DNA of 64,000 nt from assembly GCF_017983445.1 (NCBI RefSeq), contig NZ_JAGOBJ010000008.1, positions 1 to 64,000 on the forward strand, in the 5' to 3' direction. Below, piece after piece: positions 1-64,000 of the stretch. Numbering within the stretch: position 1 is the first letter of the stretch; each line of letters starts with the position of its first letter. Below the pieces are notes generated by a model. It did not search any database. It saw only the letters and a list, made by a program, of their open reading frames with translations, and was not told the origin of the DNA. This stretch comes from Halomonas sp. GTDB lineage: Bacteria > Pseudomonadota > Gammaproteobacteria > Pseudomonadales > Halomonadaceae. Made by a program: the position numbers and the translations under genes.

Positions 1-39
1 TACACGCGCAATAGCGTCGATGGCTTGGCTAAAGTGCAT

Positions 40-77
40 AAAAAAAGTCCGGTACCAGAGAATCACTGGTACCAGAC
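40..77 (-). terminator. Rho-independent terminator of the gatCAB operon
   Basis: Read on the minus strand, an 8-bp perfect stem (GGTACCAG at 51-58 with CTGGTACC at 66-73, loop 59-65) is extended by GTC/GAC across one mismatch. It is followed by a run of seven T (the A tract at 40-46 on the plus strand). It lies about 95 bp past the gatB stop, so it most likely ends the gatC-gatA-gatB transcript. Confidence 0.85.
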
Positions 78-170
78 TGTCTCATGATCTGCTAATTGAT
101 GAAAACCTTAACTGACTGGCATTAGGCCCTAGGGCAGCCCGTTTTTTACGTGAACACAATATCTGTTGAT

Positions 171-1625
171 TTACAGCAGAGCGTCAAGCTTCGCTATCAG
201 CACGCCGTTAACCTGCTGGGGGTTTGCCGTGCCGCGTGAGGCTTTCATTACCTGGCCCACAAAGTAGCCGATCATCTTGCCGCGTTTCTCAGGTTCGGCG
301 TCACGATACTGAGCCACCTGAGCCGGGCTTTCGGCGATCACCTGGTCGATCATGGCTTCAATTGCGCCGGTGTCCGTAACCTGCTTGAGGCCTTTGGCTT
401 CGATGATGGCATCGGCATTCTCGCCCTGGCCGTTCCACAGCGCCTGGAAGACCTGCTTGGCGGCTTTGCCATTGATCGTGCCGTCAATCACCCGGCTTAG
501 CAGGCCACCCAGCTGGCGCGCCGAGATTGGGCTATTCGTGATGCTCAGGTTCTCACGGTTAAGCGCGCCGGAAAGCTCGCCCTGTACCCAGTTGGCGGCC
601 TGTTTGGCATCACCGCATACATGATGCACTTCCTCAAAGAACTCGGCCATTTCCCGGCTGGCGGAAAGCACGGCAGCATCGTAAGCAGACAGGCCTAATT
701 CGCTTTGAAAGCGCTCGCGTTTGTCGGCGGGCAATTCAGGTAGTTGGCTGCGCAAGTGATCCAGGTAGGCTTCATCGAGCACGACCGGAAGCAGATCCGG
801 GCAGGGGAAGTAGCGATAGTCGTTAGCTTCCTCTTTGGTACGCATGCTGCGGGTTTCGTCGCGCTCAGGGTCGAACAGGCGGGTTTCCTGAACCACCGTG
901 CCGCCATCTTCAATCAGCTCAGTCTGGCGCTCTACTTCAAACGCGATCGCACGCTCGACAAAGCGGAACGAGTTGACGTTCTTGATCTCGGCCCGCGTGC
1001 CGAAGGCTTCCTGCCCCTTGGGGCGCACTGAAACGTTGACATCGCAGCGCATGGAGCCTTCAGCCATGTTGCCATCGGAAATGCCTAGATAGGTCACGAT
1101 GGCATGGATCGCCTTGAGGTAAGCCACCGCCTCCTTGGCGCTGCGCATGTCCGGCTCGGAGACGATTTCCAGAAGCGGCGTACCGGCACGGTTCAAATCG
1201 ATACCGGTCATGCCCAGGAAGTCTTCGTGCAGCGACTTGCCGGCATCCTCTTCCAGGTGGGCGTGGTGTATGCGAATACGCTTGGTGGTGTCGTCATCCA
1301 AGGTGATATCCACGTCACCCGGACCGACGATGGGGTGGTACATCTGGCTGGTCTGATAGCCCTTGGGCAGGTCGGCGTAAAAGTAGTTTTTACGATCAAA
1401 CACCGATACTTCTGCGATATCGGCATGTACCGCCAGGCCAAACTGAACGGCCATGGCCACGGCTTGCTCGTTGAGTACCGGCAATGTTCCGGGAAGCCCC
1501 AGATCAACCGCGCAGGCCTGCGTGTTGGGCTCAGCGCCAAAGGCGGTGGAGGCGCCGGAAAAAATCTTGGAGCGGGTCGCGAGCTGAACGTGGACTTCAA
1601 GCCCAATTACGGTTTCCCATTGCAT
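171..1625 (-). CDS. gatB: Aspartyl/glutamyl-tRNA(Asn/Gln) amidotransferase subunit B
   Basis: GatB is the tRNA- and ATP-binding subunit of the GatCAB complex. The complex phosphorylates and then amidates the misacylated Glu or Asp on tRNA(Gln) or tRNA(Asn) in the cytoplasm. The 484-residue product opens with the family signature [13 protein letters not shown] and has a catalytic cradle including [10 protein letters not shown] and HLEEDAGKS. The C-terminal helical/YqeY-like tail (about 330-484) ends in the [10 protein letters not shown] stretch typical of the family. Its ATG overlaps the gatA stop by one base (TAATG), which suggests translational coupling. The length is normal and no key motif is missing. 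Confidence 0.97.
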
Positions 1626-3085
1626 TAGGCGTTCTCCTCGGCGAAAGCAGGAAGTTGAAGGTGCCAGTCAGTCGCTTGCTGATACTGATGCGCCACGTTT
1701 AAAAGCTGCGCTTCGGCAAAATGCGTGCCCAAAATCTGTAGGCCTATCGGGCGGCCGCCTGCAAAGCCTGCCGGAACACTGATACCGGGAATGCCCGCCA
1801 GATTCACGGCAATGGTGTAGATATCCTGCAGATACATTGAAACCGGGTCTTTTTTGGCGCCCAGATCAAATGCCGGGGTGGGCGAGGCCGGGCCCATGAG
1901 CACATCCACGTCTTCAAAAACGTCGAGGAAGTCCTGGCGGATAAGGCGACGCACTTTTTGTGCTTTGGTGTAGTAAGCATCAAAGAAGCCTTCCGAAAGC
2001 GTGTGCGTGCCGATCAGTATGCGCCGCTTGACCTCTTCGCCAAAGCCTTCCGCGCGGCTGCGCTTGTAAAGGTCGATCAGATCGATCGGCTCTTTGCAGC
2101 GATGGCCAAAACGCACGCCGTCGTAACGCGACAGGTTGGAGGAGGCTTCTGCCGGGGCGATAACGTAGTAGGCTGGAATCGCATAGTGGGTATGCGGCAG
2201 GCTCACTTCGCGCACCGTTGCGCCCAATGATTCATAGACTTTCACCGCATCGCGTACGGCTTTTTCTACTTCAGGGTCTAGCCCGTCGCCAAAATACTCT
2301 TTCGGCAGGCCGATTTTAAGGCCTGAGAGGGGAGCGTTCAGCGTTTCGGTATAGTCCGGCACGCCGCGGGCAACGCTGGTAGAGTCGCGCGCATCGTGCC
2401 CGGCAATCACGTTCATCAGGTGCGCGCAGTCTTCTGCGCTGCGGGCCATCGGGCCAGCCTGATCAAGGCTTGAGGCGTAGGCAATGATGCCGTAGCGCGA
2501 AACGCGCCCATAGGTAGGCTTCAGGCCGGTAATACCGCAAAACGCCGCTGGCTGGCGGATCGAGCCGCCGGTATCGGTACCTATGGCGGCAGGTACAAGG
2601 CCTGCGGCCACTGCAGCGGCACTTCCGCCCGAACTGCCGCCAGGAACAGCGGTTAGATCCCAGGGGTTTTTCACCGCGCCGTAGTAGCTGTTTTCATTGG
2701 AGGAGCCCATCGCGAACTCATCCATGTTGGTTTTACCCAAACTGATGGTTCCTGCCGCATTTAGCTTTTCAACGACCGTGGCATTGTACGGGGCGATAAA
2801 ATTATCCAGCATTTTGGAGCCACAGCTGGTTTTTACATCGCGGGTACAAAAAATATCCTTGAGCGCCAGCGGAATGCCGGTAAGCAGACCTGCGTTACCC
2901 GCGGCGCGCTTTTTGTCAGCGTCTTCTGCTTGATTGAGTGCCTGTTCGCCGGTCACGGTAATAAAGCTATTGAGCGTACCGTCAGCTTTCTCAATTTTTT
3001 GCAAATAGTGCGAGGTCAGCTCGCGACTGGAAAACTCACCACTTTTTAAGGCGGCGGCGAGTTGCGTTAAAGTTTTATCATGCAT
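1625..3085 (-). CDS. gatA: Aspartyl/glutamyl-tRNA amidotransferase subunit A
   Basis: GatA is the glutaminase (amidase-signature) subunit. It frees ammonia from Gln and channels it to GatB. The 486-residue product carries the Ser-cisSer-Lys triad of amidase-signature enzymes, read here as K76 (ALKDIF), S151 in the glycine/serine-rich loop GGSSGGS, and S175 in [10 protein letters not shown]. The ATG at 3085 has GGAG about 9 nt upstream. GatC precedes it by about 70 bp and GatB follows with a 1-bp overlap. Together the three form one minus-strand operon divergent from mreB, as in Pseudomonas. Confidence 0.97.
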
Positions 3086-3153
3086 GACCCGAAAGCTCCG
3101 TTCGAGAACGAAAGAGAAGTGTAGAAACTGCGCCAGGAAAGCCCGGGTCTTGC

Positions 3154-3441
3154 TTATTCAACAACACGGGGAACCAGATACAAGCCGTTTTCCACTGCCG
3201 GTGCACAGCGCTGAAAGGTGTCGCGCTGATTGGTTTCCGTGACTTCATCCGCACGCAGGCGCTGGGTTGCGTCCAGTGGGTGGGAAAGTGGGGAAACACC
3301 TTCAGTATCAATGCTTTGAAGCTGGTCGACCATGTCCAGGATACGGCTTAGATCGTCGACAAAACCGGTGGCTTGGTCATCGCTGACGGCGAGTCGGGCC
3401 AGGTGTGCGGCCCGGCGCACATGAGATTCTTCAAGCGCCAT
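3154..3441 (-). CDS. gatC: Aspartyl/glutamyl-tRNA amidotransferase subunit C
   Basis: GatC is the small belt-like subunit that wraps and stabilises the GatA-GatB pair. The reading frame is open up to 3507, but the family N-terminus ([21 protein letters not shown]) begins at the ATG at 3441, which is preceded by GAGGA. This gives the expected 95 residues. The motif [20 protein letters not shown] is characteristic of the family, as is the C-terminal LYLVPRVVE. It is the first gene of the gatCAB operon and diverges from mreB across about 230 bp. Confidence 0.95.
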
Positions 3442-3660
3442 GATCGAAAAGTCCTCGCTAAAACGTGATGGAACGTATTCCGCTTTGTGCGGTATACAGA
3501 CTGTCATCGAAAAAATCGTCTTGTGTAGCAGACGTGGAAAATAGCCGCAAAAGGTACCACATCTTGGCCTTCACGGGCAGTGTTCAGCGCGACTCGTGCT
3601 TGCTGCCAGGGGGTTGCGGTGATACCGTTTGCATCCGCACAGGTTCCCGGTCTGCACTAG

Positions 3661-4710
<1,050 letters not shown>

Positions 4711-4734
4711 TTTTTAGCGGTTTATCGCGGGGGA

Positions 4735-5676
4735 TTGCCTATTAAACCGCTATTTTCACACGGGCCGCTGCCGGGTTACCGGCTGTTTTTTTGCGTGCTG
4801 GCGGCAAGCATCTTGATGTTTGCCGACCATCGTTTTACACGTATGGAAGACGTGCGCGCCCAAATGACGATGGTTGTTGCGCCTATTCAATGGGTTGTTA
4901 GCGTGCCTAGCGACCTGTTGAACTGGGGCGCGCTCGCGCTGTCTGATCAACAGGCTTTGGTCGATGAAAATCGTCGGCTGCGCGAACAAATTCTGACGCT
5001 GTCTCACCGAGGTCAACGGCTGGCTAATTTGACGGCTGAAAATACCGAGCTGCGTCAGTTGCTTAAAGCCGGTGAGCGGCGCCATATTCCTTATATTACC
5101 GCTGAACTACTTTCGCTGGATAACGACCCGTTTAGTCATCAAATGGTGATTGACCGTGGGCATCGTAATGGGGCGTACGTAGGACAGCCGGTCATTGATG
5201 CGTCAGGACTTGTCGGGCAAGTAACCGCGGTGTCGGCGTACTCCAGCCGTGTACTGTTGTTGGCCGATGCAAGCCACGCACTTCCGGTTCAGATTAACCG
5301 CAACGGCTTGCGTTTTATCGTGCAGGGAGCCGGGCGCTACGGCAGCGTCAATGTGCTCCATGTGCCTGATACGGCGGATATTCGTGAAGGCGACCTGCTA
5401 ACCACCTCGGGGCTTGCCGGGCGCTTTCCGCCTGGGTATCCCGTTGCCAGGGTCACCGAGGTCTATCACGACCCCGGTCAGCCGTTTGCTCGGGTTACCG
5501 CTGAACCGACGGCGCAATTGCAACGTGCACGCCAATTCCTGCTGTTATTTCCACCGCCGCGTGAAGACGTCGACGACCCCATTTGGGATGAGTCCATGGA
5601 TATCTCAGCCGAAGCGATACACGCTGCCCAGCGGCTTGTTCCTGCCGATCCAGCTGATGCTCAGGAGGACCGCTAA
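4735..5676 (+). CDS. mreC: Rod shape-determining protein MreC
   Basis: MreC is a bitopic inner-membrane protein whose periplasmic beta domains connect MreB to the PBP2/RodA elongasome. The 313-residue product has one N-terminal membrane segment (about 16-30), a short coiled coil (about 70-110, with ENRRLREQIL and AENTELRQLL), and then the double beta-barrel. The start is a TTG at 4735 with a GGGGGA purine run just upstream; no ATG is available at a sensible place. The extra C-terminal tail after about 275 is acidic and probably disordered. Its stop overlaps the mreD ATG by one base. Confidence 0.95.
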   Translation: MPIKPLFSHGPLPGYRLFFCVLAASILMFADHRFTRMEDVRAQMTMVVAPIQWVVSVPSDLLNWGALALSDQQALVDENRRLREQILTLSHRGQRLANLTAENTELRQLLKAGERRHIPYITAELLSLDNDPFSHQMVIDRGHRNGAYVGQPVIDASGLVGQVTAVSAYSSRVLLLADASHALPVQINRNGLRFIVQGAGRYGSVNVLHVPDTADIREGDLLTTSGLAGRFPPGYPVARVTEVYHDPGQPFARVTAEPTAQLQRARQFLLLFPPPREDVDDPIWDESMDISAEAIHAAQRLVPADPADAQEDR

Positions 5677-6164
5677 TGGCGCGTGTGCCTGTAGTGCCGT
5701 TGGTAGTGGTGTGGTTTAGCCTTGTACTGGCGCTTTGCCTGCAAGTAATGCCGCTGGCGGAAGGATGGCAGGTGTATCGTCCTGAATGGATCGGCTTGAT
5801 GCTGATCTATTGGTGCATGCGTGCGCCTGATCGGGTAGGTGTCTTTCATGGGTTCGTGCTCGGGGTACTGCTGGACTTGATCGAGGGCACATCGCTTGGT
5901 CAGCACGCGCTGATCTTATCGCTGTTAGCGTTCCTGTGCGCACTGGTCTATCCGCGCTTTCGCGCCTACTCGCTGATCCAGCAGTCGGTGCTTGTACTGG
6001 TACTGCTTGGTCTGGTGCAACTGATCGAACAGTGGTTGCGGACATTGACCGGTGAATTCTCGATTCATCTATCCTTTTTGATACCGTCATTGATCAGTGC
6101 GTTTCTATGGCCGTGGTTAGCCACCATGTTTAAAGCGTTGGAACGACGCTTGCTGGGACCTTGA
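5676..6164 (+). CDS. mreD: Rod shape-determining protein MreD
   Basis: MreD is a small polytopic inner-membrane partner of MreC in the elongasome. The 162-residue product is almost wholly hydrophobic, with five or six predicted membrane segments. It carries the family stretch [28 protein letters not shown] in its first half; this central PxR/G-rich loop is typical. The start codon overlaps the mreC stop (TAATG) and is preceded by AGGAGG. The next gene, maf, begins 2 bp after its stop, so the four genes probably form one operon. Confidence 0.93.
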
Positions 6165-6166
6165 TC

Positions 6167-6784
6167 ATGGCTTCTGCCCTGGATGCTACCTCATCACCTA
6201 TGCTGTGTCTGGCGTCTGCCTCACCCAGACGGCGCGATCTGCTGGCCTCTATTGGGGTCACGGTAAGCGTTTTGCCCAGCCATGTGGACGAGACGCCCAA
6301 GCCGGGTGAGGCTGCCAAGGCTTATGTAGAGCGCCTTGCCGTTGCCAAGGCCGAAGCATCGGCGCCGCTGAGTTCGCTACCGACGTTAGGCTCGGATACC
6401 GCAGTTGTTGTGGATGGCGTACTGTTAGGCAAACCCGTGAATGCAGATGACGCCGCCGCCATGCTTACGCGCCTTTCCGGTCGATGGCATGAGGTGCTGA
6501 CCGCGGTTGCCGTTACTGGCCCCAGGGGTGTGCTTTGCCGCTGTGTCACCACGCACGTAAAAATGCGTGAGATCACCGCGCGTGAAATCGCCGACTATTG
6601 GCAAACCGGTGAGCCGGCAGATAAGGCGGGCGGGTATGCTATACAGGGACTGGCCGCGATTTTCGTGGAGGAAATCAAGGGTAGCCACTCAGCCGTGGTT
6701 GGTTTGCCGCTTTATGAAACGGCGCAGTTACTAAATCAGCAGGGAGTGCCTATTTGGATGGGGCATTATTACTCGCACACCTAG
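6167..6784 (+). CDS. maf: Maf-family nucleoside triphosphate pyrophosphatase (YhdE-like, dTTP/UTP)
   Basis: Maf proteins hydrolyse non-canonical or pyrimidine NTPs to NMP plus pyrophosphate. The subgroup next to mreBCD is the YhdE type, acting on dTTP and UTP. The 205-residue product has the signature [19 protein letters not shown] near the N-terminus, [17 protein letters not shown], and the catalytic [12 protein letters not shown]. The frame also allows a TTG at 6161, but the ATG at 6167 fits the family better. It is last in the mre operon; rng follows after a 58-bp gap with its own ribosome binding site. Confidence 0.92.
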
Positions 6785-6842
6785 TCGTCCTCTCATTGCC
6801 TACAGACGGGCGTGAAATACGTGAACCGAGAAGGAATTTTGC

Positions 6843-8306
6843 ATGAGTGGTGAAGTCCTCATCAATTTAACGCCCATGGAAACCCGCGTTGCGCTTGTTG
6901 AAAATGGCGTTTTACAAGAGGCGCTTATTGAGCGCTCAAGGCGGCGTGGGATCGTAGGCAATATCTACAAAGGCAGAGTGGTTCGCGTATTACCTGGAAT
7001 GCAGGCTGCCTTTGTTGATATTGGCCTGGAGCGAGCGGCGTTTATTCATGCCCACGAGGTCATGCCTTCCGGCACTCCAAGCGACGAGCAGCAAACCATT
7101 GGCCAGCTATTGCACGAGGGGCAGGCGCTGGTGGTACAGGTAACCAAGGACCCTATCGGTACTAAAGGGGCACGCCTTACCACGCATCTCTCAATCCCGT
7201 CGCGCTATCTGGTATATATGCCGGACTCTCCCCACCACGGCGTGTCTCAGCGCATAGAGGATGAACGGGAGCGCGAGCGTCTTAAGGCACTGCTGGATAC
7301 CAGTATTGCCGAGCAGACGCTGGAAGTTTCCGGGGGCTTCATTGTACGCACGGCGGCAGAAGGCGTGGGCGACGAAGAGCTGGTGAGCGATATGCACTTT
7401 TTGCTGCGGATCTGGCGAAAAGTAGCCGAGCGCAAAATTACCGCGGCGCCATCCAGTGTTATTTATGACGACCTGCCTCTGTTTATGCGCACCTTGCGCG
7501 ATGTAATGCGCGATGATATCGAAAAAGTACGCATTGATTCCCGAGAGAATTTCGTCAAGTTGGTCGAGTTTGCCGAAGAGTTCATGCCTGATGCCGTAGA
7601 TAGAATCGAGTACTATCCCGGCGAACGGCCTATCTTTGATCTTTATAGCGTCGAAGATGAAATTCAGAAGGCCTTGGGTCGCAAGGTACAGCTTAAATCG
7701 GGCGGCTATCTGGTTATCGATCCTACCGAGGCGATGACCACGATTGATGTCAATACTGGCGGCTATGTCGGGCATCGCAATCTTGAAGAAACTATTTTCA
7801 AGACCAATCTGGAAGCCGCGACCGCCATCGCTCGCCAGCTTCGGCTGCGCAATTTGGGCGGTATTATCATTATCGACTTTATCGATATGATTGAGGTCGA
7901 GCATCAGCGGCAGGTGCTTCGCGTGCTTGAAAAAGCGCTGGAGCGCGACCACGCCAAAACCAAGTGTACCGGGGTGACGGAATTAGGCCTGGTGCAGTTG
8001 ACGCGCAAGCGCACTCGGGAAAGTCTCGAACAGACGCTGTGTGAGGCCTGCCCAACGTGTAGCGGGCGCGGTACGTTGAAAACGCCCGAAACGATATGCT
8101 ACGAAATCTTCCGGGAAATCCTGCGCGAAGAGCGGGCCTATAGCCCTGAAACCTATATGGTATTGGCGTCTCAGCCGGTCGTTGACCGCTTGCTTGATGA
8201 AGAGTCGGCCGCCGTCGCTGACCTTGAAGCATTTATCAATAAAACCATTCGCTTTCAGGTGGAGCAGCATTATTCACAAGAGCAGTACGATATTGTGTTG
8301 ATGTGA
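6843..8306 (+). CDS. rng: Ribonuclease G
   Basis: RNase G is the short RNase E paralogue that trims the 5' end of 16S rRNA and decays some mRNAs. The 487-residue product has an S1 domain inserted near the N-terminus (about 38-120, GNIYKGRVVRVLPGMQAAFVDIG). The catalytic DNase I-like region contains TTIDVNTGGYVGHRNLEETI and IIIIDFIDMIE, and the zinc-link cysteines are CEACPTCSGRG (about 405-415). It lacks the long C-terminal scaffold of RNase E, which supports the RNase G call. GAGAAGGA precedes the ATG. Neighbours maf and yhdP match the E. coli order. Confidence 0.96.
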   Translation: MSGEVLINLTPMETRVALVENGVLQEALIERSRRRGIVGNIYKGRVVRVLPGMQAAFVDIGLERAAFIHAHEVMPSGTPSDEQQTIGQLLHEGQALVVQVTKDPIGTKGARLTTHLSIPSRYLVYMPDSPHHGVSQRIEDERERERLKALLDTSIAEQTLEVSGGFIVRTAAEGVGDEELVSDMHFLLRIWRKVAERKITAAPSSVIYDDLPLFMRTLRDVMRDDIEKVRIDSRENFVKLVEFAEEFMPDAVDRIEYYPGERPIFDLYSVEDEIQKALGRKVQLKSGGYLVIDPTEAMTTIDVNTGGYVGHRNLEETIFKTNLEAATAIARQLRLRNLGGIIIIDFIDMIEVEHQRQVLRVLEKALERDHAKTKCTGVTELGLVQLTRKRTRESLEQTLCEACPTCSGRGTLKTPETICYEIFREILREERAYSPETYMVLASQPVVDRLLDEESAAVADLEAFINKTIRFQVEQHYSQEQYDIVLM

Positions 8307-8310
8307 TTGT

Positions 8311-11300
8311 ATGATGACCCGTTCTCTGACGCGTTGGAGCTTACTTCTGCTCGCCTGGGTTCTGGGCGTTCTCGCCGTCGTGTTGCTGCTTTTTAGGCTT
8401 GCGATAAGTCAGGCAGGTGCATTGACGCCGCACCTTGAAAGCTGGCTGGAAGCCAGGATTGGCGCACCGGTGCACATAGAAAACCTGGTCGTTTCCATGG
8501 CCCGCAATGACCTGATTCTTAAGCTTGAGGGCTTTGAGGCCGAAACGCCTAGCGGGCAGGCGCTGTTTTCGCTACAGCAAGCCGAACTGCGCCTGGATAT
8601 CGTGGCTTCGCTAGGCAATTTTCTACCTATCTTCAGTGATATCCGACTTCACCAGACCGAATTCCATCTTTACCAGGGGGCGGGCGATCAGTGGCAGTGG
8701 CCGGAGCCGGCTCGACTGCCCCTTGATATAGCTCCTGAAACAGAAGTTGATTTAGCCACCATTGATGGTCTGACCGAGTGGCTGCTGCGTCAACGTGTCT
8801 GGATCGACGATACCCGCGTTGTGCTTCACGGCCAGCAGAATCGGGTCATGCTTGAAGCCCCGACGCTGCTCTTGACAGGTAACTCGCAAGGAACCAGCTT
8901 GCAGGGCACGGTGGATATCCTTTCTGCCGATCAGCAAGAAGCACCATTGACCCCGGCAGTGCAATTGCTGGCAGAAATGAAGCCGGGTAAGCGCGGTATT
9001 GATGATTTTTCTGCCACGCTCTCGCTGGAAACGCAGTTTGATCAGCTTCTGGTATTGGCGGAAATGTTTCGCCCCGATCATGTTCCCTTTCTAGAGCAAA
9101 TGGGCGGCGATGCCCGTCTATGGGGCCGCTGGTATGAAGGGCGTCTTCAGGAGGCGCGCCTGGCTGTCGATGTTCCACAGCTGGTTCTGCGTCAGGATAT
9201 CCAGTACGCCGTATTAAAAAATATCCAGGCGCACGGCGAGTGGCAGCGCGATGGCGATGGCGGAGAAGCGTGGCTGAGAGGCAATGCGCAAAACGTTGAG
9301 TGGGCACAGCCTGAAGGTGTCACCGAAGGGCCTGCGTTGCCGCACTACTGGTATCTTGCCCATCAGCCCGGCCAGTGGGAACTACGTACCAGCGCATTCG
9401 AGCTTGCCTCATTGACGGCATGGCGTGATTACGTTTTTCTTCCCGAATCGGTAACGCGTGTCTTGCAGACGTTAGCTCCCCGCGGCCAGGTGCAGGGGCT
9501 GCGCCTAGGCCAGAATGAAGGCCGCTGGGGAGTCGATGCGGCATTGACCAATGTGGAAGTATCGCCCTGGCAGCAAGCGCCCGGTGGCGGGCCTGTGGAT
9601 GCCTGGGTACAGGCACGAGATTTGCGTGGGCGTGTCACATTTAATAGTGCTGGCCCAAGCACGCTGTATTTCCCAGACCTTTTTCTCGCTCCCATGCAGC
9701 TTCAAAGCGCAGAGGGCGTGGTTGAGTGGGTCTACGATGGTCCTAGAACCATGATAAGTGGTCGCCAGCTCAATGTGGATTGGGACGGTGCCCAGGTAAG
9801 TGGTGGGTTTGGTTTAATCGCCAGTGAGAGCTCGGGCCACTTTGGTCTGGATATCAACTTTGCCAATGTGGATGCGCTGGATCGCCCTCTGGCGCAATGG
9901 CTGCCGCTCAATGCTTTTGATGAAGAGCTGCGCACCTGGCTGCTTAACGATATCGGCGGTAAGGTGCCTCATGGCTCGCTCAAGCTTAGCCTGCCGCTTG
10001 GTGGGGGCGTGACCGCCGATGATATATCCGCAACGCTGGCTCTGGACGTTACTGAAGGGCATTTGCCCATCGCCCCCGACTGGCCGCGCCTTGAAGAGGT
10101 GCGAGGACGATTGAAGTGGCAAAACCAAGTGCTTAAAGCCCAAGTCGATCATGCGCAAAGCCACGGGGTAACGGCTTCTCAGGGCGAGCTGCTCATGGAG
10201 GATGAAACGCTCAACGTATCGGGCAATTTACATAGCGATGGATCGTCATTGAAAGCGTTTTTACAGTCGATGCCCGATATTGATCTGGATATTCTCAACG
10301 ATCTTCAGGCAGAAGGTAATGTGGAGGGTAACCTTGCCTTGTCACTGCCTCTTGCGACGCCTGAAGCGCTCCAGCTTGAAATCAATGCCACGCCGACCTT
10401 CACTCGAATAGTGTATACGCCGCTGAACCTGGCTCTGCAGGCCTTGCATGGCCAGTTAACCTGGCAGCAATACGGTGAGAGCATGGCATTGATAGGCGAT
10501 GTGGGTGGAAAGTTACTTGGTGGTGATATTAATGCTGAGCTGCATACCCAGCGCCACGGCATCGCCTTGCGTGGCCAAACCCCGGTTGCATCACTGTTTC
10601 CATTGGCGGGTATCCGTGCCGAGCAGGGGACGCAGTTATTGAGTGGCGCAATCCAGTGGCAGGGCAACGTATCGCTTGAGCCAACGCCACGATTGACGCT
10701 GGAAAGTCAGTTGGCGGGGGTTGTCAGTGAGTTGCCTGCGCCATTTGCTAAAGCGGCGGGACAGTCTTGGCCCTGGACGTTCAACGCTGATTTTGAAAGC
10801 GGTCGTATGCAAAGCCGCCTGGCGGATATTGCCCATTTACGCTTGCGTCAGCACGGCGAGTTGTCTGCCAGCCTGCGCCTGGCGGAGGCAGATGTCGAGC
10901 CGCCTGAATGGCCTTCACAGCCAGGTGTGAGTTTACAGGCAAGTATCCCCCGCATTGGTCCTCAAGCGTGGCAGCAGGCCATTGCCCCGTTGCTGGCCGG
11001 TGATCAAAGTGTATCGACAGGTGCAATCAACGACCATCCGCCGCTTAGGGTCGACCTGGAAACCGCCTGTCTGGTGTATCAGCAGACCTGTTTGGGGGCG
11101 GTGGCGTTGAATGGTGATATGTACAACGGAGCTGTCAATGCAGCGATTGACGGTGATTTGATCGCAGGGCGGATTCATTATGACGCTGCCTCCCAATACC
11201 CGCTGGATATCACCATCGAGCAGTTGGCACTTGATCCGCTGTTTAATTTTGCACAATCCTTTGAGGAGGATAGTGCGCATTCTCCTGATTCCTGGATACA

Positions 11301-12162
11301 GGAGGTCGAAACCCAAAAGCCTACGCCAGCCGTCATTCCCGATTGGCTTGCCCAGGCGCCCGATGGCCGCCTCAGGCTTGCTGAAATCAGCATGGGAGCG
11401 AGCCGATTTGGGCCTTTGTCGGCCTACTGGCATACCGATGGCGACCGATTCTCGCTGATGCCGGTTGGGCTGACGCTTGGGCAACTTTCCGCCCGCGGTG
11501 AGCTCTATTGGGAGGGTGATGCCTCCACCAGTCGTACCCGTGCCAATATTTCAATTCAGGGTGGCGATATAGGTACAGCACTTGAACGGCTGGATCAACC
11601 GGTTGCCTTGCGCAGCCAGCGTACTGATGCAAGCGCCAACCTTGATTGGGCGGGCGCGCCGTGGCAGTTTGATTTAAGCCAAGCACAGGGCAAGATTGAT
11701 GCCGATCTTCAAAATGGCCGTTTTATGACTCTGCAGTCTGCGCCAGTGCGGCTCGTTGGTCTGCTGAATTTCGATAATATTTTTCGCCGCTTACGCCTGG
11801 ATTTTTCTGACGTGACCGGCCAGGGTACGGCTTTTGATAGAGTTCATGGCTCAGCGAATGTGGCGAATGGCCAGCTTTCCTTGAGCGAGCCATTGCAAAT
11901 TGAAGCGCCCGCCGCCAACTTAACCTTAACGGGCAACGTTAACCTACTTCATCGCGAGCTCGACCAGCGCCTGGGCGTTGTACTGCCAGTGACACAAAGC
12001 TTGCCAATTGCTGCTATCGCGGTAGGCGCGCCTGTCGTGGGCGGCGCATTATTTATTGCCGACCAGCTGTTTGGTGATGCGCTGGATCGAGCGACGACCA
12101 TTCATTATCGTGTGCGAGGCCCCTGGGCTTCGCCGCAGGTTACTTTAGAAGGCCCCCAATGA
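8311..12162 (+). CDS. yhdP: YhdP-family AsmA-like intermembrane phospholipid transport protein
   Basis: The 1283-residue product has one N-terminal membrane segment (about 8-30) followed by a very long beta-rich periplasmic part. The C-terminal AsmA-like region contains [20 protein letters not shown]. This is the layout of YhdP, one of the AsmA-like proteins shown in E. coli to bridge the envelope and move phospholipid to the outer membrane. The location between rng and tldD is the same as in E. coli. It starts 4 bp after rng, and its stop overlaps tldD (ATGA). The function is inferred from family and position. Confidence 0.9.
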
Positions 12163-13613
12163 CCGCAATTAAGAGCGACATAGAGTCTGCTGTTTCCATT
12201 CTGCTCACGCCGGGTGGTCTCGACCTTGATGGCCTCGACAAAGGCCTTGAATATGCCATGGGCGCGGGCGTGGATTACGCTGATCTGTATTTCCAGCGCA
12301 CCTGGACAGAAGGCTGGGTGTTAGAGGATGGCGAAGTCAAAGAAGCGAGTTACAACATTGACGGTGGTGTCGGCGTGCGTGCGCTGGCAGGAGAAAAAAC
12401 CGGCTTTGCCTACTCCAACCAGATTACGGCCGATGCGCTCATCGATACCGGGCGTACGGCTTCAGGCATTGTGCGTAGCGGCAAGCGTCTGCCCGGGCAG
12501 GCTGTAAAGCCCGTTGCGGCGGCATCTTTTTATGCCGGTGTAGACCCTTTGGCTGGGCTAACCGCTGAAGAAAAAGTCGCCATGCTAAAAGAGGCTGATC
12601 GCGCAGCTCGCGCCGCAGACCCAAGCGTTACACAGGTCAGTGCGTCGCTTTCGGGTACCTATGAAGTGGTCATGGTGCGTGCCAGTGACGGTACGCTGGC
12701 TGCCGATATCCGCCCGCTAGTGCGTTTTAACGTAAGCGTGATTGCGGTAAAAAATGGTCGCCGTGAGCGGGGCGGCTCCGGTGGCGGTGGGCGTTACTCG
12801 ATGTCGCGCCTACGCGATGAAGGTGTTGCCGAGCGTTATGCTAAAGAGGCTGTGCGCCAGGCGCTGGTGAATCTTGAGGCCGTTGATGCGCCTGCCGGAC
12901 AAATGCCCGTAGTGCTGGCATCGGGCTGGCCGGGTATTTTGCTGCATGAGGCGGTGGGTCACGGTCTTGAAGGTGACTTCAATCGTAAAGGCAGCTCGGC
13001 GTTTTCCGGCCGCATGGGGCAGCGGGTGGCGGCTAAAGGCGTCACCGTGGTGGATGACGCCACCATTGCCGACGGGCGTGGCTCCTTGAGCATTGATGAC
13101 GAAGGCACACCGGGCCAAAACACCCCGCTGATCGAAGACGGCATTCTGACCGGCTATATGCAGGACAAGCTCAATGCGCGGCTAATGAATATGGCGCCAA
13201 CCGGTAATGCGCGCCGTGAGTCGTTTGCGCATTTACCCATGCCGCGTATGACCAATACGGTCATGCTGGCTGGCCAAGATGAGCCTGAAGACATTATTAA
13301 AAGCGTCAAGCGCGGAATTTACGCCGTCAGCTTTGGTGGCGGCCAGGTCGATATCACCTCGGGTAAATTTGTGTTCTCCGCCAGTGAAGCCTATTTGATT
13401 GAAGATGGGCGTATCACCGTACCGGTAAAAGGTGCCACGCTGATAGGTAATGGCCCCGAGGCGATGGGCCGTGTTTCCATGATAGGCCACGATATGGCGC
13501 TGGATACCGGCGTTGGCGTATGCGGTAAAGAGGGGCAGGGCGTACCGGTCGGCGTAGGTCAGCCCACGCTAAAATTAGATGAGCTGACCGTCGGCGGTAC
13601 GCAGTCTTCTTAA
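12159..13613 (+). CDS. tldD: Metalloprotease TldD
   Basis: TldD is the zinc-bearing catalytic subunit of the TldD/TldE heterodimer. The complex degrades unfolded small peptides and matures some modified peptides such as microcin B17. The 484-residue product has the metal-binding HEAVGH at 263-268, followed by [19 protein letters not shown]. The C-terminal [15 protein letters not shown] is typical of the family. The ATG overlaps the yhdP stop. Its partner gene pmbA (tldE) lies just downstream, beyond the oppositely oriented darP. Confidence 0.96.
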
Positions 13614-13633
13614 AGGGGTTAAAACTTAAGGCG

Positions 13634-14155
13634 TTAAAGCGCCAGCGTCTCGCGCAGATGTTTAAACAGTTTGCGCGAGCTGGTGGGCGGTTTGCCCTGG
13701 TCGCGCTCACGCTGGGCGTTGCGGATTAACTGACGTAACGCCTGGCGATCGGCATCGGGGTACTCCGCCATGAACAGGTCAACGGCAGGATCGCCTTCTT
13801 CAATCAGCCGGTCCCGCCACTTTTCAAGGCGATGAAAAGCATGATCACGCTGCTCTTTTTCCTGCTCGATTGAGTCAAAGACACCTTGAATCGCGACCAG
13901 ATCCTCTTTGCGAATGAGTTTGCCGACATACTGCATATGACGACGGCGCCCTTCATGAGAGCGGATACGCGAGGTCTCTTCAATGGCCCTGAGCATATCG
14001 TCAGAGAGAGGAAAACGAGCACGCTCGGCGGGCTTCATGGCGATCAGCGTTTCGCCAAGCGCTTGAAGCGCATGCATTTCGCGTTTGAGTTGCGATTTGC
14101 TCGGCCGCTCTTCGGGCTCTTGAGTATCAAAGGGCTCGGGGCGTAGTTTCGGCAT
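13634..14155 (-). CDS. darP: Ribosome-associated protein DarP (YjgA, DUF615)
   Basis: DarP (YjgA) binds late 50S ribosomal precursors and helps peptidyl-transferase centre maturation. The 173-residue, mostly helical and charged product has the family core SKSQLKREMHALQALGETL, then RIRSHEGRRRHMQYVGKLIRKED. The C-terminal half is rich in Arg and acidic residues. It lies alone on the minus strand between tldD and pmbA, convergent with tldD and divergent from pmbA, an arrangement also known in Pseudomonas. No terminator-like hairpin is obvious between it and tldD. Confidence 0.92.
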   Translation of the reverse strand: MPKLRPEPFDTQEPEERPSKSQLKREMHALQALGETLIAMKPAERARFPLSDDMLRAIEETSRIRSHEGRRRHMQYVGKLIRKEDLVAIQGVFDSIEQEKEQRDHAFHRLEKWRDRLIEEGDPAVDLFMAEYPDADRQALRQLIRNAQRERDQGKPPTSSRKLFKHLRETLAL

Positions 14156-14252
14156 AAATTAGACTCACAGACAAGATTCGTTGGCAGCATTATATCAGGC
14201 TGCGACCATAACATTGATTCGGCGATGCGATTCGTACGAAAAAGGAGGCCAT

Positions 14253-15593
14253 ATGGCACAGGCATTTGATGCATCCTCGCAGCAGGCACTTTTGACAGCG
14301 CGCGCGGAAGAAGCGCTGGCCCTGGCCAAACGACTTGGCGCTGATGCCGCTGAGGTTGGCGCAAGCGTCGATCAGGGCGTTGGCGTCAGCGTGCGCCTGG
14401 GTGAGGTGGAAACCGTTGAGCTTTCCCGCGACCAAGGCATTGCGGTGACACTTTATGTCGGTAAGCGTAAAGGAAGTGCTTCTTCAAGCGACGCAAGCAG
14501 CGCCTCCATTCAAGCCGTGGTTGAAAAGGCATTATCGATTGCCCGCTATACCGGTGAAGACCCGGTCGCCGGGTTGGCCGACGCTGACCAGATGGCAACC
14601 AAGCTTCCGGATCTTAAAGTGCATTACCCGTGGGCGCTAACCACTGAGCAGGCGATTGAGATTGCGCTTGCCTGTGAGCAGGCGGGGCGCGATGTTGAAG
14701 GCATTAGCCAGTCAGAGGGCGCTTCGCTTTCCAGTGGCGAAGGCGTGCGGGTTTATGCCAATAGCCACGGCTTTTTAGGCACCCAGAAAGGCAGCAGCCA
14801 TTCGCTTTCCTGCATGTTGATCGCTCAGGATGAAAGCGGCATGCAGCGGGATTACGACTATACCTCTGCGCGTAATCCTCTGCATTTACGTGACCCTGCT
14901 GAGGTTGGCCGTGAGGCAGCTGCGCGTACGTTACGCCGGTTAGGCGCCCAGTTACCCCCTACGGGTACATTTCCAGTCCTGTTTGATCCTTCGCTATCTG
15001 CAGGGTTAATCGGTCATCTGCTCAGCGCCTTGGCTGGCGGCGCGCTGTATCGTCAGTCCTCTTTCCTGTGCGACCGCCTGGGAACGCCACTCTTTCCCGA
15101 GTGGTTCAGCCTTGAAGAACGGCCCATGGAAGTTGGAGCCACGGCAAGCACGCCGTTTGATGGCGAAGGCGTTCAAACGCGTAACAATCGCTTTATTGAT
15201 CAAGGCAGTATCGCAAGCTATATGCTCTCTTCCTACAGCGCTCGCCGCCTGGGCATGCAGACCACCGGTAACGCGGGCGGTGCACGCAATGTGCGCCTTG
15301 ACGCGCCCTTGAAGACGCGTGAAGCGCTGCTCAAGGAAATGGGTCGGGGTATCTGGGTGACCGAGCTGATGGGGCAGGGCGTCAATGGGGTGACCGGCGA
15401 TTATTCCCGTGGGGCGGCAGGTTTCTGGGTTGAAAACGGTGAAATTCAGTATCCGATTGAAGAATTCACCATTGCTGGAAACCTGGAGCGCATGTTCTCA
15501 GGGTTGGTCGGCATCGGCAGCGATATTGATACGCGTGGCAGTATTCATACGGGTAGCTGGCTGATTGATGCAATGACGGTGGCGGGTAGCTAA
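14253..15593 (+). CDS. pmbA: Metalloprotease subunit PmbA/TldE
   Basis: PmbA (TldE) is the non-metal partner of TldD in the peptide-degrading complex. The frame is open from 14181, but the ATG at 14253 has an ideal AAAGGAGG 5 nt upstream and gives the usual 446 residues. As expected for this subunit it lacks the HExxxH motif present in tldD. It retains the family stretches GYDYTSARN-like (QRDYDYTSARN), TGNAGGARNVRL and MGQGVNGVTGDYSRGAAGFWVENG. A bidirectional terminator follows the stop. Confidence 0.95.
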   Translation: MAQAFDASSQQALLTARAEEALALAKRLGADAAEVGASVDQGVGVSVRLGEVETVELSRDQGIAVTLYVGKRKGSASSSDASSASIQAVVEKALSIARYTGEDPVAGLADADQMATKLPDLKVHYPWALTTEQAIEIALACEQAGRDVEGISQSEGASLSSGEGVRVYANSHGFLGTQKGSSHSLSCMLIAQDESGMQRDYDYTSARNPLHLRDPAEVGREAAARTLRRLGAQLPPTGTFPVLFDPSLSAGLIGHLLSALAGGALYRQSSFLCDRLGTPLFPEWFSLEERPMEVGATASTPFDGEGVQTRNNRFIDQGSIASYMLSSYSARRLGMQTTGNAGGARNVRLDAPLKTREALLKEMGRGIWVTELMGQGVNGVTGDYSRGAAGFWVENGEIQYPIEEFTIAGNLERMFSGLVGIGSDIDTRGSIHTGSWLIDAMTVAGS

Positions 15594-15613
15594 GCCTGGC
15601 ACGCGCCGTTTGA

Positions 15614-15647
15614 TAAAAAAGCCCGAGATATGATCTCGGGCTTTTTT
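15614..15647. terminator. Bidirectional terminator between pmbA and the kinase-like gene
   Basis: An A6 run, then GCCCGAGAT (15621-15629), a short loop, ATCTCGGGC (15633-15641) and a T6 run form a stem of about 15 bp flanked by A and T tracts on opposite sides. It can therefore end transcription from both pmbA (plus) and the minus-strand npr operon. A second small palindrome, AGCCCCTAGGGCT, sits at 15662-15674 just past the end of the kinase-like gene. Confidence 0.9.
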
Positions 15648-15680
15648 GGTGGCCAGGCCTTAGCCCCTAGGGCTGAACGT

Positions 15681-16220
15681 TCAGCGTTTCGGGCGGTAGT
15701 TCTCGTCTAACCCCAGCCGTTCGAGAAGCCGGGTAAACAGGAAGGCCTCGTCGCCCTTAAGCGAGCGGCTCAGGCAGTCCAGGTACTCAGTGCGCGGGTA
15801 GCGCCACCAGCGCGGTACCTTGTAGGCATCGAGGTCGATGGCGAACAGGCGGCCGTCGCGGATCAGAAAGTTGTTGGTGTGCAGGCCGCGGCAATGGATG
15901 CCATTGTGATCGAAGGCGACCAGGGCATCTAGATACTGTTCTTGCAGGTCCGGCGAGTCGAGGATCAGCTGCTTGAGCGGCACGCCGTGGATATTCTCTG
16001 TGTCCAGCCGATAGCGGTGGGCCTCGATGATAGTCGGCGTAGCGATGCCTAGAGCTTCTAAGCGGGAGGCGACGAGAGCGAAGTTTAGCCCAGGGTAGGG
16101 TCGGATACGCAACAGGTAGCGGAGCCGATCAAAGACCTTTGGCTGAAAGGTTTTGATGAAGTGGTCGCACTCGGGATAAAAGTAGACCCGGGAGTACTTC
16201 CCGGTCTGGATTAGCTGCAT
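15681..16220 (-). CDS. Kdo/WaaP (InaA)-like kinase-fold protein, function unknown
   Basis: The 179-residue product resembles small lipopolysaccharide-kinase/InaA-family proteins, often labelled toluene tolerance proteins. The recognisable parts are the loop GIHCRGLHTNNFLI (107-120) and LFAIDLDAYKV (126-135). The latter would supply the metal-binding Asp of the kinase fold. At the place where related kinases have the catalytic Asp (HRD), the sequence reads C-R-G (110-112), so catalysis is doubtful. Its codons strongly favour GAC, GAG, ATC and CGC, unlike the neighbouring genes, which hints at different ancestry. It is the last gene of the minus-strand rpoN-npr block, 47 bp after npr. Its substrate and role are not known. 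Confidence 0.7.
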   Translation of the reverse strand: MQLIQTGKYSRVYFYPECDHFIKTFQPKVFDRLRYLLRIRPYPGLNFALVASRLEALGIATPTIIEAHRYRLDTENIHGVPLKQLILDSPDLQEQYLDALVAFDHNGIHCRGLHTNNFLIRDGRLFAIDLDAYKVPRWWRYPRTEYLDCLSRSLKGDEAFLFTRLLERLGLDENYRPKR

Positions 16221-16267
16221 GGTTTTGCTCGGTAGATGGGGATGGCGCCGCCGTCAATAGCCGATGG

Positions 16268-16537
16268 TTAGACTTCTTCATCGAAGCGGGCCTCGAAGAG
16301 GGACGCCAGCGCATCCAGCGCCGCTTCGGCATCGTCGCCGACGGCTTCGACGGTCAGAGCTGTGCCACAGGGGGCGGCCAGCATGAGAAGTGACATGATA
16401 TTGGCTGCGTCGGCCTTCTGGGTCTGCTTGTAGACATATACGCGGGACTTGAACTGCTGTGCGCAGGTGACAAGTTTGGTGGCGGCACGTGCGTGTAGGC
16501 CACGTTGATTGGTAAGTGTTAACGTTCTTTCTGGCAC
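16268..16537 (-). CDS. ptsO: Phosphocarrier protein NPr (HPr-like)
   Basis: NPr is the HPr-like phosphocarrier of the nitrogen PTS, passing phosphate from EI-Ntr (PtsP) to PtsN. The 89-residue product carries the active-site motif GLHARAATKLV with phosphorylatable His15. The start is a GTG at 16537. The segment TLTVEAVGDDAEAALDALASLF is typical for the C-terminal half. It follows rapZ by about 50 bp, preserving the ptsN-rapZ-npr order of gammaproteobacteria. No sugar-PTS gene is nearby, which fits a regulatory role. Confidence 0.92.
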   Translation of the reverse strand: MPERTLTLTNQRGLHARAATKLVTCAQQFKSRVYVYKQTQKADAANIMSLLMLAAPCGTALTVEAVGDDAEAALDALASLFEARFDEEV

Positions 16538-16589
16538 CCTGGTTCCCTTTCTCCGAGTGGTGTCATTTGATGTATGCGGTATGCGTTTA

Positions 16590-17519
16590 CTAGGCGCTGG
16601 GCGCCTGCTCTGCTAGTGAGACTGCATCTAGCGGCTCGGCTTGCGTGCCGCTTAGCGTATATTGCAGCCCCAGCTCGCGGTGGCGCAGCTGTACTTCGCC
16701 TATTAACGGCGCAAGCCTTTGGGCCAGCTGCTCGGCAATATATACGGAGCGATGCTGTCCGCCAGTGCAACCAATAGCCACGGTCATGTAGCTACGCTGA
16801 CTGTTCTGATAAGCCGGTAGCCAACGCTCCAGCAAGGCCTGAATGTCATTGCTCATGTCTTCGACAATCGGATAGCCGCGCAGGAATGCAATAATCTTTG
16901 CATCACGCCCCGTGTACTGACGTAGCGTCGGGTCCCAATAGGGGTTGGGCAGGCAGCGCACGTCAAACACCAAATCCGCATCCAGAGGAACGCCGCGCTT
17001 ATAGCCAAAAGACTCAAAGGTAAGCGTTAGCTGATCTTTGTGTTGATGGGCTACTTGATCGGCAATGCGTCGGCGTAAATCGTGTACCGATAAACGTGAG
17101 GTGTCGATTCTGAGATCGGCCAGGTCGCGTATCTCATTTAGTGTCTCTTCCTCTTTGGCAATTGCCTCTTCAAGCGTCATATTACTATTGCGCGTTAACG
17201 GATGGCGGCGTCGTGTAGCGGAGTAACGTTCGAGCAAAATACGCGCATCGGTTGTAAGGTAAATGACCTGGCAGTCGATGGGCCGCTTGCGCAACTCGTC
17301 AAGCAATATCGGCAAACGCTCAAGTGCAGCAGGCAGGTTGCGCGCATCAATACTGACGGCCAGATGCGTGCGCTCACCTTCTTGCTGTAGCTCGTCAACC
17401 AACGAGCCAAGCAGCATTGCCGGCAGGTTGTCGATGGCATAATAGCCAATATCTTCCAGCGCCTGTAGAGCGATGGATTTGCCGGAGCCTGAACGGCCGC
17501 TAATGATCACCAGTTGCAT
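16590..17519 (-). CDS. rapZ: RNase adapter protein RapZ
   Basis: RapZ (YvcJ family) binds nucleotide and, in enterobacteria, delivers the small RNA GlmZ to RNase E to tune GlmS and cell-envelope precursor supply. The 309-residue product has a P-loop GRSGSGKS (8-15). The C-terminal sensor domain contains FGYKRGVPLDADLVFDVRCLPNPYWDP and GCTGGQHRSVYIAEQLA. The last 20 residues are a less conserved extension. It lies between ptsN and npr. Whether GlmZ exists in this organism cannot be told from this window. Confidence 0.94.
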   Translation of the reverse strand: MQLVIISGRSGSGKSIALQALEDIGYYAIDNLPAMLLGSLVDELQQEGERTHLAVSIDARNLPAALERLPILLDELRKRPIDCQVIYLTTDARILLERYSATRRRHPLTRNSNMTLEEAIAKEEETLNEIRDLADLRIDTSRLSVHDLRRRIADQVAHQHKDQLTLTFESFGYKRGVPLDADLVFDVRCLPNPYWDPTLRQYTGRDAKIIAFLRGYPIVEDMSNDIQALLERWLPAYQNSQRSYMTVAIGCTGGQHRSVYIAEQLAQRLAPLIGEVQLRHRELGLQYTLSGTQAEPLDAVSLAEQAPSA

Positions 17520-17593
17520 AATGGCTCTCTTTGCGTGCTTTGCGTAAAAGCATGAATGTGAAAGCGAGAAGAGATGCCAAGCGTTGCTACGGA

Positions 17594-18064
17594 TTAGGTT
17601 GTGGCCTGTTCACGAATTTTAATCATAAGCAGATCAAACAATTCACGCTGGCTATTGGTTTTTCGTAACGCTTGGCGCGTGCCGGCATCATTCATAATGG
17701 TCGCCACCTGACCCAGAAGCGACAGATGCGTATCATCGGCCTCTTCAGGTACCAGCAACACAAATACGAGATCAACCGGATCACCGTCTATAGCGTCAAA
17801 ATCAACAGGCTCTGATAGCTTTAGAAAACCTGCAATAGGCGTAGCACAGTGAGGGCTACGTGCATGGGGAATGGCAACGCCGTTACCTATTCCCGTGCTG
17901 CCAAGTCGTTCGCGGCCAATCAGGCGGCTGAACACTTCTTGGCTATCCAGGCTGGGTGTGTTTTGAGCGATAAAGGTGCTGAAAAACTCCAGCACCCGTT
18001 TTTTGCTGCCCCCAGGCACATCGAAAAGCACGCGCTCTGGGGGGAGGATGGTTTCCAACGTCAT
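17594..18064 (-). CDS. ptsN: Nitrogen-regulatory PTS IIA protein PtsN
   Basis: PtsN (EIIA-Ntr) is the terminal phosphoacceptor of the nitrogen PTS. In other species it regulates K+ transport, sensor kinases and sigma-54-linked functions. The 156-residue product has the fructose/mannitol-type EIIA fold with active-site His67 in GVAIPHARSPHC. The FVLLVPEEADDTHLSLLGQVA stretch is also typical. Its ATG begins 4 bp after the hpf stop, so the two are probably co-translated. It sits between hpf and rapZ. Confidence 0.94.
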   Translation of the reverse strand: MTLETILPPERVLFDVPGGSKKRVLEFFSTFIAQNTPSLDSQEVFSRLIGRERLGSTGIGNGVAIPHARSPHCATPIAGFLKLSEPVDFDAIDGDPVDLVFVLLVPEEADDTHLSLLGQVATIMNDAGTRQALRKTNSQRELFDLLMIKIREQATT

Positions 18065-18068
18065 TGAA

Positions 18069-18377
18069 TTAACGCACGCCAGCGCCTTGGGCGCGGGCTT
18101 GTGCTTTTTCCTTATGCTTAACGAGTTGACGATCGATTTTATCGGCTAGTGCGTCAATGGCGGCATACATGTCGACATCTTCCGCGTCGGCATGCAGGTC
18201 GGCGCCTGCCGCATGAAGGGTACACGCCGCTTGCTGGCGCTCCTTCTCAATGGATAAGGTTACTTGTACCGTGGTGATATTGTCGTAATGGCGTTCGACG
18301 CGTTCAAGCTTTTCATTAACATAGTCACGCAAGGCGTCAGTCAGTTCTACGTGATGACCAGTGATGTTTACTTGCAT
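18069..18377 (-). CDS. hpf: Ribosome hibernation-promoting factor HPF (short form)
   Basis: HPF binds the 30S decoding region and promotes 100S ribosome dimers in stationary phase. The frame extends to 18485, but the family N-terminus MQVNITGHHVELTDALRDYV starts at the ATG at 18377, which is preceded by AAGGAG. The 102-residue product is the short gammaproteobacterial type without the extra C-terminal dimerisation domain. Other family marks are EKLERVERHYDNI and DLHADAEDVDMYAAID. It lies between rpoN and ptsN, the usual position. Confidence 0.94.
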   Translation of the reverse strand: MQVNITGHHVELTDALRDYVNEKLERVERHYDNITTVQVTLSIEKERQQAACTLHAAGADLHADAEDVDMYAAIDALADKIDRQLVKHKEKAQARAQGAGVR

Positions 18378-18481
18378 TGACGTGCTCCTTATCCATCGGA
18401 CTGAATTTCGATTGTAACCCTTTTTACGGTGTTGCAAAGCCCTTGTCGCGAGTTTTGCTGTTTCTCTTGTACAAAACTGTC

Positions 18482-18521
18482 TCAAATCCTATCTCAAGCG
18501 CTGTTTCAAATCCTATCTCAA
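18482..18521. repeat. Two-copy 24-bp tandem duplication across the rpoN stop codon
   Basis: The 16-bp unit TCAAATCCTATCTCAA occurs perfectly at 18482-18497 and 18506-18521, giving a period of 24 bp. The second copy contains the rpoN stop codon (TAG on the minus strand at 18515-18513), so the duplication spans the 3' end of rpoN and the rpoN-hpf spacer. It looks like a recent local tandem duplication rather than a regulatory array. Confidence 0.8.
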
Positions 18522-19925
18522 ACGGCGGCGTTCACTGGAGGAGGGAATGCCCAGCGACTCGCGATATTTAGCCACGGTACGCCTTGCCACCGTGATACCT
18601 CCTTCTTCGAGTAAGGTGACCAGGCGGCTGTCAGAGAGTGGTTTGCCGGGTGGTTCGTCTTGAATCAGTTTCTTGAGCCGGGCGCGAATCGCCGTGCTGG
18701 AGTGGCTGTCGCCACCGTCCTGGCCGCTGATCTGGCTTGAGAAAAAGTATTTAAGCTCAAAGACGCCCCGGGGGGTGTGGATGTATTTTTGCGTCGTCAC
18801 CCGTGAAATGGTGGATTCATGCATTTCCACGGCTTCTGCAATATCAGCCAGAATCAAAGGTTTCATGGCCTCTTCACCTTGCTCTAGGAAGCCGATTTGA
18901 CGGGTAATGATCTCACGCCCTACGCGCAGCAGCGTATCGTTACGGCTGGAAAGGCTTTTGATTAACCAGCGCGCTTCTTGCAAGTGTTCTTTCAAGAACT
19001 GATTATCCTGACTCTTGTCAGCACGCTTGATTAAACTGGCGTAGTCAGGCTGGATGCGCAGGCGGGGAAGGGCTTCTGGGTTAAGCTCGAGGTGCCAGCC
19101 TTCATGATCGTGGCGTACCACCAGATCAGGCGTGATATAGCTATCGTCGGTCACGCCGTAAGCGCTCCCAGGGCGTGGGTCCAGGCTGCGGATCAGGCCG
19201 ATCACATCGTCTAACTGCTCATCATCAAGCCCCAGGCGGCGCTTGAGTAGCCGCATATCGTTTTTACCGAGCGCTTCAAGAAACTGGCGTACCAGACGGC
19301 GCGCTGGAACAAGTAAGGGAGTGTCATCGGGCAGGGTGGCTAATTGAAGCATCAGGCATTCACGCAGGTCGCGCGCGAAAACGCCGGTCGGCTCAAACTG
19401 CTGCAGGCGCAGCAGGATGGTTTCCATCTCACGCTGACTAAGCGCTTCGATGTTTTGAGTGCGCAGCCCGTCGCGGATATCGGTTAAGGGCTGCGTCAAA
19501 TAACCGTTGGCATCCAGGGCGTCGATCAAGCTTTCCGCAATCTGCTGTTCACGTGCGCTGAAGTCGGTCATGGCAAGCTGCCAAAGCAAGTGACCGTGCA
19601 GACTTTGCCCCGCCGCCTGACGTTCAAAGTCAGGCCCCTCGGTGCTGCCTGAACTGCCTACATCCTGGTAGGTGTCGGACCAGTCGCTATCCACGGAGAG
19701 TTCGTTGGGAATGCTTTCCGCCCACTCCGCTTCCTGCGTTTCAACGGCTGCCTGCTCACCAAATTCATCTTCCTGTTCCAGCATCGGATTGGCGTCCAGC
19801 GCCTGCTGGATTTCCTGACGCAGATCCAATGTGGATAGCTGGAGCAGGGCAATGGCCTGCTGCAACTGAGGTGTCATGGTCAGTTGCGTACCGATACGCA
19901 ATTGGAGAGAAGCTTTCATGACCAT
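18513..19925 (-). CDS. rpoN: RNA polymerase sigma-54 factor RpoN
   Basis: RpoN directs RNA polymerase to -24/-12 promoters and needs AAA+ activators for opening. The 470-residue product has the N-terminal Gln/Leu-rich activator region (SLQLRIGTQLTMTPQLQQAIALLQLS) and an acidic linker (about 55-105). The core-binding region follows, with a helix-turn-helix (EMHESTISRVTTQKYIHTPRGVFELKYFFSS) and the RpoN box TVAKYRESLGIPSS near the end. Two in-frame ATGs (19925 and 19919) are possible; neither has a clear Shine-Dalgarno. It sits between lptB and hpf as in other gammaproteobacteria. Confidence 0.97.
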   Translation of the reverse strand: MVMKASLQLRIGTQLTMTPQLQQAIALLQLSTLDLRQEIQQALDANPMLEQEDEFGEQAAVETQEAEWAESIPNELSVDSDWSDTYQDVGSSGSTEGPDFERQAAGQSLHGHLLWQLAMTDFSAREQQIAESLIDALDANGYLTQPLTDIRDGLRTQNIEALSQREMETILLRLQQFEPTGVFARDLRECLMLQLATLPDDTPLLVPARRLVRQFLEALGKNDMRLLKRRLGLDDEQLDDVIGLIRSLDPRPGSAYGVTDDSYITPDLVVRHDHEGWHLELNPEALPRLRIQPDYASLIKRADKSQDNQFLKEHLQEARWLIKSLSSRNDTLLRVGREIITRQIGFLEQGEEAMKPLILADIAEAVEMHESTISRVTTQKYIHTPRGVFELKYFFSSQISGQDGGDSHSSTAIRARLKKLIQDEPPGKPLSDSRLVTLLEEGGITVARRTVAKYRESLGIPSSSERRRLR

Positions 19926-20030
19926 CTGAGAACCACTCGTTAATCGGAAAGCTTCACCCTAGTGCGAGTCATGTTCATGTGCAAGTGCAATAAGCATGCC
20001 ATTGGTAATAATTTTGCTGCAGGTGCCTGT

Positions 20031-20780
20031 TTAAAGGCGGAAATCAGCACCTAGATAAACCTCTCGTACCTTCTGATTATTAAGGATGGTCTCGGGACTG
20101 CCACCCGCGATGATATGGCCATCGCCCACGATGTAGGCGATATCGCAGATATCCAGCGTTTCACGCACGTTATGGTCGGTAATCAACACGCCGATATGGC
20201 GCCGTTTCAAGGCGCGAATAATACTTTTGATTTCACCGACAGAGATCGGGTCGACCCCGGCAAACGGCTCATCCAACAGGATAAAGGCCGGTTCTGTCGC
20301 CAGTGAACGGGCAATTTCTACCCGGCGCCGCTCCCCACCCGACAGGCTCATACCCAGGTTGTCACGGATATGTGTGATATGGAAATCTTCAAGCAGCGCT
20401 TCAAGCCGCTGTTCGCGACCGGCGCTATCTAAATCTTTGCGGGTTTCCAGGATCGCCATAATATTATCCGCCACTGACAGTTTGCGGAAAATAGAGGCTT
20501 CTTGAGGAAGATAGCCAATGCCCGCCATGGCACGTTCATGCATGGGGGCGCGGGTTAAATCAAGCTCGTCGATACTTACAGTGCCCGCGTCAGACTTGAC
20601 CAGCCCTACAATCATGTAAAACGAAGTGGTCTTGCCCGCACCGTTAGGGCCTAGCAGGCCCACAACGCTGCCTTGGGCTATCTCCAGGCTAATATCCTTG
20701 ACCACACGGCGACGCTTATAGCTTTTTGCCAGATGATTGGCGTAAAGGGTCTTTATGGGTGGTGATTCCACAGTAGCCAT
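20031..20780 (-). CDS. lptB: LPS export ABC transporter ATP-binding protein LptB
   Basis: LptB is the cytoplasmic ATPase that, with LptF and LptG, extracts lipopolysaccharide from the inner membrane and pushes it along the Lpt bridge. The 249-residue product has Walker [10 protein letters not shown] (about 44-52), ABC signature [15 protein letters not shown], Walker [14 protein letters not shown] and the H-switch [13 protein letters not shown]. It follows lptA by 9 bp. LptF and LptG are not in this window. Confidence 0.97.
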
Positions 20781-20789
20781 CGGCCACTC

Positions 20790-21281
20790 CTATTGCGCTG
20801 GCTGAAGTGTCATACGAATACGCTGCGGCTCACTGCCACTCACATCTGAGCGTGCCTGCACTACTTCGCGATCAATAAAATATTCCAGACGCCCGCCGGT
20901 GAACTTGTCGCCCGCCTGGGTCAATTCGGCCTGGTCAATCAGCTCGACGCGCCGTTCAGACACGTGATAAATCACGCGCTTTCCCCAGCCTTCCATCGGA
21001 GCATCCTGGTCTTCCAGCTGGTTACGCAGGTAGGCGCGGTCACCCGTTGCAATGGCACGCGAAAGCTCACCCGCATCGTTACGGAATATCTCAACGCGAT
21101 CGCCGCGTAACTGCATATTGCCCTGACGAATATTGACGTTGCCTGAATAAACGGCCGTGCCCGCACGTTGGTCGAGGTCTAGACGATCGGCCTCCACTTC
21201 AACCGGGGCCTGGTTTGTCTGGGCCGCCGCCGATAGCGGCACCGCAAGCGCAAAAAGCGCAATGCGAATAAAAGCTTTCAT
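20790..21281 (-). CDS. lptA: Periplasmic LPS transport protein LptA
   Basis: LptA forms the periplasmic beta-jellyroll bridge carrying lipopolysaccharide from LptC to LptD. The 163-residue precursor has a cleavable signal peptide (MKAFIRIALFALAVPLSAAAQ, cleavage likely after the AAA). The OstA-type domain follows, with VEVEADRLDLDQRAGTAVYSGNV and QGNMQLRGDRVEI. It is expressed with lptC (8 bp upstream) and lptB (9 bp downstream). Confidence 0.94.
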   Translation of the reverse strand: MKAFIRIALFALAVPLSAAAQTNQAPVEVEADRLDLDQRAGTAVYSGNVNIRQGNMQLRGDRVEIFRNDAGELSRAIATGDRAYLRNQLEDQDAPMEGWGKRVIYHVSERRVELIDQAELTQAGDKFTGGRLEYFIDREVVQARSDVSGSEPQRIRMTLQPAQ

Positions 21282-21289
21282 AGCGACTC

Positions 21290-21865
21290 CTAAGGAGTTT
21301 GTGTCACGGGGGGATGGTGCCCGCTTACGTTATCGGTTAACCGGACCTGGCTATCATCGAGCCAGACGTCCATACGTGATGCACTGATGCGCTGAGGTGG
21401 CTGTTGCAGTAACGCTGGTGTCTCGCTCCAGGCATGCCGCGTTAGACCATCATAGTGCAATAGGTCTGTGTCAAGCTGCCAGCCTTCTGATGGGGCGATA
21501 AGGCGAGCCTCGCCAGACAGCGTCAGTTCCTGAGTATCCGTATTAAGCTCGCCTTCATTGGCATTGGCGAGCCACTCACGGTTGTCGCTGTCAAACAGGG
21601 TGGCTGCAGGTTGTGTTGCTTGGGCCATGGTGCTCTGCGGTATATACACCAGCAGCGGGGCGGCCAGCGACTGCTGAATGCGCCCCGATTCGCCGAACAG
21701 GGTGATCTCGGCATTTTCAAGCACGTGACCAGGCTCTTCGGCCTGGGCTTCCAAGTCAACTGACTGGTCTTGTGAGCCGCGTGGATCCAGCCATACCAGC
21801 AAAATCCCTAAAGCGATAACCAGGCCTGCTAGCCAGACACGTCTTTTAACCCGGCTAAACATCAT
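21290..21865 (-). CDS. lptC: LPS export protein LptC
   Basis: LptC is a bitopic inner-membrane protein that accepts lipopolysaccharide from LptBFG and hands it to LptA. The 191-residue product has an N-terminal membrane helix (about 8-25, VWLAGLVIALGILLVWL) and a periplasmic jellyroll. Its C-terminal SASRMDVWLDDSQVRLTDNV resembles the OstA fold. Its start overlaps kdsC by 4 bp, and lptA follows closely. Sequence conservation in this family is low, so the call also rests on position. Confidence 0.9.
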   Translation of the reverse strand: MMFSRVKRRVWLAGLVIALGILLVWLDPRGSQDQSVDLEAQAEEPGHVLENAEITLFGESGRIQQSLAAPLLVYIPQSTMAQATQPAATLFDSDNREWLANANEGELNTDTQELTLSGEARLIAPSEGWQLDTDLLHYDGLTRHAWSETPALLQQPPQRISASRMDVWLDDSQVRLTDNVSGHHPPVTQTP

Positions 21866-22404
21866 GAACGCCCAGGTAAATAGGTATCGAGCACAGCATC
21901 CCAGTGGCCCTGTGCTTCGAGTAGCGTGTCACAAATTTCGCGTACCGCGCCGTGACCGCCCAGACGATCGGTAATCCAGTCAGCATGTGTATGCATATAA
22001 TCCGGAGCGTTGGGAACCGTAATACCTAGGCCTGAGCGCTTAATGGGAGCAAGGTCAGGCAGATCATCACCGCAATAGGCGACCTGGCTGAGATCCAGGT
22101 TCAACTGCTGGCAAAGCGCTTTCAGGGTGGAGAGCTTGTCCTCACAGCCTTGGTGAACATGGGCGATCCCTAGGGCCGAGGCACGCAGGCTTACCATGGG
22201 GGAGTCGCGGCCGGTAATCAGCGCCACGTGAATGCCTACGCGTTTAAGCAGCTTCAGGCCATGCCCATCCTGAGTATGGAATGCTTTGATTTCAACGCCG
22301 TCTGCCTGAAAGTAGAGGCGTCCATCGGTGAGAACACCGTCAACGTCCAGGGCAAGTAAGCGCACATGGCGAAGCCGGTCAAGCAGAGCGGTGGGGAGAG
22401 CCAT
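21862..22404 (-). CDS. kdsC: 3-deoxy-D-manno-octulosonate 8-phosphate phosphatase KdsC
   Basis: KdsC removes the phosphate from Kdo-8-phosphate, giving free Kdo for the inner core of lipopolysaccharide. The 180-residue HAD-superfamily product has motif I LALDVDGVLTDG (nucleophile D20 and D22), motif II LITGRDS and the Mg-binding CGDDLPDLAPI. It lacks a cap domain, as is usual for the tetrameric KdsC type. Its 3' end overlaps lptC by 4 bp, and kdsD lies 24 bp upstream in the same operon. Confidence 0.95.
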   Translation of the reverse strand: MALPTALLDRLRHVRLLALDVDGVLTDGRLYFQADGVEIKAFHTQDGHGLKLLKRVGIHVALITGRDSPMVSLRASALGIAHVHQGCEDKLSTLKALCQQLNLDLSQVAYCGDDLPDLAPIKRSGLGITVPNAPDYMHTHADWITDRLGGHGAVREICDTLLEAQGHWDAVLDTYLPGRS

Positions 22405-22428
22405 AAAATGATCCTTGTCGGTAAATGA

Positions 22429-23415
22429 TTAAATAACGCCGCTGGCGAGCAGATCATGCATATGCAGCGCGCCAATGGGGCGCTGCTCATCATCCACCAC
22501 GGCCAAAGCGGTAATGCGGCTATCTTCCATAATGCGTACTGCTTCGGCGGCCAGTATGTCGGGGCCAATGCGTTTGCCGGGCCGCGTCATGACATCGTCT
22601 ACCACCACCTCACGCAGGTCATGAAACTGATCGAGGGTGCGACGTAAATCGCCATCGGTATAAACCCCTGCCAGGCGCCCTTCGCTATCAATCACGCAGG
22701 TAAAGCCTAGCCCCTGACGGGTGATTTCAAGCAATGCATCACGCAGTGGGCTGCCAAGGGCTACCTGGGGCAGACGAGCGCCATCATGCATGAGATCCCT
22801 GACCCGTAATAAAAGCCGTTTACCCAAACTGCCGCCTGGATGGGATAACGCAAAATCATCGGCGGTGAAGCCGCGGGCTTCAAGCAGAGCAACGGCAAGG
22901 GCATCGCCTAATGCCAGTGCCGCTGTCGTTGAGCTTGTAGGTGCGAGGTCAAGCGGGCAGGCCTCGCGCTCGACGCCGCTATTCAGGTGCGCATCGGCAT
23001 GCTTGGCAAGCGTTGAGTGAGGCTTGCCGGTCATGCTGATCAGTGGCGTACCCAGGCGCTTCAGTAAGGGAAGCAGCGCAGTAACCTCAGCGGTTTCGCC
23101 GGAATTGGAAAGCGCCAGCACTACGTCGGTACGCGTAATCATGCCTAAGTCCCCGTGACTGGCTTCGCCGGGGTGAACAAAAAAGGCTGGTGTGCCCGTA
23201 CTGGCAAGCGTTGCGGCAAGCTTTCCGGCAATATGCCCTGACTTGCCCATACCGGTCACCACCACGCGGCCCTGACAGGCCAGCATTAGTTCGCAGGCAC
23301 GGTCAAAGCTCTCGTCAAGCTTGGACTGAAGGCCGCCGATTGCTGCCTGTTCAATTTGTAATGTGCGTAAAGCACTTTCACGTAGCAGGCTAAGGGTGGA
23401 GGAGGGTTGGGGCAT
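22429..23415 (-). CDS. kdsD: Arabinose-5-phosphate isomerase KdsD
   Basis: KdsD converts ribulose-5-phosphate to arabinose-5-phosphate, the first committed step towards Kdo. The 328-residue product has an N-terminal SIS sugar-isomerase domain (VVVTGMGKSGHIAGKLAATLASTG, then HPGEASHGDLGM). Two C-terminal CBS domains follow from about residue 205. The frame is open to 23481, but the ATG at 23415 gives the expected family N-terminus and length. It is first in the minus-strand kdsD-kdsC-lptCAB block and diverges from mlaF across about 260 bp. Confidence 0.95.
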   Translation of the reverse strand: MPQPSSTLSLLRESALRTLQIEQAAIGGLQSKLDESFDRACELMLACQGRVVVTGMGKSGHIAGKLAATLASTGTPAFFVHPGEASHGDLGMITRTDVVLALSNSGETAEVTALLPLLKRLGTPLISMTGKPHSTLAKHADAHLNSGVEREACPLDLAPTSSTTAALALGDALAVALLEARGFTADDFALSHPGGSLGKRLLLRVRDLMHDGARLPQVALGSPLRDALLEITRQGLGFTCVIDSEGRLAGVYTDGDLRRTLDQFHDLREVVVDDVMTRPGKRIGPDILAAEAVRIMEDSRITALAVVDDEQRPIGALHMHDLLASGVI

Positions 23416-23428
23416 GAAAATCTCGTTT

Positions 23429-23452
23429 TGATTGAAACGTTCTGATTGAAAC
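23429..23452. repeat. Direct repeat upstream of kdsD
   Basis: TGATTGAAAC occurs at 23429-23438 and again at 23443-23452, a 14-bp period, 14-37 bp upstream of the kdsD start codon. The spacing would put both copies on nearly the same helix face only loosely, so an operator role is a guess. Confidence 0.5.
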
Positions 23453-23589
23453 ATACAGTGACTAGTCCATAAGAATAACATTTAGTCGCTGCGTATAAGC
23501 ATAGCGTCTTGAAGGGTTTTTATATCGCATTGGAACGTAGACTCGTCTGTTAGTGCCAACAGAGTTAAGATACGATGTTCGATAATATT

Positions 23590-23618
23590 TCGAAAACACT
23601 GTTTTTAAACTGTAGAAT
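23590..23618 (+). promoter_or_regulatory. Candidate sigma-70 promoter for the mla operon
   Basis: A -35-like TCGAAA (23590-23595) is separated by 17 bp from a good -10 TAGAAT (23613-23618), about 58 bp before the mlaF ATG at 23676. The surrounding 23416-23657 spacer is AT-rich and serves both the kdsD and mlaF directions. An imperfect inverted repeat TTCGA/TCGAA (23578-23594) overlaps the -35. This was found by eye only. Confidence 0.4.
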
Positions 23619-23675
23619 AGGTCAAAAGTAATATTGGCCCGCTCTTAATCAGCGATAATGGGAGTCAATCAACCC

Positions 23676-24497
23676 ATGACAGACGTTCCCTTCATTGAAA
23701 TTGAAGACGTGCACTTCTCGCGTGGAAGCCATGAAATCTTTCGCGGCATCAATATGGTTATCCCTCAGGGTAAAGTCACGGCGATCATGGGGCCTAGCGG
23801 TACCGGCAAGACCACGCTGCTTAAGCTAATTGGCGGGCAGCTAACGCCTGATCGCGGGCGCATCATAGTCGATGGTCAGGACGTGCATCGGCTATCCAGA
23901 AAGGCGCTATTTACGTTACGTAAGCGTATGGGGATGCTGTTTCAAAGCGGCGCACTGTTTTCGGATCTGGATGTGTTTGAAAACGTGGCTTTTCCGCTAC
24001 GCGTACACACTGATTTATCGGATGTCATGATCCGCGATCTGGTATTGCTCAAGCTTGAGGCCGTTGGGCTACGCGGCGCACGTCATCTTACCCCTGCCGA
24101 GCTGTCGGGGGGGATGGCAAGACGTGTCGCTCTTGCCCGGGCGGTCGCGCTTGATCCAGAGTTGATTCTTTACGATGAGCCTTTCGTTGGTCAGGACCCT
24201 ATTTCCATGGGCGTGCTTGTACAGTTGATCAAGCGTCTTAATCAGGCGCTTGAGCTCACCTCTGTCGTGGTATCGCACGATATTAAGGAAACGTTGAGCA
24301 TTGCCGACTACCTGTATCTTTTGGCCGACGGGCAGGTGGTTGCCGAAGGGACGCCGCATACCCTTAATGCCAATCAGGATCCTCGCGTCAGCCAGTTTGT
24401 GCATGGCGAACCTGATGGGCCAGTGCCGTTTCACTATCCCGCCGAGACGCTTTATCGCGATATTCTCGGTCAAGTTACCGCGACAAGGGCAGGGTAA
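23676..24497 (+). CDS. mlaF: Phospholipid ABC transporter ATPase MlaF
   Basis: MlaF is the ATPase of the MlaFEDB inner-membrane complex, which keeps phospholipid out of the outer leaflet of the outer membrane. The 273-residue product has Walker [10 protein letters not shown], signature [14 protein letters not shown] and Walker [14 protein letters not shown]. The C-terminal stretch [22 protein letters not shown] is shared with E. coli MlaF and binds the neighbouring subunit. An in-frame ATG at 23658 lacks a ribosome binding site. GGAG at 23661-23664 favours the ATG at 23676. Its stop overlaps the mlaE ATG. Confidence 0.95.
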
Positions 24498-25297
24498 TGC
24501 AGTCGAGATTTCAACAAGGCGTCGACCAGGTCGCTCGGTTAGGGCGAAAAGGGTGCGACGTGATGGAAGCACTGGGCCGTGCAGGGCTGTTTCTGGCTCA
24601 GTCAGCGGTGGGGATTCCCTCTCGTGAAGGGTGGCATCTCTGGCTTCGCCAGATGCACTTTGTTGGTGTGCTTTCGCTCGCCATTGTCCTCGTGTCAGGG
24701 CTGTTCATCGGTATGGTGCTGGCGCTGCAGGGCTACACTATTCTGGTTGATTTTGGCGCTGAGCAGGCGCTGGGGCAAATGGTGGCACTTTCACTGCTGC
24801 GCGAGCTGGCGCCGGTGGTTGCGGCACTGCTATTCGCCGGGCGAGCAGGGTCGGCGCTCACCGCCGAAATCGGCTTGATGAAGGCAACCGAGCAGCTGAC
24901 CAGCATGGAAATGATTGGCGTAGACCCCTTACGCCGGGTCATTGCACCCAGGCTCTGGGCTGGCTTTGTGGCGCTGCCAATTCTTACCGTAGGGTTTGGC
25001 GTAGTGGGTATCTGGGGCGGCTATCTGGTAGGGGTGGAATGGCTGGGCGTCTTTGAAGGCTCTTACTGGAGCAATATGCAGGCCAGCGTCTCTTTTGTCG
25101 GTGATGTGGGTAACGGCATTATCAAAAGCCTGGTTTTCGCCGTAGTGGTCACCTGGATCGCTGTGTTTCAGGGATATGATCTGGTGCCTACGTCTGAAGG
25201 TATTTCACGCGCTACCACGCGCACGGTAGTGTATTCGTCGCTTGCGGTACTGGGGCTTGATTTTGTATTAACCGCCGTCATGTTCGGCGGTCTTTAA
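24497..25297 (+). CDS. mlaE: Phospholipid ABC transporter permease MlaE
   Basis: MlaE is the membrane permease of the MlaFEDB complex. The 266-residue product starts with an amphipathic region and has five to six membrane segments. Family motifs are [28 protein letters not shown], the [31 protein letters not shown] loop and [14 protein letters not shown]. The ATG overlaps the mlaF stop by one base (TAATG), indicating coupling. mlaD follows 16 bp later. Confidence 0.95.
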
Positions 25298-25313
25298 TGG
25301 GTGGAGTGATTTC

Positions 25314-25778
25314 ATGAAGCGCAGTAAAACCATGGAGTTTGGTGTCGGCCTGTTTATGCTGGCGGGAATTGTCGGGCTGGTGTTTCTGGGCCTGCGTGTA
25401 AGCGGCTTAAGCCTTTCAGCGCCTTCTGAAACGTTCCGTCTGGAAGCCAACTTTGCCAATATCGGCGGGCTGAAACCCCGCGCCCGCGTCACCATGGCAG
25501 GCGTGACAGTGGGCCGCGTAGAGTCGATTGACCTGGATACAGAATGGTATGACGCCAAAGTCACGCTACGCTTGGATAATGACCTGGAAGGCCAGCTCTC
25601 CCAGGATACTACGGCGGCGATTTTAACCGCTGGCTTGCTGGGCGAGCAGTATATCGGCTTAAGCGTAGGCGGCGACCCGGCAATTCTGGAAGATGGCGAT
25701 ACCATACGCGACACGCAGTCGGCGCTGGTACTTGAAGAACTTATCCAGCAATTTGTATCCAATATGGCTAGTAACTAA
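25314..25778 (+). CDS. mlaD: MCE-domain lipid-binding protein MlaD
   Basis: MlaD is anchored in the inner membrane and forms a hexameric ring that passes lipid between MlaE and periplasmic MlaC. The 154-residue product has an N-terminal membrane helix (about 8-28) and one MCE domain (LEANFANIGGLKPRARVTMAGVTVGRV). It ends in a short tail, a little shorter than the E. coli protein. An ATG preceded by GGGTGGAG is used. It is third in mlaFEDCB. Confidence 0.95.
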   Translation: MKRSKTMEFGVGLFMLAGIVGLVFLGLRVSGLSLSAPSETFRLEANFANIGGLKPRARVTMAGVTVGRVESIDLDTEWYDAKVTLRLDNDLEGQLSQDTTAAILTAGLLGEQYIGLSVGGDPAILEDGDTIRDTQSALVLEELIQQFVSNMASN

Positions 25779-25803
25779 ACATTAAGTAGATGAGGGAAAG
25801 GTA

Positions 25804-26460
25804 ATGCGTAAAACTACACTACCGTTAATGCGTTGGCTGGTTGCTCTGATGGTGCTGGCATTGGCTCTGCCGCTTCAGGCCCAGGCTCAATCACAGTCAC
25901 CCGAAGCGATGATCCGCGAAAACGTGAATGCGCTGATGAGTGAGATCGAAGGCAAAAAAGACTACTACGCAAGCAATATCGACGAGCTTGAAGCGTTGGT
26001 TGACGATAGCCTTGAAGATGTGGCGGATTTTCGCTACATCGGCGCAAGCGTGATGGGTAGCTACTTCCGTAACGCAACGCCTGAGCAGCGTAGCCGCTTT
26101 GCCGACGTTTTCCGTCAAACCTTGATTGATACCTACACGCGTGGTTTGGTGACATTTGATTATCAGGATCTGCGCGTATTGGATAATCAGCGCAGCCAAC
26201 GTTATGAAGACCAGGCCAGCGTGGATATGGAAGTGGTGGCCACCAATGGTCAGGTTTATCCGGTCAGCTACAGCCTGCGCCTTTCAGACGGTGATTGGCG
26301 TGTCGTAAACGTGATTGTCAACGGTATTAATTTGGGCCTGACCTTCCGCAATCAGTTTGACCAGGCCATGCGTGATAACAACCGTGATTACGATGCGGTC
26401 ATTCGCGGCTGGGCACCTGAAATTGGGGTAGACGAGTTAGAGCAAGGGGGTGATGCGTGA
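25804..26460 (+). CDS. mlaC: Periplasmic phospholipid-binding protein MlaC
   Basis: MlaC is the soluble periplasmic shuttle that carries phospholipid between the outer-membrane MlaA complex and MlaD. The 218-residue precursor has a clear signal peptide (about 1-28, ending QAQAQ) and then the Tol-Tol-Ttg2 domain. Marks include YYASNIDELEALVDDSL, RYIGASVMGSYFRNATPEQRSRF and DWRVVNVIVNGINLGLTFRNQF. The stop overlaps the mlaB GTG by 3 bp. mlaA is not in this window. Confidence 0.95.
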   Translation: MRKTTLPLMRWLVALMVLALALPLQAQAQSQSPEAMIRENVNALMSEIEGKKDYYASNIDELEALVDDSLEDVADFRYIGASVMGSYFRNATPEQRSRFADVFRQTLIDTYTRGLVTFDYQDLRVLDNQRSQRYEDQASVDMEVVATNGQVYPVSYSLRLSDGDWRVVNVIVNGINLGLTFRNQFDQAMRDNNRDYDAVIRGWAPEIGVDELEQGGDA

Positions 26461-26789
26461 CGGTGTTGCTGTCACAGTCCCAGGTAAGCCTTAAGGCAGA
26501 GCAGGGCACGCTTTATGTGGCCGGCGATGCTGGTATGACAACGGCGGCAGAACTTGCCGCCGTTGGCAACAAGTGGCTAAGGGCTACTGAGTTCAACGCA
26601 GTGGCGCTTGATTTTAGCGGCGTTCAAAAAGCCAGTAGCGCGGTCATTAGCGTACTGTTCGAATGGCTACGTACCTGTCAGGCGCGCGAAATCACGGTGA
26701 GCGGTGTAACGCTTTCTGCGCCGCTTGAACGTTTGGCTTCTTTATCTGAAATTGAATCATTGATCCATTCGCCGACCCTCACCCGCTAG
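26457..26789 (+). CDS. mlaB: STAS-domain protein MlaB
   Basis: MlaB is the small cytoplasmic STAS protein that binds MlaF and is needed for stable, active MlaFEDB. The 110-residue product has the STAS pattern AVALDFSGVQKASSAVISVLFEWLR, with the conserved serine region at about 58-64. The start is a GTG at 26457 that overlaps the mlaC stop (GTGA), consistent with coupling. STAS proteins are weakly conserved, so position adds much of the support. Confidence 0.9.
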   Translation: MTVLLSQSQVSLKAEQGTLYVAGDAGMTTAAELAAVGNKWLRATEFNAVALDFSGVQKASSAVISVLFEWLRTCQAREITVSGVTLSAPLERLASLSEIESLIHSPTLTR

Positions 26790-26884
26790 GGTTGGCACCC
26801 TTGGCATCGCCAAGCGTGTCGCTTTTCTTTATTATGTTGCCTTATTAGCATTATTCACACTGACCCGAAGGAGTTTCCTGTCTC

Positions 26885-28409
<1,525 letters not shown>

Positions 28410-28437
28410 GCCATGCTATTAACCATTGGCCAATACA

Positions 28438-29091
28438 ATGAGTAAGCAACTAATTTTAGCCCTTTCCAAAGGGCGCATTTTGGATGAAACGCTACCACTG
28501 CTCGCCGATGCAGGTATTACGCCAGCGGAAGATTTGGGTAAGAGCCGTAAACTGTTGTTTGATACCAACCTGCCGGATGTAAAGTTGGTGGTTATTCGGG
28601 CAACCGACGTGCCTACCTATGTACAGTTGGGCGCTGCTGACCTGGGCATTGCGGGCAAGGATGTTCTTTTAGAGCATGGCGCCGAAGGCCTTTATGAACC
28701 GCTGGATCTGGAAATTGCCCGCTGCAAGCTGATGACCGCGGGCGTTACCGGACAGCAACCAGCGCTAGCGCGTCGACGCGTCGCGACCAAGTTCGTCGAT
28801 ATTGCCCGGCGCTACTATGCCGAGCAGGGTATTCAGGCCGAAGTCATCAAGCTATACGGCGCGATGGAACTGGCGCCCTTGATGAATTTGGCCGATGAAA
28901 TCGTGGATATCGTGGATACCGGCAATACGCTGCGCGCCAATGGCATGGAGCCGCGTGAGTTGATTGCCCATATCAGTACGCGTTTGGTGGTTAATAAGGC
29001 CGCCATGACCATGAAGCATGAGCGTATCAAGCCGCTGCTGGCACGCTTGGATAGCGCGGTTAAAAAGCGCCAGACACTGGCTACTGAATGA
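28438..29091 (+). CDS. hisG: ATP phosphoribosyltransferase, short form
   Basis: HisG condenses ATP and PRPP in the first step of histidine synthesis. The 217-residue product has [18 protein letters not shown] and the PRPP-binding region [18 protein letters not shown]. It stops there, without the C-terminal ACT-like regulatory domain. Short HisG is active only as a hetero-octamer with HisZ, so a hisZ gene must exist outside this window. The ATG at 28438 is chosen over an in-frame TTG at 28426. It lies between murA and hisD. Confidence 0.94.
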
Positions 29092-29104
29092 CTCGGGAGT
29101 TTTT

Positions 29105-30430
29105 ATGAGCACTATGTCTTCAGCCAGTACGGCTACTATAGTCCGGCTTTCAACGCTTGATATCACGTTTGACCAGCACCTTGGTGCGCTTCTGGATTGG
29201 GAGGGCGTCTCGGATTCTTCGGTTCAAGCGCGTGTTGATGCAATTTTAAGTGATGTTAAAAAGTGTGGTGACGCCGCGGTTATTGAAGCGACGAATCGCT
29301 TTGATCGGCTATCGGTTGAGAGCATGGAAGAACTGCGCTTAAAACCCGAGCAGCTCAAGCAGGCCTTTGATAATCTGCCTTCTGAACAGCGCGATGCGCT
29401 TGCGAGCGCTGCTGAACGTATCAGGCTTTATCACGAGCGGCAAAAGCCAACGTCCTGGCAGTATGAGGAAGCCGATGGCACCGTGCTTGGTCAGCAGGTA
29501 ACCGCGCTTGATCGGGCGGGTATTTACGTACCGGGTGGCAAGGCTGCCTATCCATCCTCTGTGCTGATGAACGCGATTCCGGCGCACGTGGCTGGCGTTC
29601 GTGAAATCGTCATGGTAGTGCCTACGCCGGATGGAGTTGTGAACGAGCTGGTATTGGCAGCTGCTCACCTGGCAGGCGTTGATCATGTCTTTACTATTGG
29701 TGGCGCCCAGGCTATCGCTGCTATGGCATACGGTACCGAGACCGTGCCGAGAGTGGACAAGATTGTAGGCCCCGGCAATATCTATGTCGCCACGGCAAAG
29801 CGCGCCGTATTCGGTCAAGTGGGTATCGACATGATCGCGGGTCCCTCGGAAATTCTGGTGGTGTCCGACGGGCAAACCGATCCTGACTGGCTGGCGATGG
29901 ATCTGTTTTCCCAGGCAGAGCATGACGAAGATGCCCAGGCAATTCTGGTGAGCTGGGATAGTGCGCATCTGGATGCGGTGGCGGCCTCCATTGAGCGCCT
30001 GCTGCCGACTCTGGATCGCGAAGCTATCGTGCGTGAGTCGTTGAGCCGCCGCGGCGCGCTGATTCTTTGTCAGGATAAGGCAGACGCGATTGCCATGATT
30101 AACCGCATTGCGCCTGAACACCTGGAGCTTTCTGTCGAAGCGCCTGATACATGGTTGAGTGAAGTTCGTCATGCGGGCGCCATTTTTATGGGGCGCTACA
30201 CGGCGGAGGCACTAGGTGATTATTGCGCAGGCCCCAATCATGTGCTGCCCACGTCGGGCACGGCGCGCTTCTCATCGCCTCTAGGTGTTTACGACTTCCA
30301 GAAGCGCTCTTCGATTATTCACTGTTCGGGTGAGGGTGCTTCAGAACTTGGCAAGGTTGCCTCTATCCTGGCACGTGGAGAGTCGCTAACCGCGCATGCG
30401 CGGTCAGCTGAGTACCGCATCCGTAACTAA
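29105..30430 (+). CDS. hisD: Histidinol dehydrogenase
   Basis: HisD is a zinc enzyme that oxidises L-histidinol to L-histidine in two NAD-dependent steps. The 441-residue product has the family stretches [25 protein letters not shown] and [19 protein letters not shown]. It also has the zinc and catalytic region [13 protein letters not shown] together with [11 protein letters not shown] and [25 protein letters not shown]. The ATG at 29105 follows GGGAG. The usual next gene hisC is absent here; the convergent degS-like gene follows instead. Confidence 0.96.
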
Positions 30431-30455
30431 GCGCATTAACTAAGTGCATTGCGCC

Positions 30456-30489
30456 AGGCGAGCTTCAGGAGTCACTGGGTCGCTCGCCT
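30456..30489. other. Inverted repeat between hisD and the degS-like gene
   Basis: AGGCGAGC (30456-30463) and GCTCGCCT (30482-30489) form a perfect 8-bp stem around an 18-nt loop. It lies at the convergent end of hisD and degS and overlaps the last degS codons. There is no T run on either strand, so termination is uncertain. Confidence 0.4.
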
Positions 30490-31709
30490 GCCGGGGCATC
30501 GTTGATAATCGGGCGTTCACCCACTTCAAGCGTAACGTCTATCCGCTCGCCGCTGCGCACAATGGTGAGTGGTAACGAGGTGCCGGGCTCGATAGAGGCA
30601 ATATTGCTCATGGTGGCGCGGGCATCCAGAACGGTTTTCCCGCCAACTGACAATAAAATATCGCCGGGCTGAAGGCCTGCATTGTCTGCCGGACCGCCGC
30701 TGACCACACCTGCCACAATGACTCCCTGCGGAGTGCGTAACCCAAATGAAGCAGCCAATTCCCGTGACAGCGCCTGCGCTTCGATTCCCAGCCAGCCACG
30801 AATGACTCGTCCCTGAGTTACCAGCTCATCCAGTATGCTGTGCGCAAGATTGGCGGGAATCGCAAAGCCGATGCCTTGTGAGCCACCCGAGCGGGAAAAT
30901 ATCGCCGTATTGATACCCACCAACGCCCCATCGGGGTTGACCAGCGCGCCGCCGGAGTTGCCGGGGTTAATTGCCGCATCGGTCTGAATAAAGTCTTCAT
31001 AGGCATTTAACCCTAAATGGCTACGCCCCGTAGCACTAATGATGCCCATGGTAACGGTTTGGCCAACGCCAAAGGGGTTGCCGATTGCCAGTGCCACATC
31101 GCCTACGGCGACATCTTCTGAATCAGCCATTTCAATAACCGGCAGGTCTTCAAGGTCGATACGCAGCACGGCCAAGTCGCTTTCCGGGTCTGTGCCGATG
31201 ACTTCGGCCAGCGTCTCACGGCCATCGCGTAGAGCGACCTGAATTTCGTCTGCGCCATTGATGACGTGATGGTTGGTCAGCACATAGCCGTCGTGACTGA
31301 TGATAACCCCCGACCCCAGGCTTGAGAGCATGCGCTGATGCGTTGTGGCGTCATCGCCATTAAAGAACTGTTGAAAAAAAGGATCAGACATCAAGGGATG
31401 CTGGTCACGCTCGACAATACGCGATGAGTACACGTTAACCACCGCGGGGGCAGCCTGATTGACCGCGTGGGAATAACTGGCCGGGCCCTGGTCGCGGGAA
31501 AGCGGGGCTGCCTGGCGAACTTCGGGCGCCGGGCGGTTGCTTGCCGGTTCGCTTGCGGTGACTAACGGCGAGGCGGGTGTCTGCGCGGGCGTGGGCGGCG
31601 CATTTTTAAATGGATTCGGTATGTACTCTGGAAACGCAAATAAAAGCAGGGCAGCGAGTAGTACCCCCGTCAAAATAGGCCATAAATAAGGCAGCACAAG
31701 GCGGTGCAT
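30465..31709 (-). CDS. degS: Membrane-anchored periplasmic serine protease (DegS/AlgW-like)
   Basis: This is a trypsin-like HtrA protease with one PDZ domain. In relatives it senses misfolded outer-membrane proteins and cuts the anti-sigma factor (RseA/MucA) to start the sigma-E response. The 414-residue product has one N-terminal membrane helix (about 9-26) and a Pro/Ala-rich linker (31-75) longer than in E. coli DegS. The protease domain carries the triad H148 (TNHHVI), D178 (ESDLAVLRI) and S252 (NPGNSGGAL). A single PDZ (about 300-390) ends the protein. DegQ-type soluble proteases would have a cleaved signal and two PDZ domains. The call is supported by the adjoining zapG/zapE/rplM order. 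Confidence 0.9.
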   Translation of the reverse strand: MHRLVLPYLWPILTGVLLAALLLFAFPEYIPNPFKNAPPTPAQTPASPLVTASEPASNRPAPEVRQAAPLSRDQGPASYSHAVNQAAPAVVNVYSSRIVERDQHPLMSDPFFQQFFNGDDATTHQRMLSSLGSGVIISHDGYVLTNHHVINGADEIQVALRDGRETLAEVIGTDPESDLAVLRIDLEDLPVIEMADSEDVAVGDVALAIGNPFGVGQTVTMGIISATGRSHLGLNAYEDFIQTDAAINPGNSGGALVNPDGALVGINTAIFSRSGGSQGIGFAIPANLAHSILDELVTQGRVIRGWLGIEAQALSRELAASFGLRTPQGVIVAGVVSGGPADNAGLQPGDILLSVGGKTVLDARATMSNIASIEPGTSLPLTIVRSGERIDVTLEVGERPIINDAPAGERPSDS

Positions 31710-31847
31710 GCAAAAATTCCTCAGCGGGTAGTGGTCTTGTCAAACGTGAGGTTCGCGATAACACGAAGCGAGTTTTACTATGGCATGATGGTAACACTTT
31801 CTCGCCTAGTTCCTCACGGTAGTCAGAGAATCATTAAAGGAGTCTTT

Positions 31848-32609
31848 GTGACCCATCGCGATCAGATAGTAGCCGCTTGCGACCATCAGTTGCGGGCTTC
31901 GACGTTTAAAGATTTTACCATTAACGGTTTGCAGGTTGCCGGGCGAGAGCAGGTGAAGCGCGTGATGACGGGAGTTACGGCCTGCCAGGCGCTACTGGAT
32001 GAAGCCGTTGCCTGGCAGGCCGATATGGTCTTGGTGCATCACGGTTATTTCTGGAAAAATGAGCCGGTCGCGATTACCGGCATGAAATATAAACGCATCA
32101 AAACGCTGATGGACCATGATATCAACTTGCTTGCCTATCATTTGCCGCTTGATGCACACAGTGAAATGGGTAACAACGCAGAGCTTGCCAGACGCTTGGG
32201 CTGGAAAGTGGAAGGCTGTCTGGATGGCGAGCTGGGCGAGGGGTTGTTATGGTCAGGGCGTTTGCCTCAGGCGCAACGTATCCATACCCTGGCGGTGCAG
32301 ATAGCCGGTACGCTGCATCGTTCTCCGCTGGTGATAGAGGCGGATAATAATAGCGACATCGAGCGGATTGCGTGGTGCACGGGCGGGGCGCAGGACATGA
32401 TTACTGCCGCCTATGAAGCCGGTGCCCAGGCATTTATATCAGGGGAGATTTCCGAGCGTACTACCCATCTGGCGCGGGAGCTAGGCATTCACTATATTGC
32501 CGCGGGGCATCATGCTACTGAGCGTTACGGTATCCAGGCGCTGGGTGAGTGGCTGGCTGATGAGCACGGTATTGAACACCGCTTTGTCGATATTGATAAC
32601 CCTGCCTGA
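31848..32609 (+). CDS. Nif3-like dinuclear metal centre protein (YbgI family)
   Basis: The product belongs to the Nif3/YbgI family of toroidal proteins with a two-metal site. Its biochemical role is unsettled (GTP cyclohydrolase I type 2-like annotations exist). The frame is open from 31704, but the GTG at 31848, 7 nt after AAAGGAG, gives 253 residues, the normal family length. Metal-site motifs seen are LVHHGYFWKN, YHLPLDAH and the C-terminal YIAAGHHATERYG. It diverges from the degS-like gene, as Nif3 genes do in Pseudomonas-like genomes. Confidence 0.92.
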   Translation: MTHRDQIVAACDHQLRASTFKDFTINGLQVAGREQVKRVMTGVTACQALLDEAVAWQADMVLVHHGYFWKNEPVAITGMKYKRIKTLMDHDINLLAYHLPLDAHSEMGNNAELARRLGWKVEGCLDGELGEGLLWSGRLPQAQRIHTLAVQIAGTLHRSPLVIEADNNSDIERIAWCTGGAQDMITAAYEAGAQAFISGEISERTTHLARELGIHYIAAGHHATERYGIQALGEWLADEHGIEHRFVDIDNPA

Positions 32610-32620
32610 CGAAGCGGGAA

Positions 32621-32650
32621 GGAATGGGCAGCTTTCACTACTGCCCATCC
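32621..32650. terminator. Hairpin between the Nif3-family gene and zapG
   Basis: ATGGGCAG (32624-32631) and CTGCCCAT (32641-32648) pair perfectly over 8 bp with a 9-nt loop. GG/CC extends the stem around one bulged A. It sits between two convergent genes and may end both transcripts, but no clear T tract follows on either strand. Confidence 0.45.
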
Positions 32651-32673
32651 GTTCGCTTAATGACAGAGCTGGC

Positions 32674-33135
32674 TCAATAGCGGGGTGGCTGAGGCGCGCT
32701 GGCGTTCGTGGCGCTATCTTTCAGGCCGAAATTTTCGGAAAGCGTGCCATTTTTACCATCGGCATAATCGCGAGGCGTAGTTACTGGGCTATCTGTCGTT
32801 GGGCTATCTACTTTTTGGGTGGCAATCGGCTGGCGCTCTTTAAGCTCGGGAGGGGTGCTGCTTCCCAGGTGCCACTCCTCGGCATCCTCTCGAATCTGAT
32901 GCTCAAGCTGGTCGGCCTCGGACCGAATGCTGTCCAGACGTTGAAAAACGCCGGTGAGATGGCCGCCCATCCCTTTTTTGAGCTCGGCAATTTGATGTTC
33001 TCGTTCCAGTAGTGTTTGGCGCAAGGAGGCATTGTTACGCTCTCCTTTACTGAACAAACGATAGCATCCTAAACCGATGATGAAGCCGATAATGATGCCA
33101 ACAATGGCATAGGTATAAGGCGAACTTGCTTCCAC
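32674..33135 (-). CDS. zapG: DUF1043 inner-membrane protein ZapG (YhcB)
   Basis: ZapG (YhcB) is a single-pass inner-membrane protein linked to cell division and envelope synthesis in E. coli. The GTG at 33135, preceded by AGGGAG, gives 153 residues. The membrane segment YAIVGIIIGFIIGLGCYRLF lies at about 8-27, followed by a helical cytoplasmic part (LREQTL-like LRQTLLEREHQIAELKKGMGGHLT). The low-complexity tail is rich in Thr, Ser and Pro. An in-frame upstream ATG (33198) would add a region unlike the family. It is divergent from zapE. Confidence 0.88.
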   Translation of the reverse strand: MEASSPYTYAIVGIIIGFIIGLGCYRLFSKGERNNASLRQTLLEREHQIAELKKGMGGHLTGVFQRLDSIRSEADQLEHQIREDAEEWHLGSSTPPELKERQPIATQKVDSPTTDSPVTTPRDYADGKNGTLSENFGLKDSATNASAPQPPRY

Positions 33136-33337
33136 AGTTTTCTCCCTGACGCTTGATGCGCTCCGCCAATGCAAGGTGAGCGGTTTGCGAACGAACAATC
33201 TTCATTATAAGCGTCGATTGGTTGGTTAGGTCAATCCAACCATGCGCTTAGAGTGTTCGCTGCGTATAATCCCCCCTTTTTGAGGGGCGGTCGAACGCAT
33301 CGTCAACACCGTCGTACTACGTTTTGGAGGCGATTAA

Positions 33338-34519
33338 ATGCCATCTACTTCTGCAGATAAAAAGGTGAGTCCGTCATCTCGGCCAACGCCGATCGAGCGT
33401 TATCATGCTGATTTAACTCGTGAAGACTTTCAGTATGATGCGGCTCAGGAGTCGGCAGTCAAACATCTGCAGCGGCTTTACGATGATTTGATTGCCGCGC
33501 CGACCACTGTGCCTAAAACGGTGATCGCCAATAGGGGGCTCAAGGCCAAGATGGCAGGCCTGTTTGGTAAATCATCGCCTTCAGCCGAACCTGCATTGCC
33601 TCAGGTGCGTGGCCTGTATTTCTGGGGTGGCGTGGGGCGTGGCAAAACGTACCTGGTGGATACCTTTTATGAGGCGCTACCTTTTCCCGAAAAAATGCGC
33701 ACCCATTTCCATCGATTCATGCAGCGGGTTCACAATGAGCTGACTCACTACAAAGGCGAAAAGAACCCGCTTACCTTAATTGCCGGTAAGTTTGCCTCGG
33801 AAGCACGGGTGATCTGCTTTGATGAGTTTTTTGTCAAAGACATTACCGACGCCATGATTCTGGCGAATTTGCTTGAAGCGCTGTTTGAGCGTGGCGTTGT
33901 GCTGGTCGCTACGTCCAATATCGTACCTGATGAGCTTTATAAGGATGGCTTACAGCGAGCGCGCTTTCTACCTGCTATCGACTTGGTCAAGCGTCACTGC
34001 GATGTGGTGAACGTTGATTCCGGCGTGGATTACCGACTGCGCGCGCTTGAGCGTGCTGAAATCTTTCACTCGCCGCTTGATGAGGAGGCAGAGCAAGAGC
34101 TTGCGCGCAGTTTTCGGGAGATCGCCGGGCAGGAAGGTGAGACGGATGCTCCGCTGGAAGTTAATCATCGGGTGCTTAAAACCCGAAGACTTCAGGAAAA
34201 TGTCGCGTGGTTCGAGTTTTTGGAATTGTGCGATGGGCCGCGTAGCCAAAACGACTATATCGAGCTTGCTCGAGGTTTTAATGCCGTGCTTGTGTCCAAC
34301 GTTACGCAAATGGACGCAAGGCATGATGATCAGGCGCGTCGGTTCATCAATATGGTCGACGAGTTTTATGATCGTGGTGTAAAACTTTTAATGTCCGCAG
34401 AAGTGCCTATTGAGTCACTTTATAGTGGCGGTAAGCTAACGTTTGAGTTTCAACGCACGCTGTCGCGACTTCAAGAAATGCAGTCGCGCGAATACTTGGC
34501 GTTGCCACATAAGCCTTGA
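33338..34519 (+). CDS. zapE: Cell division ATPase ZapE (AFG1 family)
   Basis: ZapE is a Z-ring-associated P-loop ATPase that destabilises FtsZ polymers and matters under anaerobic or heat stress. It resembles mitochondrial AFG1. The 393-residue product has Walker A GGVGRGKT, Walker B VICFDEFFVKDITDAMIL, and the sensor-like VLVATSNIVPDELYKDGLQR. The C-terminal FIELARGFNAVL-like region (YIELARGFNAVLVSNV) is typical. GGAGG lies 8 nt before the ATG. It diverges from zapG and precedes rplM. Confidence 0.94.
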   Translation: MPSTSADKKVSPSSRPTPIERYHADLTREDFQYDAAQESAVKHLQRLYDDLIAAPTTVPKTVIANRGLKAKMAGLFGKSSPSAEPALPQVRGLYFWGGVGRGKTYLVDTFYEALPFPEKMRTHFHRFMQRVHNELTHYKGEKNPLTLIAGKFASEARVICFDEFFVKDITDAMILANLLEALFERGVVLVATSNIVPDELYKDGLQRARFLPAIDLVKRHCDVVNVDSGVDYRLRALERAEIFHSPLDEEAEQELARSFREIAGQEGETDAPLEVNHRVLKTRRLQENVAWFEFLELCDGPRSQNDYIELARGFNAVLVSNVTQMDARHDDQARRFINMVDEFYDRGVKLLMSAEVPIESLYSGGKLTFEFQRTLSRLQEMQSREYLALPHKP

Positions 34520-34576
34520 TATAGGCCTGCTGGTGTTTACCGAAGCAGCAGAGTAGAGAAAAACGTCGATAGGCCT

Positions 34577-34604
34577 TAACTTGTCGGGTGTCTTGCTGTA
34601 GAAT
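34577..34604 (+). promoter_or_regulatory. Candidate promoter of rplM-rpsI
   Basis: A -35-like TTAACT (34577-34582), a 16-bp spacer and -10 TAGAAT (34599-34604) are followed by a GC-rich discriminator (GCCGCC). That pattern is common at stringently controlled ribosomal promoters. It would give a leader of about 110 nt before rplM. Confidence 0.5.
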
Positions 34605-34660
34605 GCCGCCTCGCTGCATGTTGCTAAGGTAATTTCCTGGCAACCAAAAAAAATAGGGAT

Positions 34661-34691
34661 GGTGCTTCACCGCTTGGCGGTGGTAGTCACC
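34661..34691 (+). promoter_or_regulatory. Stem-loop in the rplM 5' leader (possible L13 autoregulatory site)
   Basis: CACCGC (34668-34673) pairs with GCGGTG (34677-34682) around a TTG loop. An outer GGTG (34661-34664) pairs with CACC (34688-34691), giving a two-part stem ending 28 nt before the rplM start. In E. coli, L13 represses its own rplM-rpsI mRNA through the leader. Whether this structure is the equivalent is inferred from position only. Confidence 0.45.
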
Positions 34692-34719
34692 CAACACACT
34701 TAATCTGGTGATTTCATCC

Positions 34720-35148
34720 ATGAAGACGTTCAGTGCTAAGCCGCAGTCCGTCCAGCGCGACTGGTATGTAGTCGACGCCACGGACAAAACGCTCGGTCGT
34801 CTGGCAACCGAGATTGCTCGCCGCCTGCGTGGCAAGCATAAGCCCGAATTTACCCCTCACGTTGATACTGGCGACTACATCGTTGTGATTAACGCCGAGA
34901 AAGTCCATGTAACCGGTAACAAGGCGAAGGCTAAGACCTATTACCGCCACACTGGTTACCCGGGCGGTCTGCGTTCCATGACGTTTGACAAAATGCTTGA
35001 TCATGCGCCCGAGCGTATTATCGAGTTCGCCGTTAAAGGTATGCTGCCGAAAGGTCCGCTGGGTCGCGCCATGTATACCAAGTTAAAAGTGTACGCCGGT
35101 GCCGAGCATCCGCATGCTGCTCAACAGCCGCTTGAACTGAACATCTGA
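34720..35148 (+). CDS. rplM: 50S ribosomal protein L13 (uL13)
   Basis: L13 is an early-assembly protein of the 50S subunit. The 142-residue product begins [30 protein letters not shown] and includes [21 protein letters not shown] and [15 protein letters not shown]. Length is identical to E. coli L13 when the ATG at 34720 is used rather than the upstream in-frame codon at 34708. rpsI follows 13 bp after its stop, forming the conserved rplM-rpsI operon. Confidence 0.97.
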
Positions 35149-35161
35149 GGAAATCTTCGCC

Positions 35162-35551
35162 ATGACACAGCAGTATTACGGTACCGGGCGCCGCAAGACT
35201 TCCACCGCTCGCGTGTTTATGAAGCCGGGCTCTGGCAAAATTACCGTCAACGATAAAGATCTCGACCTGTATTTTGGTCGCGTTACTGGTCGTATGGTGG
35301 TTCGTCAGCCGCTTGAGTTGACTGAGACGCTGAACCAGTTTGACCTGTTCATCACTGTCGCTGGCGGTGGTGGCTCCTCTCAAGCAGGTGCCATTCGTCA
35401 CGGTATTACTCGCGCCCTGATGAACTACAACGAAGATCTGCGTCCTGCGCTACGTGCCGCTGGCTACGTTACGCGTGATGCTCGTCAAGTTGAGCGTAAG
35501 AAAGTCGGCCTGCGTAAAGCACGTCGTCGTCCGCAGTTCTCCAAGCGTTAA
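35162..35551 (+). CDS. rpsI: 30S ribosomal protein S9 (uS9)
   Basis: S9 binds the head of the 30S subunit, and its C-terminal tail contacts the P-site tRNA. The 129-residue product has [23 protein letters not shown] at the start and the universal basic tail [18 protein letters not shown]. The ATG follows GAGGA. It is the second gene of rplM-rpsI and is closed by a strong terminator. Confidence 0.97.
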
Positions 35552-35570
35552 TTTTTCAACGCTGTGCGGC

Positions 35571-35603
35571 AAAACGCCCAGGCCACCGGCCTGGGCGTTT
35601 TTT
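35571..35603 (+). terminator. Rho-independent terminator after rpsI
   Basis: AACGCCCAGGCC pairs with GGCCTGGGCGTT around a short loop, giving a GC-rich 12-bp stem followed by a T6 run, about 20 bp past the rpsI stop. A weaker hairpin AACCCC/GGGGTT (35617-35637) follows. Confidence 0.93.
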
Positions 35604-35726
35604 ATTGTAAAATCAAAACCCCTATGGCTTTGGGGTTATGTTATTTTGCTGTTTTTAAAGGCCGTGAGTGGCAAGAGCTTTGAGCTTAACGCTAACTTTC
35701 TGCACATTTATTGTTGAACGCTAATT

Positions 35727-35752
35727 TATAGCCGCATGTTTATAGCTGCATG
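35727..35752 (+). repeat. Direct repeat upstream of petA
   Basis: TATAGCCGCATG (35727-35738) and TATAGCTGCATG (35741-35752) are 12-bp near-identical copies (one mismatch) with a 14-bp period, 26-51 bp before the petA ATG. The position would suit a regulator binding site or overlap with a promoter; no consensus promoter was recognised. Confidence 0.45.
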
Positions 35753-35777
35753 AAGATTTGAATGGGAGAAGTCCCGC

Positions 35778-36374
35778 ATGGCAGACCACGGCGTTAATAA
35801 AGGCCGCCGACGTTTCCTTGTCGGGGCTACTTCCGTTATGGGAGCTGTGGGCGTTATCGGCGTAGCTGTTCCTTTTGTGGCTTCGTGGAAGCCGAGCGCG
35901 CGAGCGCGTGCGGCGGGGGCGTCGATTCAGGCTGATATATCCAAGCTGCGCCCAGGGCAGCGTATGACCGTCGAGTGGCGGGGGCGGCCGGTATGGATTA
36001 TTCGCCGCACGCCTGAAATGATCGCGCGTACGCAGGCGCTGCCCGCGGATTATCTGGCAGACCCTGAATCTCGCCAGCCACAGCAACCTGTTTACGTGCA
36101 AGGAGAGCTCCGCTCACTCAAGCCTGAAATCGGAGTGCTGGTTGGCTTGTGTACGCATTTTGGCTGTTCGCCGCTGTATCGCCCCGAACCTGACGCTCAG
36201 GCGGGTGATGATCACTGGCCTGGAGGGTTCTTCTGTCCCTGCCATAGCTCGCGTTTTGATTTGGCCGGGCGGGTGTATGCAAGCATGCCTGCGCCGATCA
36301 ATCTTGAGGTGCCGCCTTATCATTATCTGAGCGACCATATTATCGTAGTGGGTGAGGATAAGGAGGCGGGTTGA
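35778..36374 (+). CDS. petA: Ubiquinol-cytochrome c reductase Rieske iron-sulfur subunit
   Basis: The Rieske subunit of cytochrome bc1 takes the first electron from ubiquinol at the Qo site and passes it to cytochrome c1. The 198-residue product has a Tat-type signal/anchor (GRRRFLVGATS, membrane helix about 14-35). The [2Fe-2S] ligands are C125 and H127 (CTHFGC) and C153 and H156 (CPCHS), with C130 and C155 forming the disulfide. GGGAGAA precedes the ATG. The stop overlaps petB (TGATG). Confidence 0.97.
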   Translation: MADHGVNKGRRRFLVGATSVMGAVGVIGVAVPFVASWKPSARARAAGASIQADISKLRPGQRMTVEWRGRPVWIIRRTPEMIARTQALPADYLADPESRQPQQPVYVQGELRSLKPEIGVLVGLCTHFGCSPLYRPEPDAQAGDDHWPGGFFCPCHSSRFDLAGRVYASMPAPINLEVPPYHYLSDHIIVVGEDKEAG

Positions 36375-37627
36375 TGGCGGCGCAGGACAAAACAGGCAAT
36401 GGTTTTATGAAATGGCTGGATGCACGTTTTCCGGCAAGCAGGCTATGGCGAAATCATCTCGCCAGTTATTACGTCCCCAAAAACCTGAATGTCTGGTACG
36501 TGTTTGGCTCGCTTGCGCTGTTGGTGTTGGTTAATCAGCTGTTAACCGGTATCTGGCTCACCATGAGCTATAGCCCGACCGCTGAGGGGGCCTTCGCGTC
36601 CATTGAGTACATTATGCGTGACGTGGAGTGGGGCTGGCTGATTCGCTATATGCATACCACTGGCGCCTCGGCGTTATTTATCGTTGTCTATCTGCATATG
36701 TTCCGTGGGCTTCTGTATGGCTCATACAAGGCGCCACGGGAGCTTGTATGGGTGTTCGGAATGGCCTTGTATCTGGTGCTGATGGCTGAGGCGTTTATGG
36801 GTTATCTGCTGCCTTGGGGGCAGATGTCCTATTGGGGAGCGCAAGTGATCACGTCGCTATTCTCGGCGATTCCAGGTATCGGAGAGGGGCTTGCTCAGTG
36901 GGTACGCGGCGATTATCTGGTCTCGGGTGTTACCTTGAATCGTTTTTTTGCGCTGCATGTTGTTGCATTGCCGCTGGTCATTCTGGCGCTGGTAGTGCTG
37001 CATATTGTGGCGCTACATGAGGTCGGGTCGAATAATCCCGACGGCATTGAGATTCGAATGCACACCGACGATACGGGTAAACCACTGGATGGTATCCCGT
37101 TTCATCCGTATTATACCGTCAAGGATTTGGTCGGCGTAGCGATCTTCTTGTTCGTTTTCTGTGGGGTTATATTTTATTTTCCAGAAGGCGGCGGCTATTT
37201 CATTGAACAGCCAAATTTCGAGCCAGCCAATCCGCTGCAAACGCCTGATCATATTGCGCCGGTTTGGTACTTCACTCCCTTTTACGCCATTTTACGCGCG
37301 ATCAACTTTTCAGTATTTGGCTTGGATGCCCGATTTCTGGGCGTAATTTTCATGGGCGGCGCCATCGCGATACTCTTTGTCGTACCGTGGCTGGACCGAA
37401 GCCCTGTTCGGTCCATGCGCTATAAGGGCTGGCTATCAAAGCTGATGTTGGGGCTGTTTGTGGTAAGTTTTGTCGCTTTGGGCGTACTGGGTGTTTTGCC
37501 ATCCACGCCTGTGCGAACGCACTTGGCGCAACTATTTACCGCGACTTACTTCGCCTATTTTCTATTCATGCCCATTTATACTCGTTTGGAAAAAACCAAA
37601 CCCGTGCCCGAAAGGGTGGCCGGCTGA
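36374..37627 (+). CDS. petB: Ubiquinol-cytochrome c reductase cytochrome b subunit
   Basis: Cytochrome b holds the two b hemes and both quinone sites of bc1. The 417-residue product has eight or more membrane helices and the heme-ligand regions RYMHTTGASALFIVVYLHMFRG and RFFALHVVALPLVILALVVLHIVALHE. The conserved Qo motif, usually PEWY, reads P296-V297-W298-Y299, so the glutamate is replaced by valine. This variant is known in other gammaproteobacteria. The ATG at 36374 overlaps the petA stop (TGATG), and petC overlaps its stop. Confidence 0.97.
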   Translation: MAAQDKTGNGFMKWLDARFPASRLWRNHLASYYVPKNLNVWYVFGSLALLVLVNQLLTGIWLTMSYSPTAEGAFASIEYIMRDVEWGWLIRYMHTTGASALFIVVYLHMFRGLLYGSYKAPRELVWVFGMALYLVLMAEAFMGYLLPWGQMSYWGAQVITSLFSAIPGIGEGLAQWVRGDYLVSGVTLNRFFALHVVALPLVILALVVLHIVALHEVGSNNPDGIEIRMHTDDTGKPLDGIPFHPYYTVKDLVGVAIFLFVFCGVIFYFPEGGGYFIEQPNFEPANPLQTPDHIAPVWYFTPFYAILRAINFSVFGLDARFLGVIFMGGAIAILFVVPWLDRSPVRSMRYKGWLSKLMLGLFVVSFVALGVLGVLPSTPVRTHLAQLFTATYFAYFLFMPIYTRLEKTKPVPERVAG

Positions 37628-38352
37628 TGAAATACGTATGGATAGCAGTGTGCTTTTTGCTGATGCCCATAATGGCAGTAGGCGGGCAGGGCGAGCGCGA
37701 ATTTCGCTCGGGGGCGCCGGACTTGCAGGATCAGGTGTCACTACAGAATGGCCTGAAGCTTTATGTCAATTATTGCCTGGGTTGTCATACGCTGAGCTAT
37801 CAGCGGTATTCACGTACGGCTAATGATCTGGGTATTCCTCAGGCGATGATGGAAGAGGCTGTCATGTTTTCATCGACGGCTGCCTTTGATGACCCTATGC
37901 ATAATGCCTTGAAGGCGGAAGAGGCGGCGCAGTGGTGGGGCGTTGTGCCGCCGGATTTATCGCTGACGGTACGCCTGCGGGGGGCAGGCTGGGTTAATGC
38001 TTATCTGCTGGGATTTTATCAAGACTCTAGCCGTCCGAATGGCGTCAATAACACGCTGTTTAACTCAGTAGCCATGCCCAATGTGCTTGAGCCGCTTCAG
38101 GGGGTACAAGCGCTTGATTGCTCGAAGGCCGAACAGCCAGGGTGTGATCGCTTAAAAGTGGTAACGCCTGGCGCGATGGCGCCAGATGAGTTTGAAAGTG
38201 CGGTATACGATATTACTAATTTCTTAGCCTATGTTAGTGAACCTTATCAGTTGAAGGCTCAAGCTGTGGCGCCTAAAGTTATGATTTTTTTATTTATTTT
38301 TGGCGTTATCGTCTATTTTCTTAAGCGTGAATACTGGAAGGATGTGTATTGA
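37627..38352 (+). CDS. petC: Cytochrome c1
   Basis: Cytochrome c1 carries electrons from the Rieske centre to soluble cytochrome c. The 241-residue precursor has a signal peptide (MKYVWIAVCFLLMPIMAVGGQG), a single heme-binding CLGCH (about 50-54) and NTLFNSVAMPNVLEP with a likely Met heme ligand. A C-terminal membrane anchor (VMIFLFIFGVIVYFL) ends in KREYWKDVY. The start overlaps the petB stop. petA, petB and petC form a single operon placed between rpsI and sspA, as in Pseudomonas. Confidence 0.96.
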   Translation: MKYVWIAVCFLLMPIMAVGGQGEREFRSGAPDLQDQVSLQNGLKLYVNYCLGCHTLSYQRYSRTANDLGIPQAMMEEAVMFSSTAAFDDPMHNALKAEEAAQWWGVVPPDLSLTVRLRGAGWVNAYLLGFYQDSSRPNGVNNTLFNSVAMPNVLEPLQGVQALDCSKAEQPGCDRLKVVTPGAMAPDEFESAVYDITNFLAYVSEPYQLKAQAVAPKVMIFLFIFGVIVYFLKREYWKDVY

Positions 38353-38495
38353 CGTGGTCGGGCATGCATAAGTTGTCAGTATCGGCCTTGCTTATGTTGT
38401 TTTGATGTCAAGCAGTAACCCAAAACGGGCTGCCTTACCATAAGGTGGCTTTGGCGTGTTATTATCCATAATTGTTTTGATGCGAGGATGCTTTC

Positions 38496-39122
38496 ATGGG
38501 TGTTGTGGCCAAGCGGTCGTCGATGATTTTTTACTCAGGTAGTGATGATCATTTCAGTCATCGCGTGCGCATTGTGCTGGCTGAGAAGGGGGTGGCCGTC
38601 GATATCGTTGATGTTAACGTAGAACAGCCGCCTGAAGATTTAGCAGACCTCAACCCGTATAATAGCGTACCTACGCTTTTAGATCGTGATTTAGTGCTCT
38701 ATGAGTCTAAAGTCATGATGGAGTATCTGGATGAGCGTTTTCCGCATCCTCCTTTGCTCCCTGTTTATCCTGTTGCCCGCGCGCAAAGCCGCCTGTGGAT
38801 GCATCGCATTGAGCGTGAATGGTGCCCCATGGTCGATCAAATTCGCAGTGGCGGGAAGAAAGAGGCTGACAAGGCGCGTAAAGAGCTGCGTGAAAGCCTG
38901 ATCGGTATTTCGCCTATTTTTGAAGATATGCCTTTCTTCATGAGCGAAGAATTCACGCTAGTGGATTGCTGTCTTGCACCGATCTTGTGGCGCCTGCCAG
39001 ACTTGAATATCGAACTGCCCGAGAAACAGGTAAAGCCGCTGTTAAGTTACATGTCGCGAGTATTTGAGCGGGAAGCGTTCAAAGCATCTTTGAATGAGCA
39101 TGAAAAAGAGATGCGTGCTTGA
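38496..39122 (+). CDS. sspA: Stringent starvation protein A
   Basis: SspA binds RNA polymerase and affects stationary-phase and acid-stress transcription (H-NS repression in E. coli). It has a glutathione-transferase fold but is not catalytic. The 208-residue product has the GST N-terminal domain [21 protein letters not shown] and [19 protein letters not shown], followed by an all-helical C-terminal domain. GCGAGGA lies upstream of the ATG. It is followed by sspB after 62 bp. Confidence 0.95.
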
Positions 39123-39184
39123 ATTTACATGGCCCCGTTGCCTGAGAAAGGCTGGGGCTTTACTTGTCAGGAGGAGGGAGTCTT

Positions 39185-39673
39185 ATGAAGTCGAGTCGCC
39201 CCTATCTCGCCCGGGCACTCTATGAGTGGCTGTTGGATAATGAGTTAACGCCCTATCTTGTCGTTGATGCGACGCAAGCCGGGGTCGAGGTGCCGCGTCA
39301 GTTTGTTCAAAATGGTCAGATTGTCTTGAACGTGGCGCCAACGGCTGTGCGCGATCTGTTTATGGAAAATCAAGCTATCGGTTTCAATGCCCGCTTTGGT
39401 GGTCAGCCAATGCAGGTGATGGTGCCGATTCCGGCGCTTATGGCTATTTATGCGCGTGAAAACGGCGTGGGCATGGTCTTTGGTCATGAGCCGGAGTTGG
39501 GTGAAGCGACGGACGATGAGGAGGCTTTATTTAATGAAGCACCTGATGCGCCTTCCAAGCCTGAACTGTCTGTAACGGAACCGGTGCCTGAAAGCGAACT
39601 TGATGATGTTTCTGAGTCATCAACGGCGCCTTCAAAGCCCAAGAAAAAACCGACGCTTCGAGTGGTTAAATAA
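39185..39673 (+). CDS. sspB: ClpXP protease specificity-enhancing factor SspB
   Basis: SspB tethers ssrA-tagged proteins to ClpXP for degradation. The 162-residue product has the folded substrate-binding domain (about 1-110, including SSRPYLARALYEWLLDNELTPYLVVDA and GQIVLNVAPTAVRDL). A long acidic linker follows, and the C-terminal ClpX-binding tail LRVVK is identical to that of E. coli. The ATG at 39185, after AGGAGGAGGGAG, is preferred to an in-frame upstream start at 39164. A bidirectional terminator follows. Confidence 0.96.
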   Translation: MKSSRPYLARALYEWLLDNELTPYLVVDATQAGVEVPRQFVQNGQIVLNVAPTAVRDLFMENQAIGFNARFGGQPMQVMVPIPALMAIYARENGVGMVFGHEPELGEATDDEEALFNEAPDAPSKPELSVTEPVPESELDDVSESSTAPSKPKKKPTLRVVK

Positions 39674-39699
39674 CCAAACGGTTTCGTTGGTAAGATCAT

Positions 39700-39735
39700 A
39701 AAAAAACCTCGCACATTCACTGTGCGAGGTTTTTT
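39700..39735. terminator. Bidirectional terminator between sspB and dolP
   Basis: AAAAAACCTCGCACA and TGTGCGAGGTTTTTT form a perfect 15-bp stem with a 5-nt loop (TTCAC). A tracts and T tracts lie on opposite arms, so both the plus-strand sspB and minus-strand dolP transcripts can end here. Confidence 0.93.
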
Positions 39736-39754
39736 GTACCTGGTGCGGGGACGC

Positions 39755-40327
39755 TCAGTCGATATATTCAAATACTTTGACGATTCGCTGAATGCCACCA
39801 ACCGACGATGCGGCGTTGACGATCCGGTCGGCTTCCTCGTGAGTCACCATGCCCATCAGGTAGACGCTGGCGTTTTCAGTCGTCACCTTAAGCTTTGATG
39901 AGTCGATGCGATCATTGGTAGCCAGAGTGCTCACCACGTTGGTGGTTAACCAGGTATCTGTCAGGCGTTGGCTGGCCGGAAGGCGAGCAGCGATGGTGAG
40001 TTCATTATGCACTTGATTAACGCCGCGCAGGTTGCGCGCAACATCGCCGGCTTTCGTGCGGAGCTCTTCGCTGGGCACCTGGCCGACTAACAGCAGTGAG
40101 CCGTTGTAGCTATGCGCGCGAATGCGGGCATCACCCAGGCGTGCATCAGCGCGGTCCAGTGCGCGTTCAGCCTCACGCTCAATGGTGGCATCCACTGCTT
40201 GCACATCATCGCTGCGCTGGCCGTAGTTGGACGGATTGGACGCGGTATTGGTCGCACAGCCGCTAATAAGTGCAGCAGATAACAGGGTGACGACCAGCAG
40301 TTGACGAGTAGAAAAACGTAGGGCCAT
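39755..40327 (-). CDS. dolP: Outer-membrane BON-domain lipoprotein DolP (YraP)
   Basis: DolP is an outer-membrane lipoprotein that binds anionic phospholipid at division sites and supports envelope integrity and BAM function. The 190-residue precursor has a lipoprotein signal with lipobox LISGC (Cys24). Two BON domains follow (about 50-115, RIRAHSYNGSLLLVGQVPSEELR; about 125-190, NASVYLMGMVTHEEADRIV). It is last in the minus-strand lpoA-yraN-diaA-dolP block, the same order as in E. coli. Confidence 0.94.
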   Translation of the reverse strand: MALRFSTRQLLVVTLLSAALISGCATNTASNPSNYGQRSDDVQAVDATIEREAERALDRADARLGDARIRAHSYNGSLLLVGQVPSEELRTKAGDVARNLRGVNQVHNELTIAARLPASQRLTDTWLTTNVVSTLATNDRIDSSKLKVTTENASVYLMGMVTHEEADRIVNAASSVGGIQRIVKVFEYID

Positions 40328-40377
40328 GGTGAATGACTCCTTATCTTAATGAAAGTAACAAGAGGTGAGGCATCACG

Positions 40378-40980
<603 letters not shown>

Positions 40981-40995
40981 CTAGTTAAAATAGAG

Positions 40996-41364
40996 TCAGT
41001 AGGCATCAAAAGCCGCTTTTTCCCAGTGAAACTCAAGTTTGGGCGGCGCGCCAGTAATAGCAAGAATATCAAAGCGGCAGGGAGATGTAAGGCCGTATTT
41101 GGCAATATATAGCTGGGCGGCGCGTATCAGGCGCTGCCGCTTTGTAGCCGTTATGGTTTCCAGCGGATGGCCGTAGCGTGTGGTCACCCTATGTTTGACT
41201 TCTACAAACACCAGCGTGCTGCCGTCACTCATTACGATATCCAGCTCACCACCTTTGACATGGTGGTTTTGAGCCACAAGCGTCAAACCCTTTTCTTGCA
41301 GCCATTGAGCGGCTAACTGCTCAATGGCTGCACCGCGCTTACGCGCCGTTTGGGCGTTATTCAT
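40996..41364 (-). CDS. yraN: UPF0102 family protein YraN
   Basis: YraN is a conserved small protein with an endonuclease-like (restriction-enzyme-like) fold and no settled function. The 122-residue product has GAAIEQLAAQWLQEKGLTLVAQNHHVKGGELDIVMSDGSTLVFVEVKHR, in which the E/D...EVK residues match the nuclease-type metal site. Its start overlaps the end of lpoA by 8 bp, so the two are probably co-translated. This is the standard lpoA-yraN-diaA-dolP neighbourhood. Confidence 0.92.
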   Translation of the reverse strand: MNNAQTARKRGAAIEQLAAQWLQEKGLTLVAQNHHVKGGELDIVMSDGSTLVFVEVKHRVTTRYGHPLETITATKRQRLIRAAQLYIAKYGLTSPCRFDILAITGAPPKLEFHWEKAAFDAY

Positions 41365-42862
41365 TACCGCTGGTTTGGCCCGGGATCAAGATGGGAGAGG
41401 GCGTGCCATTTTGAAACTTGGCCCACGGCAGTTCGCGATAAATGCGGCCATCACCGGTTAGATAAAGCGTGCCGGTGCTGCCGCGCATACCATCAAGCGA
41501 GGCGATATCCGATAGATGCGTCGCGATTTCATAAGCATCCACGCCCATGGCCATCAGGCGAAACATGGACGCATCGGCTTCTTCGCTCAGGCGTTGGTAG
41601 GTGGGGTAGAAGGGAAGGATTTCTTCACCCCCCACCGCAGCATCAGGAATCTGCCACGGAATATCCACGAACATGACATCGTTTAAATCCTGGTCGCGAC
41701 GCGTTTGCAAACGGCCTTCATGCAGGTGTGAGGTGGCGTAGATGGGCAGGTTCGGCGCGTAGTAGTAATCCATTGTAGGCGGCACCTGGCGCGCGTAGTC
41801 GGGCAGCGCAAGAAGGAAAAGAGCGTCGATGTTGCTAAGCTGGGCGCGCTCGCCACTAACGTTCAGGGCTGTTTTTACGGCATTGGCAACCGGGTTTTCA
41901 GGGTTGTAGCGTACGGCGTTGGTAACCTCGCCTCCCTCGCGGTGAAATTCATGCCAGAATGCCTCGCCTACGCGGCGCCCCCAATCGTTGTCAGGCACCA
42001 TCACCGACATGTTGCGGCGACCATCCTGATAAGCGCGACGGGCAGCTTGGCGCGCTTCATCTTCAGCAGAAAGGCCGTACTGGAAAAGGCGCGCAGCACG
42101 ATTCTGTTCGCCGCTACCATAGTTAAGCGCAAGGGTGGGCAGCGGTACGCTATCACGCTGTTCCAACTGGCTGACCTGATCTTTTTCAAGCGGGCCGATG
42201 ACCAATTGGGCGTTCATCTGTTCGGCACGGCTATAAAGCTCATCCATCGAGTATTGAGAAGCATCCAGGAAGCTCAGCTGTACGTTGTCCCCCTTGATCT
42301 CGTTATGGCGACGCATTGCGGTAGCTAGCGTGTTTGCAACACTGCTAAGCGGGCCAGACTCAGGCAGGGCAACCACGATGCGGCGGATCTCCTGGCCTTC
42401 AAGGCCGGGCAGCGCCAGGCTATCCGGGTCAAGCTGGTTCAGGGCATTGCGTGCCCAGCTCTGCCGGTCGATCAGTGTTTCCTGTTGGTCATCTTGCATG
42501 GGCAGGTCGTCGTTGAGCACCTGAGTTGCGCGTAATACGGCGCGAGGGTCATCCATTGCACGGGCGAGTTCTGAGAAAAGCAGCGCCCAACGGACGCGAT
42601 CCGTTTCTGACAGTCTAGCTTCATCGATGGCGTCAGCGGCGGCAAAGGCATCTTCCCGCTGGCCTTGTTGCGCCAAGATGGTGGCGGCTTCCAGGCGCGT
42701 CTTGGCGGCTTGGTCGGGAGCCTGCTGTTCCGCCTGACTTAGCAAGCGGCTCGCTTCCTGATCATCCGCGCGGTCGACCACGCTAGGTGACTGCATCGCA
42801 CAGCCGGTCATGAGAAGTGCTATGAGGGCAGTGGCGAGTACGCCACGCAGAGACTGTTTCAT
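41357..42862 (-). CDS. lpoA: Penicillin-binding protein activator LpoA (LppC family)
   Basis: LpoA is an outer-membrane lipoprotein that reaches through the periplasm to activate PBP1A. The ATG at 42862 (after AAGGAAGG) gives 501 residues with a lipoprotein signal (lipobox LLMTGC). An N-terminal helical/TPR region (about 35-165) is followed by a C-terminal periplasmic-binding-protein-like domain (IVVALPESGPLSSVANTLATAMR, then QLVIGPLEKDQVSQLEQ). E. coli LpoA is about 680 residues, so the N-terminal domain here is much shorter. It overlaps yraN by 8 bp and diverges from rsmI. Confidence 0.9.
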   Translation of the reverse strand: MKQSLRGVLATALIALLMTGCAMQSPSVVDRADDQEASRLLSQAEQQAPDQAAKTRLEAATILAQQGQREDAFAAADAIDEARLSETDRVRWALLFSELARAMDDPRAVLRATQVLNDDLPMQDDQQETLIDRQSWARNALNQLDPDSLALPGLEGQEIRRIVVALPESGPLSSVANTLATAMRRHNEIKGDNVQLSFLDASQYSMDELYSRAEQMNAQLVIGPLEKDQVSQLEQRDSVPLPTLALNYGSGEQNRAARLFQYGLSAEDEARQAARRAYQDGRRNMSVMVPDNDWGRRVGEAFWHEFHREGGEVTNAVRYNPENPVANAVKTALNVSGERAQLSNIDALFLLALPDYARQVPPTMDYYYAPNLPIYATSHLHEGRLQTRRDQDLNDVMFVDIPWQIPDAAVGGEEILPFYPTYQRLSEEADASMFRLMAMGVDAYEIATHLSDIASLDGMRGSTGTLYLTGDGRIYRELPWAKFQNGTPSPILIPGQTSGNE

Positions 42863-42961
42863 GTATCCTTCCTTAGTTTTCATTTGCGCTGTCGCCGCTT
42901 GTCGGCATTGAACAAGCATAGCGCACCGTCAGAGCAAGCCATTAACAAATCTGGAGTCACG

Positions 42962-43819
42962 ATGACACACCACAATCCGGGCACATTGTACGTGGTTGCC
43001 ACCCCAATTGGGAATTTGGACGATCTATCGCCGCGTGCAGCTCGGGTATTAGCGGAAGTATCGCGCATCGCGGCAGAGGATACGCGTCATAGTGCTCGCT
43101 TGTTGGCCCATTTAGGGGTTAATACGCCCATGTTGTCGCTGCATGAACATAACGAGGCGCGCCGGGTGGATACGCTAGATGCCTATCTGCAGTCCGGCGA
43201 AAATATTGCCCTGATAAGTGATGCAGGAACACCGCTTATCTGCGATCCGGGCTTCGTCCTGGTCAGAGAGCTACGACTCCGTGGCCGGCATGTGGTGGCA
43301 TTGCCTGGGCCGTGTGCGCTGGTAACGGCGCTATCAGGCGCTGGCTTGCCTACAGACCGCTTCACCTTTGGCGGCTTTTTACCCGCCAAGCCGGGGGCGC
43401 GTCGTCAGGCGCTTGAGGAGTGGCAAACCCGGGAAGAAACTCTGGTGTTTTACGAGTCGCCGCACCGTATTGTGCATACTCTCGAAGCGCTGCGTGAGCA
43501 GATGCCCGAACGCAGTGTAGTGCTGGCCAGAGAGTTGACCAAAACGTTTGAGACATTCTTGCAAGGTACGCCTGAGGAACTGCTGACCCAGTTGGCTGAC
43601 GACCCCAATCAGGCGAGAGGTGAGTTTGTGGTCATGCTGGCGGGCGCGCCACCGGTTACACAAAGCGAGCATCAGGATATTAGCGCCGATCAATTGATGA
43701 AAGTGCTGCTGGAAGAGGGAGTGGGGGTCAAGCAGGGGGCGGCGATAGTGGCTCGAATGCTGGGTGGGCGCAAACAGGAATGGTATGCAAGATTACAGGC
43801 AATTAAAACCGAGCATTGA
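42962..43819 (+). CDS. rsmI: 16S rRNA 2'-O-ribose C1402 methyltransferase RsmI
   Basis: RsmI methylates the ribose of C1402 in the 16S decoding centre. RsmH, 500 bp downstream, methylates the base of the same nucleotide. The ATG at 42962 after GGAG gives 285 residues. Tetrapyrrole-methylase-like motifs are GTLYVVATPIGNLDDLSPRA, EDTRHSARLL, LISDAGTPLICDPGF and the GRKQEWYARL C-terminus. It diverges from lpoA and is followed by rnpB. Confidence 0.95.
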   Translation: MTHHNPGTLYVVATPIGNLDDLSPRAARVLAEVSRIAAEDTRHSARLLAHLGVNTPMLSLHEHNEARRVDTLDAYLQSGENIALISDAGTPLICDPGFVLVRELRLRGRHVVALPGPCALVTALSGAGLPTDRFTFGGFLPAKPGARRQALEEWQTREETLVFYESPHRIVHTLEALREQMPERSVVLARELTKTFETFLQGTPEELLTQLADDPNQARGEFVVMLAGAPPVTQSEHQDISADQLMKVLLEEGVGVKQGAAIVARMLGGRKQEWYARLQAIKTEH

Positions 43820-43851
43820 GGCGAAGCGAGGGCGCTGGTATGCTTGCCGCC

Positions 43852-44222
<371 letters not shown>

Positions 44223-44233
44223 CATTTCCATAA

Positions 44234-44257
44234 AGGGGCTCGCACTGGCGCGCCCCT
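44234..44257 (+). terminator. GC-rich hairpin between rnpB and rsmH
   Basis: AGGGGC (44234-44239) pairs with GCCCCT (44252-44257). Inside lie a T/C mismatch and a CGC/GCG stem around an ACTG loop. It starts 12 bp after the RNase P RNA end and finishes 22 bp before the rsmH ATG. No T run follows, so it may be an RNA-end or partial terminator rather than a full stop. Confidence 0.5.
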
Positions 44258-44279
44258 CTAAATATTGTGTGAGAGTAAC

Positions 44280-45236
44280 ATGCCTTCTCCTGACGCTGAC
44301 CAGGTCGTTTCCCCGTTTCGCCATACCAGCGTATTACTGGAAGGGGCTGTCGATACCCTTATACATAATCCCGACGGCGTTTATCTGGATGGCACGTTTG
44401 GCCGAGGGGGGCATTCGCGGCTGATCTTGTCACGCCTAGGTAAGCAGGGTCGCTTGATAGCGATGGATCGTGACCCCCAGGCTATTGCGGCTGCCGCTGA
44501 GGTCGATGATCCCCGCTTTCAAATTACCCAGCGTGAATTTGCCCACTTGGCAGACTATGCCCGCGAGCTGGGCGTATACGGAAAACTGTCCGGCGTATTG
44601 CTGGATGTAGGCGTTTCTTCTCCACAGCTGGATGATCCTGAGCGCGGGTTCAGCTTTATGCGCAATGGCCCGTTGGATATGCGCATGGATCCCACTCAGG
44701 GGGAAAGCGCGGCTGAGTTCCTCGCACGCGCAAAAGAAGCCGATATCGCCCAGGTATTTAAAACGTATGGCGAAGAGCGCTACGCCAAACGGTTGGCTCG
44801 TGCTGTGGTTGAGCGGCGTGTTGAAGCGCCGTTTACCCATACGGTCGATTTGGCCGAGGTATTGAAAAAAGCCCACCCCGCCTGGGAAAAAGGCAAGCAT
44901 CCGGCGACAAAAGCATTTCAAGGATTACGAATTTATTTAAATGGCGAACTTGATCAGCTAGATGCTGCCTTAGACGCAGCGCTTGAAGCGCTGGCCCCGG
45001 GCGGTCATCTGGTGATTATCAGTTTCCATTCGCTGGAAGATCGTCGTGTAAAACGCTTTATCCGTCATCACGTACGTGGCGATACCCACCTGCCACGCGG
45101 TGTACCTATTCGTGATGACCAATTAAATCGTCGCCTTGAGGCTTTAAGTCGAGGCGTACGCCCGAGTGATGAAGAGGTAGCTGGTAATCCACGCGCGCGG
45201 AGCGCCGTTATGCGGGCTGCCCGAAAACGAGTATAA
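44280..45236 (+). CDS. rsmH: 16S rRNA m4C1402 methyltransferase RsmH (MraW)
   Basis: RsmH methylates N4 of C1402 in 16S rRNA. The 318-residue product (ATG at 44280) has [13 protein letters not shown], the SAM-binding [37 protein letters not shown] and the C-terminal [16 protein letters not shown]. It is first in the dcw cluster here. mraZ, which normally precedes it, is not present between rnpB and rsmH. ftsL follows after 2 bp. Confidence 0.96.
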
Positions 45237-45238
45237 GC

Positions 45239-45574
45239 ATGAGCATGGATCGGATTGAGCGTTGGGCCTCAACGCTACGCACCGAATGGCCCTTCAAGTT
45301 ACGTCTTCGTGCGTGGCCCATCATTATTTGTCTGCTGTTTTTTCTTTGCATCATCAGTGCGTTGGCAACGGTTGCCATCACCCACATGACGCGCGTTCAG
45401 TTTGCCCAATTGCAGCATCTTCAGCAGGAAAAAAACCAGCTGCAAACTGAGTGGGGCCAACTTTTATTAGAAGAGGGCGCATGGTCGACGCCCGCCCGGA
45501 TTGAGCAAATTGCCACGGAACGCCTGGATATGCGTATTCCTGACGTGCATGACGTTGAGGTCATTCGGCCATGA
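45239..45574 (+). CDS. ftsL: Cell division protein FtsL
   Basis: FtsL is a small bitopic division protein that forms the FtsQLB complex, which activates FtsWI. The 111-residue product has a short cytoplasmic N-terminus and one membrane helix (about 28-47, IIICLLFFLCIISALATVAI). A periplasmic coiled coil follows (RVQFAQLQHLQQEKNQLQTEW), then the ARIEQIATERLDMRIPD segment. Family conservation is low and the call is strengthened by position between rsmH and ftsI. Its stop overlaps the ftsI ATG by 4 bp. Confidence 0.92.
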   Translation: MSMDRIERWASTLRTEWPFKLRLRAWPIIICLLFFLCIISALATVAITHMTRVQFAQLQHLQQEKNQLQTEWGQLLLEEGAWSTPARIEQIATERLDMRIPDVHDVEVIRP

Positions 45575-47280
45575 GAAACGAGCGCCGGGGAGGAATGCCC
45601 CGTCAGCAGCCTATTGCCCCACCGCTGGGTGGCGGCCGTTTTATCTTTATATTGATCATGGTCGGTTTAGTAACGTGTGTTCTTATTGGGCGGATCACGT
45701 TGCTGCAGGTTATTGACCGGCCTTTCCTGCAAAGCCAGGGGGATGCGAGAACGCTGCGTCATGAGGCCATACCTGCCCACCGCGGTATGATCACTGACCG
45801 CAACGGCGAGCCTCTAGCTATTTCAACGCCTGTCGTAACGCTATGGGCGAATCCTCAGGAACTGCCTTCCGACGGTATCCAACGCTTTATGCTGGCGCAG
45901 GCGCTGGGCATGTCACTAGACGATTTCGAGTCCCGGGTTGAGCGCTACAGTAGCCGCGAGTTCATGTATCTGCGTCGGCAGATGACCCCGGGTGCGGCGC
46001 AGCGCATTCTTGATTTACGCACCCCTGGCGTTTACCCCCAACGCGAGTACAAGCGCTATTATCCCGCCGGGGAAGTGGCGGCGCAGATACTCGGTGTGAC
46101 CAACGTTGATGATGTGGGCCAAGAAGGTCTGGAGCTTTCCTACCAGCCGTTCTTGGCAGGACACCCAGGCCAACGCCGCGTGATTAAAGATCGTCGTGGG
46201 CGTTTGGTACGTGAGCTGGGCGTTATCCGCGAAGCCCAGCCAGGCGGTGATCTGGTGCTGTCGATCGACCAGCGTATTCAATATATGGCGTACCGTGAGC
46301 TGCGTGCGGCCGTTGCCAAAAACGATGCTGACGGTGGCGTGCTAGTTACTATGGATGCCCGTACCGGTGAAGTGTTGGCGATGGCTAATCTGCCGTCATA
46401 TAACCCTAATAATCGCACTGGGCTTGATCCGCGTGGCTTGCGTAATCAGGCGTTGGTCGATGTTTTTGAACCGGGTTCCGTCATGAAGCCGCTGGCTATG
46501 GCCGCCGTGCTGGAGAGCGGTATTGTAGGTCGTGACGCAGTGGTGGATACCTCGCCGGGTTGGATGCGTATCGATCAATTTACCATTCGTGATTTTCGTA
46601 ATTACGGTGACTTGACGCTAGCAGGTATTTTGGAGCACTCATCCAATATCGGTATGTCGCGCTTGGCATTACAGCTAAGCGATACGGCTATTTGGGAAAA
46701 GTATAATCAGTTGGGATTAGGGCAGGCGCCCGGAACGGGCTTCCCTGGCGAGGCCAATGGGAGCCTGCCTGCGCCAGTGCGCTGGTCACGCAGTGAGCGG
46801 GCGGCGCTGTCTTACGGTTACGGCCTGTCGGTTACTGCCGTTCAATTGGCAAGTGCTTACACGGCATTAGCCAATGGCGGCATGCGTTTGCCACCTTCTT
46901 TATTGCGTCTGTCTGAGCCACCTCAAGGGATTCCCGCAATTGATCCTTCCGTTGCCAACGATCTGCTGAATATTCTCGAAACATCCGTTGCCGCCTATAC
47001 CGGTGGTCGGCGAGCTCGCGTGGAAGGCTATCGAGTAGGTGGGAAAACCGGTACGGTGCGTAAATCCGGGCAGGGCGGTTACACCACGGATGCCTATCGA
47101 AGCGTATTTGCCGGCATTGCGCCTATTTCTGATCCCCGTATCGTGACCGTTGTGATGATCGATCATCCGAAAGCCGGCGAATTTTACGGTGGTGCGGTTG
47201 CCGCTCCGGTCTTTTCAAGCGTGACGGGTAACGCGTTGCGCTTACTTGACGTGCCGCCAGACCATGAGGTCGAAGAGTAG
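45571..47280 (+). CDS. ftsI: Septal peptidoglycan transpeptidase FtsI (PBP3)
   Basis: FtsI is the division-specific class B penicillin-binding protein that cross-links septal peptidoglycan together with FtsW. The 569-residue product has a membrane anchor (about 24-45) and a PBP dimerisation domain (HRGMITDRNGEPLAIST). The transpeptidase domain has the three catalytic motifs SVMK (in FEPGSVMKPLAM), SSN (in LEHSSNIGMS) and KTG (in GGKTGTVRKSG). It overlaps ftsL, and murE follows after 18 bp. Confidence 0.97.
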   Translation: MRNERRGGMPRQQPIAPPLGGGRFIFILIMVGLVTCVLIGRITLLQVIDRPFLQSQGDARTLRHEAIPAHRGMITDRNGEPLAISTPVVTLWANPQELPSDGIQRFMLAQALGMSLDDFESRVERYSSREFMYLRRQMTPGAAQRILDLRTPGVYPQREYKRYYPAGEVAAQILGVTNVDDVGQEGLELSYQPFLAGHPGQRRVIKDRRGRLVRELGVIREAQPGGDLVLSIDQRIQYMAYRELRAAVAKNDADGGVLVTMDARTGEVLAMANLPSYNPNNRTGLDPRGLRNQALVDVFEPGSVMKPLAMAAVLESGIVGRDAVVDTSPGWMRIDQFTIRDFRNYGDLTLAGILEHSSNIGMSRLALQLSDTAIWEKYNQLGLGQAPGTGFPGEANGSLPAPVRWSRSERAALSYGYGLSVTAVQLASAYTALANGGMRLPPSLLRLSEPPQGIPAIDPSVANDLLNILETSVAAYTGGRRARVEGYRVGGKTGTVRKSGQGGYTTDAYRSVFAGIAPISDPRIVTVVMIDHPKAGEFYGGAVAAPVFSSVTGNALRLLDVPPDHEVEE

Positions 47281-47298
47281 CATGACTAAGGAGATTGC

Positions 47299-48795
47299 AT
47301 GACGTTGGCCCCCAACGATTTATGGGAAGCGCTGGGTAGCGTATGGCCGAATGAGCCCTTTGCTCAGACACTGCCCGAACTTCCTGAGTCGCTGCGTTTG
47401 ATTACCGATTCACGCAAGCTGTCAACGGGTGATGTGTTTGTTGCCGTGCCGGGTAGCCAGGGCGACGGGCGTGACTATATTGACATGGTCCTTGAACAGG
47501 GCGCGTCGCTAGTGTTAGCGCATACCAAGCAAGCCCATGCCACTTGGGAAGGTCGGGTACTCTACCTGCCGCACCTTTCCATACGGCTAGGCGAGCTGGG
47601 TCGGCAGCTTTTTGAAGTGCCCACTGATCTTGAAGTGATCGCTGTTACAGGCACCAATGGGAAAAGCTCCGTTACGCATTATATTGCGGCGTTGAGCGAA
47701 GCCTTGGGCACTGCCGCTGGTGTAATCGGTACGTTAGGCGTAGGTCGCCCAGGCCAGCTGGCTGATAGTGGCTTGACCACGCCCGGTCCTTTGGCATTAC
47801 AGGCAACGCTTGGCGAGCTTTCCCGCCAGGGGGTAAAGCGAGTGGCGCTTGAAGCCTCCTCTCACGCGTTGGATCAACACCGCCTGGACGCCGTCGATGT
47901 AAAAGTTGGCGTATTTACCAACCTGACCCGCGACCACCTCGATTACCACGGGAGCATGGCGGCGTATGCGGCGGCTAAAGCCAAGCTTTTTCGGCGTAGC
48001 GAGCTTGAGCTTGCCGTTGTGAATGCTGACGATCCTTTGGCCCGTTTGATGCTGGCTGGCTGTGATAAGCGCGTGCGCGTATTAGCGACCGGCCAGGATG
48101 AAGCCGTTACGTTTCGGGTGCTGGATGTCCAGCTGAAAGAAACGGGCCAGCAGGCGCTGATTGCCACGCCGGATGGCGAGCGCGTATTGACGTTAGGTCT
48201 GATGGGACGTTTCAACCTGGATAATGTCCTGTTGGCGATGGCTGTGCTTTACGGTTTGGGTCAGGAGATTGACCCACTGTTTGAGGCGGCCGCAGCACTT
48301 GATCCCGTGCCTGGGCGTATGGCGCTGTACCATGCGAAATCAGCGCCCAGCGTTGTGATCGATTATGCCCATACGCCGGATGCGCTGCACAGTGCACTAC
48401 AAGCCCTGCGCGCACATTTAGGCCAAGCGGGCAAGCTGTGGTGTGTGTTTGGCTGTGGCGGTGAGCGCGATACGGGCAAGCGTGTAGAAATGGCCAAAGC
48501 CGCTGAGCAACTCGCAGACCATGTGGTGGTCACCGATGACAACCCGCGGGGTGAGTCAGCAGAGCAGATTCGCCAGCAAATTATGGCGGGGCTTTCTTCG
48601 GCCATCACACCACTCGAAATAGGTGATCGTCGGCTTGCCATTAGCCAGACGATTCAACAGGCTGGTGACAATGATGTGGTGCTGATTGCCGGTAAAGGCC
48701 ATGAGGCCTATCAGGAAATCAATGGCGTGCGCCATGCCTATAACGACGAAGATGAAGTGCTGGGAGCCTTCGCGTTACGGAGTCATGCACCATGA
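47299..48795 (+). CDS. murE: UDP-MurNAc-L-Ala-D-Glu:meso-DAP ligase MurE
   Basis: MurE adds meso-diaminopimelate as the third residue of the peptidoglycan stem. The 498-residue product has the Mur-ligase P-loop VTGTNGKSSVTHYIAAL and the central ASSHALDQHRLDAVDVKVGVFTNLTRDHLDYHG. The DDNPRGES motif confers specificity for meso-DAP rather than lysine, and IAGKGHEAYQEI lies near the end. Its stop overlaps the murF start by 4 bp. Confidence 0.97.
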   Translation: MTLAPNDLWEALGSVWPNEPFAQTLPELPESLRLITDSRKLSTGDVFVAVPGSQGDGRDYIDMVLEQGASLVLAHTKQAHATWEGRVLYLPHLSIRLGELGRQLFEVPTDLEVIAVTGTNGKSSVTHYIAALSEALGTAAGVIGTLGVGRPGQLADSGLTTPGPLALQATLGELSRQGVKRVALEASSHALDQHRLDAVDVKVGVFTNLTRDHLDYHGSMAAYAAAKAKLFRRSELELAVVNADDPLARLMLAGCDKRVRVLATGQDEAVTFRVLDVQLKETGQQALIATPDGERVLTLGLMGRFNLDNVLLAMAVLYGLGQEIDPLFEAAAALDPVPGRMALYHAKSAPSVVIDYAHTPDALHSALQALRAHLGQAGKLWCVFGCGGERDTGKRVEMAKAAEQLADHVVVTDDNPRGESAEQIRQQIMAGLSSAITPLEIGDRRLAISQTIQQAGDNDVVLIAGKGHEAYQEINGVRHAYNDEDEVLGAFALRSHAP

Positions 48796-50150
48796 GCTGG
48801 ACACTTGCTGAGGTAGCAACCGCGCTGGGCATAGAAATATCTGAAGATCAAGCAGCGTTAGAGCTTACTGCAGTGGTTACCGATACCCGGAAAATTGTGC
48901 CCGGCTGCCTGTTTGTGGCGCTGAAGGGGCCACGCTTTAACGGCCATGATTTTATCGGGCAGGCCCATGAGCAAGGTGCAGCAGCGGCACTGGTCGAAGC
49001 CTCGATAGACAGTCCGCTGCCCCAGCTTGTATGTCCGGATACTCGTCTTGGATTGGGGCTTCTAGCCGGTGCCTGGCGTAGCCGCTGGTCCATGCCGTTG
49101 ATCGGCGTCACCGGTAATAGTGGTAAGACAACGGTCAAGGAAATGACGGCTGCCTTGCTGGCGCCTCTCGGTAATGTGCTGGCGACTCAAGGCAACCTCA
49201 ATAACGATATTGGCGTTCCGCTAACGCTTTTAAGATTAACCGAAGAGCATCAGGCAGGGGTTATCGAGCTGGGCGCGAACCATCTGGGTGAAATTGCCTG
49301 GTCCAGCCGTTTAACGGTGCCTGATGTGGCTATTATCACCAACGTTACAGGGGCACACGTTGGTGAATTTGGCGGTATGGGACATATTGCCCAGGCGAAA
49401 AGCGAGCTGCTCGATGGCTTGAGTGACCAAGGCGTTGCGGTACTTAATCGAGATGACCATTACTACGCCTTCTGGGCTGCCTGTGCGGCTCCCCGACGCG
49501 TCATCAGCTTTGGGTTTGATAGCTCAGCGGATGTCTGTGCGTCCGCGCTTTCCTGTGACTCTCAGGGAAGGTATGCTTTCACGCTTGTTCAGCACGGTAA
49601 GCCGCTGGGCAATGTACAGCTTGCTTTGCTGGGTAAGCACAATGTCAGCAATGCGCTGGCAGCGGCAGCGGCAGCGTTGGCAGTCGGTATTGCGCCTGCC
49701 GATGTTGTGGCTGGATTGCAAAATCTGCCGGTACTTAACGCACGGCTAAGCATTGTCCCCGGGTTGCACGGTGCTACGCTGCTAGACGATACGTATAATG
49801 CCAATCCCGGAGCGGTCAAGGCCGCGATGGAAACATTGATGCGTTTCCCAGCGCCACGCTGGTGTGCACTGGGCGTCATGGGTGAACTTGGCGATGACGC
49901 TGAAACATTGCATGCCGAGGTTGGTCGTTACGCGGCTGAGCTCGGCATCGACAGGCTGCTGACGCTGGGTGATGCGGCGCGTTCAGCCTGTGACGCCTTT
50001 GGTCACGGGCAGCATTTTGACGACCACGAGACGCTAGCGCGTCATGTCATTAATACTTTGCCGCCCGCCACCACGCTTCTGGTGAAAGGGTCGCGCAGCG
50101 CGGGTATGGAGCAAATCATTGCTGCGCTGCGCTCGGATGAAATAAGGTAA
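48792..50150 (+). CDS. murF: UDP-MurNAc-tripeptide:D-Ala-D-Ala ligase MurF
   Basis: MurF joins D-Ala-D-Ala to the UDP-MurNAc tripeptide, completing the soluble precursor. The 452-residue product has DTRKIVPGCLFVALKGPRFNGHDF, the P-loop GVTGNSGKTTVKEMTAALL, the central LGANHLGEIAWSSRLT and DDTYNANPGAVKAAMETL. The C-terminal VKGSRSAGMEQIIAAL is typical. It overlaps murE by 4 bp, and mraY follows 9 bp later. Confidence 0.97.
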   Translation: MSWTLAEVATALGIEISEDQAALELTAVVTDTRKIVPGCLFVALKGPRFNGHDFIGQAHEQGAAAALVEASIDSPLPQLVCPDTRLGLGLLAGAWRSRWSMPLIGVTGNSGKTTVKEMTAALLAPLGNVLATQGNLNNDIGVPLTLLRLTEEHQAGVIELGANHLGEIAWSSRLTVPDVAIITNVTGAHVGEFGGMGHIAQAKSELLDGLSDQGVAVLNRDDHYYAFWAACAAPRRVISFGFDSSADVCASALSCDSQGRYAFTLVQHGKPLGNVQLALLGKHNVSNALAAAAAALAVGIAPADVVAGLQNLPVLNARLSIVPGLHGATLLDDTYNANPGAVKAAMETLMRFPAPRWCALGVMGELGDDAETLHAEVGRYAAELGIDRLLTLGDAARSACDAFGHGQHFDDHETLARHVINTLPPATTLLVKGSRSAGMEQIIAALRSDEIR

Positions 50151-50159
50151 ACGCCGTTC

Positions 50160-51242
50160 ATGTTACTTCACTTGGCGAATTTTCTAGCTCAGTACCACAC
50201 GGGCTTTCAGGTTTTCAACTATCTCACCTTGCGCGTCATCCTGGCGGCACTTACCTCGCTGATGCTCTGCCTTTGGCTGGGGCCATGGGTAATCCGTCGG
50301 CTTGTTGAAGGCCAGATAGGCCAGGCAGTGCGCGATGATGGCCCGCAATCCCATCTTTCAAAAGCGGGCACACCCACCATGGGTGGCGTGATGATTCTGC
50401 TGGCGATGGCTATCAGTACCTTCGTATGGGGCGATTTGACCAATCACTATGTGTGGGTGGTGCTAGCCGTGACGCTGGGGTTCGGAGCTATTGGCTGGGT
50501 CGATGATTACCGTAAGGTGGTCGAGAAAAATCCCCGTGGTCTGCCGGCGCGCTGGAAGTACTTTTGGCAGTCGGTGGTCGGGATTGGCGCAGCGCTAGTG
50601 CTTTATTTCACAGCAGCTACGCCGGCCGAAACCAGCTTGCTCGTGCCGCTGTTCAAGGATGTCGCGCTGCCGCTGGGCGTGTTTTATATCGTGCTGACCT
50701 ACTTTGTGATTGTGGGTAGCTCCAACGCGGTGAACCTGACCGATGGCTTGGATGGCCTGGCGATCATGCCCACCGTGTTGGTCGCGATGGGCTTGTCAGT
50801 CTTTGCTTATGCCAGCGGTAACGCTGTGTTCGCCAACTACCTGCATATCCCGTTTCTTAACGGTACCGGGGAGCTTGCGATTTTCTGTGCGACCATTGCA
50901 GGAGCGGGGCTCGGCTTTTTGTGGTTCAACACCTATCCCGCCCAGGTCTTCATGGGCGATGTGGGGGCGCTTGCATTGGGTGCGGCGCTTGGCGTTGTCG
51001 CGGTAATCGTTCGCCAGGAAATCGTCCTGTTCATCATGGGCGGTATTTTTGTCGTCGAAACTCTGTCGGTCATACTGCAGGTGGGGTCTTATAAAATGAC
51101 CGGACGGCGTATTTTCCGCATGGCGCCGCTACATCACCACTTCGAATTGAAAGGCTGGCCGGAGCCGCGTGTCATTGTGCGCTTCTGGATCATTACCGTG
51201 GTATTGGTGCTACTGGGCCTCGCGACGCTCAAGGTTCGTTAA
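50160..51242 (+). CDS. mraY: Phospho-MurNAc-pentapeptide translocase MraY
   Basis: MraY moves phospho-MurNAc-pentapeptide onto undecaprenyl phosphate, making lipid I in the inner membrane. The 360-residue product has ten membrane helices and the family motifs [62 protein letters not shown] and [15 protein letters not shown]. The acidic residues DD and NLTDG form the catalytic site. It lies between murF and murD. Confidence 0.97.
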
Positions 51243-51299
51243 TCGATGCGGTAATAGTGGCCGCTGCAGCCTTAAGCGTATAACGCAAAGGAGCCAGAT

Positions 51300-52679
51300 A
51301 TGGTGCGAGTACCTAACGGAGTGAGCGTTGTTATTGGCCTGGGGCTTTCAGGTCGGGCAATCTGTCGGCATTTGGCACGCACGAATATGCCTTTCATGGT
51401 GGCGGACACTCGCAGTGACCCGCCGGGTCTTGATGCATTTCATGCGGCTCATCCCGGTGTGAACGTGGTATGTGGCCCGTTAACCGCGCTGGATTTTACC
51501 GATGCCCATGAAGTAGTGCTTAGCCCCGGTGTTGATCCCGCAACGCCAGGATTAGAGGGCTTGGCTGAACGTATCAATCCGCATACCGGCGACTCAATGG
51601 TAGTGGGCGAAACCGCTCTGTTTGTGCGTGCCAATCAAGTGCCGATTGCCGCTATTACTGGCTCTAACGCTAAATCCACAGTGACCACATTGCTGGGTGA
51701 AATGGCCAAAACCGCAGGCTTACGGGTAGCGGTAGGGGGAAATCTCGGTACTCCTGCACTTGACCTGTTAGCCAATCACCCCGATGCCGAGCTGTATATC
51801 TTAGAACTTTCCAGCTTTCAGCTGGAAACCACGCCTGCGTTAGGTGCCAAGGCCGCCGTATTTTTAAATCTTTGTGAAGATCATCTGGATAGGCATGGCG
51901 ATATGCAGGCCTACCGCTTGGCCAAGCAGCGCATCTTTACCGGTGCACGGCACATCATTGTCAACCAGGATGATCCTTTGACCTGGCCTGTCCAGGAAGA
52001 CGTAGCGACTATGCGTTTTTCAGTGAATGCGCCCTCAGGCAACGACTGGGGCCTCGTTTGGGAGGGGGCTGAGCTTAAACTTATGCAAGGGCAAACCCAG
52101 TGGCTCTCCGCCAGCGAATTGAAAATGGCTGGTCAGCATAACTATGCCAATGCCCTGGCGGCGCTTGCCATGGGGCAGGCGTTAGGGCTTAACGCGTCCG
52201 CCATGATTAATACCCTTAGAACGTTTACCGGACTGCCACACCGTAGTGAAACGGTGGCGCATATTAATGATGTCACCTGGATAAATGACTCTAAAGGCAC
52301 CAATGTGGGCGCCACGTTGGCGGCGATCCAGGGGCTTGGCGCAACGCTTGAAGGCCGCCTGATCTGGCTTGCCGGTGGCGTTGGCAAGGGGGCTGACTTT
52401 ACACCGCTTGCTATACCGCTGGGGCGCTGTGCGTGTCAGGCGCTACTGTTTGGCGCGGATAGTGACCGGATCGCTCAGGCCATAACTTCTCAGGTGCCGG
52501 TTCAGCAGGTGCGTGATTTAACGCAGGCGATGGAGGAGGCTTTTGCCATTGCCGAACCAGGTGACTGCGTACTTTTGTCGCCTGCCTGCGCGAGTTTTGA
52601 TCAGTTTTCTGGCTATGAGGCTCGCGGTAAGGCTTTTCGTGACTGGGTAGAAAACAAAGCGGCGGAGACTTCCCCATGA
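51300..52679 (+). CDS. murD: UDP-N-acetylmuramoylalanine--D-glutamate ligase MurD
   Basis: MurD adds D-glutamate to UDP-MurNAc-L-Ala. The 459-residue product has an N-terminal Rossmann-like domain (VVIGLGLSGRAICRHLA) and the P-loop ITGSNAKSTVTTLLGEM. Further motifs are ELSSFQLETT, NLCEDHLDRHGDMQAY and WINDSKGTNVGATLAAI. A 57-bp gap with AAGGAG precedes the ATG, the largest spacer in this part of the cluster. The stop overlaps the ftsW ATG by 4 bp. Confidence 0.97.
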   Translation: MVRVPNGVSVVIGLGLSGRAICRHLARTNMPFMVADTRSDPPGLDAFHAAHPGVNVVCGPLTALDFTDAHEVVLSPGVDPATPGLEGLAERINPHTGDSMVVGETALFVRANQVPIAAITGSNAKSTVTTLLGEMAKTAGLRVAVGGNLGTPALDLLANHPDAELYILELSSFQLETTPALGAKAAVFLNLCEDHLDRHGDMQAYRLAKQRIFTGARHIIVNQDDPLTWPVQEDVATMRFSVNAPSGNDWGLVWEGAELKLMQGQTQWLSASELKMAGQHNYANALAALAMGQALGLNASAMINTLRTFTGLPHRSETVAHINDVTWINDSKGTNVGATLAAIQGLGATLEGRLIWLAGGVGKGADFTPLAIPLGRCACQALLFGADSDRIAQAITSQVPVQQVRDLTQAMEEAFAIAEPGDCVLLSPACASFDQFSGYEARGKAFRDWVENKAAETSP

Positions 52680-53857
52680 GCCGAATACAGCGCCTGCATC
52701 GCGCATTAACCACGCGTGATTTACCCTGCGATATTTGGTTGATTGCCGCCGCCGTGGCACTCGCCGGATTAGGCTGGGTAATGGTCAGCTCAGCCTCGGT
52801 AGGTCTTCTGGATAATAGTTTTTACTACTTCCGCCAGCACGGTATTTTTCTGGTGGTGTCAGCATTAGGCTGTCTGTTCATGCTTAGCGTGCCGCTTGAA
52901 GCCTGGCGCCAGAATGCAGCGCTGATTTTCCTCATCAGTATTGGGTTGCTGGTAGTCGTACTGCTGTTTGGCCAGGAAATCAACGGCAGTAAACGTTGGA
53001 TAGCGCTGCCCGGGCCGCTGCCGAATCTTCAGGTCTCAGAACTTGGCAAAATCGGCCTCATTTTTTACATGGCGATGTTCATGTCGCGCTTCACCTACGA
53101 TTTACGTCTTCGGGCATTTACGCTGTGGCGGCCTATCGCAGTATTGGCCGTGCCGGCCAGTCTGCTGTTTTTAGCACCTGATTTTGGCGGTATGGTGGTG
53201 TACTCAGTGTGTGTGATCGGCATGCTGATGATGAGTGGCGCATCGCTTGTTTTACTGATTGGTAGTGGTGGGATACTCGCCGCCGGGGCGGTAATGCTGG
53301 TGGTATTAGAGCCGTATCGCCTAGCCCGCTGGACCAGCTTTCTAGACCCTTGGGCCGATCAATTCGCGACCGGGTATCAGCTTACCCAGGCATTGATTGC
53401 CTTTGGGCGTGGCCATGTGACCGGCACAGGGTTGGGCAATAGCGTTCAAAAGCTGCACTATCTCCCCGAGGCGCATACCGATTTTATCTTTGCGGTTATT
53501 GCTGAAGAGCTGGGCATGATTGGAGCTATCGCGGTGATATTGCTGTTTACGTTGCTGGTTAGCCGCGCCATGCTGATTGGCCGCAAGGCTGAGCTGGCGG
53601 GCCATCTTTTCGGCGCCTATGTGAGCTACGGTATCGGCTTTGTTATTGCCTCGCAGGCATTTATCAATATGGCGGTTAGCTCAGGTTTGTTGCCCACCAA
53701 GGGTCTGACGCTACCGCTGGTAAGTTATGGCGGGTCGAGCCTGCTGGTCATCGGTATGATGATCGGCTTGTTGCTGCGTGTTGATGCGGAAACCAGACAC
53801 CGGCCGCGTCGTAAGTCAACCCCTTATAAATTACGCAGTGAACCGCGTTTATCGTAA
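52676..53857 (+). CDS. ftsW: Septal peptidoglycan polymerase FtsW (SEDS family)
   Basis: FtsW is the SEDS-family glycosyltransferase that polymerises lipid II at the septum with FtsI. The 393-residue product has about ten membrane helices. Family motifs are NGSKRWIALPGPLPNLQVSELGKIGLIFYMA, LEPYRLARWTSFLDPWADQFATGYQLTQALIAFGRG and the C-terminal GLLPTKGLTLPLVSYGGSSLL. It overlaps murD by 4 bp, and murG follows after 21 bp. Confidence 0.97.
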   Translation: MSRIQRLHRALTTRDLPCDIWLIAAAVALAGLGWVMVSSASVGLLDNSFYYFRQHGIFLVVSALGCLFMLSVPLEAWRQNAALIFLISIGLLVVVLLFGQEINGSKRWIALPGPLPNLQVSELGKIGLIFYMAMFMSRFTYDLRLRAFTLWRPIAVLAVPASLLFLAPDFGGMVVYSVCVIGMLMMSGASLVLLIGSGGILAAGAVMLVVLEPYRLARWTSFLDPWADQFATGYQLTQALIAFGRGHVTGTGLGNSVQKLHYLPEAHTDFIFAVIAEELGMIGAIAVILLFTLLVSRAMLIGRKAELAGHLFGAYVSYGIGFVIASQAFINMAVSSGLLPTKGLTLPLVSYGGSSLLVIGMMIGLLLRVDAETRHRPRRKSTPYKLRSEPRLS

Positions 53858-53878
53858 TACTTTGTTAAGGAGTCGTTT

Positions 53879-54976
53879 GTGACGACGCACGCACATCGGC
53901 GCGTTTTAATCATGGCGGGAGGAACCGGCGGTCATGTTGTGCCCGCGCTTTCTCTGGCTCGTGCGCTCAAGGCACAAAATGTCGAGATCGAATGGCTAGG
54001 CAGCCCGCGCGGCATCGAAAACCGGCTGGTGCCTGACGCCGGTATAAAACTGCATGCCATTGCAGTGAGCGGATTACGCGGCAATGGCGCGGCTGGATGG
54101 CTCAAAGCACCGGTCAACCTTACCCGGGCGGTATGGCAGGCGCGCAAGATTATTGACACGTTTAAACCTCAGCTGGTTGTCGGTCTGGGCGGGTTTGCCA
54201 GTGGTCCAGGCGGGCTTGCCGCTTGGCTATCGCGTGTACCGCTGGTGGTACACGAGCAAAATGCCGTCGCGGGGCTAACCAATCGCGTGTTATCACGCTT
54301 GGCCACACGCAGTTACGCAGCTTTTCCCGAAGCGTTTGGCGAGCGTGCTGAGGTGATCGGTAACCCCGTGCGCGAAGAAATTGCCGCGCTGGGAGAAACG
54401 CCGCGTACAGTGCAAGCGCTGCAGGGGCGCCCACTTCGCCTATTGGTGGTGGGTGGTTCGTTGGGAGCGGTAGCTTTAAATGAGCGACTGCCCCAGGCGG
54501 TTGCCAGTTTGCCAGCTGAAGCGCGTCCTGAAATACGCCACCAGGCGGGCAAGTCACGAGATGTGCAAACAGCCCAAGGCTATGCCGAATACGGTGTAGA
54601 CGCCGAGGTAACACCCTTTATTGATGATATGGCGGCGGCTTATGACTGGGCAGATCTTGTCGTATGCCGGTCAGGCGCGTTAACGGTAGCGGAGCTTGCT
54701 GCGGCAGCCAAGCCTTCACTGCTGGTGCCATTCCCTTTTGCGGTAGATGATCATCAGCGGGTTAATGCCGATGTGTTGGTGAAAGCCGGTGCCGCCCTGT
54801 GCGTTGTGCAGTCCGCGTTGACGCCTGAGCGGTTGACGCATTACTTGAGCGACTTGTTAGAGCCTGCGACGCTCGCGCTGATGGCATCGCGCGCACGCCA
54901 GGCGGCCTATTTGGACGCCACTGAGCGATTAGCCGAAGGATGTCTGGCGATATTACCGAAAGGAGAAGCAGTGTGA
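53879..54976 (+). CDS. murG: Lipid II synthase (GlcNAc transferase) MurG
   Basis: MurG is the membrane-associated glycosyltransferase that adds GlcNAc to lipid I, producing lipid II. The 365-residue product starts with GTG preceded by AAGGAG. It has the N-terminal [19 protein letters not shown] loop, [38 protein letters not shown] and the C-terminal donor site [32 protein letters not shown]. Its stop overlaps the murC GTG. Confidence 0.97.
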
Positions 54977-56442
54977 CCGACTCAGTAACTCAGCCCCTAC
55001 CGCAACGGAGTATGCCCAGCGGTCCAGCAATGCGCCGTATTCAGCATATCCATTTTGTCGGCATTGGCGGTGCGGGTATGTGCGGTATTGCCGAAGTATT
55101 GGCAAACCAAGGTTACAAGGTTAGCGGCAGCGATATGAAAGCCTCTTCCGTTGTCGAGCGGCTGCGTCAGTGCGGTATTTGCGTTGATATCGGCCACTCT
55201 GAAGCCAATGTGGAAGGGGCGGACGTCGTCGTCGTTTCAAGCGCCGTCGATACTACCAATCCTGAAATTCGTTGGGCGCATGAGCATCGCGTGCCCGTGG
55301 TGCGGCGCGCTGAGATGCTGGCTGAATTGATGCGCTTTCGTCATGGCATCGCTGTGGCCGGTACACATGGTAAAACCACTACCACGAGCCTGACGGCGAC
55401 GCTGTTGGCAGAGGGCGGCCTGGACCCGACCTTCGTAATTGGTGGCCGTTTAACTAGCGCCGGAGCTAATGCCCGCTTAGGTGAGGGTGATTATCTGGTC
55501 GCTGAGGCTGATGAGTCGGATGCGTCGTTTCTTCATCTTCAGCCGATGATGTCGATTGTTACCAATATTGACGCTGATCACATGGCTACCTACGGCGGTG
55601 ATTTTGAGCGTCTAAAAAGCACCTTTATCGAGTTTTTACATAATCTGCCTTTTTATGGGCTGGCCGTACTCTGCATTGATGACCCACATGTGCGTGAATT
55701 GTGCGAGCAGGTCAAGCGGCAGTTTGTGACCTATGGGTTTGATGCCGATGCGGATTACCGCATTGTGGATTTTGCCCAGCAAGGCGGGGAAGTCACGTTT
55801 ACGGCGCTGCGTCCTGGAAACGCCGCGCCTCTCAATATTTGCCTGGCAATGCCGGGAAGGCATAACGCTTTAAACGCGATGGCAGCGATTGTGGTCGCGA
55901 CCGATGCAGGCGTGAGCGACGCGGCTATCCTGAGTGGCTTGGCAAGCTTTGCCGGAGTAGGGCGGCGTTTTCAGGTTCACGGCCATTTCCCGGCACCCAA
56001 GGCGTCCGGCGAAATTATGCTGGTAGATGATTACGGCCATCATCCCCGCGAAGTGGATATGGTTATCAGAGCGGTTCGCGCAGGCTGGCCAGAGCGTCGT
56101 TTGGTCATGCTTTACCAGCCTCATCGCTATAGCCGCACGCGCGATTTGTATGAAGATTTTGTCAGGGTTCTTTCGCAGGTCGATACGCTGGTACTGTTAG
56201 ATGTCTACAGTGCCGGTGAAGCCGTTATACCCGGTGCTGACGGGCGTGCACTTGCCGGTTCGATTCGCCAGCGTGGCGAGGTGGACCCGCTGTTTATCGA
56301 GCATAAACAGGAGTTGCCCGCACTGTTGGCGAACGTACTGCGTCCAAACGATATTTTAATTACCCAAGGGGCGGGCGATGTTGGCGGAATTTCGCTCTCT
56401 TTAGCCCAGGCTGAACTGGTATTGAGTGAGGTAGAGCTGTGA
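54973..56442 (+). CDS. murC: UDP-N-acetylmuramate--L-alanine ligase MurC
   Basis: MurC adds L-alanine to UDP-MurNAc, starting the stem peptide. The frame extends back to 54940, but the GTG at 54973 overlaps the murG stop (GTGA) and follows AAAGGAGAA. It gives 489 residues. Motifs are [67 protein letters not shown] and [19 protein letters not shown]. The ddlB GTG overlaps its stop. Confidence 0.96.
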
Positions 56443-57377
56443 GCGCAGATAACGCCCAGATGGATCGCTCTCGCGTAGTCGTGGTTTATGGCGGCTTCTC
56501 TGCTGAACGTGAAGTGTCGCTTAAAAGTGGCGCAGCCGTTCTGGAGGCCTTGAAGCGTCAGAAGGTGAACGCAGAAGGCTATGACCTGCGTGATAATGGC
56601 CTTGCCGGACTAGAGGCAATGGCGCCTTCAGCAGTATTTATCGCCCTGCATGGCCGCGGCGGTGAAGACGGCACGCTGCAGGGCGCACTTGAGCTGCTCA
56701 ACATTCCCTATACGGGCAGCGGTGTGTTGGCGTCGGCGCTGGGGATGGATAAGCAGCGTACCAAGCAGGTATGGCAAGCCGTCGGCCTACCCACGCCTGA
56801 AAGCATTATGCTGGAAGCTGACGCCGACTGGGCGGGCGTGGTGGCAACGCTGGGTTTACCCATGATGGTCAAGCCAGTTCACGAAGGCTCGACGTTAGGC
56901 ATTAGCATCGTTAAAAGTCAGGAAGCGTTGGAGGCTGCCTACCGTGAGGCCGCTCAGTTCGACGCCCGCGTCATGGCTGAGCGTTTTGTGGTGGGCGATG
57001 AGTACACGGTTGCGCTATTGGCGGATCAAGTGTTGCCTGCGATTCGCGTTGAAGTGCCCGGTGGATTTTACGATTACGACGCGAAATACGTTGCCAATAC
57101 AACCCAGTACCATCTTCCTTGCGGCTTGACGGCTGATGATGAAGCCCAACTGGCGACGCTATGCCAGCAGGCATTTGCAGCCATTGGTTGTGAAGGCTGG
57201 GGCAGAGTGGACGTGATGCGCGATGCGAGCGGCCAGTTTTGGCTTTTGGAAGTGAACACCGTGCCGGGCATGACCGATCATAGTCTTGTGCCGCAAGCCG
57301 CTGCGTATGCCGGTATCGAATTTGATGACCTGGTCGTACAGATCCTGCAAACGGCTGGTAAGCAGAGCGCATCATGA
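56439..57377 (+). CDS. ddlB: D-alanine--D-alanine ligase DdlB
   Basis: DdlB makes the D-Ala-D-Ala dipeptide used by MurF. The 312-residue ATP-grasp protein has [67 protein letters not shown] and the metal-binding [21 protein letters not shown]. The start is GTG at 56439, overlapping the murC stop. A second ddl gene (ddlA type) is not visible in this window. ftsQ follows 9 bp later. Confidence 0.97.
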
Positions 57378-57386
57378 AGAGGCCTT

Positions 57387-58100
57387 ATGAAAAGGCGTAA
57401 TGCTTGGTTTGGCCTCATACTCTTGGCGTTGTTACTGGGCGCGGGAAGCCGTGCGCTATGGCTATGGCTTGATCGTCCCATTGAACGTGTTTCGATTCGT
57501 GGCGAATGGGACTACGTCAGTGCCGATTATTTGCGCACTCAGCTGGCGCCATTGGTCCAAGGGGCTACATGGTTGTCGGCTGATCTAGGCGAGTTGCGTA
57601 ACCGTGCGTTGCAGGTGGGCTGGCTTCAAGAAGTACGCATTTCCCGAGAATGGCCTAACGCTCTGGTGTTTGAGTTAGTTGAGCAGTCACCGGTTGCACG
57701 CTGGAACGATGATTTTCTACTTAACCCCGAGGGCGAGCCTTTTTCCTTTACTCCTATCGAAGTCCCCAAAGGGCTTCCTGATCTGGCGGGCCCTGATGGA
57801 AGTAGTGAAGAAGTCTTAAGTTACTATCATCGTTTAATGCCGCATTTTGAAGGTTTATCGCTGTCGCTTGCCCAGTTACGTTTAGAGCCTCGCGGAGCAT
57901 GGCGTTTACAGTTGGATAATGGCGCTTGGGTAATGTTGGGTAGGCGTGATCATGAGGTCCGTCTGGCGCGGTTATCGGCGTCCTGGCAGCGAGAGCTTTC
58001 CAAATCCGGCGAGCATATCCGCTATATCGACCTGCGTTACCCTAACGGGGTTGCGGTTGCCTGGCATGGTGAAAGTGATTTTGAGGAATCGGAAGAGTAA
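57387..58100 (+). CDS. ftsQ: Cell division protein FtsQ
   Basis: FtsQ is a bitopic division protein that joins FtsL and FtsB and links early and late divisome proteins. The 237-residue product has one membrane helix (about 8-25). A POTRA domain follows (PIERVSIRGEWDYVSADYLRTQLAPLV, then WLQEVRISREWPNALVFELVEQSPVARWND), and then the FtsQ beta domain ending VRYIDLRYPNGVAVAW-like (IRYIDLRYPNGVAVAW). It is shorter than E. coli FtsQ at the C-terminus. A 309-bp gap separates it from ftsA. Confidence 0.94.
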   Translation: MKRRNAWFGLILLALLLGAGSRALWLWLDRPIERVSIRGEWDYVSADYLRTQLAPLVQGATWLSADLGELRNRALQVGWLQEVRISREWPNALVFELVEQSPVARWNDDFLLNPEGEPFSFTPIEVPKGLPDLAGPDGSSEEVLSYYHRLMPHFEGLSLSLAQLRLEPRGAWRLQLDNGAWVMLGRRDHEVRLARLSASWQRELSKSGEHIRYIDLRYPNGVAVAWHGESDFEESEE

Positions 58101-58409
58101 TCTTCGCTTTACTTAACGGCTTTTAACCTGAGTTAGTGATCGCCAACGTGGAAAAACCCATTAATGGGGTTTAAATTACTTGCCAAGCCCATTATTGTGG
58201 GCTGTCGCTAGTCGTATTATGGCGATTGTTTCTATACTATGGGCCAGTGAAAGTTTTTTATGGGTTTATTCTCTCTCATCGGTGTTTAATGATAATTAGT
58301 CATCAACGCTTGTTGACTGCTAAGTTGTAATCACTAGGCGATGAGTTGAGTTAAGTGTCCCTTATTTATTTTACTATTTAAAAAAGATTATAAGGAGTAT
58401 TCCCGACTC
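58101..58409 (+). promoter_or_regulatory. ftsQ-ftsA intergenic region with paired hairpins, AT-rich
   Basis: This 309-bp stretch holds no credible ORF. It contains two local hairpins: AAACCC/GGGTTT around ATTAAT at about 58154-58172, and AGCCCA (58186-58191) with TGGGCT (58198-58203). The same 5' arms can instead pair further downstream: AAACCCAT (58154-58161) with ATGGGTTT (58260-58267), and GCCCAT (58187-58192) with ATGGGC (58239-58244). The two long-range helices are nested. The 3' half is AT-rich and probably carries an ftsA promoter, though no consensus -35/-10 pair was convincing. AAGGAG lies before the ftsA ATG. Confidence 0.55.
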
Positions 58410-59699
58410 ATGGCAGGCTCACCCAATGCATCTAATATGGTGGTCGGGCTGGACATTGGAACGTCCAAGGTCGTCGCAATTGTCGGGCAACCTACCGATG
58501 ATGGCGGCATCGAAATTGCGGGTATCGGCTCGCACCCCTCACGGGGCATGAAGCGCGGCGTCGTTATTAATATTGAGTCGACGGTTCAGTCTATTCAGCG
58601 GGCCGTGGAAGAAGCCGAGCTGATGGCAGGCTGTGATATCCACTCAGTATATGTCGGCGTTGCCGGTAGCCATATCAGTTCGATGAATTCCGATGGCGTA
58701 GTGGCCATTAAAGAACGCGAAGTTACGCCCTCCGATATTGATCGCGTTATCGATTCAGCCAGAGCTCGGGCGATCTCAGAAGGTCAGCGCGTTTTACACG
58801 TACTGCCTCAAGAATTTTCAATCGATGCTCAGGGCGGTATTCGTGAACCCTTGGGTATGTCGGGTGTCAGGTTGGAGGCGCAGGTTCACCTGGTAACCGC
58901 AGCACTCAACGCTGTACAAAATATTGAGAAGTGCGTTCGCCGCTGCGGTCTGGATGTTGACGCCATTATTCTGGAGCAACTGGCTTCCAGCATGGCGGTA
59001 TTAACCGAAGACGAACGTGAGCTTGGCGTCTGCATGGTGGATATTGGTGGTGGAACGACCGATATGGCCATATTTACCGAAGGCGCCATTCGACATACCG
59101 CGGTTATTCCGATTGCCGGCGACCAGGTAACCAACGACATCGCCATGGCCCTGCGTACGCCTACCCAGCACGCTGAAGAGATTAAGGTCAAGTATGCCTG
59201 CGCATTAACGCAGCTGGCATCCAGCGATGAAATGATCAAAGTTCCTAGTGTGGGTGACCGTCCGGCGCGTGATTTATCACGTCAGGCGCTCGCTGAAGTG
59301 GTGGAACCACGCTATGAAGAGTTATTTACACTGGTAAGAGACGAATTACGCCGTAGTGGCTATGAAGATATGGTTGCCGCTGGTGTGGTACTTACTGGTG
59401 GCACCTCACGCATGGAAGGTGTGAGTGAGCTGGCAGAGGAAATATTTCATATGCCGGTTCGTATCGCCTGTCCGCAAAATGTTCGAGGTTTGGCAGATGT
59501 CGTGCGTAACCCCATTTATGCGACAGGTGTCGGCTTACTGCATTATGCGTTGCAAGAAGTGCGTCATGGGCGAGGTCTAGAAAGCCACGGGGGAGTGGTT
59601 GCTGCCCATAAAGGACGCAACGAGCTTGCCCGGCGTGATATCAAGGAAGGCCATTCGGCGCTGGCCAGAGTTAAAGGCTGGTTCAAAGGAAATTTCTGA
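58410..59699 (+). CDS. ftsA: Cell division protein FtsA
   Basis: FtsA is an actin-like ATPase that tethers FtsZ to the membrane and recruits later divisome proteins. The 429-residue product has phosphate-1 [16 protein letters not shown] and [16 protein letters not shown]. The 1C domain follows, then phosphate-2 [14 protein letters not shown], and [21 protein letters not shown]. The C-terminal amphipathic membrane-binding helix ends [11 protein letters not shown]. ftsZ begins 34 bp after the stop. Confidence 0.97.
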
Positions 59700-59733
59700 C
59701 AGGGCCGCAAGCGCGGTTCAGGAGACGGGGCTT

Positions 59734-60912
59734 ATGTTCGAATTGGTAGATAACGCACCCTCGAGTAGTGCGGTCATCAAAGTAGTCGGTGTTGGTGGTG
59801 GCGGCGGTAATGCCGTCAACCATATGGTTGAAAGTAATATCGAAGGCGTTGAATTTATTTGCGCCAATACCGATGCCCAGGCACTTAAACGCGTATCCGC
59901 GAAAACAGTATTACAGCTCGGTGGTGAAATCACTAAAGGGCTAGGCGCTGGTGCTAATCCTGAGGTGGGACGCCAGGCCGCAATGGAAGACCGGGACCGG
60001 ATTGCCGAGCTATTACAGGGCGCCGATATGGTATTTATCACTGCCGGTATGGGCGGTGGTACAGGAACCGGTGGTGCGCCCGTGGTTGCTCAGGTTGCCA
60101 AAGAGCTGGGCATTCTGACCGTGGCAGTGGTAACACGACCCTTTCCGTTTGAAGGGCCAAAGCGTATGCGCGCGGCCGAAGAGGGCATGAAAGAGCTCTC
60201 TGAACACGTCGATTCGCTGATTACCATTCCCAATGAAAAACTGCTTTCCGTATTGGGTAAAAACGCTACGTTGCTCACAGCGTTCAGTGCTGCGAATGAC
60301 GTACTGTTAGGTGCCGTGCAAGGTATTGCCGAGCTGATTACCAGCCCTGGTATTATCAATGTCGACTTTGCCGATGTCCGTACCGTCATGTCTGAAATGG
60401 GTATGGCGATGATGGGCACAGGCGGGGCTACTGGTGAAAACCGAGCCCGTGAAGCAGCCGAAAAAGCTATCCGCAGCCCGCTGTTGGAAGATATCGATCT
60501 GCATGGCGCTCGGGGTATTCTGGTCAACATTACGGCTGGCCCCGATCTCTCGATTGGCGAGTTCAATGATGTGGGCGCCACGGTTCAGGAATTTGCGTCG
60601 CAAGAAGCCACCATCGTGGTCGGAACTTCCATCGATATGGAAATGTCCGATGAGCTGCGTGTAACAGTTGTTGCTGCTGGCCTGGATGGTAGCAAGTCTA
60701 AAGCGTCAGCAACGCGCGAGCCGGTGCGCCGCTCTGCTACGGATTCTTCTGATTACCGCAAGTTGCAGCAGCCGACAGTGATGCGTCAGCAAGCAACAGC
60801 TCGTGCAGAAGCGCCGGAACATGCGCCCAAGCCGCGGCCTGAAAAAAGTCGCTCAGCCGATGCTGATGACTATCTGGACATTCCAGCATTCTTGCGCCGT
60901 CAGGCTGATTGA
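59734..60912 (+). CDS. ftsZ: Cell division GTPase FtsZ
   Basis: FtsZ is the tubulin-like GTPase that forms the Z ring. The frame is open from 59599 inside ftsA, but the family start MFELVDN lies at the ATG at 59734 after CAGGAGA. The 392-residue product has [17 protein letters not shown] and the tubulin signature [14 protein letters not shown]. The T7-loop region is [15 protein letters not shown], and an unstructured linker (about 320-375) follows. The C-terminal peptide [14 protein letters not shown] is recognised by FtsA and ZipA. Confidence 0.97.
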
Positions 60913-60937
60913 TTGTTTCGATCGGTGTCACAATACC

Positions 60938-60976
60938 AGCAAACGAGTGTTTTATTGGTTAAAACGCCCGTTTGCT
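60938..60976 (+). other. Long hairpin between ftsZ and lpxC
   Basis: AGCAAACG (60938-60945) pairs with CGTTTGCT (60969-60976). Beyond one A/C mismatch, GTGTTTTA pairs with TAAAACGC (one G-T), leaving a small loop. It is followed by only mixed bases, not a T run, so it could be a weak terminator, an attenuator or an mRNA-stabilising end for ftsZ. Confidence 0.5.
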
Positions 60977-61048
60977 GTTAAAGTGAACACTGTTTGATAA
61001 CTTCCCTTTCCTTACGGTACTACCGTCATTAGAGTTCGACCACTGCCC

Positions 61049-61960
61049 ATGATCAGACAACGCACCCTACAAAACGTCATCCGCGCCACTGGAGTGGGTC
61101 TGCACTCCGGTAAAAAAGTCCATTTGGCTTTGCGTCCGGCGCCGGCAAACACCGGGATTGTGTTTGTTAGAACCGATCTGGATCCCGTGGTACACGTACC
61201 CGCACGTGCTGAGCTTGTCGAAGATACAAAGCTTTGCACTGCGCTTTCGTTTGAAGGCGTCAAAGTTGCAACTGTCGAGCACCTGATGTCTGCATTTGCA
61301 GGCTTGGGTATCGACAATGCGTACGTTGACTTAAGTGCGCCTGAAGTTCCTATTATGGACGGTAGTGCCAGCCCGTTTGTGTTCCTGATTCAATCGGCGG
61401 GTATCCTCGAGCAGGATGCCCCGAAGAAATTTATCCGCATCAAGCGTCGTGTTGCCGTTAGTGATGGCGATAAAGAAGCCGTTTTTCTGCCTCATCAGGG
61501 ATTTAAAGTCTCTTTTGCGATTGATTTTGATCACCCGGTATTTGAGCAGCAGAAGCAAACGGCTCTTATTGATTTCTCGACCACGTCTTTTGTGAAGGAA
61601 GTTTCCCGGGCGCGTACTTTTGGATTCATGAAGGATTTGGAGTTTTTGCGCTCTAATAACTTGGCCCTTGGCGGCAGTCTTGATAATGCAATCGTTGTCG
61701 ATGATTACCGTATCGTCAACGAGGGCGGATTGCGCTACGAAGACGAGTTTGTAAAACACAAGGTGCTGGATGCCATTGGTGACCTGTATCAGCTGGGCCA
61801 CAGCCTGATCGGCGAATTCCATGGTGTAAAATCCGGTCATGCGCTGAACAATCAGCTATGTCGTGAGCTGATGGCGCAGCCCGATGCTTACGAGATTGTG
61901 ACGTTTGAAGGCGAGAAAGCCGTCGCGCCTATTTCGTACGCGGCCCCTGCAATGGCCTGA
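61049..61960 (+). CDS. lpxC: UDP-3-O-acyl-N-acetylglucosamine deacetylase LpxC
   Basis: LpxC is the zinc deacetylase that commits UDP-3-O-acyl-GlcNAc to lipid A synthesis. The 303-residue product has [16 protein letters not shown] and the zinc ligands in [17 protein letters not shown] and [18 protein letters not shown]. The HALNNQL near the end holds the catalytic His. The C-terminus is short and nonpolar (SYAAPAMA), reminiscent of the FtsH degradation tail of the E. coli protein. It follows ftsZ with a 136-bp spacer and ends in a terminator. Confidence 0.97.
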
Positions 61961-62018
61961 TGTCTTAACTATTAGTGTTAGCGCTATTTAAATCTGAGTA
62001 CGGCTCAGGTTTGATGTG

Positions 62019-62043
62019 AAGCACCGCTTTGGCGGTGCTTTTG
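62019..62043 (+). terminator. Rho-independent terminator after lpxC
   Basis: AAGCACCGC (62019-62027) pairs with GCGGTGCTT (62032-62040) around a TTTG loop and runs into TTTT. It lies about 60 bp past the lpxC stop and 40 bp before the end of the convergent dciA. Confidence 0.85.
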
Positions 62044-62083
62044 CATTTCGGGGTTTTTGAATTTATGGATAGCTCAATTAGCG

Positions 62084-62542
62084 TTATTTTTCTGGCGCGT
62101 GAGCTGCCAGCCGTTCAAGCGCCTTACGAAGCGCGGGGTTCTGCATGTCGCTTGCGCACTCCGCCAGGGTTTGACCTGCGCTGGCTGAAAGCTTGCGCGT
62201 GTTGCGCAGTGGCGCTTCAACCGGATGTACAGGGCGAACTTTAAAAGTAAAGCCGCTTACGGCTTCAAAACCGGGCAGTTGGTGGAGCAGTGTCAATAAA
62301 CGTCGCTGCTCAAAGCGGAGCCAGGTCAACCAACTGGCTTGACCGCTGATAAGGGTCAAGCGACCTTCACGGAAGCCGCCCACAAAAATATGCTGACGCA
62401 TTTCTTCAGGTAGATGTGCGCGTAAGTGGCTCTGGGCCTGGTCAATAAGACGAGATTGGCGCATTAATTGGCCAATATCGCCAGACTTGTTTAGCAGGCG
62501 GGCGATGGGCTGGGCCTGAGAACGCTTAACCTTTATACTCAT
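62084..62542 (-). CDS. dciA: DUF721 family protein, DciA-like helicase-associated
   Basis: The 152-residue product belongs to the DUF721/DciA family, whose members help load the replicative helicase DnaB in bacteria lacking DnaC. Its N-terminal half has the DciA-type core (LRAHLPEEMRQHIFVGGFREGRLTLISGQASWLTWLRFEQRRLL). The C-terminal part is shorter and basic. In Pseudomonas-type genomes a DUF721 gene likewise lies between lpxC and secA. It is divergent from the small ORF upstream of secA. Functional equivalence to DciA is inferred from the family. Confidence 0.85.
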   Translation of the reverse strand: MSIKVKRSQAQPIARLLNKSGDIGQLMRQSRLIDQAQSHLRAHLPEEMRQHIFVGGFREGRLTLISGQASWLTWLRFEQRRLLTLLHQLPGFEAVSGFTFKVRPVHPVEAPLRNTRKLSASAGQTLAECASDMQNPALRKALERLAAHAPEK

Positions 62543-62648
62543 ACGCTTGAATCCTAGGATAACCCCTCAATATTACCAAGTAGCCATGTAAATTTTTGGC
62601 GAGCTACTTATCAGCAGAGCCTAACACGCTCAGGAGCCAACCCACAGC

Positions 62649-63011
62649 ATGTCCTCAACGCTTAATGCCTTTTATGCTTTGCCGCGACGTTACCGTCGTT
62701 ATGGCCTGGCGCGTTGGTGGCTGGCGGGCCTCCTGGTAAGCTGCCTTTTACCCAGTAGTCTAGTTCCTTCTGATGCATTTCGCGGTACTGAACGCAGCGT
62801 TAGCGTTTGCCTATGGGTGCCCGCTATTTTACGTGCCCAGTCTCACTGGATCGCCAAAAGGCGACGCGCCTTTAAACGTTGGCAGCGGCGCATCAAGCAG
62901 GTGAAGGTGCTGCGCCACTGTTTGCCCGCGTATCGCTTTATAACGCGCCAGGTGGCCGCGCGCGATGTGCTTACCCAACGTGGCCCGCCTGCTGACTTCA
63001 TTGTTTGCTAG
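62649..63011 (+). CDS. Candidate SecM-like translation-arrest leader peptide upstream of secA
   Basis: The 120-residue product matches no protein family I can name. It has a positively charged N-terminus (R13-R22) and a hydrophobic signal-like stretch (L25-P40). A strongly basic middle follows (K70-R89), and the last residues are QRGPPADFIVC, i.e. R111-G112-P113-P114 followed by six codons and TAG. AGGAG lies 12 nt before the ATG. secA starts 73 bp after the stop. This layout (export signal, C-terminal Arg-x-Gly/Pro-Pro, then secA) is that of the SecM secretion monitor. It also resembles RAPP-type arrest peptides that regulate Sec machinery in other phyla. The classical SecM motif FxxxxWIxxxxGIRAGP is absent. 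The coding call is fairly firm; the arrest role is inference. Confidence 0.7.
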   Translation: MSSTLNAFYALPRRYRRYGLARWWLAGLLVSCLLPSSLVPSDAFRGTERSVSVCLWVPAILRAQSHWIAKRRRAFKRWQRRIKQVKVLRHCLPAYRFITRQVAARDVLTQRGPPADFIVC

Positions 63012-63042
63012 AACACGCACTCTATTTGCCTTATATGGAACA

Positions 63043-63065
63043 GGGCGAAACCCATTGGGTCGCTC
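63043..63065 (+). promoter_or_regulatory. Stem-loop between the leader ORF and secA
   Basis: GGGCGA (63043-63048) pairs with TCGCTC (63060-63065, one G-T). After a bulged AA, CCC (63051-63053) pairs with GGG (63057-63059) around ATT. It ends 19 nt before the secA ATG. A weak outer helix is possible between ACTTCAT (62995-63001, inside the leader ORF) and ATGATGT (63069-63075, next to the secA ribosome site), with one mismatch. This would let a stalled ribosome change access to the secA start. Found by eye; not folded. Confidence 0.45.
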
Positions 63066-63084
63066 TTGATGATGTGGATATTTC

Positions 63085-64000
63085 ATGATTAATAATTTGT
63101 TACGTAAAGTAGTCGGTTCTAAGAATGACCGTGAAGTAAAGCGCATGCACAAAAACGTTCACGGTGTGAACGCGCTTGAGGCAGAGTTTGAAAAACTGAG
63201 TGATGAAGAGCTTCAGGGCAAAACGGCAGAACTGCGTCAGCGGCTGAGCAACGGTGAAGCGCTTGATAACCTATTACCCGACGCCTTTGCAATCGTACGT
63301 GAGGCGAGCAAGCGCGTGATGGGAATGCGCCATTTCGATGTACAGATGGTTGGGGGCATGACCCTGCATCGTGGGCGTATCGCCGAAATGAAAACCGGTG
63401 AAGGTAAAACGCTAGTCGCAACGCTTGCGGTTTATTTGAATGCGCTGCCCGCCAAAGGCGTGCACGTTGTAACGGTGAACGATTATCTGGCGCGCCGTGA
63501 TGCCGAGTGGATGCGTCCGCTGTATGAATTCCTCGGGCTCACCATCGGCGTTATCTTTTCGGGTCAGACCGGTGAAGAGAAGCGTCATGCCTACCGGTGT
63601 GATATCACCTACGGCACCAACAACGAGTTTGGTTTTGACTACCTGCGCGACAACATGGCGTTCTCCCTGGAAGACAAGGTGCAGCGTGGCTTGCATTACG
63701 CCATTGTCGATGAGGTCGACTCCATCCTGATTGATGAAGCGCGTACGCCGCTGATCATCTCTGGCGCGGTGGATGAAAATACCAATCTTTATAACGTCGC
63801 GAATCAGCTCTCTTTACAGTTAGAGCAAGGGGAAGTGTCGGAAGACGACGATGTACCTGCGACCGGCGATTTCGTGCTGGATGAAAAACAGAAACAGGTT
63901 GAGCTGACCGAGCAGGGGCATAACAAGGTAGAAGAGCTGATGCAGGCGGAGGGCCTTCTTAAAGAAGGTGAATCGCTCTATGCGGCGCAAAACCTTAACC
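63085..64000 (+). CDS. secA: Protein translocase ATPase SecA, N-terminal part (runs off the window)
   Basis: SecA is the motor ATPase that drives preproteins through SecYEG. The window holds the first 305 codons of about 900. The reading frame begins [21 protein letters not shown] and contains Walker [21 protein letters not shown], the DEAD-type motifs [13 protein letters not shown] and [17 protein letters not shown], and Walker [21 protein letters not shown]. The start has only a weak ribosome site (GTGGA), which fits control through the upstream leader ORF. The gene is cut by the window end, so the C-terminal regions are not visible. Confidence 0.97.

Follow-up and report, generated by a model that had tools for sequence, protein, structure and literature searches.

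The DNA analysed here, referred to as the window, is a 64,000-nucleotide stretch from a Halomonas sp. genome, toward the end of which lpxC, dciA, a short open reading frame and secA follow one another. The dciA gene, assigned by its Pfam match (DUF721, PF05258, E 6.1e-8), is divergent to the short frame, and the frame starting at 63085 matches SecA_DEAD (PF07517, E 1.6e-111). In the ORF reading of the window, the short frame, hereafter the leader ORF, adjoins secA on its upstream side, with 73 bases between its stop and the secA start. The preliminary description, made from the sequence, had credited it with 120 codons, its own AGGAG, a signal-like start, a basic middle and an RGPP motif six codons before the stop, and all of these are indeed read there; the N-terminus is basic, then hydrophobic (R-W-W-L-A-G-L-L-V-S-C-L-L-P). 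The features of the locus are as follows.

61049-61960, lpxC, before dciA
62084-62542, dciA, divergent to the leader ORF
62632-62636, + strand, Shine-Dalgarno-like AGGAG of the leader ORF; most relatives listed have a GGAG-like element before the ATG
62649-63011, + strand, leader ORF of 120 codons, predicted arrest peptide
62706-62777, + strand, residues 20-43, signal-like hydrophobic stretch A-R-W-W-L-A-G-L-L-V-x-C-L-L-P, almost without change across the 24 aligned proteins
62799-62846, + strand, residues 51-66, second conserved segment, partly hydrophobic, V-x-x-C-x-W-x-P-A-x-L-R-A-x-S
62847-62951, + strand, residues 67-101, drifting basic spacer whose length is conserved
62952-62990, + strand, residues 102-114, predicted arrest segment VAARDVLTQRGPP
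62979-62990, + strand, RGPP codons, R111-G112-P113-P114
62985-62987 and 62988-62990, + strand, predicted stall with Pro113 in the P site and Pro114 in the A site, by analogy with RQH toeprints (PMC10987492, main text)
62991-63011, + strand, variable tail of 6 codons and stop
63043-63065, + strand, local RNA hairpin preceding the secA start, frequent in the window's clade
63076-63078, + strand, weak Shine-Dalgarno-like GGA of secA, conserved in alignment A2
63085-64000, + strand, secA, running off the window

The leader ORF gave nothing above cut-off in Pfam and no match in NCBIfam, and the locus had neither an Rfam match at the gathering threshold nor promoter or terminator patterns. A second small frame overlapping the secA start in the window was rejected as a gene because its ATG, as judged by eye, is absent in several close relatives.

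Using a search profile built from 24 proteins (alignment A1, a few of whose members start at a later ATG than the first), we found the leader ORF in 257 of 275 Halomonadaceae genomes and in 20 of 24 genera. Of the 18 genomes without a match, two are incomplete genomes of the same genus (completeness 66% and 80%), and the others make up the whole sample of four genera. Across the order, 12 of 293 sampled genomes matched the profile, all 12 of them Halomonadaceae. By sequence, 59 of 97 relatives matched, a count that includes the own genome and is confined to its genus, and 79 loci came from named Halomonas, Vreelandella or Halovibrio records (partly of the same strains). NCBI taxonomy places the family in Oceanospirillales, and GTDB in Pseudomonadales. 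The profile matched 176 loci in total; after leaving out one locus without the motif, L068, the remaining 175 reduced to 124 distinct regions, in which secA starts 69-237 bases past the R codon of the motif.

The place before secA is filled differently where the leader ORF is missing. We compared 30 genomes without the ORF, namely 20 representing one per other family of the order and 10 from the four lacking genera, and observed an M23-peptidase-like frame before secA in 25 of them, including 10/10 from the lacking genera; the ten such frames tested against Pfam Peptidase_M23 all matched. No M23-like frame was found in any of the 124 distinct ORF-bearing loci, the stretch examined being mostly 1.5 or 3 kb upstream, and none lies at the window's locus, as the preliminary description had stated. 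Since the peptidase frame is present in most genomes without the ORF and in none of the loci with it, the leader ORF probably took the place of the M23 peptidase gene within Halomonadaceae. The locus would thus offer an example of a leader peptide displacing, across most of a family, the peptidase gene that otherwise precedes secA. In the same 30 loci, a scan of 700 bases before secA gave four RAPP-like matches in three loci, all of them short frames, and, judged by eye, no RAPP-like leader; in the 20 other families, at one genome each, no fitting RAPP-like ORF was seen over this distance.

We then compared the proteins themselves. The pattern R[GA]PP, read in fetched loci only, occurs near the end of 175 of the 176 profile-matching loci and of 124 of the 125 distinct ones, as RGPP in 119 and RAPP in 5, and sits 1-13 residues from the stop. 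Five C-terminal residues are invariant in the 24 aligned proteins (D106, V107, R111, P113 and P114), and the most distant genera keep only the R-G/A-P-P core, the D and V not being retained. Among 34 group representatives, the majority residue averages 0.98 over RGPP, 0.62 over the seven residues before it and 0.30 over the eight before those; it ranges from 0.24 to 0.41 between R-45 and R-16, with a per-column value of about 0.25 in the stretch R-35 to R-16, and the 45 residues preceding the motif hold on average 10.9 K+R against 1.8 D+E. The conservation proposed as a check beforehand, a signal-like N-terminus and RGPP end kept while the middle drifts, is thus what the alignment displays, and the leader ORF is real and conserved: a motif that 124/125 distinct loci retain, behind residues that drift, is not the product of chance. 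In L068 the match covers residues 1-70, after which the frame and the RGPP end are lost; either a genuine loss or an error in the sequence could account for this.

Codon substitutions were evaluated in the window's clade (protein group 32 of this analysis), using 32 members without spacer length change and pairs differing at 5-70 codons. Selection is purifying and far from the near-neutral outcome that would have spoken against a gene, with an overall dN/dS of 0.131 (residues 2-114). The ratio is lowest in the arrest segment (0.026, residues 102-114), followed by the signal segment 20-43 (0.057) and residues 44-66 (0.066), and reaches 0.189 in residues 67-101 and 0.239 in residues 2-19. The motif taken alone carries no significance, because the RGPP-coding pattern CGNGGNCCNCC has 69 sites on both strands of the own genome (276 for the same pattern read backwards, a rough control only) and 8 of the 68 other sites lie at most 30 residues from a stop with a preceding frame of about 40 residues or more. 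The 124 distinct sequences amount to a family-wide data set on the evolution of a RAPP-type arrest peptide, telling which residues persist (R-G/A-P-P throughout, with D-V ahead of it in most), which parts drift and which lengths are tolerated.

The length between signal and stall is held within narrow bounds. From the CLLP proline to the P-site proline we counted 74-81 residues in 124/124 loci and all 34 protein groups (mean 78.0, sd 1.6), with spacer letters nearly free. For the window, the distance is about 70 residues when taken from the likely signal end near residue 43, an end that is our own estimate, and this is close to the short one of two SecM classes, whose spacer medians are given as 131.5 and 71 in the main text of PMC10987492. 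The same text reports widely varying spacers in most sec-linked arrest peptides, unlike the nearly fixed spacer of the Halomonadaceae family. Why the length is fixed here though most Sec monitors vary is a testable point.

The leader ORF fits the arrest peptides of the RAPP/RGPP (RQH) kind. Like these, it is a small ORF directly before secA on the same strand, its C-terminal RAPP-like motif is conserved among homologs, and more than 30 residues separate signal and stall. In the main text of the study that describes them (Fujiwara 2024, PMC10987492), uA_RQH_Pseudomonadales is an R109GPP ORF located before secA, and it arrests ribosomes of both E. coli and B. subtilis (fAP over 0.9 on each); toeprinted RQH members have their third motif residue in the P site when they stall. 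Arrest peptides with RGPP upstream of secA, a Pseudomonadales group among them, are hence already published and tested there, and are not new as a kind, whereas a possible new one had first been supposed. The Halomonadaceae family shares with uA_RQH_Pseudomonadales the short ORF before secA, the RGPP near the C-terminus and the order, and R is residue 109 of two loci here (L086 and L108), as in the published R109GPP. Since this numbering fits and 20 other families were sampled without a fitting ORF, we infer that the two are probably the same family, the source naming no species in its main text. More generally, RAPP and RGPP are reported as stalling sequences in many contexts (PMC12992588, in part), and the G-to-A changes within the family (5/124) switch between these two known stalling motifs. 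The main texts of PMC10987492, PMC12992588 and PMC7897499 contain no mention of Halomonas, and a search of the arrest-peptide literature, covering main texts, found no paper among those searched that names Halomonas, Halomonadaceae or Vreelandella; Vreelandella had 0 occurrences among the matches listed from 2024 on.

Compared with E. coli SecM, the leader ORF has a like place between lpxC and secA, a signal-like N-terminus and an R-x-x-P end, together with, in Halomonas sensu stricto (protein group 20 of this analysis), an mRNA arm just past the arrest codons. It differs by lacking a Pfam match, SecM being PF06558, and by dciA lying between lpxC and the leader ORF. No sequence relationship was detected: Pfam SecM matched in 0 of 274 sampled genomes of the class, own one included, with the E. 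coli control positive; hhalign of the leader profile against E. coli SecM returned a probability of 0.3%; and the SecM motif FxxxxWIxxxxGIRAGP, as given in the main text of PMC10987492, is absent, the C-terminal part of the leader reading QVAARDVLTQRGPPADFIVC. The peptide thus shows no detectable sequence relation to SecM, as had been suggested. ApdA and ApdP share the RAPP/RGPP core and the predicted stall with Pro in the P and A sites, and are likened here by motif; they precede secDF and come from other taxa (PMC10951233 and PMC7897499, both in part); for these two peptides, the nitrogen of the A-site proline is described as hydrogen-bonded to the carbonyl of the second motif residue (PMC10951233, in part). 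CruR, a DUF2946 copper leader, is likewise an exported leader with a RAPP end that controls the next gene, and differs in sensing copper by a CxxC, which the leader ORF lacks, and in acting via Rho (PMC9426467, in part).

To relate a stalled ribosome to secA translation, we folded the RNA of 84 representatives (85% similarity) and compared the pairing of the footprint RNA with the secA start region to that of shuffled footprints. Over all representatives, we obtained 5.74 expected pairs against 2.83 in shuffles, with 22/84 at p<=0.05; taken by groups, the result was 22/34 (Wilcoxon p 8e-4). The signal stands out in Halomonas sensu stricto, with 14.3 pairs against 3.5 in shuffles (8/10). There, 39% of the ensemble has the Shine-Dalgarno region of secA bound by footprint RNA, and the opening cost falls by a median of 2.44 kcal/mol once the footprint is masked (0.42 in shuffles). 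For the window's clade the corresponding share of the ensemble is 1.7%, the pairing (3.31 against 2.79 in shuffles, 3/28) and the opening (median ddG 0.11 against 0.23) do not stand out, and the window itself gives 0.93 pairs against 1.17. This negative result is a weak one because the positive control, E. coli secM-secA, also fell short of significance (9.05 against 4.29 pairs, p 0.17; ddG 1.21 against 0.77). Over the 84 representatives the opening effect is modest (median ddG 0.44 kcal/mol, median z 0.25, 17/84 in the top 4%). A duplex test of the 33 bases from the stall codon on against the secA start gave a median z of -0.32 with 12/84 at p<0.05, and therefore indicates pairing in a minority only. 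Four of 20 loci of Halomonas sensu stricto and its neighbours (L089, L090, L095 and L100) read the arm after RGPP in a different frame while preserving it as RNA, and letters kept across reading frames are a sign of selection on the RNA. Folding thus predicts that a stalled ribosome would open an mRNA stem over the secA start in Halomonas sensu stricto, and does not predict this for the window's clade. How the RNA output of one arrest peptide shifts between related genera can be put to test.

Covariation did not add to this picture, the named helices covarying no more than in shuffles in alignments A2 (42 distinct start regions from the 45 members of the clade) and A3. In A3, RNAalifold returned 12 pairs at -10.34 kcal/mol, five of which belong to the outer helix; two pairs, located in the inner hairpin, vary at both positions. 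The outer helix reaches 92.6% pairing without any two-sided change, and 69/500 shuffles equalled the covariation of the whole structure and 24/500 the percentage paired, so we did not retain covariation as proof of these helices. It was likewise rejected for A2, where 182/500 shuffles equalled it and 24/500 the percentage paired, and where RNAalifold gave no consensus structure. Two specific pairings were also dropped: a generally valid one between the Pro-Pro codons and the GGA of secA, the third codon bases, by eye, ignoring the base before GG, and one between the RGPP codons and GGGUCGC before secA, seen in the minimum-energy fold of the window (z 0.01) and not above shuffles in the clade. 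The local hairpin lies 20-42 bases before the secA start and about 40 bases beyond the footprint; its median z against dinucleotide shuffles is -2.08 (33 distinct sequences), and it is weak or absent in L008, L018 and L040.

Our preferred reading, to which we assign a probability of roughly 80%, is that the leader ORF encodes a self-arresting leader peptide, or monitoring substrate, of the RAPP/RGPP kind with export-dependent control of secA. The basic-hydrophobic N-terminus, made first, would enter the Sec translocon. After some 70 further residues, the chain would end in R-G-P in the P site, no bond would form with the Pro on the A-site tRNA and the ribosome would halt on codons 113/114. Brisk export would pull the chain and break the stall; under slow export the stall would persist and secA translation would rise, in other genera of the family by way of an mRNA fold in which the footprint RNA would otherwise pair with the secA start. 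The stall would most likely serve to provide more SecA when export fails. By analogy with its published counterparts, stalling at the Arg-Gly-Pro-Pro of the leader peptide is predicted and very likely, and control of secA by the peptide is likely; that the Halomonadaceae leader family belongs to the RAPP/RGPP kind is well supported. From the original proposal of a new SecA-regulating RGPP arrest peptide, the predicted conservation thus stands and the novelty of the kind does not, while the regulation of secA is something that we infer.

The stall could also act on secA by another route in the window's clade, namely through transcription, with the ribosome shielding the mRNA from Rho or decay as for CruR. 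The lack of footprint-start pairing in this clade and the local hairpin before secA are in favor of such a route, as is CruR itself, which combines a RAPP motif with Rho-dependent termination (PMC9426467, in part). We nevertheless consider it rather unlikely, given that the gap between stop and secA is only 73 bases, compared to 162 bp in the CruR operon (same source), that SecM-like pairing is found in other genera of the family, and that no intrinsic-terminator-like site was found, an observation that does not bear on Rho. That the ORF would encode an ordinary small exported or membrane protein, its RGPP end having another role and secA being a neighbour by accident, is far less probable still: the second conserved hydrophobic segment (residues 44-66) could point to a function of the protein itself, but the ORF is next to secA in 124 distinct loci, keeps RGPP/RAPP, a motif known to stall ribosomes, while the preceding residues drift, and has no Pfam or NCBIfam match above cut-off. 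As for a chance open frame, finding RGPP codons close to a stop is in itself nothing unusual, as the 8/68 other genomic sites illustrate; purifying selection and the presence of the ORF throughout most of the family leave this explanation a negligible probability.

Within the arrest-peptide reading, we put forward, as a tentative proposal that we hold less likely than not, that the family is a length-measuring Sec monitor, in which a spacer of free letters but fixed length would put the second segment at the translocon exactly as RGPP reaches the catalytic centre, and whose RNA link would have been rewired between genera. The peptide would have stayed constant meanwhile, with the secA start paired with the footprint arm in Halomonas and reached by another route in Vreelandella.

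Besides the leader ORF, the own genome holds a second gene with this motif. The ten longest frames at the 68 other RGPP sites were viewed and five of them Pfam-tested, with one match, the shorter frames being judged by length alone; on frame length and Pfam, only the leader ORF and a DUF2946 frame are gene-like in frame. The latter (L223:132-722, contig C5 about 48231-48821; 197 residues, E 1.6e-6) has no same-strand ORF of at least 180 aa after it in the stretch examined. It resembles CruR in carrying a CGYC followed by RGPP 46 residues on by our own count, the spacing in CruR being 45 to within one or two (PMC9426467, in part). Such scarcity of RGPP genes fits the avoidance of RGPP by proteomes reported in PMC12992588 (in part).
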